NCBI GenBank assembly: GCA_025454895.1
Contig: JALONO010000036.1
Location: 1-36,565 of the forward strand
Direction: 5' to 3'
Length of the DNA stretch: 36,565 bases
DNA from: Bernardetiaceae bacterium
Lineage (GTDB): Bacteria > Bacteroidota > Bacteroidia > Cytophagales > Thermoflexibacteraceae
In this document: positions 1-36,565 of the stretch, piece after piece
Layout: the number at the start of each line of letters is the position of its first letter
Position numbering within the stretch: position 1 is the first letter of the stretch
Translations under genes and position numbers: made by a program
The notes under the pieces: generated by a model
Database searches by the model: none
What the model was told of the DNA's origin: nothing
Seen by the model: only the letters and a program-made list of their open reading frames with translations

Positions 1-1
1 G

Positions 2-9
2 TATGTTTG
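2..9 (+). promoter_or_regulatory. -7 promoter box TATGTTTG upstream of the ATP-grasp gene
   Basis: The octamer matches the Bacteroidota -7 consensus TAnnTTTG and lies 37 nt before the ATG at 47. The -33 region would fall outside the window, so only half of the promoter can be seen. Confidence 0.45.
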
Positions 10-46
10 TCATACTACCTAATTCACCACCGTTCCCCTTGCTTGC

Positions 47-1516
47 ATGGCCGAGACCGCTACCAACCCCGAAATTTTTGCCCAATACCCCTGCCCGCCC
101 GAGCTGCTGGACGAAGTGTTTTCCGCCCCCGGCCAGCCCAACCCCTACTACGAAAAAGTGTTGGCCCACCTGAGCCAATACTCCGCCCGCGACGTGCTGG
201 AGCTAAACGAGCACGCTAAGCTCACCTTTTTCAACCAGGGCATCACCTTTGCCGTTTATTCTAACACGGCCAAGGGCGTGGAGCGGATTTTCCCCTTCGA
301 CCTGGTGCCGCGCATCATCCCCCCGCACGAGTGGGAGATGCTCGAGCGGGGCATCATCCAGCGCAACCTGGCCATCAACCTGTTTATCCAAGATATTTAC
401 CACGACCGCAAAATCTTGCGCGACAAAGTGGTGCCCGCCGAGCTGATTTTCAGTTCTAAAAATTATTGCAAGGCCATGATCGGCCTCAACCCGGCGGGCG
501 GGGTGTACAACCACGTGGCCGGCACCGACCTGATCAAACACAAAGACGGCCAGTATTACGTGTTGGAAGACAACGTGCGCTGCCCCTCCGGGGTGAGCTA
601 CGTGGTGTCCAACCGCGATACCATGAAACGCACCCTGGGCAACCTGTTCCTCGAGTACAACGTGCACTCGGTGGAAGAGTACAGCCAACAACTGCTCTCG
701 ATCATGCAGTCCGTTTCGCCCGACGGGGTGGACAACCCCACCTGCGTGGTGCTCACGCCGGGCATGTACAACTCGGCCTACTACGAGCACTCGTTCCTGG
801 CCCTGAGCATGGGCATCCAACTGGTGGAGGGCCGCGATCTTTTTGTCGAGAAAAACTTTGTGTACATGAAAACCATCCACGGCCCTAAGCGGGTGGATGT
901 GATCTACCGCCGCATCGACGACGATTTTATCGACCCGCTCACCTTCCGGCCCGACTCGGCCCTGGGCGTGCCCGGCCTCATGGTCGCTTACCGGGAGGGC
1001 AACGTTACCCTGCTCAACGCCCCCGGCACCGGCGCCGCCGACGACAAAGCCGTGTACTGCTACGTGCCCGCCATGATCAAATATTACCTGGCCCAAGAGC
1101 CGATTTTGAACAACGTACACACCTACCGCTGCGAGCTGGAGAGCGACTACCGCCACGTGCTGGCCAACATGGACAAGCTGGTGATCAAACCGGTGGACGA
1201 GTCGGGCGGGTACGGCATCCTCATCGGCAACGCCGCCAGCCAGGAGGAACGCGAGCGGTTTAAGCAGGTGATCACCGCCAACCGGCGCAAGTACATCGCC
1301 CAGCCCATCATGTCGCTTTCGGTACACCCCACTTTTATTGAAGACGACCACTCCGTGGAGCCCCGCCACATCGACCTGCGCACCTACGCCCTCATGGGCC
1401 GCGACCGCCAGTACGTGCTCAAAGGCGGGCTGTCGCGGGTGGCCCTCAAAAAAGGTAGTTTGATCGTCAACTCGTCGCAAGGCGGGGGCAGTAAAGACAC
1501 CTGGGTGCTCAAATAA
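47..1516 (+). CDS. Circularly permuted ATP-grasp protein (DUF404/DUF407, COG2308)
   Basis: This 489-residue cytoplasmic protein belongs to the circularly permuted ATP-grasp type 2 family, predicted to form amide or peptide bonds using ATP. Family hallmarks visible are EDNVRCPSGVSYV near residues 175-187, a glycine-rich nucleotide loop KPVDESGGYGI near 379-389, and DLRTYALMG near 442-450. The length is normal for the family. The ATG at 47 has a -7 box at 2-9. It is followed after 123 bp by an alpha-E gene and then a transglutaminase gene. This trio is conserved in many bacteria and was predicted to make or modify a peptide, but the substrate is unknown. The family call is secure; the reaction is inference from the superfamily. 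Confidence 0.93.
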   Translation: MAETATNPEIFAQYPCPPELLDEVFSAPGQPNPYYEKVLAHLSQYSARDVLELNEHAKLTFFNQGITFAVYSNTAKGVERIFPFDLVPRIIPPHEWEMLERGIIQRNLAINLFIQDIYHDRKILRDKVVPAELIFSSKNYCKAMIGLNPAGGVYNHVAGTDLIKHKDGQYYVLEDNVRCPSGVSYVVSNRDTMKRTLGNLFLEYNVHSVEEYSQQLLSIMQSVSPDGVDNPTCVVLTPGMYNSAYYEHSFLALSMGIQLVEGRDLFVEKNFVYMKTIHGPKRVDVIYRRIDDDFIDPLTFRPDSALGVPGLMVAYREGNVTLLNAPGTGAADDKAVYCYVPAMIKYYLAQEPILNNVHTYRCELESDYRHVLANMDKLVIKPVDESGGYGILIGNAASQEERERFKQVITANRRKYIAQPIMSLSVHPTFIEDDHSVEPRHIDLRTYALMGRDRQYVLKGGLSRVALKKGSLIVNSSQGGGSKDTWVLK

Positions 1517-1639
1517 CCCCGCCCGGCGGCGGCCCTTGCCTTGCTTTAGCCTATATTAATTTCTTAAAAATCAATTATTTAAAAAGATAAAAGGGAAACC
1601 TGGCCCAATGAAACGGGCAGCACTCCCTCCTTGTTACCC

Positions 1640-2590
1640 ATGATGCTATCAAGAATTGGCAACAGCTTGTTTTGGCTGGGCCGCTATCTGGAACGCGCCG
1701 AACACCTGGCCCGTTACGTAAAAGTGCAGTACGTGTCCAGCCTAGATGCCCCGCTGGCCCAGCGGCAGGCGTTTGTGCAAGAGTCGGTCCTGCGCATGGC
1801 CGGGGCCAACTGGACTTATCAGCAAAAGTACGGGACATTGTCCGACCAGGCCGTGCTCCATTTTATGACCGTGGACGAGCTTAACCCCGGCTCGATCATG
1901 GCCTCGGTGAACAACGCCCGCGAGAACGCCCGAGGCGCGCGCGACTCCCTGTCGGCCGAACTGTGGGAGGAGATCAACAAGTTTTACCACCAAGTAAACA
2001 ACTACTCCCGCGACGAAATTCAGCACGAGGGGCCGTTCGACTTTGCCCAAATGGTGGAAGAGAACTGCGCCGAGGTAAAAGGTTATGCCGATAACAGCCT
2101 GCCCCGCAACGAAGTATGGCAATTGCTATCGCTGGGCATGCACCTGGAACGGGCCGCCCAGGTATGCCGCATCTTACAGGCCAAACTCACCGATATAGGC
2201 CAGGTGGAAGACAAACTGGCCATCACCATGGAAAGCTATCTGGTGATGACGATGCTCAAAAGCGCCGAGTCGTTCGACATGAGCAAACGCCACTACAAAA
2301 CCATGCCCAGCCGCAACGACGCGCTCGAGTTCCTCATTTTCAACCCGGTGTTCCCCAAGTCGATTTACTTCAACTTGCAAATTGCCCGCGAGTTGGTCAA
2401 AAAAATCGCCCTACCGGAGGAGCTCGACCAAAAAGGCACGGTAAGTTTCGCCATTGGCAAAATGGCCCATACGTACCGCTACCTCACCATCGAGGATGTT
2501 ACCGAAAACCCCACCGCCTTTTTGCAGGCCACCTTGCAGAAAATTTACGATATTGCTGCCTCTTTTGAGCAAAAGTACCTCTCGTACTGA
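1640..2590 (+). CDS. Alpha-E domain protein (DUF403, COG2307)
   Basis: The protein of about 316 residues is a single alpha-E domain, an all-helical family almost always encoded beside the circularly permuted ATP-grasp. The N-terminus MLSRIGNSLFWLGRYLERAE (from the second of two adjacent ATGs, 1643) is the family signature, so the start is 1640 or 1643; a TTG at 1631 is open in frame but less likely. No signal peptide or membrane segment is seen. The gene lies 123 bp after the ATP-grasp gene and 12 bp before the transglutaminase gene, so the last two are almost certainly cotranscribed. The biochemical role of alpha-E is unknown; it is presumed to act with the ATP-grasp enzyme. Confidence 0.93.
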   Translation: MMLSRIGNSLFWLGRYLERAEHLARYVKVQYVSSLDAPLAQRQAFVQESVLRMAGANWTYQQKYGTLSDQAVLHFMTVDELNPGSIMASVNNARENARGARDSLSAELWEEINKFYHQVNNYSRDEIQHEGPFDFAQMVEENCAEVKGYADNSLPRNEVWQLLSLGMHLERAAQVCRILQAKLTDIGQVEDKLAITMESYLVMTMLKSAESFDMSKRHYKTMPSRNDALEFLIFNPVFPKSIYFNLQIARELVKKIALPEELDQKGTVSFAIGKMAHTYRYLTIEDVTENPTAFLQATLQKIYDIAASFEQKYLSY

Positions 2591-2602
2591 GCCGCTATTT
2601 TT

Positions 2603-3466
2603 ATGACCATCGAATACCAAGTAGCTTACCACACCCGCAATACTTACGACGAACCAGTCAAAGAAGCGATCTATAATTTATTGGTAGTGCCCTGCTCAGA
2701 CGCTACCCAGCAGGTAACCAATTTACGGTACCAAAACTCGGCCCAGGCCGAAGTATTCACTTACCAAAACCTGTTTGGCTTTCAGGCGGCTTCGCTGCGG
2801 GCCACCCCGGGGTTTCAGGTGTTCGAGATAAGCATGACGGCCAGCGTGGAGAAGAAGTGCGGCCCCGCCCCCGCCCCCGCCCCGTTGCCCGTGGCCACCG
2901 AACGCGCCCTGCTCCAATCGGTCGATTTTTTGATTGACCACCATCTGTTTTTGCACCCTACCCCCTACACCAGCCTGGCCGACGACCACTGGCCCCTCGT
3001 ACCCGAATTTGGGGCGGGACAAACGGTACTGGAATACCTGCACACCCTCAACGCTTTTACCTATGGTTTTTTAAAGTTTACCCCCAACGCCACCGACGTG
3101 CATACCACCGCCACCGAAGTGATGGATCTGCGCGAGGGCGTATGCCAAGATTTTGCCCATTTTTTTATCACCATGGCCCGGCACCAGGGCATTCCGGCCC
3201 GCTACGTATCGGGTTACCTCAACCAAGGCGAGCACCTCACCGGCGACTCGGTAATGCACGCTTGGGTGGAGGCCTGGGTGCCCGGCTACGGCTGGCTGGG
3301 CTTCGACCCCACTAACCACCTGCTAGCCGACCATAACCATGTGAAGGTGGCCCACGGGGTGGACTACGCCGATTGCAGCCCCCTGCGCGGGGTGATCACC
3401 ACCAACAGCCTCCAACAAAAAACCGAGTACCAGGTAACCGTGCTGGCGCAAAAGCAATACGCTTAA
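2603..3466 (+). CDS. Transglutaminase-like cysteine protease family protein (COG1305)
   Basis: The 287-residue protein has the bacterial transglutaminase N-terminal beta domain (about residues 1-85, starting TIEYQVAYHTRNTYDEPV) and a transglutaminase-like papain-fold core. The catalytic triad is visible: Cys181 in REGVCQDFAHF, His219 in MHAWVEAW and Asp235 in GFDPTNH. There is no signal peptide. It starts 12 bp after the alpha-E gene. Such proteins usually hydrolyse or rearrange amide bonds, so in this operon it may process the product of the ATP-grasp enzyme. The fold and catalytic residues are clear; the substrate is not. The stop is followed at once by a copy of the dispersed intergenic repeat. 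Confidence 0.93.
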   Translation: MTIEYQVAYHTRNTYDEPVKEAIYNLLVVPCSDATQQVTNLRYQNSAQAEVFTYQNLFGFQAASLRATPGFQVFEISMTASVEKKCGPAPAPAPLPVATERALLQSVDFLIDHHLFLHPTPYTSLADDHWPLVPEFGAGQTVLEYLHTLNAFTYGFLKFTPNATDVHTTATEVMDLREGVCQDFAHFFITMARHQGIPARYVSGYLNQGEHLTGDSVMHAWVEAWVPGYGWLGFDPTNHLLADHNHVKVAHGVDYADCSPLRGVITTNSLQQKTEYQVTVLAQKQYA

Positions 3467-3467
3467 T

Positions 3468-3523
3468 GAATGACTGCATGATTAAATGATTGCATGATTG
3501 TTCTGCTTGACATCAATCATTAG
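3468..3523 (+). repeat. Dispersed gene-end repeat, copy A
   Basis: It begins two bases after the transglutaminase stop and contains ATGACTGCATGATTAAATG followed by a spacer and ATCAATCATTA. The same elements recur near 4388, 9376, 14205, 28556, 31593 and 33376, and reversed near 9691, 16175 and 23551. In this copy the right end is interrupted at CATT by a remnant starting AGACCTCTTGCA. Confidence 0.75.
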
Positions 3524-3760
3524 ACCTCTTGCAAATTGCCAGTACTCGTTGCAAAATTGCCTTCCAACCCCCAGGCTCGCCCCCAAACGCACTTGTGCTG
3601 ATCGTCCTTGGGCAGGGCTAATCTCTCTTTTTGAATGGAACATTAACCCTCTAGCATAGCGCGGCCAAAAGCCCAGAACCACCTTCGCGTCTCTGCGGCT
3701 TTGCGAGAAATACTTTTGGGCGAGAAAGTGCGACTGGCCAGGGTGTGACCAAAAATGATG
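3521..3760. repeat. Decayed IS/MITE-like remnant with AGACCTCTTGCA end
   Basis: The stretch starts with TAGACCTCTTGCA (3521-3533), the same 13 bases found at 31819-31831 and, inverted, at 32284-32296 and 32429-32441. Its right part (about 3720-3757) contains GCGAGAAAGTGCGACTGGCC, which resembles GCGAGTAAGTGCGGTTGGCC in the 32 kb repeats. No open reading frame in it resembles a transposase. It abuts the stop codon of the OM protein gene at 3762. Confidence 0.5.
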
Positions 3761-3761
3761 G

Positions 3762-4373
3762 CTAAAAATTATACCTCACCCCGGCCCCGGCCTGTAACCA
3801 CAGGTAAAACGGACGGTCAACCACCTCCACAAACGGGGTAACGTCGGCAAAAATGCTCAACGGGTCGCTGCTGAAGGTGTATTCGAGGCCCAGCACAAAG
3901 TCGAGGCCCAGGTCGTAGTCGGCGTAGCGCTCTTCGTAGCGGCGCCCCCGGTTTTTGTACACCACCGCGTAACTATGGTGGCGCAGTTGGGCACCCAAGC
4001 CCCAGTACCAACTTAGCTCAGGCGTGCCCCGCAGCCGGTTATGCCACAAATAATGCACCTGCAAGCTCAGCGGCAAGCGGCCCCGGAAGTCCCAGTCGTC
4101 ATCGTAGCGGCCGTTGTAGTACCCGCGCCAGCCCCAAACGTAGCTGCGCCCCAGATTGATTTCCAGGGCGTTATCCCCAAAATACTTTTTCACGGTAAGC
4201 CCGGTGGGGTCGCCCACCCGCAAGCCCAGGCCCAGTTCGGGGCGGCGGGGCTTGAGGCCCACGCCCGAGGCGCGCGCCCCGGGCGGCGGATCTACCCCAA
4301 GACTGACGGGAGCAGCCCAAATGGGTTGAACCAGGAGGAAAAATAGGAAAAAAACGCAAACTAACTTGTTCAT
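3762..4373 (-). CDS. Outer-membrane beta-barrel protein, function unknown
   Basis: This is a 203-residue exported protein. The first 20 residues (MNKLVCVFFLFFLLVQPIWA) form a clear signal peptide. The mature part is rich in alternating aromatic and polar residues: DPTGLTVKKYFGDNALEINL, SLQVHYLWHN, WYWGLGAQLRHH and FVLGLEYTFSS. It ends in Phe (AGAGVRYNF), the usual last residue of proteins folded by the BAM complex. It is probably an eight-strand barrel in the outer membrane. No partner gene is adjacent; the next gene upstream is divergent. An imperfect -7 box (TAAATTTA) lies directly before the ATG. Export and barrel type are well supported; the function is not known. Confidence 0.85.
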   Translation of the reverse strand: MNKLVCVFFLFFLLVQPIWAAPVSLGVDPPPGARASGVGLKPRRPELGLGLRVGDPTGLTVKKYFGDNALEINLGRSYVWGWRGYYNGRYDDDWDFRGRLPLSLQVHYLWHNRLRGTPELSWYWGLGAQLRHHSYAVVYKNRGRRYEERYADYDLGLDFVLGLEYTFSSDPLSIFADVTPFVEVVDRPFYLWLQAGAGVRYNF

Positions 4374-4387
4374 AAATTTACCCTAAA

Positions 4388-4442
4388 ATGACGTAATGAT
4401 TGCATGACTAAATGATTGTTCTACTTGTTTATCGATCATTTA
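4388..4442 (+). repeat. Dispersed gene-end repeat, copy B
   Basis: It contains AATGATTGCATGACTAAATG, then a spacer and TTTATCGATCATTTA. The segments TAAATGATtg and cgATCATTTA can pair as a hairpin. Unlike most copies it lies in the divergent region upstream of the OM protein gene rather than behind a stop codon. Confidence 0.75.
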
Positions 4443-4814
4443 AGACATTGGCAACACCCAACCCTAATTTGGTTTTGGAATGAGTGCCAATAGCAAGCAA
4501 CTTAGGAACGCCATTTTACCTTAAATGTTGTGGCCAAAACCGGTCATTACCGGGGTTTTGCCGCGCGGGCAATCGCAACCACGGTTTTAGTGGGGGCAGC
4601 CACGGGCCTAGTTTGCCCGGATTAGCGTGTGCGGGGTAAACCAGGCCGATCCTAACTGCCAGCGGGCATTTGAGGCAGCGTTAATTTGAAGTATTTAGTC
4701 GTAGATGCTTAAAATTCAGATAGATAAAATTAGTTGTAGCCTCTACAGGGTTGGTCAATTCATTAACAAAGGGTAATAATTCGCCCCTAAGTTAGGGTAA
4801 GTGGCCCTAGGCCG
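4443..4814. other. Intergenic region without a gene
   Basis: About 370 bp between divergent genes. It holds an imperfect hairpin (AAAACCGG ... CCGGGGTTTT, about 4536-4559), and the last 100 bp are AT-rich and lead into the promoter of the STN gene. No convincing ORF or RNA gene is seen. Confidence 0.5.
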
Positions 4815-4822
4815 TAATTTTG
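4815..4822 (+). promoter_or_regulatory. -7 promoter box TAATTTTG of the STN-repeat protein gene
   Basis: A perfect TAnnTTTG match, 15 nt before the ATG at 4838. It overlaps a possible TTG start at 4820, which argues for the ATG as the true start. No clear -33 TTTG is seen. Confidence 0.55.
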
Positions 4823-4837
4823 CGGCCATCGTCAATT

Positions 4838-6694
4838 ATGAAACAAATTCTACTTCTTCTACTAGCTTACCTGAGCCTGGCCGTGAGTGCCGCCCAAGCC
4901 CAGGCCCCGCCCCTGGAACGCACGGTTACCCTGCGGGCGGACAACCTCCCCGTGAGCGAGGTGTTAGACCGGGTGGCCCAGCAGGCGGGTTTCACGTTTG
5001 CTTACAACCCCCAACAGATCAACGTAGCCCGGCCGACCAACCTCAACGCCCAAGGCCGCACGGTGCGGCAGGTGCTCAACGCCCTGTTCCAAGGCACGGT
5101 GGAATACCGCGCCCGGGGTGAGTACGTGATTTTGACCCGCGCGCCCGAACCAACCGCCGCCCAGGCCCGCCCCCCAGAGGATTATTTGGTTACTGGTTAC
5201 GTGATGGACGAGGCCACCGGGGCTAAACTGCCCAACGTGAGCTTGTACGACCGGGCCAGCCTGGCCGCCACCCTCACCGATGCCTACGGTTTTTACCGGA
5301 TCAGGCTCCCGGCCAACCGGGGCGCCGTATCCCTCACCGTGATCAAACAGGGCTACCTGGCCCAAAACTTTACCTTGCAACCCCCTTCCGATGCCTACCG
5401 GGAGGTGAACCTGGTACCCCTACCCGACCAACAATTGGTGGTGCAGCCCCAAACCCTGGCCACCAACCCGCCCGACACCTTATCGTTGGATAACCAGCCC
5501 TTGCTAAAAGTGTTGGTGCCCACCCGGCAGCGGTTGCACGCGCTCAACCTGCTCGATACCGTGCTGCGGGGGATGCAGCTATCGTTAGTGCCTGCGGTGG
5601 GTACTAACCGCTTGCTGGGCGGTCGGGCTACCAATAACTTGTCTATCAACTTATTAGGTGGATATTCGGAAGAAATTACCGGCCTAGAAATGGGCGGGGT
5701 GTTCAACATTGTGCGGGGCAATGTGCGGTATGTGCAATTGGCGGGTGTTTTTAACATGGTGGGCGGCAACGTGCGCGCCTGGCAAGCCGCCGGCCTGGGC
5801 AACCTCAACTACCGCGATGCCAGCGGCCTGATGATGGGCGGCTTGTTCAATTTGCAGCGCGGCCGGGCGGTGGGCATGCAAGCCGCCGGGGGCTTGAACC
5901 TCACCTGGGGCCACGCCCGAGGAATCCAAATGGCGGGTATGTTCAACTTTAACCGCGACACTTTGCAAGGCTACCAAGCGGCCGGGTTGTTCAATGTGGC
6001 CTGGCGGCAGATCAAGGGGGTGCAAACCGCCGGGCTGTTCAACGTAGCGGGCGAGGTAAAAGGGGCGCAAATTAGCCCCTTGCTCAACGTGAGTACCCGG
6101 CGGCTGGGTGGTTTGCAATTGGGTTTGGTCAACTATGCCACCAAAATGCGGGGCGGTATCCAACTAGGTTTGGTCAATTATGCCGACTCCTCGCGCCACT
6201 CGTTGCAAATGGGCCTGTTCAGTTTTGTGCGCCGGGGCGGCTACAAGCGGCTGGAAGTTTCCGCTAACGATTTGACCAACCTCAACGTTACCGTGCGCAG
6301 CGGGGTCAACGGGTTTTACAACCTAATCACCCTGGGCCAACGCACCGCTTCGGCGGGCACCACCATTTGCATGGGCTACGGGGTGGGCAGCGGCTTGCCC
6401 CTGGGCAAAAGTTGGATGATCAACCTGGAAGCCACCGGCCACTGGTTCTTCACCGACGATTTCCACCTGGGCGAAGTGAACAACCAACTTTACAAATTTG
6501 CCCTGCTGGGCGAGTACAAAATCAGCAAGCATTTTAGCGTAGCCGCCGGGCCTACCGCCAACCTGGCCATTTTGCAAGATGCGAATTTTACCGCCCTTTC
6601 CAGTCTGATCCCGTATTACCAGTACGATTACGAGTTTTCCCGTGGGCAAATCATTGCCTGGACGGGCTTTCATTTGGGGCTGCGGTTCTTTTGA
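4838..6694 (+). CDS. Secreted STN / carboxypeptidase-like domain protein with twelve 16-residue repeats
   Basis: This 618-residue exported protein has a signal peptide (residues 1-22, ending AAQAQA). An STN domain follows at about 28-85 (RTVTLRADNLPVSEVLDRVA), then a carboxypeptidase-regulatory-like beta-sandwich at about 105-185 (VTGYVMDEATGAKLPNVSLY). Residues about 275-465 hold about twelve tandem 15-16-residue units such as GIQMAGMFNFNRDTLQ, GYQAAGLFNVAWRQIK and GIQLGLVNYADSSRH. The remaining C-terminus looks barrel-like and ends LGLRFF. STN plus carboxypeptidase domains normally precede a TonB-dependent receptor, but no plug or 22-strand barrel is present, so it is not a SusC-type transporter. 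The repeats resemble the G-x-Q-x-A-G-x-x-N surface repeats of some spirochaete and Bacteroidota proteins. A surface or periplasmic location is likely; the function is unknown. Confidence 0.85.
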   Translation: MKQILLLLLAYLSLAVSAAQAQAPPLERTVTLRADNLPVSEVLDRVAQQAGFTFAYNPQQINVARPTNLNAQGRTVRQVLNALFQGTVEYRARGEYVILTRAPEPTAAQARPPEDYLVTGYVMDEATGAKLPNVSLYDRASLAATLTDAYGFYRIRLPANRGAVSLTVIKQGYLAQNFTLQPPSDAYREVNLVPLPDQQLVVQPQTLATNPPDTLSLDNQPLLKVLVPTRQRLHALNLLDTVLRGMQLSLVPAVGTNRLLGGRATNNLSINLLGGYSEEITGLEMGGVFNIVRGNVRYVQLAGVFNMVGGNVRAWQAAGLGNLNYRDASGLMMGGLFNLQRGRAVGMQAAGGLNLTWGHARGIQMAGMFNFNRDTLQGYQAAGLFNVAWRQIKGVQTAGLFNVAGEVKGAQISPLLNVSTRRLGGLQLGLVNYATKMRGGIQLGLVNYADSSRHSLQMGLFSFVRRGGYKRLEVSANDLTNLNVTVRSGVNGFYNLITLGQRTASAGTTICMGYGVGSGLPLGKSWMINLEATGHWFFTDDFHLGEVNNQLYKFALLGEYKISKHFSVAAGPTANLAILQDANFTALSSLIPYYQYDYEFSRGQIIAWTGFHLGLRFF

Positions 6695-6827
6695 TTCCGG
6701 CCTACCCAACCAACCCCACCCCTGCCGTCGGCTTCAAGCCACGGCAGCGGTTTCCGCCCCAGCCCCTGGCAGCGGCTAAAGGCCCTGCCAGCGGTTTTGG
6801 GCATCGCCCCGCAACCCGCCTTTTGCG

Positions 6828-6835
6828 TACCTTTG
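6828..6835 (+). promoter_or_regulatory. -7 promoter box TACCTTTG immediately before priA
   Basis: A perfect TAnnTTTG match with only four bases (CCCA) between it and the ATG at 6840. If functional, transcription would begin at or within a base or two of the start codon, giving a leaderless mRNA. Confidence 0.5.
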
Positions 6836-6839
6836 CCCA

Positions 6840-9377
6840 ATGCAGTTGCCCGACGCTCCCCTCCCCTCGCCCGAGCGGCTCACCCTGTTTGCCGACGTGA
6901 TTTTGCCCGTGCCCGTGGCGGGTACGTTCACTTACCGGGTGCCCCACGAACTTAACCAGCACGTGGTGCCCGGCGCGCGGGTGGTGGTGCAGTTTGGCCA
7001 ACGGCGGGTGCTCACCGCCATTGTGCGGCGCGTGCACCCCAACCCGCCCAAGGGCTACCAGGCCAAGTACCTGCTCGAACTGCTGGACGAGCAGCCCGTG
7101 GTTACCGACCCCCAACTGGCCCTCTGGGACTGGGCCGCCGACTACTACCTCTGCCACCTGGGCGAGGTGATGAACGTGGCCCTGCCCGCCGGGCTGAAAC
7201 TCTCGAGCCAGTCGCGCATCCAGCTCCACCCCGACTTTGCCGCCCAACTGGCCAACGGCGAGGCCGAGGCCGATCTGTCGGCCAAGGAGCAACGCCTGGT
7301 GGACGCGCTGGTGAACAACGACGCGCTCACTTTTGACCAGGCCGCCGACCTGCTGGCCCTGCAAAACATCTCGCCCGTGCTCAAGGGCTTGCTCAAACGC
7401 GGGCTTATTCTCATTTATGAAGAATTAAAAGACAAGTACAAGCCCAAAACCCAGCGGCACGTGCGGCTAACCGAGGCCCTGGCGGGCAACGAAACCGCCC
7501 TGGCCCAGTGGCTAGACCGGTTGGCGGGCCAGAAAAGCCGCCAAGGGCAAGAAGAACTGCTGCTGCGCTACTTGTCGAAAGTGCCGCTGGCCGCGCCCCG
7601 GCCGGTGCAGCGGGCGGGCCTGCCCAAAACCGCCCTGCTCGGCCCCGATGGCTCCGACAGCTCGCTCAAAACTTTGGTCAAGCACGGGCTTTTCGAGGAA
7701 TTTGGGGTGGTAGTGCCCCGCTTGATTTCTTCCGAAAACTCAACCGAGTTAAATATCCAACTATCTGATTATCAAGAAAAAATCTTACAAAACCTCCATC
7801 AAAACTTTAACCAGCACAATACCGTATTGTTGCACGGCGTAACCGGCAGCGGCAAAACCGAGCTGTACATCCACCTCATCCAGCAAGTGCTGGACGGCGG
7901 GCAGCAAGTGCTGCTCCTGTTGCCCGAAATCGCCCTTACCACCCAGATCGTGAGCCGTTTGCAAAAGGTGTTCGGGTCGCGCATGGGCGTGTACCACTCC
8001 CGGTTTTCCGACAACGAGCGGGTAGAAGTATGGCGCGGCGTGCTCCAAGGCCGCTACCCACTGGTGGTGGGCGTGCGCTCGGCGGTTTGGCTGCCGTTTA
8101 GCCACCTGGGCCTGGTGGTGGTGGACGAAGAGCACGATGCCTCGTACAAGCAATACGACCCGGCCCCGCGTTACCATGCCCGCGACTTGGCCTTGGTGCT
8201 GGCCCAGTTGTTTCAAGCCAAAGTGCTGCTTGGCTCGGCCACGCCCGCGCTGGAAAGCTACTGGCAGGCCAACCAGGGCCGCTACGGCTTGGTGGAAGCC
8301 ACCGAGCGTTACAACCAAGCGGCCCTGCCCCACATCGAGTTGGTGGACTTGAAGCTGGACCGGGCCTTGAAACGGATGAAGGGCGATTTTTCGCCCCGGC
8401 TGCTGGAGGCCATCGAGGCCAGCCTGAGCCGACGGGAACAGGTGATCTTGTTCCAAAACCGGCGCGGCTATGCCCCTAACCTCCAGTGCGAGGCTTGCGG
8501 CTGGGTGCCTTACTGCCCCAATTGCGACGTGAGCCTCACGTTCCACCTGCACGCCAACGAGTTGCGCTGCCACTACTGCGGCTACCGCGAGCCCCCGCCC
8601 GGCCAGTGCGGCAAGTGCCAGAGCACCAAACTGCGCACCCAGGGCTACGGCACCGAAAAAATCGAGGACGAACTGAAACTCCTGCTGCCCGAGGCGGCCA
8701 TCCAGCGCATGGACCTTGACACCACCCGCACCAAATACAGTTACCAAACCATCATTGAAGAATTTGCCGCCCGCAAAATCGACATCCTCGTCGGCACCCA
8801 AATGGTGAGCAAGGGCCTCGACTTTGACCACGTGAGCCTGGTGGGCGTGTTCGACGTGGACCGGCTGCTCCATTTCCCCGATTTCCGCTCGCACGAGCGC
8901 ACGTTCCAGCTCATTACCCAGGTGAGCGGGCGGGCGGGCCGCAAGCAAGCCGCCGGGCGAGTGCTGGTGCAAACCGCCAACCCCCAGCACCCGGTGCTGG
9001 AGCGGGTGCTGGCCCACGACTACCTCGGTTTTTATCGGGCCGAACTGGCCGAGCGGTCGGCGCACGGGTACCCGCCGTTTACCCGGCTGGTACGCCTCAC
9101 CATCCGGGGCGAAGAACTCGGCGCGGTGCAACAAGCCGCCGCCGAGTTGGCCAGCCGCCTGCGCCAAGGGCTTGGCCCGGCCCGGGTGCTCGGCCCGGAG
9201 GCCCCCGTGGTGGAGCGGATCCGCAACTTGTACCTCCGCGACGTACTGGTGAAAATCGAGCGCGACAAAATCGACCTCAAAAAAGCCAAGGCGTTTATCA
9301 AAGCCACCATGCAGGGCCTCGGCGGCAGCCCCAAGTTCAAAACCCTCCAAATTATCCCCGATGTGGATCCGGTTTAA
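6840..9377 (+). CDS. priA: Primosomal protein N' (replication restart helicase PriA)
   Basis: The 845-residue 3'-to-5' DNA helicase reloads the replisome at stalled forks. The N-terminal DNA-binding domain starts LFADVILPVPVAGTFTYRVP. Walker A GVTGSGKTE lies near residues 333-341, and the DEEH box (VVVDEEHD) near 427-434. A zinc-binding insertion (CEACGWVPYCPNC, then CHYCGY and CGKC) spans about 550-595. Late helicase motifs include GTQMVSKGLDFDHVSLV and QVSGRAGR. Length and motif order are as in Bacteroidota PriA. The start matches family N-termini and has a -7 box only four bases upstream. It stands alone, flanked by an unrelated surface protein and a kinase gene on the other strand. Confidence 0.98.
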   Translation: MQLPDAPLPSPERLTLFADVILPVPVAGTFTYRVPHELNQHVVPGARVVVQFGQRRVLTAIVRRVHPNPPKGYQAKYLLELLDEQPVVTDPQLALWDWAADYYLCHLGEVMNVALPAGLKLSSQSRIQLHPDFAAQLANGEAEADLSAKEQRLVDALVNNDALTFDQAADLLALQNISPVLKGLLKRGLILIYEELKDKYKPKTQRHVRLTEALAGNETALAQWLDRLAGQKSRQGQEELLLRYLSKVPLAAPRPVQRAGLPKTALLGPDGSDSSLKTLVKHGLFEEFGVVVPRLISSENSTELNIQLSDYQEKILQNLHQNFNQHNTVLLHGVTGSGKTELYIHLIQQVLDGGQQVLLLLPEIALTTQIVSRLQKVFGSRMGVYHSRFSDNERVEVWRGVLQGRYPLVVGVRSAVWLPFSHLGLVVVDEEHDASYKQYDPAPRYHARDLALVLAQLFQAKVLLGSATPALESYWQANQGRYGLVEATERYNQAALPHIELVDLKLDRALKRMKGDFSPRLLEAIEASLSRREQVILFQNRRGYAPNLQCEACGWVPYCPNCDVSLTFHLHANELRCHYCGYREPPPGQCGKCQSTKLRTQGYGTEKIEDELKLLLPEAAIQRMDLDTTRTKYSYQTIIEEFAARKIDILVGTQMVSKGLDFDHVSLVGVFDVDRLLHFPDFRSHERTFQLITQVSGRAGRKQAAGRVLVQTANPQHPVLERVLAHDYLGFYRAELAERSAHGYPPFTRLVRLTIRGEELGAVQQAAAELASRLRQGLGPARVLGPEAPVVERIRNLYLRDVLVKIERDKIDLKKAKAFIKATMQGLGGSPKFKTLQIIPDVDPV

Positions 9378-9470
9378 TGACCAAATGATTGCAGGATTAA
9401 ATGGTTATTCGCTGAATGTCAAATGCTTATAAAAAAATAATCCGCAATCTATATTTGATTTTGGGGTGAG
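9376..9470 (+). repeat. Dispersed gene-end repeat, copy C (full length with tail)
   Basis: It overlaps the last bases of the priA stop and contains AATGACCAAATGATTGCAGG. After about 40 bases comes the tail CCGCAATCTATATTTGATTT. The early GATTGC and late GCAATC are complementary. Copies E, F and G keep the same tail. Confidence 0.75.
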
Positions 9471-9489
9471 ATTTAGCCAAGTCCGAAAT

Positions 9490-9538
9490 GTAGGGGCGGA
9501 CCTTGTGCCCGCCCTGTCGGCCAATGAACGCCCGGCCC
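9490..9538. repeat. Short repeat GTAGGGGCGGACC...
   Basis: The stretch GTAGGGGCGGACCTTGTGCC and the following GCCAATGAACGCCCGG recur inverted at about 18651-18700. It is non-coding and GC-rich. Similar short repeats are widespread in environmental genomes. Confidence 0.5.
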
Positions 9539-9690
9539 GCAACCGCTGCCGTGGCCCGGAGCCGACGGCAGGAATTTTGACCACGGAGACCTCATGCCCC
9601 GTCGCAAAAACCTCTAAAGGTTTAAAGTTCTAGGAGAGTCGAGATTCGCCCAACAGCCACAGTTTCCTGAAAATCACCTAAAAAAGCAAA

Positions 9691-9749
9691 ATCATGCAAT
9701 CATGCAATCATGCAATCATGCAATCATGCAATCATGCAATCATGCAATC
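9691..9749 (-). repeat. Seven tandem copies of an 8-bp unit ATCATGCA within a gene-end repeat (copy D)
   Basis: Seven exact ATCATGCA units cover 9691-9746, plus three more bases. Read on the minus strand this is repeated TGATTGCA, the core of the dispersed gene-end repeat, starting five bases after the kinase stop at 9754. It appears to be a copy whose core has expanded by replication slippage. Confidence 0.9.
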
Positions 9750-9753
9750 TTTT

Positions 9754-10398
9754 TTAGTAAGAAACCGACAGAGGATTGGCCGGGGCCGTGAGGAAGGCCA
9801 GCCGGTCTTTCACCAAACCAAATACGTGGGCCAGGTCGGCGGGGCGGTGGCGGATGTCGAGCTCGTTCACATCGATCCGTAGCAGTTCGGAGTAGTTATA
9901 GTGGGCAAAATAGTCGGTGTAATGCTGGTTGAGCCGCTCCCAGTAGGTGCGGGGCACGATCTGCTCGTAGTCGCGCCCGCGCTCCTGGATGCGGGCCAGG
10001 GCGTTGTCGGTCGTGATTTCCAGATAGACCATGAGCCGGGGCCGGGCCACGTGCTGTAGCATGTTGTGCAGCAGTTCTTGGTACAGATCGTACTCCTCGG
10101 TGGCCATTTGGCCGCCTTCGGTGAGCAGCCGGGCAAAAATCACGTCGCCGTAAATGCTCCGGTCCATCACACAGCCGGGCAAAGTGGCGGCCTGTTTCAA
10201 CATTTTGAACCGTTTGTTCAAAAAATAGACCTGCATGGGAAAACTGTAACGGGCCTGGTCGTGGTAAAACTTGTCGAGCAGCGGGTTGTCGTCCACCGGT
10301 TCGCGGAAAAATTCTAGGCTGAGTTCGCGGGCGAGTAGCTCGCCGAGGGTGGTTTTGCCCGCTCCCACCACGCCGTCCACACAAATCACCGATTCCAT
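9754..10398 (-). CDS. Deoxynucleoside kinase family protein
   Basis: From the chosen ATG this is a 214-residue cytoplasmic kinase of the dNK/dGK/dCK family, which phosphorylates deoxynucleosides for salvage. The Walker A loop DGVVGAGKTTLGELL is near the N-terminus. The ERS-type motif is DRSIYGDVIFA, and the LID arginines are in RIQERGRDYE. The ATG at 10398 puts the P-loop about 10 residues in, as in the family, and gives the usual length. An upstream in-frame ATG at 10452 is possible. An ATG at 10545 is excluded if the promoter box at 10506-10513 is real. Substrate preference (dA/dG or dC/dT) cannot be read from the sequence. Its promoter diverges from that of ribF. Confidence 0.9.
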   Translation of the reverse strand: MESVICVDGVVGAGKTTLGELLARELSLEFFREPVDDNPLLDKFYHDQARYSFPMQVYFLNKRFKMLKQAATLPGCVMDRSIYGDVIFARLLTEGGQMATEEYDLYQELLHNMLQHVARPRLMVYLEITTDNALARIQERGRDYEQIVPRTYWERLNQHYTDYFAHYNYSELLRIDVNELDIRHRPADLAHVFGLVKDRLAFLTAPANPLSVSY

Positions 10399-10505
10399 TT
10401 GTTCGTTTTTCAAATAAGTAGTGGCAAAAAATTCCCGATAAAACCTTTCCATGTAGTAGGGGCTTGGCCCGGCGCGTCCGTGCCGCACCCGGCTAATGAA
10501 GCGGG

Positions 10506-10513
10506 CAAATGTA
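10506..10513 (-). promoter_or_regulatory. -7 box TACATTTG for the deoxynucleoside kinase
   Basis: A minus-strand TAnnTTTG match about 107 nt upstream of the preferred start at 10398 and 53 nt upstream of the alternative at 10452. No clear -33 element is seen. Confidence 0.4.
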
Positions 10514-10533
10514 AACCGAAAACGGCGGGAGAG

Positions 10534-10564
10534 TTGGGCGGGCATCGGCGATCGGCTAATTTTG
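10534..10564 (+). promoter_or_regulatory. Promoter for ribF: TTG-N20-TAATTTTG
   Basis: TTG at 10534-10536 and TAATTTTG at 10557-10564 have Bacteroidota-like spacing. It would give a leader of about 130 nt before the ribF ATG. It faces away from the kinase promoter, about 45 bp apart. The leader lacks the conserved boxes of an FMN riboswitch. Confidence 0.5.
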
Positions 10565-10698
10565 CCCGGCCAAACCGGGGCCGCAGCGCAGGTCGCCCAA
10601 TCCGGTTGTTTTATGCCTAATCCAGATCGTTTTCCTGGTCAGCCGACGGTGCGCCGTGGTGGGCCAGGGGTTTTACCGCCACCTCCGGTTGTTTGTTC

Positions 10699-11670
10699 AT
10701 GCAAATCCACTACGGTTTAGCCCAGTTTCCCCGGCTGGCCCACTCCGTGGTTACCGAGGGCATTTTTGACGGCGTGCACGTGGGCCACCAACGCATTTTA
10801 CAGCGGCTGGTGCAGTTGACCGCCCAAGTGCGGGCGCAAACCGGGGCCGGGGCCGCCAGCGTCGTGCTCACCTTTTGGCCGCACCCCCGGCTGGTGCTGC
10901 AACCCCAGGCCCCCCCGGTGCGCCTGCTGAGCACCCTCCCCGAAAAAATCGAGCAAATGGCCGCCTTTGGCATCGACCAATTGGTGGTTATCCCGTTCGA
11001 CGAGGCGTTTGCCCGCCAAACCCCGGCCGAGTACGTAGTCAACGTGCTGCAAAAAGTCCATACCCGCCACCTGGTGATCGGCTACGACCACCGCTTTGGC
11101 CACCAACGGGCGGGCGATTTTGCCTATTTGCAAGCCCACCAGGCCCAGTTTGGGCTGTGGGTGGAGGAAATCCCCCGGCAGGACGTGGACCAGGTAGGCG
11201 TGAGCAGTACCAAAATCCGCAACGCCCTGGCCGAGGGCAACATGGTCGTGGCCAACCAGTACCTGGGCCGCCCCTACACGCTGGCGGGCGTGGTTACCCC
11301 CGGCGACCAAATTGGCCGCACCTTGGGCTACCCCACCGCCAACCTGGCCCTGGACGAGCCGCTCAAGCTCGTGCCCGCCGACGGGATTTACGCCGTGCGG
11401 GTGCGCCTAGCCGGGCAAATCCACGACGGCATGTTGTACATTGGCAACCGCAGCACCCTGGGCCAGGGTCTGCAAAAAGTAATTGAAGTGAATATTTTTG
11501 ATTTTGAACGCCAAATTTACGGCCAAACCTTACAGGTGGAATTTTGGCAACGGCTCCGGGGGGAAATCCAGTTTGCGGGCCTGGAAATGCTCAAACAACA
11601 GATGGCGCAAGACAAAGCCCAGGCTCAGATTGTCTTGGCGCAATTGGCCCCAGCGACCAATTTGGGGTAA
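10699..11670 (+). CDS. ribF: Bifunctional riboflavin kinase / FAD synthetase
   Basis: The 323-residue cytoplasmic enzyme makes FMN from riboflavin and then FAD from FMN. The N-terminal nucleotidyltransferase domain has GIFDGVHVGH at residues 21-30 and GYDHRFGHQRAGD near 130. A VSSTKIRNAL motif (the S-S-T-x-I-R box) links to the C-terminal riboflavin kinase domain, which has GRTLGYPTANL near residue 207 and an N-R-S-T segment near 253. The ATG at 10699 is chosen over a TTG at 10693 because it fits the family length. It is convergent with the small Cys-rich gene at 11733. No other rib genes are nearby. Confidence 0.97.
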   Translation: MQIHYGLAQFPRLAHSVVTEGIFDGVHVGHQRILQRLVQLTAQVRAQTGAGAASVVLTFWPHPRLVLQPQAPPVRLLSTLPEKIEQMAAFGIDQLVVIPFDEAFARQTPAEYVVNVLQKVHTRHLVIGYDHRFGHQRAGDFAYLQAHQAQFGLWVEEIPRQDVDQVGVSSTKIRNALAEGNMVVANQYLGRPYTLAGVVTPGDQIGRTLGYPTANLALDEPLKLVPADGIYAVRVRLAGQIHDGMLYIGNRSTLGQGLQKVIEVNIFDFERQIYGQTLQVEFWQRLRGEIQFAGLEMLKQQMAQDKAQAQIVLAQLAPATNLG

Positions 11671-11732
11671 ATCTGCTTTGAGATGAAGCCGAAACGGAAA
11701 ATAATCAAGAACGCGGAAGCCGATAAAACCCG

Positions 11733-12041
11733 TTAGGCCCGGCCAGCCATCGGTTTGCGTACCCGGCGATAAACGAACCAAACCCCGTAGGCCAACCCCA
11801 AAATCAACAGGGTGCTATCCGCTTGATTGATAGGTACTTCCGCGAGTGGGTTGTTGGTGCAACGGGTATCGTTATCGTCGCAGGGGGGGCACGGGTCGTT
11901 AGTGCCGCCAGTCCGCACGCAGCCGCCGTTGGCACTGCCATCCACACAGCCGCACTCGCTTTGAGCAAAAACGGGTGTTGGCAACCCCATCAACCAACAT
12001 CCCAAACTAAAGCCGCCCAAGCGCAGTAGTAACTTTTTCAT
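11733..12041 (-). CDS. Small Cys-rich exported protein with PID-CTERM-like C-terminal sorting tail
   Basis: This 102-residue protein has an N-terminal signal peptide (residues 1-26, ending TPVFA-QS). A short Cys-rich central part follows, with eight cysteines (CGC, C, CPPC, C) plus Asn and Asp. The C-terminus reads PINQADSTLLILGLAYG followed by a hydrophobic stretch and RRVRK. This tripartite end (Pro-Ile-Asp/Asn motif, transmembrane helix, basic tail) matches PID-CTERM-type putative sorting signals of Bacteroidota, so the protein may be processed and attached at the cell surface. No sorting enzyme is encoded in the window. The gene is alone, and no clear promoter box is seen upstream. The exported nature is firm; the sorting assignment is from motif resemblance. 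Confidence 0.75.
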   Translation of the reverse strand: MKKLLLRLGGFSLGCWLMGLPTPVFAQSECGCVDGSANGGCVRTGGTNDPCPPCDDNDTRCTNNPLAEVPINQADSTLLILGLAYGVWFVYRRVRKPMAGRA

Positions 12042-12487
12042 AAGAGGTAATAATCTTAGTAAACCAGTAGTTCAGTGAAGTTGTTTGTCAATTGGCAATT
12101 ACCAAGCCACCTCGATATTTTCTGCACAAAACTGGCTAAAAACTTACGTATAGTCCAGTAAATTCTTCCTAAAGTAAAATCATTTTTGGGTAAGAAGTGT
12201 AAAAACCTAGTTGGGCTGTCGGGTCTTTTTGATCGGGTGTTTTGGATGATAAGCTAACCAAAATATCACTTTCTAAACGGCAGGAAAAGCGCATTATTGC
12301 AGAAACCAGGCGGGGCTGCAAATTGTTGGCCCGGCTTTTTCCTCGCCAAAAAAGTCATCGCGAAATACGGGGGGAAACCAGCCCTGGAATGGATGGGTAG
12401 ATTGCCCCGAAAAAAAATAGTGGAGGCGGTTTATGGAATTTAGCGAGGGTGGGCATCATGAGGGTAGAAACTTAAAACTCCCGAACC
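12042..12487. other. Intergenic region without a gene
   Basis: About 450 bp between divergent genes, AT-richer than the flanking genes. No exact TAnnTTTG box was found in front of either gene and no tRNA-like fold was recognised. A short in-frame reading from 12433 overlaps the vWA gene in another frame and is not credible. Confidence 0.4.
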
Positions 12488-14200
12488 ATGAAAAAGTCAT
12501 TCATCCTGGTTTGCCTGCTGTGGTTGGGCCTGTTGCTGGCCCACTGCACCAGCACCCGCCCCGAAAACAAAACCAACGAGCAAGCCCCGACCGAAGAAGT
12601 AACGACCAGCCCCAAGCCTGCCCCCGTAACCGATCAGATGAAGATGGAGGACGGAGCCGCCCCGGCCACTTACGAAATGCGCAAGGAGTCGCAGGTAATG
12701 AAACGGCTCGATGCCAATCAAGCCCCCCAAGGCTTGCCCCAGCCCGAAATGATGCCTACCGACCAGGAGCCGCCCGCCCACAACACCGACGAGTATGGGA
12801 CCATCACCGAAAATACCTTTACCACGCCCCAGGTTAGCCCGTTGTCCACTTTTTCAATCGATGTGGACCATGCCTCGTACAGCAACGTGCGGCAGATGCT
12901 GCAAGCGGGCAGCCTGCCCTACCGCGATGCCGTGCGGATCGAGGAGTTTGTCAATTACTTCGACTACAACTACCCCAACCCCACGGGCGCGCACCCGTTC
13001 GGCATCCATTTGGAGGCGGCCCCCGCGCCCTGGAACCCCCAACACCAACTGGTAATGGTGGGCCTGCAAGGCAAAAAACTCGACTACGACCACCTGGCCC
13101 CTTGCAATTTGGTGTTTTTGGTAGATGTGTCGGGCTCAATGGAAGCTGCTAACAAACTGCCCTTACTCAGGTCGTCGTTGAAGCTGCTGGTAGGCAACCT
13201 CACCGAGCGCGACCGGATCAGCATTGTGGCCTACGCCGGGGCGGCGGGCCTGGTGCTGCCCGCCACCCCCGCCAACCGCCGCGACGAGATTTTTGCCGCC
13301 CTGGATCGGCTGAACGCCGGGGGCAGCACGGCGGGCGGCGAAGGTATTTTGCTGGCTTACCAAGTGGCCAAGCAAAACCTGATCGCCAATGGCAACAACC
13401 GCATCGTGCTCTGTACCGACGGCGATTTTAACGTGGGCGTATCGTCCACGTCCGAGCTGGTGCGCCTCGTGCAAGACAAACGCCAGGAAGGTATCTACCT
13501 CACCCTCTGCGGCTTTGGCATGGGCAACTACAAGGACCACCGCATGGAAGAACTGAGCCGCAACGGCGACGGCAACTATTATTACATCGACAACCTGAAC
13601 GAGGCCCGCAAAGTGTTTGTGAAAGAAATGCGCGCCACGCTGTTCACTATTGCCAAAGACGTGAAAATCCAGGTGGAGTTTAACCCGGCCCGGGTGCAAG
13701 CCTACCGCCTCATTGGCTACGAGAACCGCCTGCTCAAAAGCGAGGACTTCAACGACGACAAAAAAGATGCGGGCGAATTGGGGGCAGGCCACACCGTTAC
13801 GGCCTTGTACGAGATCATCCCCGTGGGCGTAAAATCGGACTGGGTAAAAACCGTGGACCCGCTGCGTTACCAGCCGTCCGGCCAAGCCACGCCCCAGCCC
13901 TCGGCCGACTGGCTCACGGTGAAATTCCGCTACAAAAAGCCCGGCGAAAGTACTAGCCAATTGCTGGCCCAAAGCCTCCAAGCCCACCACGCCAAAACCG
14001 AGGCCGCGTCAGAAAACTTCCGGTTTGCCGCCGCCGTGGCCGGGTTTGGGATGCTGCTGCGCGGGTCGGAGTTCAAGGGCCAGGCCAGCTACGAGCTGGT
14101 GAGCCAACTGGCCACCGGGGCCAAAGGCACCGACCCCGAGGGCTACCGCCGCGAGTTTATCCAAATGGTGGACAACTGGCGGCTGCTGGCGCGGAAGTAA
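12488..14200 (+). CDS. von Willebrand factor A domain lipoprotein (YfbK family)
   Basis: The 570-residue protein starts with a lipoprotein-type signal (hydrophobic residues 5-18, LLLAHC with Cys20; His at -1 is unusual). After a low-complexity Pro/Glu linker comes the vWA N-terminal domain (STFSIDVDHASYSNVRQML, about 120-180). The vWA domain follows, with an intact MIDAS motif DVSGSM near residue 213. The C-terminal DUF3520-type domain holds VKVQ-like and YRLIGYENRLL segments (near 400-420). Such proteins are probably anchored to a membrane and bind a partner through the metal site. The partner and the process are unknown. It stands alone between a divergent small gene and an M28 peptidase gene. 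Confidence 0.93.
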   Translation: MKKSFILVCLLWLGLLLAHCTSTRPENKTNEQAPTEEVTTSPKPAPVTDQMKMEDGAAPATYEMRKESQVMKRLDANQAPQGLPQPEMMPTDQEPPAHNTDEYGTITENTFTTPQVSPLSTFSIDVDHASYSNVRQMLQAGSLPYRDAVRIEEFVNYFDYNYPNPTGAHPFGIHLEAAPAPWNPQHQLVMVGLQGKKLDYDHLAPCNLVFLVDVSGSMEAANKLPLLRSSLKLLVGNLTERDRISIVAYAGAAGLVLPATPANRRDEIFAALDRLNAGGSTAGGEGILLAYQVAKQNLIANGNNRIVLCTDGDFNVGVSSTSELVRLVQDKRQEGIYLTLCGFGMGNYKDHRMEELSRNGDGNYYYIDNLNEARKVFVKEMRATLFTIAKDVKIQVEFNPARVQAYRLIGYENRLLKSEDFNDDKKDAGELGAGHTVTALYEIIPVGVKSDWVKTVDPLRYQPSGQATPQPSADWLTVKFRYKKPGESTSQLLAQSLQAHHAKTEAASENFRFAAAVAGFGMLLRGSEFKGQASYELVSQLATGAKGTDPEGYRREFIQMVDNWRLLARK

Positions 14201-14204
14201 CCTA

Positions 14205-14291
14205 TAGCTGATCACCCGATCAACTGATTGTGCTGTCTGTTTATCAATTATTCGCAAGAGTAAACTGCAATCCGAGTTTGATTTCAAAGAG
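14205..14291 (+). repeat. Dispersed gene-end repeat, copy E
   Basis: It lies right behind the vWA stop. It has a diverged front half (CAACTGATTGTGCTGTCTG), then TTTATCAATTATT and the tail CTGCAATCCGAGTTTGATTT. The early GATTGT can still pair with GCAATC through a G-U wobble. Confidence 0.6.
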
Positions 14292-14332
14292 ATAATCGTT
14301 CAAACCCTTTTCACTAAACCTAGTTTGGGCCG

Positions 14333-14381
14333 CCCTGGCAATTGGCTTTTCCTTTTTGGGAGGCCATTTTGCCAGGGTTTT
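14333..14381 (+). terminator. Hairpin followed by a short T run behind the vWA gene
   Basis: CCCTGGCAA (14333-14341) pairs with TTGCCAGGG (14369-14377), with further pairing inside, and TTTT follows. It fits a factor-independent terminator, although it lies 130 bp after the stop. Confidence 0.5.
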
Positions 14382-14384
14382 GCC

Positions 14385-14415
14385 TTGCCTAACGTTGCCC
14401 CAGGCCTTACCTTTG
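14385..14415 (+). promoter_or_regulatory. Promoter of the M28 peptidase: TTG-N20-TACCTTTG
   Basis: TTG at 14385-14387 and the -7 box TACCTTTG at 14408-14415 lie 49 nt before the ATG at 14465. Both elements match the Bacteroidota consensus in sequence and spacing. Confidence 0.55.
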
Positions 14416-14464
14416 CCCAAGGCCGCCTGCTAGTGGCCGCTACGCTCCAAACTCCTTTTCGCCC

Positions 14465-15919
14465 ATGAAAAAACGTTTTTACTCATTCTGGTTACTTAGC
14501 CTGGCCCTGGTGCCTTTGGCCCAGGCCCAAACCGAAGTTTTTGGCAAAATCGCGGCCGAGGTGCAGCAAAACTCCCAGGCTTACTCCCGCCTCGACGAGG
14601 CTTGCCGCACCATTGGCCACCGGCTCACGGGCAGCAAAAACGGCGCAAAGGCCGAGCAATTCACCTACGACTTGTTCAAAAGTTACGGCTTTAGCCAGGT
14701 GGCTTACCAGCCGTTCGAGGTCGAGAGTTGGTCGCGTAAGTCGGCCAGCTTGGCCATTGGCCCGGCGGGTGGCAACTTGGCCCCCCTGCGCACCACCTCG
14801 CTGGCCCACGCGCCCGTGAAAGCCACCGTACAGGCCCAGCTCGTGGACGTGGGCAACGGCCTGCCCGAGGATTTTGCCGCCAAGGCCGAGCAAGTGAAGG
14901 GCAAAATCGTACTGGCCCAAATTGGCCTGCTGCCCGGCACCGCCAAAGAAGTGAAAAACCTCCACCGTTCCGAAAAAACCGCCCTGGCCATCCGCTACGG
15001 GGCGGCGGGTATCGTCATGATCAACAACGCGCCGGGCGACATCCTGCTCACTGGCACGGCCAGCACCACGGGCAAGCTCATCAGCATCCCGGCGGTGAGC
15101 ATCACCAACAACGATGGCCAAGCCCTGCGCCAGCGGCTGCAAAACGAACCGCAATTGCAGGCCAAAATCGCGGTGCGCAACCGCAGCGGCCTCATCAAAG
15201 CCCGCAACGTGATCGCCACTTTGCCCGGTAGCGAGCTGCCCAACGAAAAAATCGTGATCGGCGGCCACCTCGACTCCTGGGACCTGGCCACCGGGGCGAT
15301 GGACAACGGCTTGGGCACCTTCGCCATTTTGGACATTGCCCGCACTTTCCAGGCCCTGGGGCTGAAACCGCGCCGCACCATCGAGTTTGTGATGTTCATG
15401 GGCGAAGAACAGGGCCTGCTCGGCTCGCGGCACATGGTGCGCCAAGCCCTGGCCAACGGCACATTAGGGCAGGTAAAATACATGATCAACATGGACATGG
15501 TGGGCAACCCCACCGGGGTAAGCTCCGCCCAGGCCAGCACTGAGGCGTTTTTCAAGGCCATTGGCCAGCAGATCATGGCCGTGGACCAAGCTTACGGCAA
15601 TACCTTCACCGCTTCGGCCGGGCTGCACTCCGACCACCAGCCGTTCATGCTCGAGGGCATCCCCACCATGAGCTTCAACAGTAACCTGGACCGGCGCATT
15701 TATCAGTGCTACCACGCCGATTGCGACAACATGGACCTGATTGACCGCGAGCACCTCCAAGCCAGCGTGCGCCGGGTGGCGATGGTGCTGTTTGCCCTGG
15801 CCGATGCCCCTACCCTGCCCGCCCAACGGCTGGACAGCCAAGCCACCAAAGACTTTTTGATTGGCCAGGGCCTCAAGCAACCCCTGCAAATCGCCAATGA
15901 TTGGCGTTGGGGAGATTAG
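14465..15919 (+). CDS. Secreted M28-family zinc aminopeptidase with PA domain
   Basis: The 484-residue exported peptidase has a signal peptide (residues 1-19, ending PLAQA). A protease-associated domain is inserted at about 120-225. The M28 catalytic domain shows the full two-zinc set: His268 (GGHLDSWD), Asp280 (MDNG), Glu314/Glu315 (MGEEQG, general base and ligand), Asp344 (NMDMVGN) and His391 (HSDHQPF). Such enzymes remove N-terminal residues or cleave dipeptides in the periplasm or outside the cell, for nutrient scavenging. Its promoter is at 14385-14415 and a 15-bp-stem hairpin lies just behind it, so it is probably monocistronic. The family call is firm; the exact specificity is unknown. 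Confidence 0.95.
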   Translation: MKKRFYSFWLLSLALVPLAQAQTEVFGKIAAEVQQNSQAYSRLDEACRTIGHRLTGSKNGAKAEQFTYDLFKSYGFSQVAYQPFEVESWSRKSASLAIGPAGGNLAPLRTTSLAHAPVKATVQAQLVDVGNGLPEDFAAKAEQVKGKIVLAQIGLLPGTAKEVKNLHRSEKTALAIRYGAAGIVMINNAPGDILLTGTASTTGKLISIPAVSITNNDGQALRQRLQNEPQLQAKIAVRNRSGLIKARNVIATLPGSELPNEKIVIGGHLDSWDLATGAMDNGLGTFAILDIARTFQALGLKPRRTIEFVMFMGEEQGLLGSRHMVRQALANGTLGQVKYMINMDMVGNPTGVSSAQASTEAFFKAIGQQIMAVDQAYGNTFTASAGLHSDHQPFMLEGIPTMSFNSNLDRRIYQCYHADCDNMDLIDREHLQASVRRVAMVLFALADAPTLPAQRLDSQATKDFLIGQGLKQPLQIANDWRWGD

Positions 15920-15945
15920 ATTTTTCCTTGATTTCCAAGTCGTTA

Positions 15946-15978
15946 AATCCCCAAGGGTTTCTAAAACCCTTGGGGATT
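15946..15978. terminator. 15-bp palindromic hairpin behind the M28 gene
   Basis: AATCCCCAAGGGTTT, a three-base loop (cta) and a perfect complement arm. No long T tract follows on either strand. The same TTT-nnn-AAA design recurs at 16284, 35693 and, less perfectly, at 35742 and 23496. It is probably a bidirectional terminator or a repeat. Confidence 0.6.
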
Positions 15979-16032
15979 GGTGTTTAATGGACAAACGTTT
16001 TCCCCTTGGCCGGTCGGGGATTAGTGCCCCTC

Positions 16033-16068
16033 ACCACTCACAGGGTCTAACGACCACTGGTAGGGTTC
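16033..16068. repeat. Short repeat related to the 18.5 kb inverted repeat
   Basis: ACCACTCACAGGGT and CCACTGGTAGGGTT match parts of the inverted repeat at 18506-18646. It is non-coding. Confidence 0.4.
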
Positions 16069-16174
16069 AAGGGCCATTCTTGAGAAATACTACCACGATG
16101 TATCACGAAATTCATTCCTGGATTTTATCTCTTGTACCAAAATCAAATAGGGGTTTTGTATCGTGGATGCTACA

Positions 16175-16230
16175 CATTGCTGATAATTAAGTAGAACAAT
16201 TATTTAACCACGTAACCATTCAGTTATTAT
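16175..16230 (-). repeat. Dispersed gene-end repeat, copy K (degenerate, reversed)
   Basis: Read on the minus strand, AATAATTGTTCTACTTAATT followed by ATCAGC resembles copy B (AAATGATTGTTCTACTTGTT followed by ATCGATC). It lies in the 440-bp spacer between the M28 and fucosyltransferase genes, which holds no gene. Confidence 0.45.
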
Positions 16231-16283
16231 AATATTAATTTGTTGCTGGCTGGCGGCGGCCTGTTGCAATATCCTAGCTTACT

Positions 16284-16316
16284 ACACCCTAAGGGTTTCC
16301 AAAACCCTTAGGGTGT
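16284..16316. terminator. 15-bp palindromic hairpin upstream of the fucosyltransferase
   Basis: ACACCCTAAGGGTTT, loop cca, and a perfect complement arm. It is nearly identical to the hairpin at 35693-35725. It lies 46 bp before the GTG start at 16363, so it could also affect the leader of that gene. Confidence 0.55.
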
Positions 16317-16362
16317 TAACGAGCAACCTCGGGCACCATAACCCCAGCCTACTGCTACTACG

Positions 16363-17253
16363 GTGATTGTTACGCAACTGAGCGGGGGCATGGGCAACCA
16401 GATGTTCCAATACGCGGCCGCACGTGCTTTAGCCTTGCGCTGGCAGGCTCCCCTCAAATTAGATTTGACCGCCCTACTAGACCGCAAACCGGCCCCGGGC
16501 CTGGTGTTTCGGGACTACGACCTGGACATTTTCCACTTGGAAGTGGAGCGGGCCACCCCGGCCGAGGTACGCCTGGCCAAACGCGAGCCGGGCCTGGGGC
16601 TACGGGCCTGGTGCAAACTGACCCGGCAGGCCCCTACCCCACCGCCGGGTTTGTACGCAGAGCCGCATTTCCACTACGATGCCACGTTTGCCCACCACCG
16701 CCCGCCCGTTTACTTGCAGGGCTATTGGCAGTCGGCCCGGTATTTTCAGGAGATTGCCCCGCAGATCAAAGCCGATTTCGCGTTGCGGGAGCCGCTAGGC
16801 CCGGCGGCGGCTACGCTCGCGGCCCAGGTGCGGGCCGCCCCCGCGCCCGTGTGCGTAAACGTGCGCCGGGGCGACTTTTTGACCAATCCCACCCACGGTT
16901 TTGTGGGCCTGGCCTACTACCGCCAAGCGGTGGATCGGCTGGCCCAATTGGTGAGCGGGCCGCTGCAATGCTACCTGTTTTCCGACGAGCCGGAATGGTG
17001 CGCCCAGCACTTGGACCTGGCCCCCCACGCCTGCCAGGTGGTGGGGCACGAGTACGCCGGGCCTAAATTCCGGGATTATTTGGCCCTGATGATCCAGTGC
17101 CACCACTTTGTGATCCCCAACAGCACCTTTGCCTGGTGGGCCGCTTGGCTGTGCCCGCACCCGGCCAAAGTGGTGATTGCCCCGCAGCAATGGTTTGGCC
17201 AAAGTCCTCACAATACCCAAGACCTGCTGCCCAGCGAATGGCTCAAAATGTAA
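16363..17253 (+). CDS. Alpha-1,2-fucosyltransferase (GT11)
   Basis: The 296-residue glycosyltransferase would add fucose from GDP-fucose in alpha-1,2 linkage to a surface glycan. The N-terminal signature is QLSGGMGNQMFQYAAARALA (residues 5-24). The HxRRGD-type motif appears as VNVRRGDF near 167-174, and the C-terminal signature is IPNSTFAWWAAWL near 250-262. All are hallmarks of GT11. The start is a GTG at 16363, since homologues begin MIV-x-x-L-x-GG and no ATG lies nearby. There is no signal peptide, so it acts on the cytoplasmic face. A polysaccharide export permease gene follows on the same strand, which suggests a shared role in making O-antigen, capsule or S-layer glycan. No promoter box is clear. 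Confidence 0.93.
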   Translation: MIVTQLSGGMGNQMFQYAAARALALRWQAPLKLDLTALLDRKPAPGLVFRDYDLDIFHLEVERATPAEVRLAKREPGLGLRAWCKLTRQAPTPPPGLYAEPHFHYDATFAHHRPPVYLQGYWQSARYFQEIAPQIKADFALREPLGPAAATLAAQVRAAPAPVCVNVRRGDFLTNPTHGFVGLAYYRQAVDRLAQLVSGPLQCYLFSDEPEWCAQHLDLAPHACQVVGHEYAGPKFRDYLALMIQCHHFVIPNSTFAWWAAWLCPHPAKVVIAPQQWFGQSPHNTQDLLPSEWLKM

Positions 17254-17299
17254 AAGATGCTGTTAAGCGATGTATTTTACGCTGAGATACCCAGTTCCA

Positions 17300-17463
17300 G
17301 GGCACCGCGGTTAGCCACGCCCGGCGACCGCAGGGCGGTGAGGCACGAACCGGTATTTTGGCGGGGGCAATAGGCCGCCGCAAAGCTGGCTGGCTTGTTG
17401 CCCCCGCCAAAATACGGGAACAAGCGTGTACCCCGGAGGGTGCCGCGCCGCCGTAAGCTATGA
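17300..17463. repeat. GC-rich palindromic element, copy 1
   Basis: The element begins with AGCCACGCCCGGCGAC (17313-17328). It has an 18-bp perfect inverted repeat (arms at 17353-17370 and 17398-17415, core GGCGGGGGCAA) and ends GTGCCGCGCCGCCGTAAGC. Both flanks recur around a different palindrome at 29870-30042. The element fills the spacer in front of the export permease gene. An in-frame extension of that gene into it is not credible. Confidence 0.65.
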
Positions 17464-17591
17464 AAATTTTAGGGAACTGGCGCAAAAACCTAGCAGCCAC
17501 ATTCTATAACCCTACCTGCAAAAAAGCGGCATTTGGCACTATTTTTACAGCCCATAAAGGCGGCCGCTGGCCGTTTTTTGCCCCCTCCCTC

Positions 17592-18461
17592 ATGGAACAA
17601 CCCACCAACGACGAGCAGTGGACCGAGGTGATCAAACCTCACCAGCCTTGGTACGACCTGAAACTGCGCGAGTTATGGCGCTACCGCGACCTGGTACGCA
17701 TTTTTATCTGGCGCGATTTCGTGGCGGCTTACAAGCAAACCCTACTTGGCCCGTTTTGGCACGTGATCAACCCGGTTTTGAGCATCCTACTTTATTATAT
17801 TCTGTTTAGCCAGGTAGCCCAACTGTCCACCAACGGCACGCCGCCGTTTTTGTTCCAGTTTGGTAGTTTTATGTGCTGGACGTTTTTTGTGCGCTGCTTT
17901 AGCGTGGCCCAGAGCACCTTTTTGGGCAATTCGGGCATTTTCAGCAAAGTGTATTTCCCCCGTTTGGCGGTGCCGGTGTCGGGGGCCATTTCAGGGCTGC
18001 TGCAATTTGGCATTCTGTTCGCGGGCTACGCGGGCATTTGGCTGTACCAGTGGAATAAAGGCGCGCAAGTGGAAATTACCGGGGCGGGCGTGGCCTGGTT
18101 CTTCCCGCTCATGTTCATTATGACCATCATGGGCCTGGGCGCGGGCTTTGTGGTGGCGGCCCTCACCACCAAGTACCGCGATTTATCGCTGTTTGTGGGC
18201 TATGGCATCAGCCTGCTCATGTACGTATCGGCGGTGGTTTACCCGGCCTCCGAAATGGGGCGGCTCGCCCCCAAATACGAAGCCTGGTTTTGGTACAACC
18301 CCATCGTGCCGTTGATGGAGGGCCTCCGGTTCAGCATTTTGGGCACGCCCACCCTCCACCCCAGTTTGATCGGGTACAGCGCGGCCTTTGCCGTCGGGCT
18401 GTTTTTGCTGGGCCTGGTGATGTTCAACCGCACCGAACGCACGTTTATTGACACGGTGTAG
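17592..18461 (+). CDS. ABC-2 type polysaccharide export permease (Wzm/TagG-like)
   Basis: The 289-residue inner-membrane protein is the permease of a polysaccharide or polyol-phosphate export ABC transporter. The cytoplasmic N-terminus holds LRELWRYRDLVRIFIWRDF and YKQTLLGPFWHVINPVLS, diagnostic of the family. About six membrane helices follow (for example LSILLYYILFSQ, FGILFAGYAGIWLY and ISLLMYVSAVVYP). The ATG at 17592 fits family N-termini; the frame is open back to 17460 through the GC-rich element but that part has no homologous look. The matching ATPase (Wzt) normally lies next door and is absent here. The upstream GT11 gene supports a role in surface glycan export. Confidence 0.92.
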   Translation: MEQPTNDEQWTEVIKPHQPWYDLKLRELWRYRDLVRIFIWRDFVAAYKQTLLGPFWHVINPVLSILLYYILFSQVAQLSTNGTPPFLFQFGSFMCWTFFVRCFSVAQSTFLGNSGIFSKVYFPRLAVPVSGAISGLLQFGILFAGYAGIWLYQWNKGAQVEITGAGVAWFFPLMFIMTIMGLGAGFVVAALTTKYRDLSLFVGYGISLLMYVSAVVYPASEMGRLAPKYEAWFWYNPIVPLMEGLRFSILGTPTLHPSLIGYSAAFAVGLFLLGLVMFNRTERTFIDTV

Positions 18462-18487
18462 GTGGGGGTGGGTCGTGCGGATGGGCG

Positions 18488-18702
18488 TTCATTGGCCGCC
18501 ATAACCACCGCTGGTAGGGGCTTCGCCCACTCACAGGGTGGCCACCACCCTCCCGGCGGACGGCGTTTCCCCTCTTGGGTAGGGGTGGGCTGGGTTTTAC
18601 CTGCGGCCCCGAAACCCTACCAGTGGGCGAAGCCCTTATGAGTGGTCTCGGCCGGGCGTTCAACGGCCACCAGGGCGGGCACAAGGCCCGCCCCTACCTG
18701 GG
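18488..18702. repeat. Cluster of short GC-rich repeats, including an inverted repeat
   Basis: Arms at about 18506-18539 and 18611-18646 share AGGGCTTCGCCCACT in inverted orientation. At 18651-18700 a copy of the 9490-9538 repeat is present, inverted, and GGGCGTTCATTGGCC at 18483-18497 repeats part of it. No credible gene lies in this spacer. Confidence 0.5.
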
Positions 18703-18759
18703 TTTGGGGGCGGGCCGGAACCCCACCAGCGGTTTCAGCAGAAACGGCCCAATTTTTCC

Positions 18760-18767
18760 TATCTTTG
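18760..18767 (+). promoter_or_regulatory. -7 box TATCTTTG upstream of the membrane/coiled-coil gene
   Basis: A perfect TAnnTTTG match, 28 nt before the ATG at 18796. No clear -33 element. Confidence 0.5.
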
Positions 18768-18795
18768 GCCAACGTTCACTAAATCACCCTCATTC

Positions 18796-19572
18796 ATGTA
18801 TCCCCGTAGCATTTTCCCTTCCATTGGCGGCCTCACCTTGCTGGTGATCGTGGTGTTTGCCCTGCTTAAGTGGCTCGAAATCCCCACTGGCGACGTAGTG
18901 GACTGGGTGGCGGGCATCCTCATTTTTTGGTGGCTGATTTTTGTGGTTACCGTGCCTTGGAACATGCACTTTTCGGCCAAGGAAATCCTGGCCGAGGCTA
19001 AAATCTCCACCCAAAAGGACATTAAAGTGGAAGCGGGCGACCTCCAATACGCCCAGCGGATCGCCAGGTTTTATTTTTGGTTGGCCATTGGCCTGCACCT
19101 GGTGTCGGCCTTGGTGCTGTTTTTGGCCGCGCAATGGGGCTACCTGCCCAACATCGGGTACATTGCCGCCGGGGCGGCTTTGTTGCTTACCCTGGCCCGC
19201 CCCCTGGCCCGCATGTACGAATACGTGGTGGCCCGCCTCAGCCTCATCCGCCAGCGCATCACCCACCCGCGCGAGGACGTGTACGAACTCCGCCACCAGT
19301 TATATGACCTGCAAGACAAACTCAGCTTCGTCCAAAACGCCGTTAACCTCGACGACCCAAGCTCGTCGCTGTCGCAACAAGGCAAGCAACTGGAACAGCT
19401 AGAGCAGACCCTGCACCAACTGCGCGTGGCCCTCGACGATTGGAAGGTGAAAAACGAAGCCGAGCACCGCCGCCTGGAACGCGGGGCCGAAGAGTCCATC
19501 GCCAAACTGTCGGAAGATGCCCAGTTTCTTAACCAAGTGCGCGAGCTGATCCGGTTTGTGAAGCAGGCTTGA
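18796..19572 (+). CDS. Membrane protein with four helices and a C-terminal coiled coil, function unknown
   Basis: This is a 258-residue protein that I do not recognise. Hydrophobic segments lie at about residues 8-25, 37-55, 90-112 and 116-134 (for example IGGLTLLVIVVFALLKW and LAIGLHLVSALVLFLAAQW). From about residue 150 the sequence becomes charged and heptad-like (QGKQLEQLEQTLHQLRVALD, then EAEHRRLERGAEESIAKLSE), indicating a cytoplasmic coiled coil. There is no signal peptide cleavage site, so it is probably an inner-membrane protein with a soluble oligomerising tail. A -7 box precedes it, and the next gene has its own box. Codon use is like that of the neighbours. Confidence 0.85.
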   Translation: MYPRSIFPSIGGLTLLVIVVFALLKWLEIPTGDVVDWVAGILIFWWLIFVVTVPWNMHFSAKEILAEAKISTQKDIKVEAGDLQYAQRIARFYFWLAIGLHLVSALVLFLAAQWGYLPNIGYIAAGAALLLTLARPLARMYEYVVARLSLIRQRITHPREDVYELRHQLYDLQDKLSFVQNAVNLDDPSSSLSQQGKQLEQLEQTLHQLRVALDDWKVKNEAEHRRLERGAEESIAKLSEDAQFLNQVRELIRFVKQA

Positions 19573-19616
19573 CCTTGGCTGCGGCCCCTTACGTCCTGAA
19601 TGAACTGGGAAAGCCC

Positions 19617-19624
19617 TAAATTTG
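19617..19624 (+). promoter_or_regulatory. -7 box TAAATTTG upstream of the ankyrin gene
   Basis: A TAnnTTTG match 15 nt before the ATG at 19640. It overlaps the alternative TTG start at 19622 and so favours the ATG. Confidence 0.45.
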
Positions 19625-19639
19625 CGAGTATTTTCTTCC

Positions 19640-20278
19640 ATGATCTTCTATCTCATCTCCCAAGGCGACGCGGCCACCGTGGAGCACCTGCTCAACGACC
19701 AGCCCGAACTGGTGTACGCCCGCCGGGCCGATGGCTTGTCGGCCACCCTGTGGGCCGCTTACCAGCGCCGTCCAGAGCTAACCGCCTTGTTTGCCGTGCG
19801 CAACCTCAACCCCGATATTTTTGAGGCCGCCGCCGTGGGCAACGTGCCCGTAACCGAACTGCTGTTGAGCCAACAGCCCCGCCTGGCCACCGAGATCAAC
19901 GTGGACGGTTTCTCGGCCCTGGGCCTGGCCTGCTTTTTTGGCCACCTCAACGTGGCCCGGCTGCTGGTGGTGTTCGGGGCCGACGTGAACCAGCCTTCGG
20001 TGAACCCCTTACAAGTGGCCCCGTTGCACTCGGCCGTGGCCCACGGCAGCTACGACCTGGTCGATTTTCTGCTCCAGCACGATGCCGACCCCGACCAGCC
20101 ACAACAGCAGGGCCTTACCGCGCTGCACGCTGCTGCGGCCCACGGCCGGGCCGACCTGGCGCAACTGCTGCTCAACTACGGGGCCAACCCCGCTCCCCAA
20201 AACGACCAGGGCCAAACCCCGGCCGACCTGGCCCGCCAAAACCAACACCTAGAACTCGCCCAGCAACTGGGCGGGTGA
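19640..20278 (+). CDS. Ankyrin repeat protein
   Basis: The 212-residue cytoplasmic protein is built from about five to six ankyrin repeats. The clearest are DGFSALGLACFFGHLNVARL, VAPLHSAVAHGSYDLVDFLL, GLTALHAAAAHGRADLAQLL and GQTPADLARQNQHLELAQQL. Each shows the T/S-A-L-H/G-x-A-A and G-x-x-x-V/L-A-x-L-L pattern. There is no signal peptide or catalytic domain. It probably acts as a protein-binding scaffold; the partner is unknown. The start at 19640 is chosen because MIFYLISQGDAATVEHLL begins the first repeat and a promoter box precedes it. Confidence 0.92.
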   Translation: MIFYLISQGDAATVEHLLNDQPELVYARRADGLSATLWAAYQRRPELTALFAVRNLNPDIFEAAAVGNVPVTELLLSQQPRLATEINVDGFSALGLACFFGHLNVARLLVVFGADVNQPSVNPLQVAPLHSAVAHGSYDLVDFLLQHDADPDQPQQQGLTALHAAAAHGRADLAQLLLNYGANPAPQNDQGQTPADLARQNQHLELAQQLGG

Positions 20279-20312
20279 AGTAGGAGTAATCGAGCGCATT
20301 TTGTTTTTTCTT

Positions 20313-20433
20313 TAGAAGCTGTTTGAGTTATTTTCTATGGCTGTAAGCACCATCTTTTGGCTGCAACTTCACCACCATTCTTGACCATAAATCTATTATG
20401 GCATGTAAAATCAGTAACTCAAACAGCTTCTTA
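20313..20433. mobile_element. MITE-like element with 17-bp inverted ends and TTA target duplication
   Basis: AGAAGCTGTTTGAGTTA (20314-20330) is a perfect inverted copy of 20415-20431, separated by 84 bp without coding capacity. GAAGCTG... is flanked on both sides by TTA. A three-base TNA duplication and such ends are typical of IS5-family elements, so this is probably a non-autonomous derivative. Confidence 0.65.
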
Positions 20434-20459
20434 GGCGCCAACACCCGCCCATTTCCATA

Positions 20460-20655
20460 GGTGGTCGCGGTGCGGTGCTGTCCGGGCGGTCCGACGTTTC
20501 GGTACGTAACGCTCCCGTGCGCGGGTGGGGGCAGGCGGGACCTACAACGCCACTACCCAACGCCCCGGCAGTCCCACCTGCCCCCGCTCGCGCACCAGGG
20601 GCCCTGCCCTCCCATCGCCGGGCGTGGCGGCTGGCGGTGCCCCGGAGCCTCCCGT
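20460..20655. repeat. GC-rich palindromic element, copy 2 (reverse orientation)
   Basis: It contains TCGCCGGGCGTGGC near 20615-20628 (reverse of the conserved flank of copies 1 and 3). A 24-bp imperfect inverted repeat has arms at about 20519-20542 and 20571-20594 (core GGGGGCAGG). The end GGTCCGACGTTTCGGTAC is shared with the fragment at 32526-32582. Short readings through it are not genes. Confidence 0.55.
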
Positions 20656-20701
20656 CGTCCCAACCGCCCTAACCGGGCATCTTCCAAGCGCGTAAAATGC
20701 G

Positions 20702-20708
20702 TACTTTG
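20702..20708 (+). promoter_or_regulatory. Possible -7 box TACTTTG upstream of the orphan ABC ATPase
   Basis: A one-base-shorter variant of TAnnTTTG, 17 nt before the ATG at 20726. It follows the GC-rich element directly. Confidence 0.3.
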
Positions 20709-20725
20709 CGGCCCACATCCCTCCC

Positions 20726-21742
20726 ATGTCATTCTTCCGCGCCGAGAACCTTGCCCTCCACTACCCTGGGCAGCCCGAACCCGCCCTGCAACAAGTGGGT
20801 TTTGCGCTGGCCCCCGGCGAGGTGGTGGGGCTGGTGGGCCGCAGCGGGGCGGGCAAAAGCACCCTGCTGCGCCTACTGGCCGGCCTGGCCAACCCCGACC
20901 ACGGGCAAATTTGGCTGGACGGGCAGCTGGTAAAAGGTCCCGCCCACCAGTTGGTGCCGGGCCATAAACACATTGCCCTGCTCCGGCAAGACTACGGGCT
21001 GGCCCCCACCATGAACGTGTTCGACAACATCACCTACCCGTTGCTGGCTTACCCGCGGGCGTATCAGCAGCAGCGCGTGGCCGAATTGCTGGCCTTGTGC
21101 CGCCTGCAAAACGTGGCCCGCAAGTTCCCCCGGGAGCTCTCCGGGGGCGAGCAGCAACGGGTGGGCCTGGCCCGGGCCTTGGCGCGCCCGCCCAAGGTGC
21201 TGCTGCTCGACGAGCCGTTTGGCAGCCTGGACGAGGGCCTGCGCCACGAGATCCGGCAAGACCTGCGGCAGATTATCCGGCAGGGCCAAATTACCTGCCT
21301 GCTGGTAACCCACCACCCCGCCGATGCCCTGGCCCTCGCCGACCGCGTGGGGGCCTTGCAAGCAGGCCGGTTGGTGCAACTGGGTGCCCCCCGCCCGGTT
21401 TACGCCCAGCCCGTATCGGGCTACGTGGCCCAGCTTTTTGGCCCGGCCAACTTGCTCACTGTCAATGATTTGCGAAAAATTTACTCTGGCCCGTTGCCCC
21501 CTTGGCCCGGCGAGGGCACGGTGTGCCTGCGGCCCGAGCACCTGCTGCCTACCGCGCCCTCCGAGGCAGATTTTACGTCTACCGTAGAAGAGTTGTTCTT
21601 TCTCGGGCACGGCCAAATGGCCTTGGTGCGGGCGGCCCCGCTGGCCCAGCCGTTGCAGGTGTGGCTGCCCGGCCCGGCCTTGCCCCCGCCGCGCCTGCCC
21701 CTGCGCGTGGAGGAAACGGCGGTGCATCTGCTGCCCAGCTAA
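20726..21742 (+). CDS. ABC transporter ATP-binding protein (PotA/FbpC/CysA type, with C-terminal regulatory region)
   Basis: The 338-residue cytoplasmic ATPase energises import of a small solute such as an anion, polyamine or ferric iron. Visible motifs are Walker A GRSGAGKST near residues 37-45, signature LSGGEQQR near 138-145, Walker B VLLLDEPFG near 158-166, and the H-loop VTHHPADAL. After residue about 230 comes a TOBE-like region (VCLRPEHLLPT and FLGHGQMALVRAA), which is typical of importers such as PotA, FbpC and CysA. No permease or binding protein lies nearby, so the partner must be elsewhere. Substrate cannot be assigned. The neighbour genes are unrelated; the next one is convergent. 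Confidence 0.92.
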   Translation: MSFFRAENLALHYPGQPEPALQQVGFALAPGEVVGLVGRSGAGKSTLLRLLAGLANPDHGQIWLDGQLVKGPAHQLVPGHKHIALLRQDYGLAPTMNVFDNITYPLLAYPRAYQQQRVAELLALCRLQNVARKFPRELSGGEQQRVGLARALARPPKVLLLDEPFGSLDEGLRHEIRQDLRQIIRQGQITCLLVTHHPADALALADRVGALQAGRLVQLGAPRPVYAQPVSGYVAQLFGPANLLTVNDLRKIYSGPLPPWPGEGTVCLRPEHLLPTAPSEADFTSTVEELFFLGHGQMALVRAAPLAQPLQVWLPGPALPPPRLPLRVEETAVHLLPS

Positions 21743-21789
21743 GCTGGTTTTGGCCCCGTGAATGGGTTACGCCCTAGGGGTTTTGGCAA

Positions 21790-22497
21790 TCATTTGAAAC
21801 CAAGATTTTGTAATATTACTTCAGAGGGAACTATCCGGTAGCCACTGGGGATGTCTGGGAGTTGAAAATGGGCTGGATCAACCGGAATGAATTCGAGCGA
21901 GGTTAGCTCGATAGTCCAAGCCCTATGTTCAGACTCAGGTTTAAATTCTATACGAACTGGTAAGTTGGGCAACATAGAGAACTCCGTATGGTAGTTGGGC
22001 ACGCCAACCAGACAGTAAAAAGTTTGCACTCCTTTAACGGCCGGACCTTTCTTGGGTGAATAGTTGATTGGCAAGGTAAATACCTGGCACCGGTATTCTC
22101 TTATTTTCTCTTCACCTACCAAGGTCAACTGTTCAGTGGGAGGGGCTAGCTTGGCCTGAGTAAACTTGGCCCCAAGGTTAACAGTCTCACTGGAGACCCA
22201 AGTCACCCTGCTAATACTATCACGCAAACCGATGGCGCAAGACTCCATGACTACTGTTCTACTTTGACCAGTCTTACGGTTTGTAGTAATCGTAGTTAAG
22301 TGGGTTCGGAGGGCGGTCGTATCACTTTTAAAATGCAAAGTTTGCGATGAAAAATGTTTGATTGTCAATGGATCGGTAGCTAACCCACGTTGTTGATATA
22401 CTTGCCGATAAGTGGCCTTACCCTCCAAAGGATTTGATGGCTGGGCATAAGTTGAGGGTATAAATAATACTGAAAGTAATAAAGAAAAAATACGCAT
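21790..22497 (-). CDS. Exported protein of unknown function (low GC)
   Basis: The 235-residue protein has a signal peptide (residues 1-18, MRIFSLLLSVLFIPSTYA). The mature part looks like beta-strand-rich secreted proteins of the GLPGLI/DUF4412 style: a middle segment GEEKIREYRCQVFTLPI and a late FQLPDIPSGYRIVP. I cannot assign a family with confidence. Base composition is visibly lower in GC than the genes on both sides, shared with the lipoprotein gene upstream. The two genes are on the same strand, 133 bp apart. It is convergent with the ABC ATPase gene. Confidence 0.75.
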   Translation of the reverse strand: MRIFSLLLSVLFIPSTYAQPSNPLEGKATYRQVYQQRGLATDPLTIKHFSSQTLHFKSDTTALRTHLTTITTNRKTGQSRTVVMESCAIGLRDSISRVTWVSSETVNLGAKFTQAKLAPPTEQLTLVGEEKIREYRCQVFTLPINYSPKKGPAVKGVQTFYCLVGVPNYHTEFSMLPNLPVRIEFKPESEHRAWTIELTSLEFIPVDPAHFQLPDIPSGYRIVPSEVILQNLGFK

Positions 22498-22630
22498 ATC
22501 AGAATTTTGAAAAGTTAAACACGCATAGTTAAGTTAAACACCAAATCTTTAATTTGAAATTATAAAACCAAATCGTCTTATATCGAGCGCAGATAAGCGG
22601 ACATAAAACGATTTGGCAAAATATCAAGAA

Positions 22631-23335
22631 TTACTGGCCTACACTAAGGCAAGAAACAGCACAATTAACCGCCGCTAGATGACACATCAATAAATCATAG
22701 TTATACACTTCCAAGGCAGCATCAACGCAATAGGTGACCCCACCACAAGCGATAATGGACCATAAGAGTCCCCACTCAGCAGAATTGTCACAACTCTCCC
22801 AAGCCGATGTACAACCATCATAACAATCTTCTGTCCGAAAATTGCTTGCTGTTCGGTTAGAACGCAATCTAGCCTTGGCAGCCAAATGCACTTTAGCGAA
22901 CCCCTCTTTGCCTAGAGCCTTGAATAATTCTTTATGTTTGGAGAAAAAAAGTTGATCGGCTTCAATTAAAGCCCTTCTCTGTTCGCGGTAAACAGCCACA
23001 TCCATGAACTCAGCAATCAAACTCTCTAGGCTTAGCTTTTTCCCAGAAAGTACTTTTACTTTAAAGGCTTTCAACTCATCAGGCTTCATCTTTTTCAGCC
23101 TATCGAGAAAATTATATCGGAGGGTTTGCGAAAACTCCTGCCCTTTTGAAAAACCCTCGTAGGTCAACAGTAAATCGACCGCAGCTTGCTGCTGAGAGGA
23201 TAGCTCATTCTCGAGTTGAGAGTGATCGGATTGTGGTATTACTTCTTGCACAACTGGGATAATCTCTTCATTACTTTGCGGAGTGCAAGCAGTGATAAGG
23301 ATTAGAGAGAGAGAGAGAGAGAGGATGATTTTCAT
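22631..23335 (-). CDS. Cys-rich lipoprotein of unknown function with a CT-dinucleotide tract in its signal peptide
   Basis: The 234-residue protein has a lipoprotein signal: MKIILSLSLSLILITAC, with lipobox ITAC and Cys17. A charged helical central part follows (about 35-160). The C-terminal 70 residues hold seven to eight cysteines (DCYDGC, SC, ACGG, YC, MC, NC, SC), suggesting several disulphides. No known family was recognised. The LSLSLS part is encoded by ten CT units (23304-23323 on the plus strand as AG), long enough for slippage. The gene has lower GC than its surroundings, like the next gene downstream, and may be foreign. Confidence 0.75.
   Translation of the reverse strand: MKIILSLSLSLILITACTPQSNEEIIPVVQEVIPQSDHSQLENELSSQQQAAVDLLLTYEGFSKGQEFSQTLRYNFLDRLKKMKPDELKAFKVKVLSGKKLSLESLIAEFMDVAVYREQRRALIEADQLFFSKHKELFKALGKEGFAKVHLAAKARLRSNRTASNFRTEDCYDGCTSAWESCDNSAEWGLLWSIIACGGVTYCVDAALEVYNYDLLMCHLAAVNCAVSCLSVGQ
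23304..23323 (-). repeat. (CT)10 dinucleotide tract inside the lipoprotein gene
   Basis: Ten uninterrupted AG units on the plus strand (CT on the coding strand) lie within codons 5-12 of the lipoprotein gene. Gain or loss of one unit would shift the reading frame before the lipobox. Confidence 0.9.
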
Positions 23336-23550
23336 TTTAAGGAAAAAATTTAAGGGTGGAAAAAATTATTTTGCTAGCATTGGGTACAATTTTAAGCATG
23401 TAGTCGCTAAATTAAAAATATTTCATGTTATTTTTTTTCTTTATTTTACTGTTTTAAATGAGATTAATGTTAAACAACTGATTATCAAGCAAAATACCCC
23501 CAAGATTTTCAGAAACCCTGGGGGTGAGACAAAAACCAAAGGCATCTCCT
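23336..23550. other. AT-rich spacer with one imperfect hairpin
   Basis: Upstream region of the low-GC lipoprotein gene. It contains a weak member of the TTT-nnn-AAA hairpin family at 23496-23525 (ACCCCCAAG ... CTGGGGGT). A short plus-strand reading from 23283 has no gene-like character. No exact TAnnTTTG was found for the lipoprotein gene. Confidence 0.4.
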
Positions 23551-23643
23551 ACACAAAATCAAATACAGATTACGCATTTCTTTTAAATGATTGATAATCA
23601 AGTATAACAAATCATTTAATCATGCAATCATTTGGTCATTTTA
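23551..23643 (-). repeat. Dispersed gene-end repeat, copy F (full length)
   Basis: On the minus strand it reads AATGACCAAATGATTGCATG, then TTAAATGATTTG, TTATCAATCATTTAAA, and the tail GTAATCTGTATTTGATTTTG. It starts about 14 bases after the stop of the SDFE-repeat gene, in the same orientation. This is the closest match to the full consensus together with copy C. Confidence 0.8.
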
Positions 23644-23657
23644 GCCGAAGGCACCTC

Positions 23658-25115
23658 CTACTCCACTCGCCGCATCACCCGGCCATACTCCGAGTCGGAG
23701 CCCAGGGTGCGGGCCGCTTGGCGGTAGGCTTCGCGCACGGGTGCGCTGGCGGGCATCTCGCCGCCGATTTTCACCAGCACCGAGGCTTTTTCAAAATCGG
23801 AAGCGAGTTGCTGGGTGGCCACCAGCAGGGCAACCCACTGCTCGTCGTTTTGTAACTGGCTGTTGGCCAACGATTTTAGCAACCGCGATTTCTCAAAATC
23901 AGAATTGATGCTAGCCAACTGGGCCAGCAACCGGGCAAAATGCGGCTTGGTCCAACGGGCCTCGGTGAGCAGGGGGGCCAGCAGTTGCGCCTTCTCAAAA
24001 TCGGAACTAACCCCGCCCACTAGTTGCAGCAACGCCTCGCCCTGCCACTCGGCCCAGCGGGGGTGGCGCAGCAGGGTAGCCAGCACCTTGGCGCGCTCAA
24101 AATCGGAGCTTACCCGGCCAACCGCCTTCAGCAGGTCGGGCGCGGCAGCGGAAGCCGGGTCTATTTTGGGCAAACTCTGCTTGAGCACGCGCCCTTGTTC
24201 AAAGCTAGACTCCATCTTATCCAAAGCGTTGATTACCAGGCCCAATTCTGGCGTATCCAGCGGTTGCACCAACGCCAACCGCAGTACTTTGGCCATTTCA
24301 AAATCCGACTCCATGCGGGCCGTTTCGGTCAACAAATTGGCCAGGGCCGGGCCTGCCAGCCGACCGTGTTCCAATAAATAACCGTACACTTTGGCCTGGG
24401 CATGATCCGACTCCATTTTGCTGGCCATTTTAAGGCAGGCTTCCACCAGGGCCGGGTTTTGCAGAGCCCGCTCGGGCAATTGTTCCACTAGCCAAACCTG
24501 CTCCTGGTCCGAGCCAACAAAGTCGGCGGCCGTTTGGCAAATTTGCACCCACTCGGCATCGGTGAGGCCGGGTTGGCTGGCTAAAAATTTCAGGTACTTG
24601 GCCTGGCTATCCGGTTTTTTGAGGCGGGCGATTTCTTGCAGCACGGCCGTGGCCCCGCCTTGGTTGAACAAGCGTTCGGCGCGTTCGGTGGCCCCCACGC
24701 CATACGCAATCAGGTCGGTGATCATCACCGCCATAAACGCTCGCCCGTTGGGTTCAAAGGGCTGTTTTTTGCCGTTTTCGCTGTAAGTAAACGCCAGTTG
24801 ACCATCGGCGTTGGTTTCCACCTCCAGGCGTTGGTCGTTCAAATGATACACCAGCGAGCCGTTGGGACCTAGGCTGGTAATGGCCCGCTCGTCGTCGCTG
24901 AGGGCCAGTTTGCCTTTGAGGACGATTTTTTTGCTGTACCGTTTGACCTCGCCGTTTTCAAACTCCCCGTTCTCATAAATGGTGAGGCGGTTGTCGCCCT
25001 GGACGGAAATCTCAAAGTTTTTGCGGGTTGGCTGCGCGGGATCGGTTTGGCCAAAGGAGGGCCCAGCTAACAGCCAACTAGCCGCAACCAGGCCAAGAGA
25101 GGTAAGTATTCGCAT
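23658..25115 (-). CDS. Secreted protein with eight SDFE-type helical repeats
   Basis: The 485-residue exported protein has a signal peptide (MRILTSLGLVAASWLLAGPS, cleavage probably after FG or FGQ). An N-terminal beta-rich domain (about 35-120, LTIYENGEFENGEVKRYSKK) is followed by helical segments. From residue about 230 to 480 there are eight repeats of 34-37 residues with the core M/V/I-x-S-D-F-E-x-A-K-V-L, for example ARMESDFEMAKVLRLAL, RVSSDFERAKVLATLL and SINSDFEKSRLLKSLA. Similar S-D-Y-E-x-x-x-x-L-L repeats occur behind BlaR1/M56-like proteins in Bacteroidota, but no peptidase domain is present. A solenoid binding protein in the periplasm is likely. The ATG at 25115 is preferred to a TTG at 25133. 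Confidence 0.85.
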   Translation of the reverse strand: MRILTSLGLVAASWLLAGPSFGQTDPAQPTRKNFEISVQGDNRLTIYENGEFENGEVKRYSKKIVLKGKLALSDDERAITSLGPNGSLVYHLNDQRLEVETNADGQLAFTYSENGKKQPFEPNGRAFMAVMITDLIAYGVGATERAERLFNQGGATAVLQEIARLKKPDSQAKYLKFLASQPGLTDAEWVQICQTAADFVGSDQEQVWLVEQLPERALQNPALVEACLKMASKMESDHAQAKVYGYLLEHGRLAGPALANLLTETARMESDFEMAKVLRLALVQPLDTPELGLVINALDKMESSFEQGRVLKQSLPKIDPASAAAPDLLKAVGRVSSDFERAKVLATLLRHPRWAEWQGEALLQLVGGVSSDFEKAQLLAPLLTEARWTKPHFARLLAQLASINSDFEKSRLLKSLANSQLQNDEQWVALLVATQQLASDFEKASVLVKIGGEMPASAPVREAYRQAARTLGSDSEYGRVMRRVE

Positions 25116-25251
25116 AATCGTGAGGTTTTGCAACCTGCGTTACAATCCTCATACCAACAATTAAAGTATTGATTAGCAATAAGTTGTATTCAAACAAAAG
25201 CCTATGGCTTGTCCGTTTGCGAACAGAAACCGCCCGGCCGCGCACAATGAG

Positions 25252-25926
25252 TTAAGCGCGTTTGTACTTAGCGATGATGGCCAAAGTTTGGCGCACCGAG
25301 TCGGCCAAAGCGGCAAAGTTGCCGGTTTGCAAAATCGACGAAGTAACCAATTGGGAACCCATGCCCACGCAATACACCCCGGCTTCAAACCAAGCTTTGA
25401 GGCTCTCCTCGGTAGGTTCTACGCCGCCAGTGGGCATAATGCTGGTCCAAGGACAGGGGCCTTTTACGGCCGCCACAAACTTGGGGCCGCCCACCTGGGC
25501 ACCGGGGAACATCTTCACCACTTCGGCCCCTAGGGCTTCGGCCTGAGAAATCTCATTCACCGAGCCGCAGCCGGGTATCCACAGCACTTTGCGGCGGTGG
25601 CAGGTGCGGGCCACGTCTTCGTGCACCGCGGGCGACACCACAAAGTTGGCCCCCAGTTGCAGGTACAGGGCGGCGGTGCCCGGCTCCACCACCGAGCCAA
25701 TGCCGAGCATCAGGCCGGGTAATTGGCTGGCGCAAAAGCGCACCAAGTGGGCAAAGGTCTCGTGGGCAAAATCGCCCCGGTTAGTGAACTCGAAAACACG
25801 GGCGCCCCCTTCGTAGCAGGCCCGCAGCACGCGCTCGCACAAGGCCGCATCGGTATGGTAAAACACGGGCACAAGGCCGGTTTGCCCCATGGTGAGGGCC
25901 ACTTGCAGGCGGGTAAACTGAGCCAT
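25252..25926 (-). CDS. eda: 2-keto-3-deoxy-6-phosphogluconate / 4-hydroxy-2-oxoglutarate aldolase
   Basis: The 224-residue class I aldolase splits KDPG to pyruvate and glyceraldehyde 3-phosphate (Entner-Doudoroff or sugar-acid breakdown). Catalytic features are visible: Glu46 and Arg50 in VFEFTNRGDF, the phosphate-loop region WIPGCGSVNEI near 116-126, the Schiff-base Lys138 in VVKMFPG, and the PTGGVEP motif near 160. The ATG at 25926 fits the family start and follows a good promoter, so the longer open frame back to 25977 is not used. It stands alone: no kdgK or edd gene is near. The flanking terminator at 25981-26007 belongs to the gene upstream. Confidence 0.95.
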   Translation of the reverse strand: MAQFTRLQVALTMGQTGLVPVFYHTDAALCERVLRACYEGGARVFEFTNRGDFAHETFAHLVRFCASQLPGLMLGIGSVVEPGTAALYLQLGANFVVSPAVHEDVARTCHRRKVLWIPGCGSVNEISQAEALGAEVVKMFPGAQVGGPKFVAAVKGPCPWTSIMPTGGVEPTEESLKAWFEAGVYCVGMGSQLVTSSILQTGNFAALADSVRQTLAIIAKYKRA

Positions 25927-25948
25927 GCGCAAAAGTTGATTTGGTGGG

Positions 25949-25978
25949 CAAAGATAGCCAGGAAAAAACAAGGCCAAA
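25949..25978 (-). promoter_or_regulatory. Promoter of eda: TTTG-N18-TATCTTTG
   Basis: On the minus strand TTTG (25978-25975) is followed by 18 bases and TATCTTTG (25956-25949), 22 nt before the ATG. This is the best match in the window to the two-part Bacteroidota promoter. Confidence 0.65.
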
Positions 25979-25980
25979 TT

Positions 25981-26007
25981 AAAAAACCGCCTGGCCTGAC
26001 CAGGCGG
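25981..26007 (-). terminator. Factor-independent terminator of the CxxC protein gene
   Basis: On the minus strand CCGCCTGG, a five-base loop and CCAGGCGG are followed by six T residues. It sits between the stop at 26064 and the eda promoter. Confidence 0.85.
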
Positions 26008-26063
26008 CTTCTTAGCTAACCGAGGGAGAAAACCACCGCCTTTCTTATGCTATGGTTGAGGAG

Positions 26064-26480
26064 TTATACGGTAACGGCTTTGTCGATTTTGCAGCAGATC
26101 ACGTCGTGAATACCCTGATAATCAGGTAAAATACTCCGGGCGTAACTGTCGAACTTGTCATACACCGACTCGCCGTGGTAGGCCCGGTTCACGGCAAACA
26201 CCCCCTGCCAAGTAGCTAAGCGATGTTCATGATTACGATAAGTGAGCCACAACAACAGTACAAAATTTTTAGGCAAATGGTTAGCCAACGGGCGGTAAAA
26301 GTCCAGCTCTTGGTACCGCCGGTTGCCCGCGTGCGGCTCGCCCGTAGGTAGCGTTAACCCATGCTCGGCCCGATGGTCTTCGTGGCAATGGCTACAAAAA
26401 AGCGGCAAAAACTCATTTTCGGCTAATTTGTAACAAGTGGCGCAACGGCTCTTGAATTTTTCGCTCAGGTCGAGTTCCAT
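26064..26480 (-). CDS. Small protein with a CxxC...CxxC zinc-ribbon-like N-terminus, function unknown
   Basis: The 138-residue cytoplasmic protein carries Cys13-x2-Cys16 and Cys29-x2-Cys32 (SRCATCYK and FCSHCHEDH), a likely zinc ribbon. A mostly helical part follows (LPKNFVLLLWLTYRNHEHRL), and there is a Cys pair near the end (DVICCKIDKA). No signal peptide or catalytic motif is visible and I do not recognise a family. A strong terminator follows it. An imperfect -7 box TACTTTTA lies about 15 nt before the ATG. Its base composition is somewhat lower in GC than its neighbours. Confidence 0.75.
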   Translation of the reverse strand: MELDLSEKFKSRCATCYKLAENEFLPLFCSHCHEDHRAEHGLTLPTGEPHAGNRRYQELDFYRPLANHLPKNFVLLLWLTYRNHEHRLATWQGVFAVNRAYHGESVYDKFDSYARSILPDYQGIHDVICCKIDKAVTV

Positions 26481-27141
26481 GTTTGTTAGGCATTTAAAAG
26501 TAAGAAAAGACTATTTGTTTGGAAAAAAGAAAAAGCAGTTGAGATGTGGGTAATTAGGTTGATCATGAGCGGCAGAGTTAATGATTAGCCTACTTAAGCA
26601 AATCAGACAACTCTTTAAAAAAGGGGGTTTTAATGACTGGATAACTAGGCGAGTTCAGTTTTTTTAAGTGGTTACAGCTATTTTTTTTTACTAAAAAGGT
26701 TGATCACTTCTGTTATGATATGGAGATTCAAAATCAAAACTGGGGAAATAAAAAACTCGTTATTACCCTTACCACTAATAGATATTTTTGATCTGAATAG
26801 CTAAAATTAAATCAATATCCAGAAGTTGAGCACGGAAAAAATATTCAATAAAAACTAGGAAAATATCGCGATTGAACAAAAAAATAGTAAATTACTAATC
26901 AGTTGTAAATCAAAAAATTAATCTCCTTTTTTCGGCAGAAAAGCCCTAATTCCACTTGTGGCCAAGCGGACATTCAATGCACAAAATTTGTTATTTCGTA
27001 CCAACCTCACGCCACCCGCCAGATTGGCGGCTTACAACAATTACGGAGGTTTTCATCTCGACCCTACTAGGGAGGGTTGTAGGTTGTAAGTTTTAGCCCT
27101 AGTCGCGATTGACTAGGTGGAATATTTATACCCTAAAATTA
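26481..27141. other. AT-rich intergenic region without a gene
   Basis: About 660 bp, strongly AT-rich compared with the genes, between divergent transcription units. I see no ORF, tRNA or member of the repeat families in it. A short GC-richer patch (about 27001-27075) has no clear structure. It could be a degenerated insert or a binding region. Confidence 0.4.
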
Positions 27142-27149
27142 TACTTTTG
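27142..27149 (+). promoter_or_regulatory. -7 box TACTTTTG of the serine hydrolase gene
   Basis: A perfect TAnnTTTG match, 43 nt before the ATG at 27193. No convincing -33 element. Confidence 0.45.
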
Positions 27150-27192
27150 CCTTCGGAATTGCAACACTAAGTAGGTTTTTCACATTGTTTAC

Positions 27193-28557
27193 ATGGTTAA
27201 ACGGAACCTTAGGGCTAAAAACACCTGGTTTTGGGAGGCTACGATAAAGGCTTTACTTGGGTTAGCCCTCGCGAGTTGTGGCCCGCTCGCCGATCACCCA
27301 CCAGCCCTCGTTTATGACACTCTCTACCACCGGATCCCGCCTCGGCGGCCACTTGCCAATGCCCAGTCTGACTGGCCGGGATTTGCCCCGCTGGACAGTG
27401 TGGTGGAGCAATTCCGCCGCCAGTGGCGGCTCCAGGGCGTATCGGTGGCGGTAACCCGCCACGGTAGCTTAGTGTACGCCAAAGGCTTTGGCTGGGCCGA
27501 CCGCGACCGGCAGGAACCCCTGAGCCCGCACCACGGGTTCCGGGTGGCCAGCGTATCCAAACTCATTACCGGGTTGGCCATTATGCAACTGGTAGAGCAA
27601 GGCAAGCTCAAACTCACGGATCGGGTACTTGGCTCACTGGGCATTTTGCGCGATAGCCTGTACAGCCAAGCGGCCGACGCGCGGGTGTATGACATTGAGG
27701 TGCAGCACTTGTTGCGCCACACCGGCGGCTGGGTGGGTGGTTTTGGCAACGACCCGCTGTTTTTGCCCGTGGAAGTAGCCCGCAAAATGAACACCCCCCC
27801 GCCCGCCGATTGGCCCACGGTGGTGCGCTACATGCTGGCCAAGCCCCTGGCCACGCCGCCCGGCCTAACGTTCGATTACTCTAATTTTGGTTACTGCTTG
27901 CTGGGGCAAGTGGTGGCCCAGGTGAGCGGCCAGCCTTACGAAACCTACGTGCAGCGGCATTTGTTAGGCCCACTGGGCCTTTACCAAACCCGGCTGGGGC
28001 GGAGCCTGCCCAGCCAAAAATGGCCCTTCGAGGTGAGCTACTACGATTTTCCGGGGGCCAAGGCCCGCCCCGCCGCCGACGGGAGCGGCCGCCTGGTGGA
28101 CCGACCCAACGGAGGGATGCACCTGGAACCCCTTGGCCCGGCCGGGGGCTGGGTGTCCACGCCCACCGAGTTGCTGCGCCTGGTGCTGGCCGTTGATAGC
28201 TTGCCCACCCCGCCCGACCTGCTGCGGCCCGCCACCATTGCCCAAATGACCGTCTCCGTCTCGCCCGATAGTGTGCCCAACCAGGAAATTGGGTGGCGGT
28301 TTTGCAACGACCGCGAGTGGCTGCGCACCGGCAGCTTCGGCGGCACCCACGCCCTGGTAGCCCGCCGCGCCGACGGCCTCGGCTGGGCCTTGCTCACTAA
28401 CACGAGTGCCTGGCCCGGCCCGGAGTTTAGCCGCTACATTTGGGAAATGATGACCCCGCAACTGGACACGCTGGCCGACTGGCCGCCCGGCCGCGACCTG
28501 TTTGATACCGATACGGTACGGGTGCCCAGGATAGCCCCGACGGGGTTGTTCAAATGA
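27193..28557 (+). CDS. Serine hydrolase of the beta-lactamase / class C penicillin-binding family (lipoprotein)
   Basis: The 454-residue protein has a hydrophobic N-terminal segment ending LALASC, a good lipobox (Cys29), so it is probably a membrane-anchored lipoprotein. The PF00144 domain shows the nucleophile motif S120-V-S-K123 (VASVSKLITGLA), the Tyr motif Y229-S-N231 (FDYSNFGYCLL), and a late G-S-F-G-G-T segment near 378-383 in place of the KTG box. This fold includes class C beta-lactamases, D-aminopeptidases and esterases. The true substrate is unknown, and resistance should not be assumed. It is monocistronic, followed by a gene-end repeat. Confidence 0.92.
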   Translation: MVKRNLRAKNTWFWEATIKALLGLALASCGPLADHPPALVYDTLYHRIPPRRPLANAQSDWPGFAPLDSVVEQFRRQWRLQGVSVAVTRHGSLVYAKGFGWADRDRQEPLSPHHGFRVASVSKLITGLAIMQLVEQGKLKLTDRVLGSLGILRDSLYSQAADARVYDIEVQHLLRHTGGWVGGFGNDPLFLPVEVARKMNTPPPADWPTVVRYMLAKPLATPPGLTFDYSNFGYCLLGQVVAQVSGQPYETYVQRHLLGPLGLYQTRLGRSLPSQKWPFEVSYYDFPGAKARPAADGSGRLVDRPNGGMHLEPLGPAGGWVSTPTELLRLVLAVDSLPTPPDLLRPATIAQMTVSVSPDSVPNQEIGWRFCNDREWLRTGSFGGTHALVARRADGLGWALLTNTSAWPGPEFSRYIWEMMTPQLDTLADWPPGRDLFDTDTVRVPRIAPTGLFK

Positions 28558-28645
28558 CTTAATGATTGCATGGTCAAATTTACATAGTTGATTATCAATC
28601 ATATAAAGATAAATATTCCGCAGTCTCAGTTTGATTTTTGGATAA
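28556..28645 (+). repeat. Dispersed gene-end repeat, copy G
   Basis: It overlaps the serine hydrolase stop codon. It contains TTAATGATTGCATGGTCAAA, then TTGATTATCAATCATATAAA, and the tail CCGCAGTCTCAGTTTGATTT. The early GATTGC can pair with GCAGTC using one wobble pair. Confidence 0.75.
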
Positions 28646-28702
28646 AAAGCATTGGCTGGCCAATGGCAAGTGCAAACCGCTGGCAAGGTTAGGCGGGCGG
28701 CC

Positions 28703-29689
28703 TCAGCCCCGGCGGATGCGGTCCAGCACCAAGCGGGCGGGCTGGGCGATTTTCTGGAAAAACTGGTAACGCTGGCGGGCCGACACCCCGCTGATGAGCA
28801 CCGAGCGTTTGATCATGTTCTTGAAAAAAACGTCGGTTTCTTGGCAAAAGTTGAGGTTGGTGGTGGTCATGGTGTTGAACGTTTGGTGGCGCAGGTACAC
28901 CACCCGCGCGTCTTGGTTGGCCACCAGCACGCAGTTGTTGCCCACGGTGATTTCGCTGTAATAGAGTTGGTAGTTTTCCGGCCCGGCGTGGGGCAGTTTG
29001 CGGCCTAGTTCGGCCTGCCGCCGCACTTGCTCCAGCAGGGCCAGGTATTGCTCCGCCACGAGCAGGGCTTCGGCCCGGCCTTCGAACAGCCCGGCCTCCC
29101 AGTAGTATTCCATTTGCTGCACGGTGCTAGCCGCCGAGCTTTCGGCCCATACTTCTACCGGGGGCACTTGTTGGTAATGTTGGTAAATCTCGTGGCCCAG
29201 GGCGATGAGGGCCGGGTCGATGGCCGCCGGAGCGAACCGCTGCCCTTGCCGCTGGGGGATGCCCATCACCGACTGCATCCAGTAGAACATTTTAAACGCG
29301 GCGTGCTCAGGAAACTGAAAATGGTGGAAAATGGGCACATCGGCGGCGGCGTAAAGCACCCGGGCCTGGGGTTGCCCGCGCAGGCGGGCCAGCGTATCGC
29401 GGAACGAGCGGAGGTAGCCCGCAAAATCGGCCTCGGTGCTCAGCAGGTTGTAGTGGAACGTAACCCCGCCCGCATAATCGCTCAAAAAGGAGTCGAACGA
29501 GACGCGGTAGTGGCGGCACAGGGTGGCCACTTGCTCGATGCTCAGGTCGGTTTCGCCCCGGAGGCGGCGGTAGGCACTGTCGGGGCTGATGCCCAGCACA
29601 TCGGCCAGTTCGTCGGCAAACGATTGGTGGGGCGGCAGCATGGCCCGCAGGTGTTGCAAAAAGCGCAGTTGCAGGGGGTTGGTGTTCAT
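28703..29689 (-). CDS. Helix-turn-helix transcriptional regulator with unknown C-terminal domain
   Basis: The 328-residue protein begins with a DNA-binding HTH: FADELADVLGISPDSAYRRLRGETDLSIEQVATLCRHY is within residues about 24-62 and has the two-helix spacing of the XRE/BetR type. The rest (about 75-328) is a helical region rich in Phe, Tyr and Gln with no family I recognise; it may sense a ligand or bind a partner. No signal peptide or membrane segment is present. An imperfect -7 box (TAATTTTC) lies 25 nt before the ATG. The regulon cannot be predicted. The next gene upstream is the broken YkgJ-type gene. Confidence 0.8.
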   Translation of the reverse strand: MNTNPLQLRFLQHLRAMLPPHQSFADELADVLGISPDSAYRRLRGETDLSIEQVATLCRHYRVSFDSFLSDYAGGVTFHYNLLSTEADFAGYLRSFRDTLARLRGQPQARVLYAAADVPIFHHFQFPEHAAFKMFYWMQSVMGIPQRQGQRFAPAAIDPALIALGHEIYQHYQQVPPVEVWAESSAASTVQQMEYYWEAGLFEGRAEALLVAEQYLALLEQVRRQAELGRKLPHAGPENYQLYYSEITVGNNCVLVANQDARVVYLRHQTFNTMTTTNLNFCQETDVFFKNMIKRSVLISGVSARQRYQFFQKIAQPARLVLDRIRRG

Positions 29690-29869
29690 GGGCGTGGTTC
29701 CGGCCCCAAGTTCGGAAAATTAGCCGGAAAACGGGCGGGCGGCCCCTGGGCGATCCGTTCAAGCCTATTTCGCGCAAAGCCGCAATGGTAGTTTTGGGCC
29801 TTTGGCCGGGCCAAACTCGGTGGAAATGGCCTATTCCAAGCCGTTAAAACGGAAGGGATCAGCCCTAGG

Positions 29870-30042
29870 CACGGCGGGTAGCCACGCCCGGCGACTGGAG
29901 CACGGGCCTTTTTTGGCCCGGTGCGGGGGCGGCCCGGTACTTTGGTGGGCGGTGGGGTTGGTGGGCTGGCCAAAGTACCGGGCCGCCCCCGCACGGGAGC
30001 AGAGCGGACTGCGGAAGGCGCCGCACCGCCGTTGCCATGAAA
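29870..30042. repeat. GC-rich palindromic element, copy 3
   Basis: It starts GGCGGGTAGCCACGCCCGGC. It holds a perfect 25-bp inverted repeat (arms 29921-29945 and 29970-29994, 24-base loop) and ends GCGCCGCACCGCCGTTGCC and ATGAAAA. The flanks match copy 1 at 17300-17463, while the stem sequence differs. Confidence 0.7.
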
Positions 30043-30083
30043 ACGGCCCGCTCCCGGCGCCAAAAAAGAAAGGGAGGGCGAAC

Positions 30084-30543
30084 TTAAACCTCGTACAGTT
30101 TTTTGAGCCGTTCCACAATGCGGAAGGTGGCGGGGCACACGGCGGTGTTGCGCAGGGTCAGGTCCAAGATTTGCACCATCCGCTTGCGGTCGGTGTGGGG
30201 GTACTCGCGGCAGGCGGTGGGCCGGTGGGCTGTCGGCCGCCAGGAAGGGGCACGGGGCCACGTTGAGCACGTAGTCGCCGTCGGCATCGAGGTGGAGGTA
30301 CTGGGCAATGAACTCACTGGGCCGCAATCGCAAAGCCTTGGCCAGCCGCTCAATGTCTTTTTGGTAGAAAATGGGGCTAGTGGTTTTGCAGCAATTGGCG
30401 CAGGCCAGGCAGTCGGTTTGGGCAAAAACCTCGTGGTGCAGGTCGTGGAACTGGTCGTCCAACGGCTTGGGCTTGAGCAGCTTTTGGGTGGCAGGCTGGG
30501 CCTTGGCGGCTTCTTGGGCCAACTGGGCAACGGGCGGCAACAT
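30084..30543 (-). pseudogene. Frameshifted YkgJ-family cysteine-cluster protein gene
   Basis: The first part (ATG at 30543) encodes a YkgJ-like metal-binding domain with the CxxCxxCC motif (DCLACANCCKTT) and continues to CPFLAAD near 30230. The expected second half (ACREYPHTDRKRMVQ, then LRNTAVCPATFRIVERLKKLYEV) is present but in another frame, ending at 30084. Between CPFLAAD and HRPTACREYP only about four bases lie where family members have about six codons including a Cys, so a deletion of about 14 or 17 bases is likely. YkgJ proteins bind zinc or iron through these cysteines. Either this is a recent pseudogene or a sequence error. Confidence 0.75.
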
Positions 30544-30547
30544 GGGG

Positions 30548-30555
30548 CAAAATTA
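30548..30555 (-). promoter_or_regulatory. -7 box TAATTTTG four bases before the YkgJ-type start
   Basis: On the minus strand TAATTTTG is separated from the ATG at 30543 by only CCCC, as for priA. It would give a leaderless transcript. Confidence 0.45.
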
Positions 30556-30670
30556 CGCCCTGGCCGGGGCCGCGTCAATAAAAATAGCGAAATCAGATAG
30601 TGGATAAAGGGGTAGCCCAGGTTTCGGCTCCGTGGCCTAACTTGCGGGTGGCTTAACCTGTTTATTGCGG

Positions 30671-31588
30671 ATGTCGCTCGTAGTTGACCAACTGACCAAA
30701 ATGTACGGCCCGCAGCGGGCGGTGGACGGGATTTCGTTCTCGGTTTCGCCGGGGGAGATTGTGGGGTTCCTCGGCCCCAACGGCGCGGGCAAATCTACCA
30801 CCATGAAAGTGGCCACTTGCTACCTGCCGCCCAGCGCGGGCACGGTGGCGGTGTGCGGCCACGATGTGCAACGCCAACCCCTGGAAGTGCGGCGGGCCGT
30901 GGGCTACCTGCCCGAGCACAACCCGCTTTACCTGGACATGTACGTGCGCGAGTACCTCCGGTTTGTGGGCCAACTGCACCGGCTGGGCGGGGCCGATTTG
31001 GCCCGGCGCACCGAGCAAATGCTGGAACTGTGCGGGCTAGGCCGCGAGCAGCACAAAAAAATCGGGGCACTGTCAAAAGGTTACCGGCAGCGGGTGGGCC
31101 TGGCCCAGGCCCTGCTCCACGACCCGCCCGTGCTCATTTTGGACGAGCCGACCACCGGGCTGGACCCGAACCAGATCGTGGAAATCCGCCAGGTGATCAA
31201 GGGCATCGCGGCCAATAAAACGGTGGTGCTGTCCACCCACATTATGCAAGAAGTGCAGGCCCTGTGCCAGCGGGCCATCATTATTAACCTGGGCCGCATT
31301 GTGGCCGATAGCCCGGTGGCCGAACTGCGGGGCGCGGGCGGGTCAGTGCGGATAGCGGTGGAGTTTGACCGCCCGGTGCCCGAGGCGCAACTGGCCCAAC
31401 TGGCGGGCCTGGAAACCGCCCAGCCGGGCGCGGGCCACCGCTGGCAGCTCACCTGCGCGCACGACCTCCGCCCCGACCTGGCCCGGCTGGCCCAGGAGCA
31501 CGGCTGGCTCATTTTGGGCATGCAAATGGAAGAAAGCTCGCTGGAAAACGTGTTCCAACAACTGACCAAAAACGCGCCGGAAGCATAA
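30671..31588 (+). CDS. gldA: GldA-like ABC transporter ATP-binding protein
   Basis: The 305-residue ATPase closely follows the pattern of GldA, the ATP-binding subunit of the gliding-associated ABC transporter (with GldF and GldG) of Bacteroidota. Walker A is GPNGAGKST near residues 38-46. The GldA-like stretch is YLPEHNPLYLDMYVREYL near 84-101. The signature is SKGYRQRVGLAQ, Walker B is LILDEPTTGLD, and the H-loop is STHIMQEV. A C-terminal domain of about 85 residues follows. The ATG at 30671 is preferred to a TTG at 30665. gldF and gldG are not adjacent, so a role in gliding is not certain; many non-gliding Bacteroidota keep the gene. Confidence 0.85.
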   Translation: MSLVVDQLTKMYGPQRAVDGISFSVSPGEIVGFLGPNGAGKSTTMKVATCYLPPSAGTVAVCGHDVQRQPLEVRRAVGYLPEHNPLYLDMYVREYLRFVGQLHRLGGADLARRTEQMLELCGLGREQHKKIGALSKGYRQRVGLAQALLHDPPVLILDEPTTGLDPNQIVEIRQVIKGIAANKTVVLSTHIMQEVQALCQRAIIINLGRIVADSPVAELRGAGGSVRIAVEFDRPVPEAQLAQLAGLETAQPGAGHRWQLTCAHDLRPDLARLAQEHGWLILGMQMEESSLENVFQQLTKNAPEA

Positions 31589-31592
31589 TGTT

Positions 31593-31660
31593 CAAATGAC
31601 TGAATGATGGCATGATTAAATGATTTTTGCCTTTCGTCGTTAATCGTTTATAAGGTAATT
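31593..31660 (+). repeat. Dispersed gene-end repeat, copy H
   Basis: Just behind the gldA-like stop: AAATGACTGAATGATGGCAT, GATTAAATGATTTTTGCC, then GTTAATCGTTTATAA. It is diverged but in the same place and orientation as the other copies. Confidence 0.65.
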
Positions 31661-31816
31661 TGACAACGACATTAATTCTTGGTGGACAGCAGCCATCAAT
31701 CAAAATAGAGTTTTTATATATTGAAAATCAGATAGTTGACTTAATTGGCCTCTTTTCCGCCACCTCCTACACGCTCCAAAGTTGCGTCTCAGCCCACAGG
31801 CTCGCCCCAAAAGCTC

Positions 31817-32443
31817 ATTAGACCTCTTGCATATTAGCCGTACTCAGGTCGCAGTTGCGTCCCCTCCCCGACGGGCAGGGGTGATCCCTTCTATTTTTGG
31901 CGGCTCGAAATAGGCCATTTGCATCCAGTTTGGCACGTTCAAAAGCTCAAAATTGCGAGAAATATTTTGAACGGATCAGCCCTGCCCGTCGGGCAGGGCT
32001 GATCCGTTCTTTCTAAAGCCTTGAATTTGCCCGAAAAAGAACAAGCCGATTGGTTAGAAGCCGCTTCAAAAAAGCCATCCAATACCTCAAATGTGGTCAC
32101 TTTATCTGCCGACACACCCCTAAATCCCCTCTCAAAGAGGGGACTTTCCCTTTGCCCAACCGGACGAAAAACAGAACGGATCGGGAGTTTTTGAGCGAGT
32201 AAGTGCGGCTGGATAGGGTGGGGCCAAAAAAGGGCGGATTCCGAGCGAAAATTCCGGGCTTTCACCCGGCTAAAAACCTAATCTGCAAGAGGTCTATTCG
32301 CTTTTGTTCGTCCGACGGACGGCAAAAACGGGAGTTTTTGAGCGAGTAAGTGCGGTTGGCCGGGGTGGGGCCAAAGAAAGCGGATTTTGAACGAAAACTC
32401 GGGCTTTAACCCAGTCTGAAATCTAATCTGCAAGAGGTCTATT
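31817..32443. mobile_element. Composite remnant bounded by inverted AGACCTCTTGCA ends, with a 115-bp direct repeat
   Basis: Left end ATTAGACCTCTTGCA (31817-31831). Inverted right ends TGCAAGAGGTCTATT at 32284-32298 and 32429-32443. Both sides show ATT next to AGACCTC, a possible target duplication. The segments 32183-32298 and 32330-32443 are direct repeats of about 115 bp, both containing TGAGCGAGTAAGTGCGG. No transposase is readable; the two short minus-strand ORFs here owe their similarity to the DNA repeat. The spacer 31589-32649 otherwise holds no gene. Confidence 0.6.
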
Positions 32444-32525
32444 AGGTAGTGCTTTAGGAGATACGCCGCTAGTTTTTGCGCCAGTTCCGGGAATTTCCAT
32501 AGCTTCCGGCGCGGTTCAACGTTTC

Positions 32526-32582
32526 GGTGCGGCACCCTGCGGGCGATCCGACGTTTCGGCACCCGCTAGTTCCCGTGGCCCG
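32526..32582. repeat. Fragment of the GC-rich palindromic element
   Basis: GGTGCGGCACCCTGCGGGCG, then ATCCGACGTTTCGGCAC and TTCCCGTG match the left end of copy 2 (20470-20520). The palindrome itself is missing. Confidence 0.5.
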
Positions 32583-32594
32583 GCCTTTTGACAA

Positions 32595-32627
32595 CAAAAA
32601 CCCGCCCACGCAGGGCGCGTAGGCGGG
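32595..32627 (-). terminator. Factor-independent terminator of clpP
   Basis: On the minus strand CCCGCCTACGC, a five-base loop and GCGTGGGCGGG are followed by TTTTTG. It lies 22 bp after the clpP stop. Confidence 0.85.
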
Positions 32628-32649
32628 GCAATTTTAGGATCGGCGCAAC

Positions 32650-33327
32650 CTACTTGGCCTTGCTGGTGAGCACCTCGTCCACCATACCAAAGGCTTTGGC
32701 CTCTTCGGCGGTCATCCAGTAGTCGCGGTCCGAGCTTTTCTCGATCACGTCGAAGGTTTGGCCGCTGTGCTTGGCGATGATGTCGTACAACTCCTTCTTG
32801 ATCAGCTCAATCTGCTTGTAGGTGATGGCAATGTCGGAGGCTTGGCCTTGGGCACCGCCCAGGGGCTGGTGGATCATGGTGCGGGAGTGGGGCAGCGACG
32901 AGCGCTTGCCCTTGGCCCCGGCGCACAACAGCACGGCGGCCATCGAGGCGGCCATGCCCGTGCATACGGTGGCCACGTCCGGGCTAACGATCTGCATGGT
33001 ATCGTAAATGGCCAGGCCCGAGTACACCGAGCCACCGGGGCTGTTGATGTACATGATCACGTCTTTGCTCGGGTCCGACGACTGCAAAAACAGCAACTGG
33101 GCCACGATCACATTGGCCACGTAATCGTCCACGGGCACGCCCAGGAAAATGATCCGGTCCCGCATGAGGCGCGAAAACACGTCGATTTGCAGCATATTCA
33201 TGGGCCGCTCTTCGATGATGGCCGGGGTAAAGTTGGTGATGGTGCTGTCGATCACCTGATCTACTACCAAACTGCTCAGGCCCTGCCCCTTGATGGCAAA
33301 CTTGCGGAACTCTTGACCGTAATTCAT
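32650..33327 (-). CDS. clpP: ATP-dependent Clp protease proteolytic subunit
   Basis: The 225-residue serine peptidase forms the double-heptamer core that degrades proteins fed in by ClpX or other Clp ATPases. Catalytic Ser128 is in TGMAASMAAVLL, His153 in SRTMIHQPLGG, and the Asp lies in SSDRDYW (200-202). The oxyanion region MYINSPGGSV is intact. The length and the N-terminal extension (NYGQEFRKFA) are as in other Bacteroidota ClpP. clpX, which usually follows, is absent: a strong terminator lies 22 bp behind. No TAnnTTTG box is evident upstream. A gene-end repeat lies in the divergent region toward htpG. Confidence 0.97.
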   Translation of the reverse strand: MNYGQEFRKFAIKGQGLSSLVVDQVIDSTITNFTPAIIEERPMNMLQIDVFSRLMRDRIIFLGVPVDDYVANVIVAQLLFLQSSDPSKDVIMYINSPGGSVYSGLAIYDTMQIVSPDVATVCTGMAASMAAVLLCAGAKGKRSSLPHSRTMIHQPLGGAQGQASDIAITYKQIELIKKELYDIIAKHSGQTFDVIEKSSDRDYWMTAEEAKAFGMVDEVLTSKAK

Positions 33328-33375
33328 AAAAATGGGTTGGTTAATAATGGAAGATGGTGATGGAAATCCAGATTA

Positions 33376-33435
33376 CACTTAAATGACTGCATGATTAAAT
33401 GATTTTTTGCCTGTTTATCAATCATTTATAATCCA
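33376..33435 (+). repeat. Dispersed gene-end repeat, copy I
   Basis: AATGACTGCATGATTAAATG, then a spacer and TTTATCAATCATTTATAATC. It lies between divergent clpP and htpG. The remaining spacer (33436-33800) holds no gene; a short GC-rich reading there is not credible. Confidence 0.75.
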
Positions 33436-33800
33436 GTCGCTTTCGCATTTTGAAATTTGGCAGCCTTGGCTGAACTGGCCGCTCTAAATACCCGTTGCGG
33501 TCGGCAACCGCCCGCCGTAATTAGTTAGGGTGCAAATAACCAAAACCTTTCCACATTGCCTAAACCGACGTTCTGTCAGCCTGGACAGCGGGTTTTCTGC
33601 CACAATTGCGGGCCGGGCCGGGCTGGAACAAATTTGGCGAAACGTTGGGCAGCCGCCGCGCCGCCGCGTAAACCGCCGGAGTGGCAGTTTTTGGATAGCT
33701 GCTAGCAGGGAGGTGGTGAACCAGCCGTGCAGGCGCGTCTGGTGGATAGTCGGCCAACGCCTCGGGGCAAGCCCCCGAAAACAAAAACGGTGGCTTGTTT

Positions 33801-33808
33801 TAATTTTG
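33801..33808 (+). promoter_or_regulatory. -7 box TAATTTTG upstream of htpG
   Basis: A perfect TAnnTTTG match with a leader of about 67 nt before the ATG at 33875. No CIRCE-like inverted repeat is seen. Confidence 0.45.
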
Positions 33809-33874
33809 CCCGTTCTTTTTGCCCGTCATTTATCCTATTTGAACCCAATCTACAAACCATAAAACCTATCACCT

Positions 33875-35683
33875 ATGCAAGAGAAAGGTAACATCTCGAT
33901 CCATACCGAGAATATCTTCCCCATCATTAAAAAGTTCCTCTATTCAGACCACGAGATTTTTTTGCGCGAACTGGTGGCCAACGCTGTGGATGCGACCCAC
34001 AAAATCAAGAGCTTGGCCTCCTCGGGCGAGTTTGACGGCGAAGTGGGCGACACCAAAATCAGCATCCACATCGACGAAGCGGCCAAAACCCTGACCATCA
34101 AAGACCGGGGCCTGGGCATGACGGCCGAGGAGATCAAGAAGTACATCAACCAAATCGCGTTTTCGGGGGCCAAGGAGTTTATGGCCAAGTACCAAGATAA
34201 CGCCGAGGCCAAAAACCTCATCGGCCAGTTTGGCTTGGGCTTCTACTCGGCGTTTATGGTGGCCGAAAAAGTGAAGCTCATCACCCAATCGTGGCAGCCC
34301 AATGCCCCGGCCGCCCAGTGGCTGTGCGACGGCAGCACCGAGTTTGAGATTGCCCCCACGGTAAAAAGCGAGCGGGGCACCGAGGTGGTGCTGTACCTGG
34401 CCCCCGACAGTGAGGAGTTTCTGCAAAAGGCCCGCATCAGCGACATTTTGCGCAAATACTGCCGGTTTTTGCCCTTCGAGATCGAGTTCGACGGCCAGGT
34501 GATCAACAACACCCAGCCCCTTTGGGCCAAAAACCCCCACGACCTCAAAGACGAGGACTATCTCCAGTTTTACCGAGAGCTGTACCCGTTCACTGACGAC
34601 CCCATGTTTTGGATCCACCTCAACGTGGACCATCCGTTCAACCTCACGGGTATTTTGTATTTTCCGAAGGTAAAGCAAGAGTTGATGCAGAAGAACAAAA
34701 TTCAGCTTTACCAGAAACAAGTGTTTATCACCGACGAGGTGAAGGACATCGTGCCCGAGTTCCTCACGCTGCTGCACGGGGTGATCGATTCGCCCGATAT
34801 TCCGCTCAACGTATCGCGCAGTTTTTTGCAGGCCGACGGTAACGTGAAGAAGATCAGCAGCTACGTAACCCGCAAAGTGGCCGACAAACTGCACGACCTG
34901 TTCAAAAACGACCGCGAAGGCTACCAACAAAAGTGGGACAGCATGGACGTTTTTGTGAAATGGGGCATGATCAGCGACGACAAATTTTACGAGCGGGCCG
35001 AGAAGTTTGCCCTGCTGAAAAACACCGAAAGCAAGTACGCCACTTTTGAAGAATACAAAGAACTGACCCAGGCCAACCAAGTTGACAAGGACGGCAACAC
35101 GGTGTACCTTTACACCAACGACCCCGACAAGCAAGATGCCTTTATCCAGTCGGCCCGCAAGCGCAGTTACGACGTGCTGCTGCTCGACGGCCCCATTGAC
35201 AGCCACTTTCTGGGCCTGCTGGAACGCAAGCTGGAAAAGACCCAACTCAAGCGCGTCGACTCCGACATTGTGGACAAACTGATTGCCAAAGGCGAAGCCG
35301 CCGCCTTGGTGCTCAGCGACAGCGAGAAGGAAAAACTGACCCAGTTGTTTAAAACCGTGAGCGGCAAAGAAACCGTGAGCGTGGAAAGCCTGCCCACCGA
35401 CGAACTGCCCGTAACCATTACCCTGCCCGAGTTTATGCGCCGCATGAAAGAAATGGCGGCCACCAGCGGCATGGGCAATTTCTACGGTAACTTGCCTGAG
35501 CAATACAATGTGGTGGTAAACGGTAACCACGCCTTGGTGGGCAAAATTTTGGCCTCGCCCGACGCTGAGTTGCAGCAAAAGCTCGCCCAGCAGGCTTACG
35601 ACCTGGCCCTGCTTTCGCAAAACCTGCTCAGCGGGGCCTCGCTCACCTCGTTTATCCGCCGCAGTGTGGATATGGCGGGGTAG
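33875..35683 (+). CDS. htpG: Molecular chaperone HtpG (Hsp90)
   Basis: The 602-residue cytoplasmic ATP-dependent chaperone helps fold or remodel proteins. The N-terminal GHKL ATPase domain (about 1-220) shows FLRELVANAVDATHKIK (adenine-binding helix; NAVDA replaces the more usual NASDA, as is common in Bacteroidota), DRGLGMT and GQFGLGFYSAFMVA. The middle domain (about 230-430) has NLTGILYFPKV and IPLNVSRSFLQ. The C-terminal dimerisation domain runs to the end (LSGASLTSFIRRSVDMAG). All parts are complete. It stands alone, preceded by its own promoter box and followed by two strong hairpins. Confidence 0.98.
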   Translation: MQEKGNISIHTENIFPIIKKFLYSDHEIFLRELVANAVDATHKIKSLASSGEFDGEVGDTKISIHIDEAAKTLTIKDRGLGMTAEEIKKYINQIAFSGAKEFMAKYQDNAEAKNLIGQFGLGFYSAFMVAEKVKLITQSWQPNAPAAQWLCDGSTEFEIAPTVKSERGTEVVLYLAPDSEEFLQKARISDILRKYCRFLPFEIEFDGQVINNTQPLWAKNPHDLKDEDYLQFYRELYPFTDDPMFWIHLNVDHPFNLTGILYFPKVKQELMQKNKIQLYQKQVFITDEVKDIVPEFLTLLHGVIDSPDIPLNVSRSFLQADGNVKKISSYVTRKVADKLHDLFKNDREGYQQKWDSMDVFVKWGMISDDKFYERAEKFALLKNTESKYATFEEYKELTQANQVDKDGNTVYLYTNDPDKQDAFIQSARKRSYDVLLLDGPIDSHFLGLLERKLEKTQLKRVDSDIVDKLIAKGEAAALVLSDSEKEKLTQLFKTVSGKETVSVESLPTDELPVTITLPEFMRRMKEMAATSGMGNFYGNLPEQYNVVVNGNHALVGKILASPDAELQQKLAQQAYDLALLSQNLLSGASLTSFIRRSVDMAG

Positions 35684-35692
35684 GTGCCCACC

Positions 35693-35725
35693 ACACCCTA
35701 AGGGTTTCCGAAACCCTTAGGGTGT
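35693..35725. terminator. 15-bp palindromic hairpin behind htpG
   Basis: ACACCCTAAGGGTTT, loop ccg, and a perfect complement arm, 10 bp after the htpG stop. It differs from 16284-16316 only in the loop. Confidence 0.75.
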
Positions 35726-35741
35726 CTTCTACCTATTGACC

Positions 35742-35779
35742 ACACCCTAGGGGTTCTCGAAACCCCTAGGGTGTTTTTT
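35742..35779 (+). terminator. Second hairpin with T tract behind htpG
   Basis: ACACCCTAGGGGTT, loop ctcg, AACCCCTAGGGTGT, then a run of T. It is a canonical factor-independent terminator on the plus strand and overlaps the promoter region of the next gene. Confidence 0.8.
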
Positions 35780-35786
35780 ATATCTC

Positions 35787-35794
35787 TAATTTTG
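35787..35794 (+). promoter_or_regulatory. -7 box TAATTTTG of the GT2 gene
   Basis: A perfect TAnnTTTG match, 18 nt before the ATG at 35813. Confidence 0.5.
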
Positions 35795-35812
35795 CGCCTC
35801 AAATCGTTATCC

Positions 35813-36565
35813 ATGCCCGCCAGCCCGCGCTGTTCCGTCATCATCCGCTGTTTCAACGAAGCCAAGCACATTGGCAAGTTGCTCGCCCACCTGGCCCAGC
35901 AAACCGAGCGGGCGGTGGAGGTGATCGTGGTCGACTCCGGCTCCACGGACGGCACAGTGGCCATTGCCCAAAGCCACGGGGCTAAGGTGTTGGCTATCAG
36001 CCCTCAGGAGTTTACTTTTGGCCGGGCGTTGAACCGGGGGCTGGCCGCCGCCACCGCGCCCCTGGCCGTGCTGGCCAGCGCTCACGTGTACCCGGTAAGC
36101 CCCACCTGGCTCGAGCACCTGCTGGCCCCGTTTGACCAAGACCCGGCCCTGGCCCTCACTTACGGGGCGCAGGTGGGCAACGAGCGTACCCAGTTTTCCG
36201 AGCACCAGATTTTCCGTAAGTGGTTCCCGCCGGAGGGGCCTTGGTACCGGCAGGACCACCCGTTTTGCAACAACGCCAACGCGGCCATCCGCCGGGCGGT
36301 GTGGCAGGCCCAGCCTTACGACGAAGCCCTCACCGGCCTGGAAGACTTGGACTGGGCCAAGCGCGCCCTGGCGGCCGGGCATCGGCTGGCCTATGTGCCC
36401 TCGGCGGCCATCGTGCACGTGCACGAGGAAACGCCCGCCCGCGTGCGCAACCGCTACCGCCGCGAGGCCATTGCCTACAAGCGGATTTTCCCGGAGGCCC
36501 ACTTTACCCTCGGCGATTTCCTGCTGCTGTTCCCCACCAACGTGCTCAGCGACTGGGCCCAAGCT
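35813..36565 (+). CDS. Glycosyltransferase family 2 protein (3' end beyond the window)
   Basis: The open frame runs 251 codons from the ATG at 35813 to the window edge without a stop. The GT-A nucleotide-sugar-binding fold is clear: SVIIRCFNEAKHIGKLLAHL near residues 8-27 and VIVVDSGSTDGTVAIA near 39-54. An acceptor-site segment NNANAAIRRAVW with EDLDWAKRAL lies around 163-195. No signal peptide is present, so it acts on the cytoplasmic side of the inner membrane, adding a sugar to a lipid-linked or protein acceptor. The donor sugar cannot be deduced. Its promoter lies right behind the double terminator of htpG, so it starts a new unit, perhaps a glycan locus continuing beyond the window. Confidence 0.93.
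   Translation, partial: MPASPRCSVIIRCFNEAKHIGKLLAHLAQQTERAVEVIVVDSGSTDGTVAIAQSHGAKVLAISPQEFTFGRALNRGLAAATAPLAVLASAHVYPVSPTWLEHLLAPFDQDPALALTYGAQVGNERTQFSEHQIFRKWFPPEGPWYRQDHPFCNNANAAIRRAVWQAQPYDEALTGLEDLDWAKRALAAGHRLAYVPSAAIVHVHEETPARVRNRYRREAIAYKRIFPEAHFTLGDFLLLFPTNVLSDWAQA

Follow-up and report, generated by a model that had tools for sequence, protein, structure and literature searches.

The general scheme proposed for the sorting of proteins by a C-terminal tag comes from the PEP-CTERM/EpsH system (PMC1569441, as far as the accessible part of that paper goes). Flavobacterium johnsoniae strains deleted for xrtF or for the adjoining gene colonized sand less, made much less biofilm and formed no zorbs, and in the accessible part of that study the substrates of XrtF were left as future work (PMC10936215). 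Exosortase substrates in Bacteroidota seem little reported. A text search of the accessible literature did not return the terms PID-CTERM and exosortase X, and XrtX occurred there only in three papers that, judging by their titles, deal with other subjects. The kind of system described here is already known to curators, since NCBIfam names PID-CTERM proteins (NF046080), exosortase X (XrtX, NF046081) and an XrtX-associated membrane protein (NF046082).

The gene under study lies in a window of 36,565 nucleotides (the whole stretch of DNA that was analyzed), which belongs to a genome of 4.58 Mb in 389 contigs that is 95.6% complete. The open reading frame at 11733-12041 that an earlier note on this DNA had pointed out does exist; its strand, left unstated there, is the minus strand, with the ATG at 12041 and the stop codon at 11735-11733, and the plus-strand reading of the same interval contains two stops. 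Its product has the following parts:

11733-12041, minus strand: gene for a Cys-rich, putatively secreted protein of 102 residues that ends in a PIN tail (translation, Cys positions, codon score)
11964-12041, minus strand: predicted signal peptide, residues 1-26 (MKK...VFA), which includes Cys15 (translation; cleavage site predicted by eye)
11835-11963, minus strand: mature Cys-rich body, residues 27-69, with Cys 30, 32, 41, 51, 54 and 61 (Cys positions)
11826-11834, minus strand: Pro70-Ile71-Asn72, the equivalent of Pro-Ile-Asp in PID-CTERM (alignment to PID tails, gap-free from Pro on)
11769-11813, minus strand: hydrophobic helix, residues 77-91, with Leu78, Gly82 and Gly86 in invariant PID/PIN columns (alignment)
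11736-11768, minus strand: basic C-terminal end, residues 92-102, RRVRKPMAGRA (translation)

The translation thus holds every part that had been described from the letters, that is, an N-terminal signal peptide (read from the sequence), Pro-Ile-Asn, a hydrophobic helix and a basic end, but the eight cysteines said to occur in about 45 residues are in fact seven in total. Because Cys15 sits within the signal peptide, the mature part has six, within 32 residues. Given the predicted cleavage after Ala26, which was read by eye, the mature stretch up to Asn72 would comprise 46 residues. Cys15 was also considered as a lipoprotein cysteine and rejected, as the preceding Phe-Ser-Leu-Gly does not satisfy the lipobox rule and a better cleavage site lies downstream. 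The neighbours, named from their translations, are a ribF-like gene on the plus strand that ends at 11670 and is convergent, and a divergent gene for a VWA-type lipoprotein that starts at 12488. At 16390-18461 of the window, some 4 kb away from the gene under study, a fucosyltransferase-like gene is followed by one for a putative ABC-2 type polysaccharide export permease (by translation).

The PID-CTERM HMM, which had been suggested as a check, spoke against the window protein: hmmscan with NF046080 (NCBIfam) gave no match, and a genome search with the same model gave 10.2 bits (E 5.9) against a cut-off of 26. The protein misses this model because PINQA stands where the family has PIDGG, keeping only Pro and Ile of the Pro-Ile-Asp-Gly-Gly core. 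The remainder of the tail is as in the family, with a helix showing G-x3-G spacing from the motif and then basic residues at the extreme C-terminus, and from the Pro on it aligns without gaps to PID tails from this genome and elsewhere, P, L, G and G being unchanged in all 12 tails of the alignment. To avoid circularity, the models for the shuffle tests were built only with tails from 30 loci that had been found with the NCBIfam model, and three shuffle schemes of 10,000 each were used. Against a model of 29 tails, one of them in the wrong frame, the window protein scored 8.9 bits, a value reached by 4, 1 and 1 of the 10,000 shuffles; against 28 clean tails it scored 9.5 bits, with 0, 1 and 6 shuffles as high, and when three N-type tails adjacent to xrtX were added to these 28 the score was 8.6 bits, with 3, 2 and 9 as high. 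The tail of the window protein is thus more like PID-CTERM than chance would allow, its score being equalled by only 0 to 9 of the 10,000 shuffles in any one scheme. Of 255 membrane-tail decoys, two outscored the window protein (38 to 56 bits, depending on the model), and these are probably true PID tails missed by the search pattern; in the same comparison one of seven rows listed as PIN is in fact a PVD tail. A PIN profile made from the window protein and four tails pointed to by the class search with that same protein found matches at E up to 0.1 in 217 of 395 genomes of the class, a result that leans towards the window protein because of what the profile holds, so that the shuffle tests are the stricter evidence.

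Further proteins with such a tail and a sortase-like enzyme, for which the earlier note had advised a search, were both found in the genome, and the outcome that it held to be decisive against its idea, the lack of both, does not apply. Four PID-CTERM proteins score over the cut-off, all of them tiny, and by reading Pro, Gly, Thr or acidic residues abound in their bodies before the motif. With a broader PID/PIN profile that has these proteins among its members, the genome gave the four sisters and the window protein, besides two matches of low significance (E 0.07 and 0.5); the tail of the window protein was the sole one of N type to be found. Two exosortases exceed the Pfam cut-off, one of XrtX type on contig C215 and an XrtN on contig C203. 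The C215 enzyme scores 154.2 bits with the XrtX model against a cut-off of 170, with XrtF as the next-best model at 65.6, and its Cys83, Arg124 and His143 correspond to columns that are invariant in 28 of 28 other XrtX proteins, those readable from the 30 top-scoring loci. By reading, its gene adjoins an anmK-like gene, and the gene that follows it is weakly like that of the XrtX-associated membrane protein, with 26 bits against a cut-off of 75. No tail gene was seen beside this xrtX, and the window gene is unlinked to it, being located on contig C212. Alongside XrtX, the genome also encodes the XrtN of C203 and, next to it, a target with a VIT domain and a C-terminal tail of VPEP type.

Searches for orthologs of the window protein were negative throughout. 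In 395 genomes of the class none was convincing, the best non-self match having an E of 0.0018; five of the 29 non-self loci of this search are small tail proteins, three of N type (L023, L025, L034) and two of D type (L036, L040), while the other 24 look like chance matches. Among 20 further weak places from the class search and two family loci, a tail was present in two (L051, L061). No ortholog came from the 13 family genomes, where the two matches other than the protein itself were weak (E 0.06 and 0.18). None was found in 350 genomes of the order either, where the best non-self match (E 4.5e-4) has a stop inside; four of the six weak non-self rows were read (L019, L240, L242, L244), and L242 and L244 are tiny PID-CTERM proteins. 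Plain sequence searches with the window protein thus lead to tail proteins too. A collection of genome contigs gave 39 pattern matches with zero confirmed, and the search for syntenic relatives through the neighbouring ribF-like gene gave 10 loci, none of which exceeds 47% identity or represents a close relative. PDB sequences did not match the window protein, and a Pfam CAAD match, with 15.7 bits against a cut-off of 30.7, was rejected as a generic helix match.

At the level of the family, tails and XrtX go together. Using a profile that includes the window protein and its four sisters, we found tails at E below 1e-8 in five of 13 genomes (G000, G396, G397, G403 and G405), and XrtX over 150 bits in exactly those five (Fisher p 0.0008, ignoring descent). 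In two further genomes, G395 and G398, the exosortase matches are weaker (86 and 102 bits) and tails are missing at that threshold; the remaining six, one of them only 62% complete, have neither. Going by gene positions, tail and xrtX are neighbours in G403 and G405 and not in the other three tail-bearing genomes. Over the 395 genomes of the class, the XrtX model matched 222 at E up to 1e-5 (101 over the cut-off) and the PID-CTERM model 170 at E up to 0.001 (159 over the cut-off); both were present in 165, the exosortase only in 57, the tail only in 5 and neither in 168, counts that ignore descent. With strong XrtX defined as E up to 1e-39, a line chosen after the scores were seen, 112 of 124 genomes carry a tail, and so do 53 of the 98 genomes with only weaker matches, because of which the tails cannot be called exclusive to strong XrtX.

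Twelve class genomes have a strong XrtX and no PID-CTERM match, and in eight of these we saw a variant tail. Four are of N type, namely PVNGG (G037), PVNGG (G143), PINNG (G168, on another contig) and PLNNG (G234), and four of D type, PLDSN (G020), PADNG (G081), PVDGG (G111) and PLDNN (G314). None was seen in G122, G148, G153 and G340, of which G122 and G153 are 65% and 67% complete, while G148 and G340 have only about 0.5 and 1 kb of contig upstream of xrtX. The N-type tail gene lies directly beside xrtX in G037 (PVNGG, 7 bases), G143 (PVNGG, a 4-base overlap) and G010 (PINGA, 15 bases), as does the gene for a PLNGG tail in G006, and the order in G117, G178 and G234 is tiny PIN gene, Wzc-like gene, xrtX. 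Since N-type tails directly adjoin xrtX in other genomes, Asn is a natural variant of the motif. It is also a minority variant: among the 28 readable of the 30 top-scoring xrtX loci, a tail gene stands immediately upstream of xrtX at no fewer than 18, a count that misses known tails at two loci (L134, L153), and none of the 18 is of N type (14 PID, 3 PVD, 1 PLD); in G182 and G379 the N-type gene is away from xrtX.

The tail family also has recurrent neighbours. In 10 of 26 readable loci of tiny PID-CTERM genes (30 were fetched via NF046080 alone), a T9SS-like open reading frame stands directly upstream on the same strand, compared to 4 of 39 chance loci (p 0.012, with a control that used a looser place rule and a pattern written after such neighbours had been seen). 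All nine products tested, seven of these ten and two from the same genome as the window, pass the 23-bit cut-off of the T9SS type A model, with 24.9 to 54.5 bits. Two of the four PID genes of that genome adjoin a T9SS cargo gene (on C94 and C318), one following and one preceding it. This link concerns the family as a whole; it says nothing on the window gene, since no T9SS cargo gene was seen beside it. At nine loci, genes that read as Wzc-like chain-length kinases stand beside xrtX or the tail gene, a tie to polysaccharide export; the G117 product, the only copy tested, scores 158.4 with the polysaccharide biosynthesis tyrosine autokinase model, against a cut-off of 108.05. Six loci in different genomes share a gene order in which the tail gene is followed by xrtX, the gene for the XrtX-associated membrane protein and glyA (serine hydroxymethyltransferase, by reading). 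In 18 of the 26 tiny PID proteins a Cys pair comes right before the motif, and by reading it takes the form CWPPPC in 11 of these; such a pair may close a small disulphide loop where the enzyme would cut.

Our preferred reading, with a probability of about 0.7, is that the XrtX-type exosortase of this genome has the window protein among its cargos and that the tail is a PIN variant of the PID-CTERM tail. A matching enzyme, four sister proteins and an altered tag make the protein probably another surface-placed peptide. The earlier idea of a sorted cargo is well supported by the tail similarity, the sisters and the exosortase, while membership by the curated PID-CTERM model did not hold. Counting against this reading are the miss of the curated model, the scores of the genome's own XrtX and associated protein below their cut-offs, the lack of linkage to xrtX, the lack of an ortholog and the fact that this is the sole N-type tail in the genome. 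So do the 0 of 18 N-type tails at the top xrtX loci, the drop in score when N-type tails were added to the model, and the tails that occur without a strong XrtX (53 of 98 genomes with weaker matches, and 5 without an exosortase).

A plain membrane-anchored periplasmic protein, whose helix would be a stop-transfer anchor never cut by an exosortase and whose likeness to PID-CTERM would be a relic or convergent, would suit several of these points, namely the score below the PID-CTERM cut-off without the DGG part, the unlinked gene, the sole N-type tail found in the genome and the absence of this type beside the top-scoring xrtX genes. We consider it unlikely, because the gap-free match of P, L, G and G beats nearly all shuffles, the size class and layout are those of the four sister cargos, and N-type tails do adjoin xrtX in other genomes. 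The other exosortase could also be proposed as the enzyme that acts on the protein, as XrtN is present (216.2 bits, cut-off 200). It has its own adjoining target (489.1 bits, cut-off 250), whose VPEP-type tail lacks the G-x3-G spacing, PID/PIN tails track XrtX, and the window protein is matched neither by the XrtN-target model (sorted_by_XrtN; the XrtN system is TIGR04476 and TIGR04477) nor by the PEP-CTERM models, so sorting by XrtN appears highly improbable, and the least probable of the readings that we weighed.

That the open reading frame is degraded or spurious and has no product is, in our opinion, very unlikely as well. It would fit the failure of every search to find an ortholog, and a codon score that, at +0.16 bits per codon, is far below the 0.55 to 0.93 of the 18 long genes compared. 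The same score is the best among the six frames and exceeds those of the genome's four other tail genes (-0.35 to 0.006), the G+C of 0.573 is coding-like when set against 0.43 to 0.49 in five nearby intergenic stretches, and a whole signal peptide and a whole tail fall within one open frame. G+C and codon score thus support a real gene, though the codon score is weak.

As a cargo of XrtX, the window protein would be exported by Sec and lose its signal peptide, and the C-terminal helix and basic residues would retain the chain in the inner membrane. XrtX, via its conserved Cys, Arg and His, would then cut near Pro-Ile-Asn, and the peptide of about 46 residues and six cysteines would be handed to a carrier, probably lipid- or polysaccharide-linked, for display at the cell surface. 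The six cysteines would probably pair in the oxidizing periplasm and give a compact, protease-resistant knob. A more general proposal, speculative and quite unlikely to hold as a whole, is that XrtX in Bacteroidota serves a dedicated class of very small exported peptides, in many of which P-[ILV]-[DN] is directly preceded by a pair of cysteines or a Cys-rich body. These would be neither enzymes nor adhesins but would supply the peptide portion of an anchor at the surface or of a link to the matrix, acting with the T9SS cargo of the directly upstream gene and a Wzc-controlled polysaccharide; the window protein would be a disulphide-rich, Asn-type member.

The unexpected part of these results is the surrounding family, in which tiny cargos encoded next to xrtX, to genes for T9SS cargo and to Wzc-like genes provide concrete candidate substrates that are directly testable. 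The curated PID-CTERM signal is too narrow, as it misses Asn in place of Asp and the loss of GG. As far as these searches go, the N-type variant backed by xrtX neighbours, the six-cysteine cargo body and the link between tiny cargos and T9SS genes are new, the last not being described in the accessible parts of two papers that mention both exosortases and T9SS.

With PEP-CTERM/EpsH the system shares, as far as the accessible part of PMC1569441 describes it, a tripartite C-terminal tag, a membrane-embedded Cys protease and a link to polysaccharide genes. The motif and the enzyme subfamily are different. Many PEP-CTERM cargos are far larger. XrtF of F. johnsoniae is likewise a Bacteroidota exosortase with an adjoining associated protein (PMC10936215, accessible part), although the C215 enzyme appears to belong to another subfamily. 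Exosortase X is its best model, the catalytic-type Cys, Arg and His are kept and a gene like that of the associated protein adjoins, but both products score below their curated cut-offs and the tail gene was not seen alongside. The PID-CTERM proteins are built alike, running from a signal peptide through a short body, P-I-x and a helix to a basic end; they have equal spacing of P, L, G and G, a similar total size and four members in the same genome. The window protein differs from them by its PINQA in place of PIDGG, by a Val-Trp where its sisters have Lys-Lys or Lys-Arg, one residue past the second Gly, and by its Cys-rich body, whereas by reading none of the four sisters has a cysteine between signal peptide and motif.
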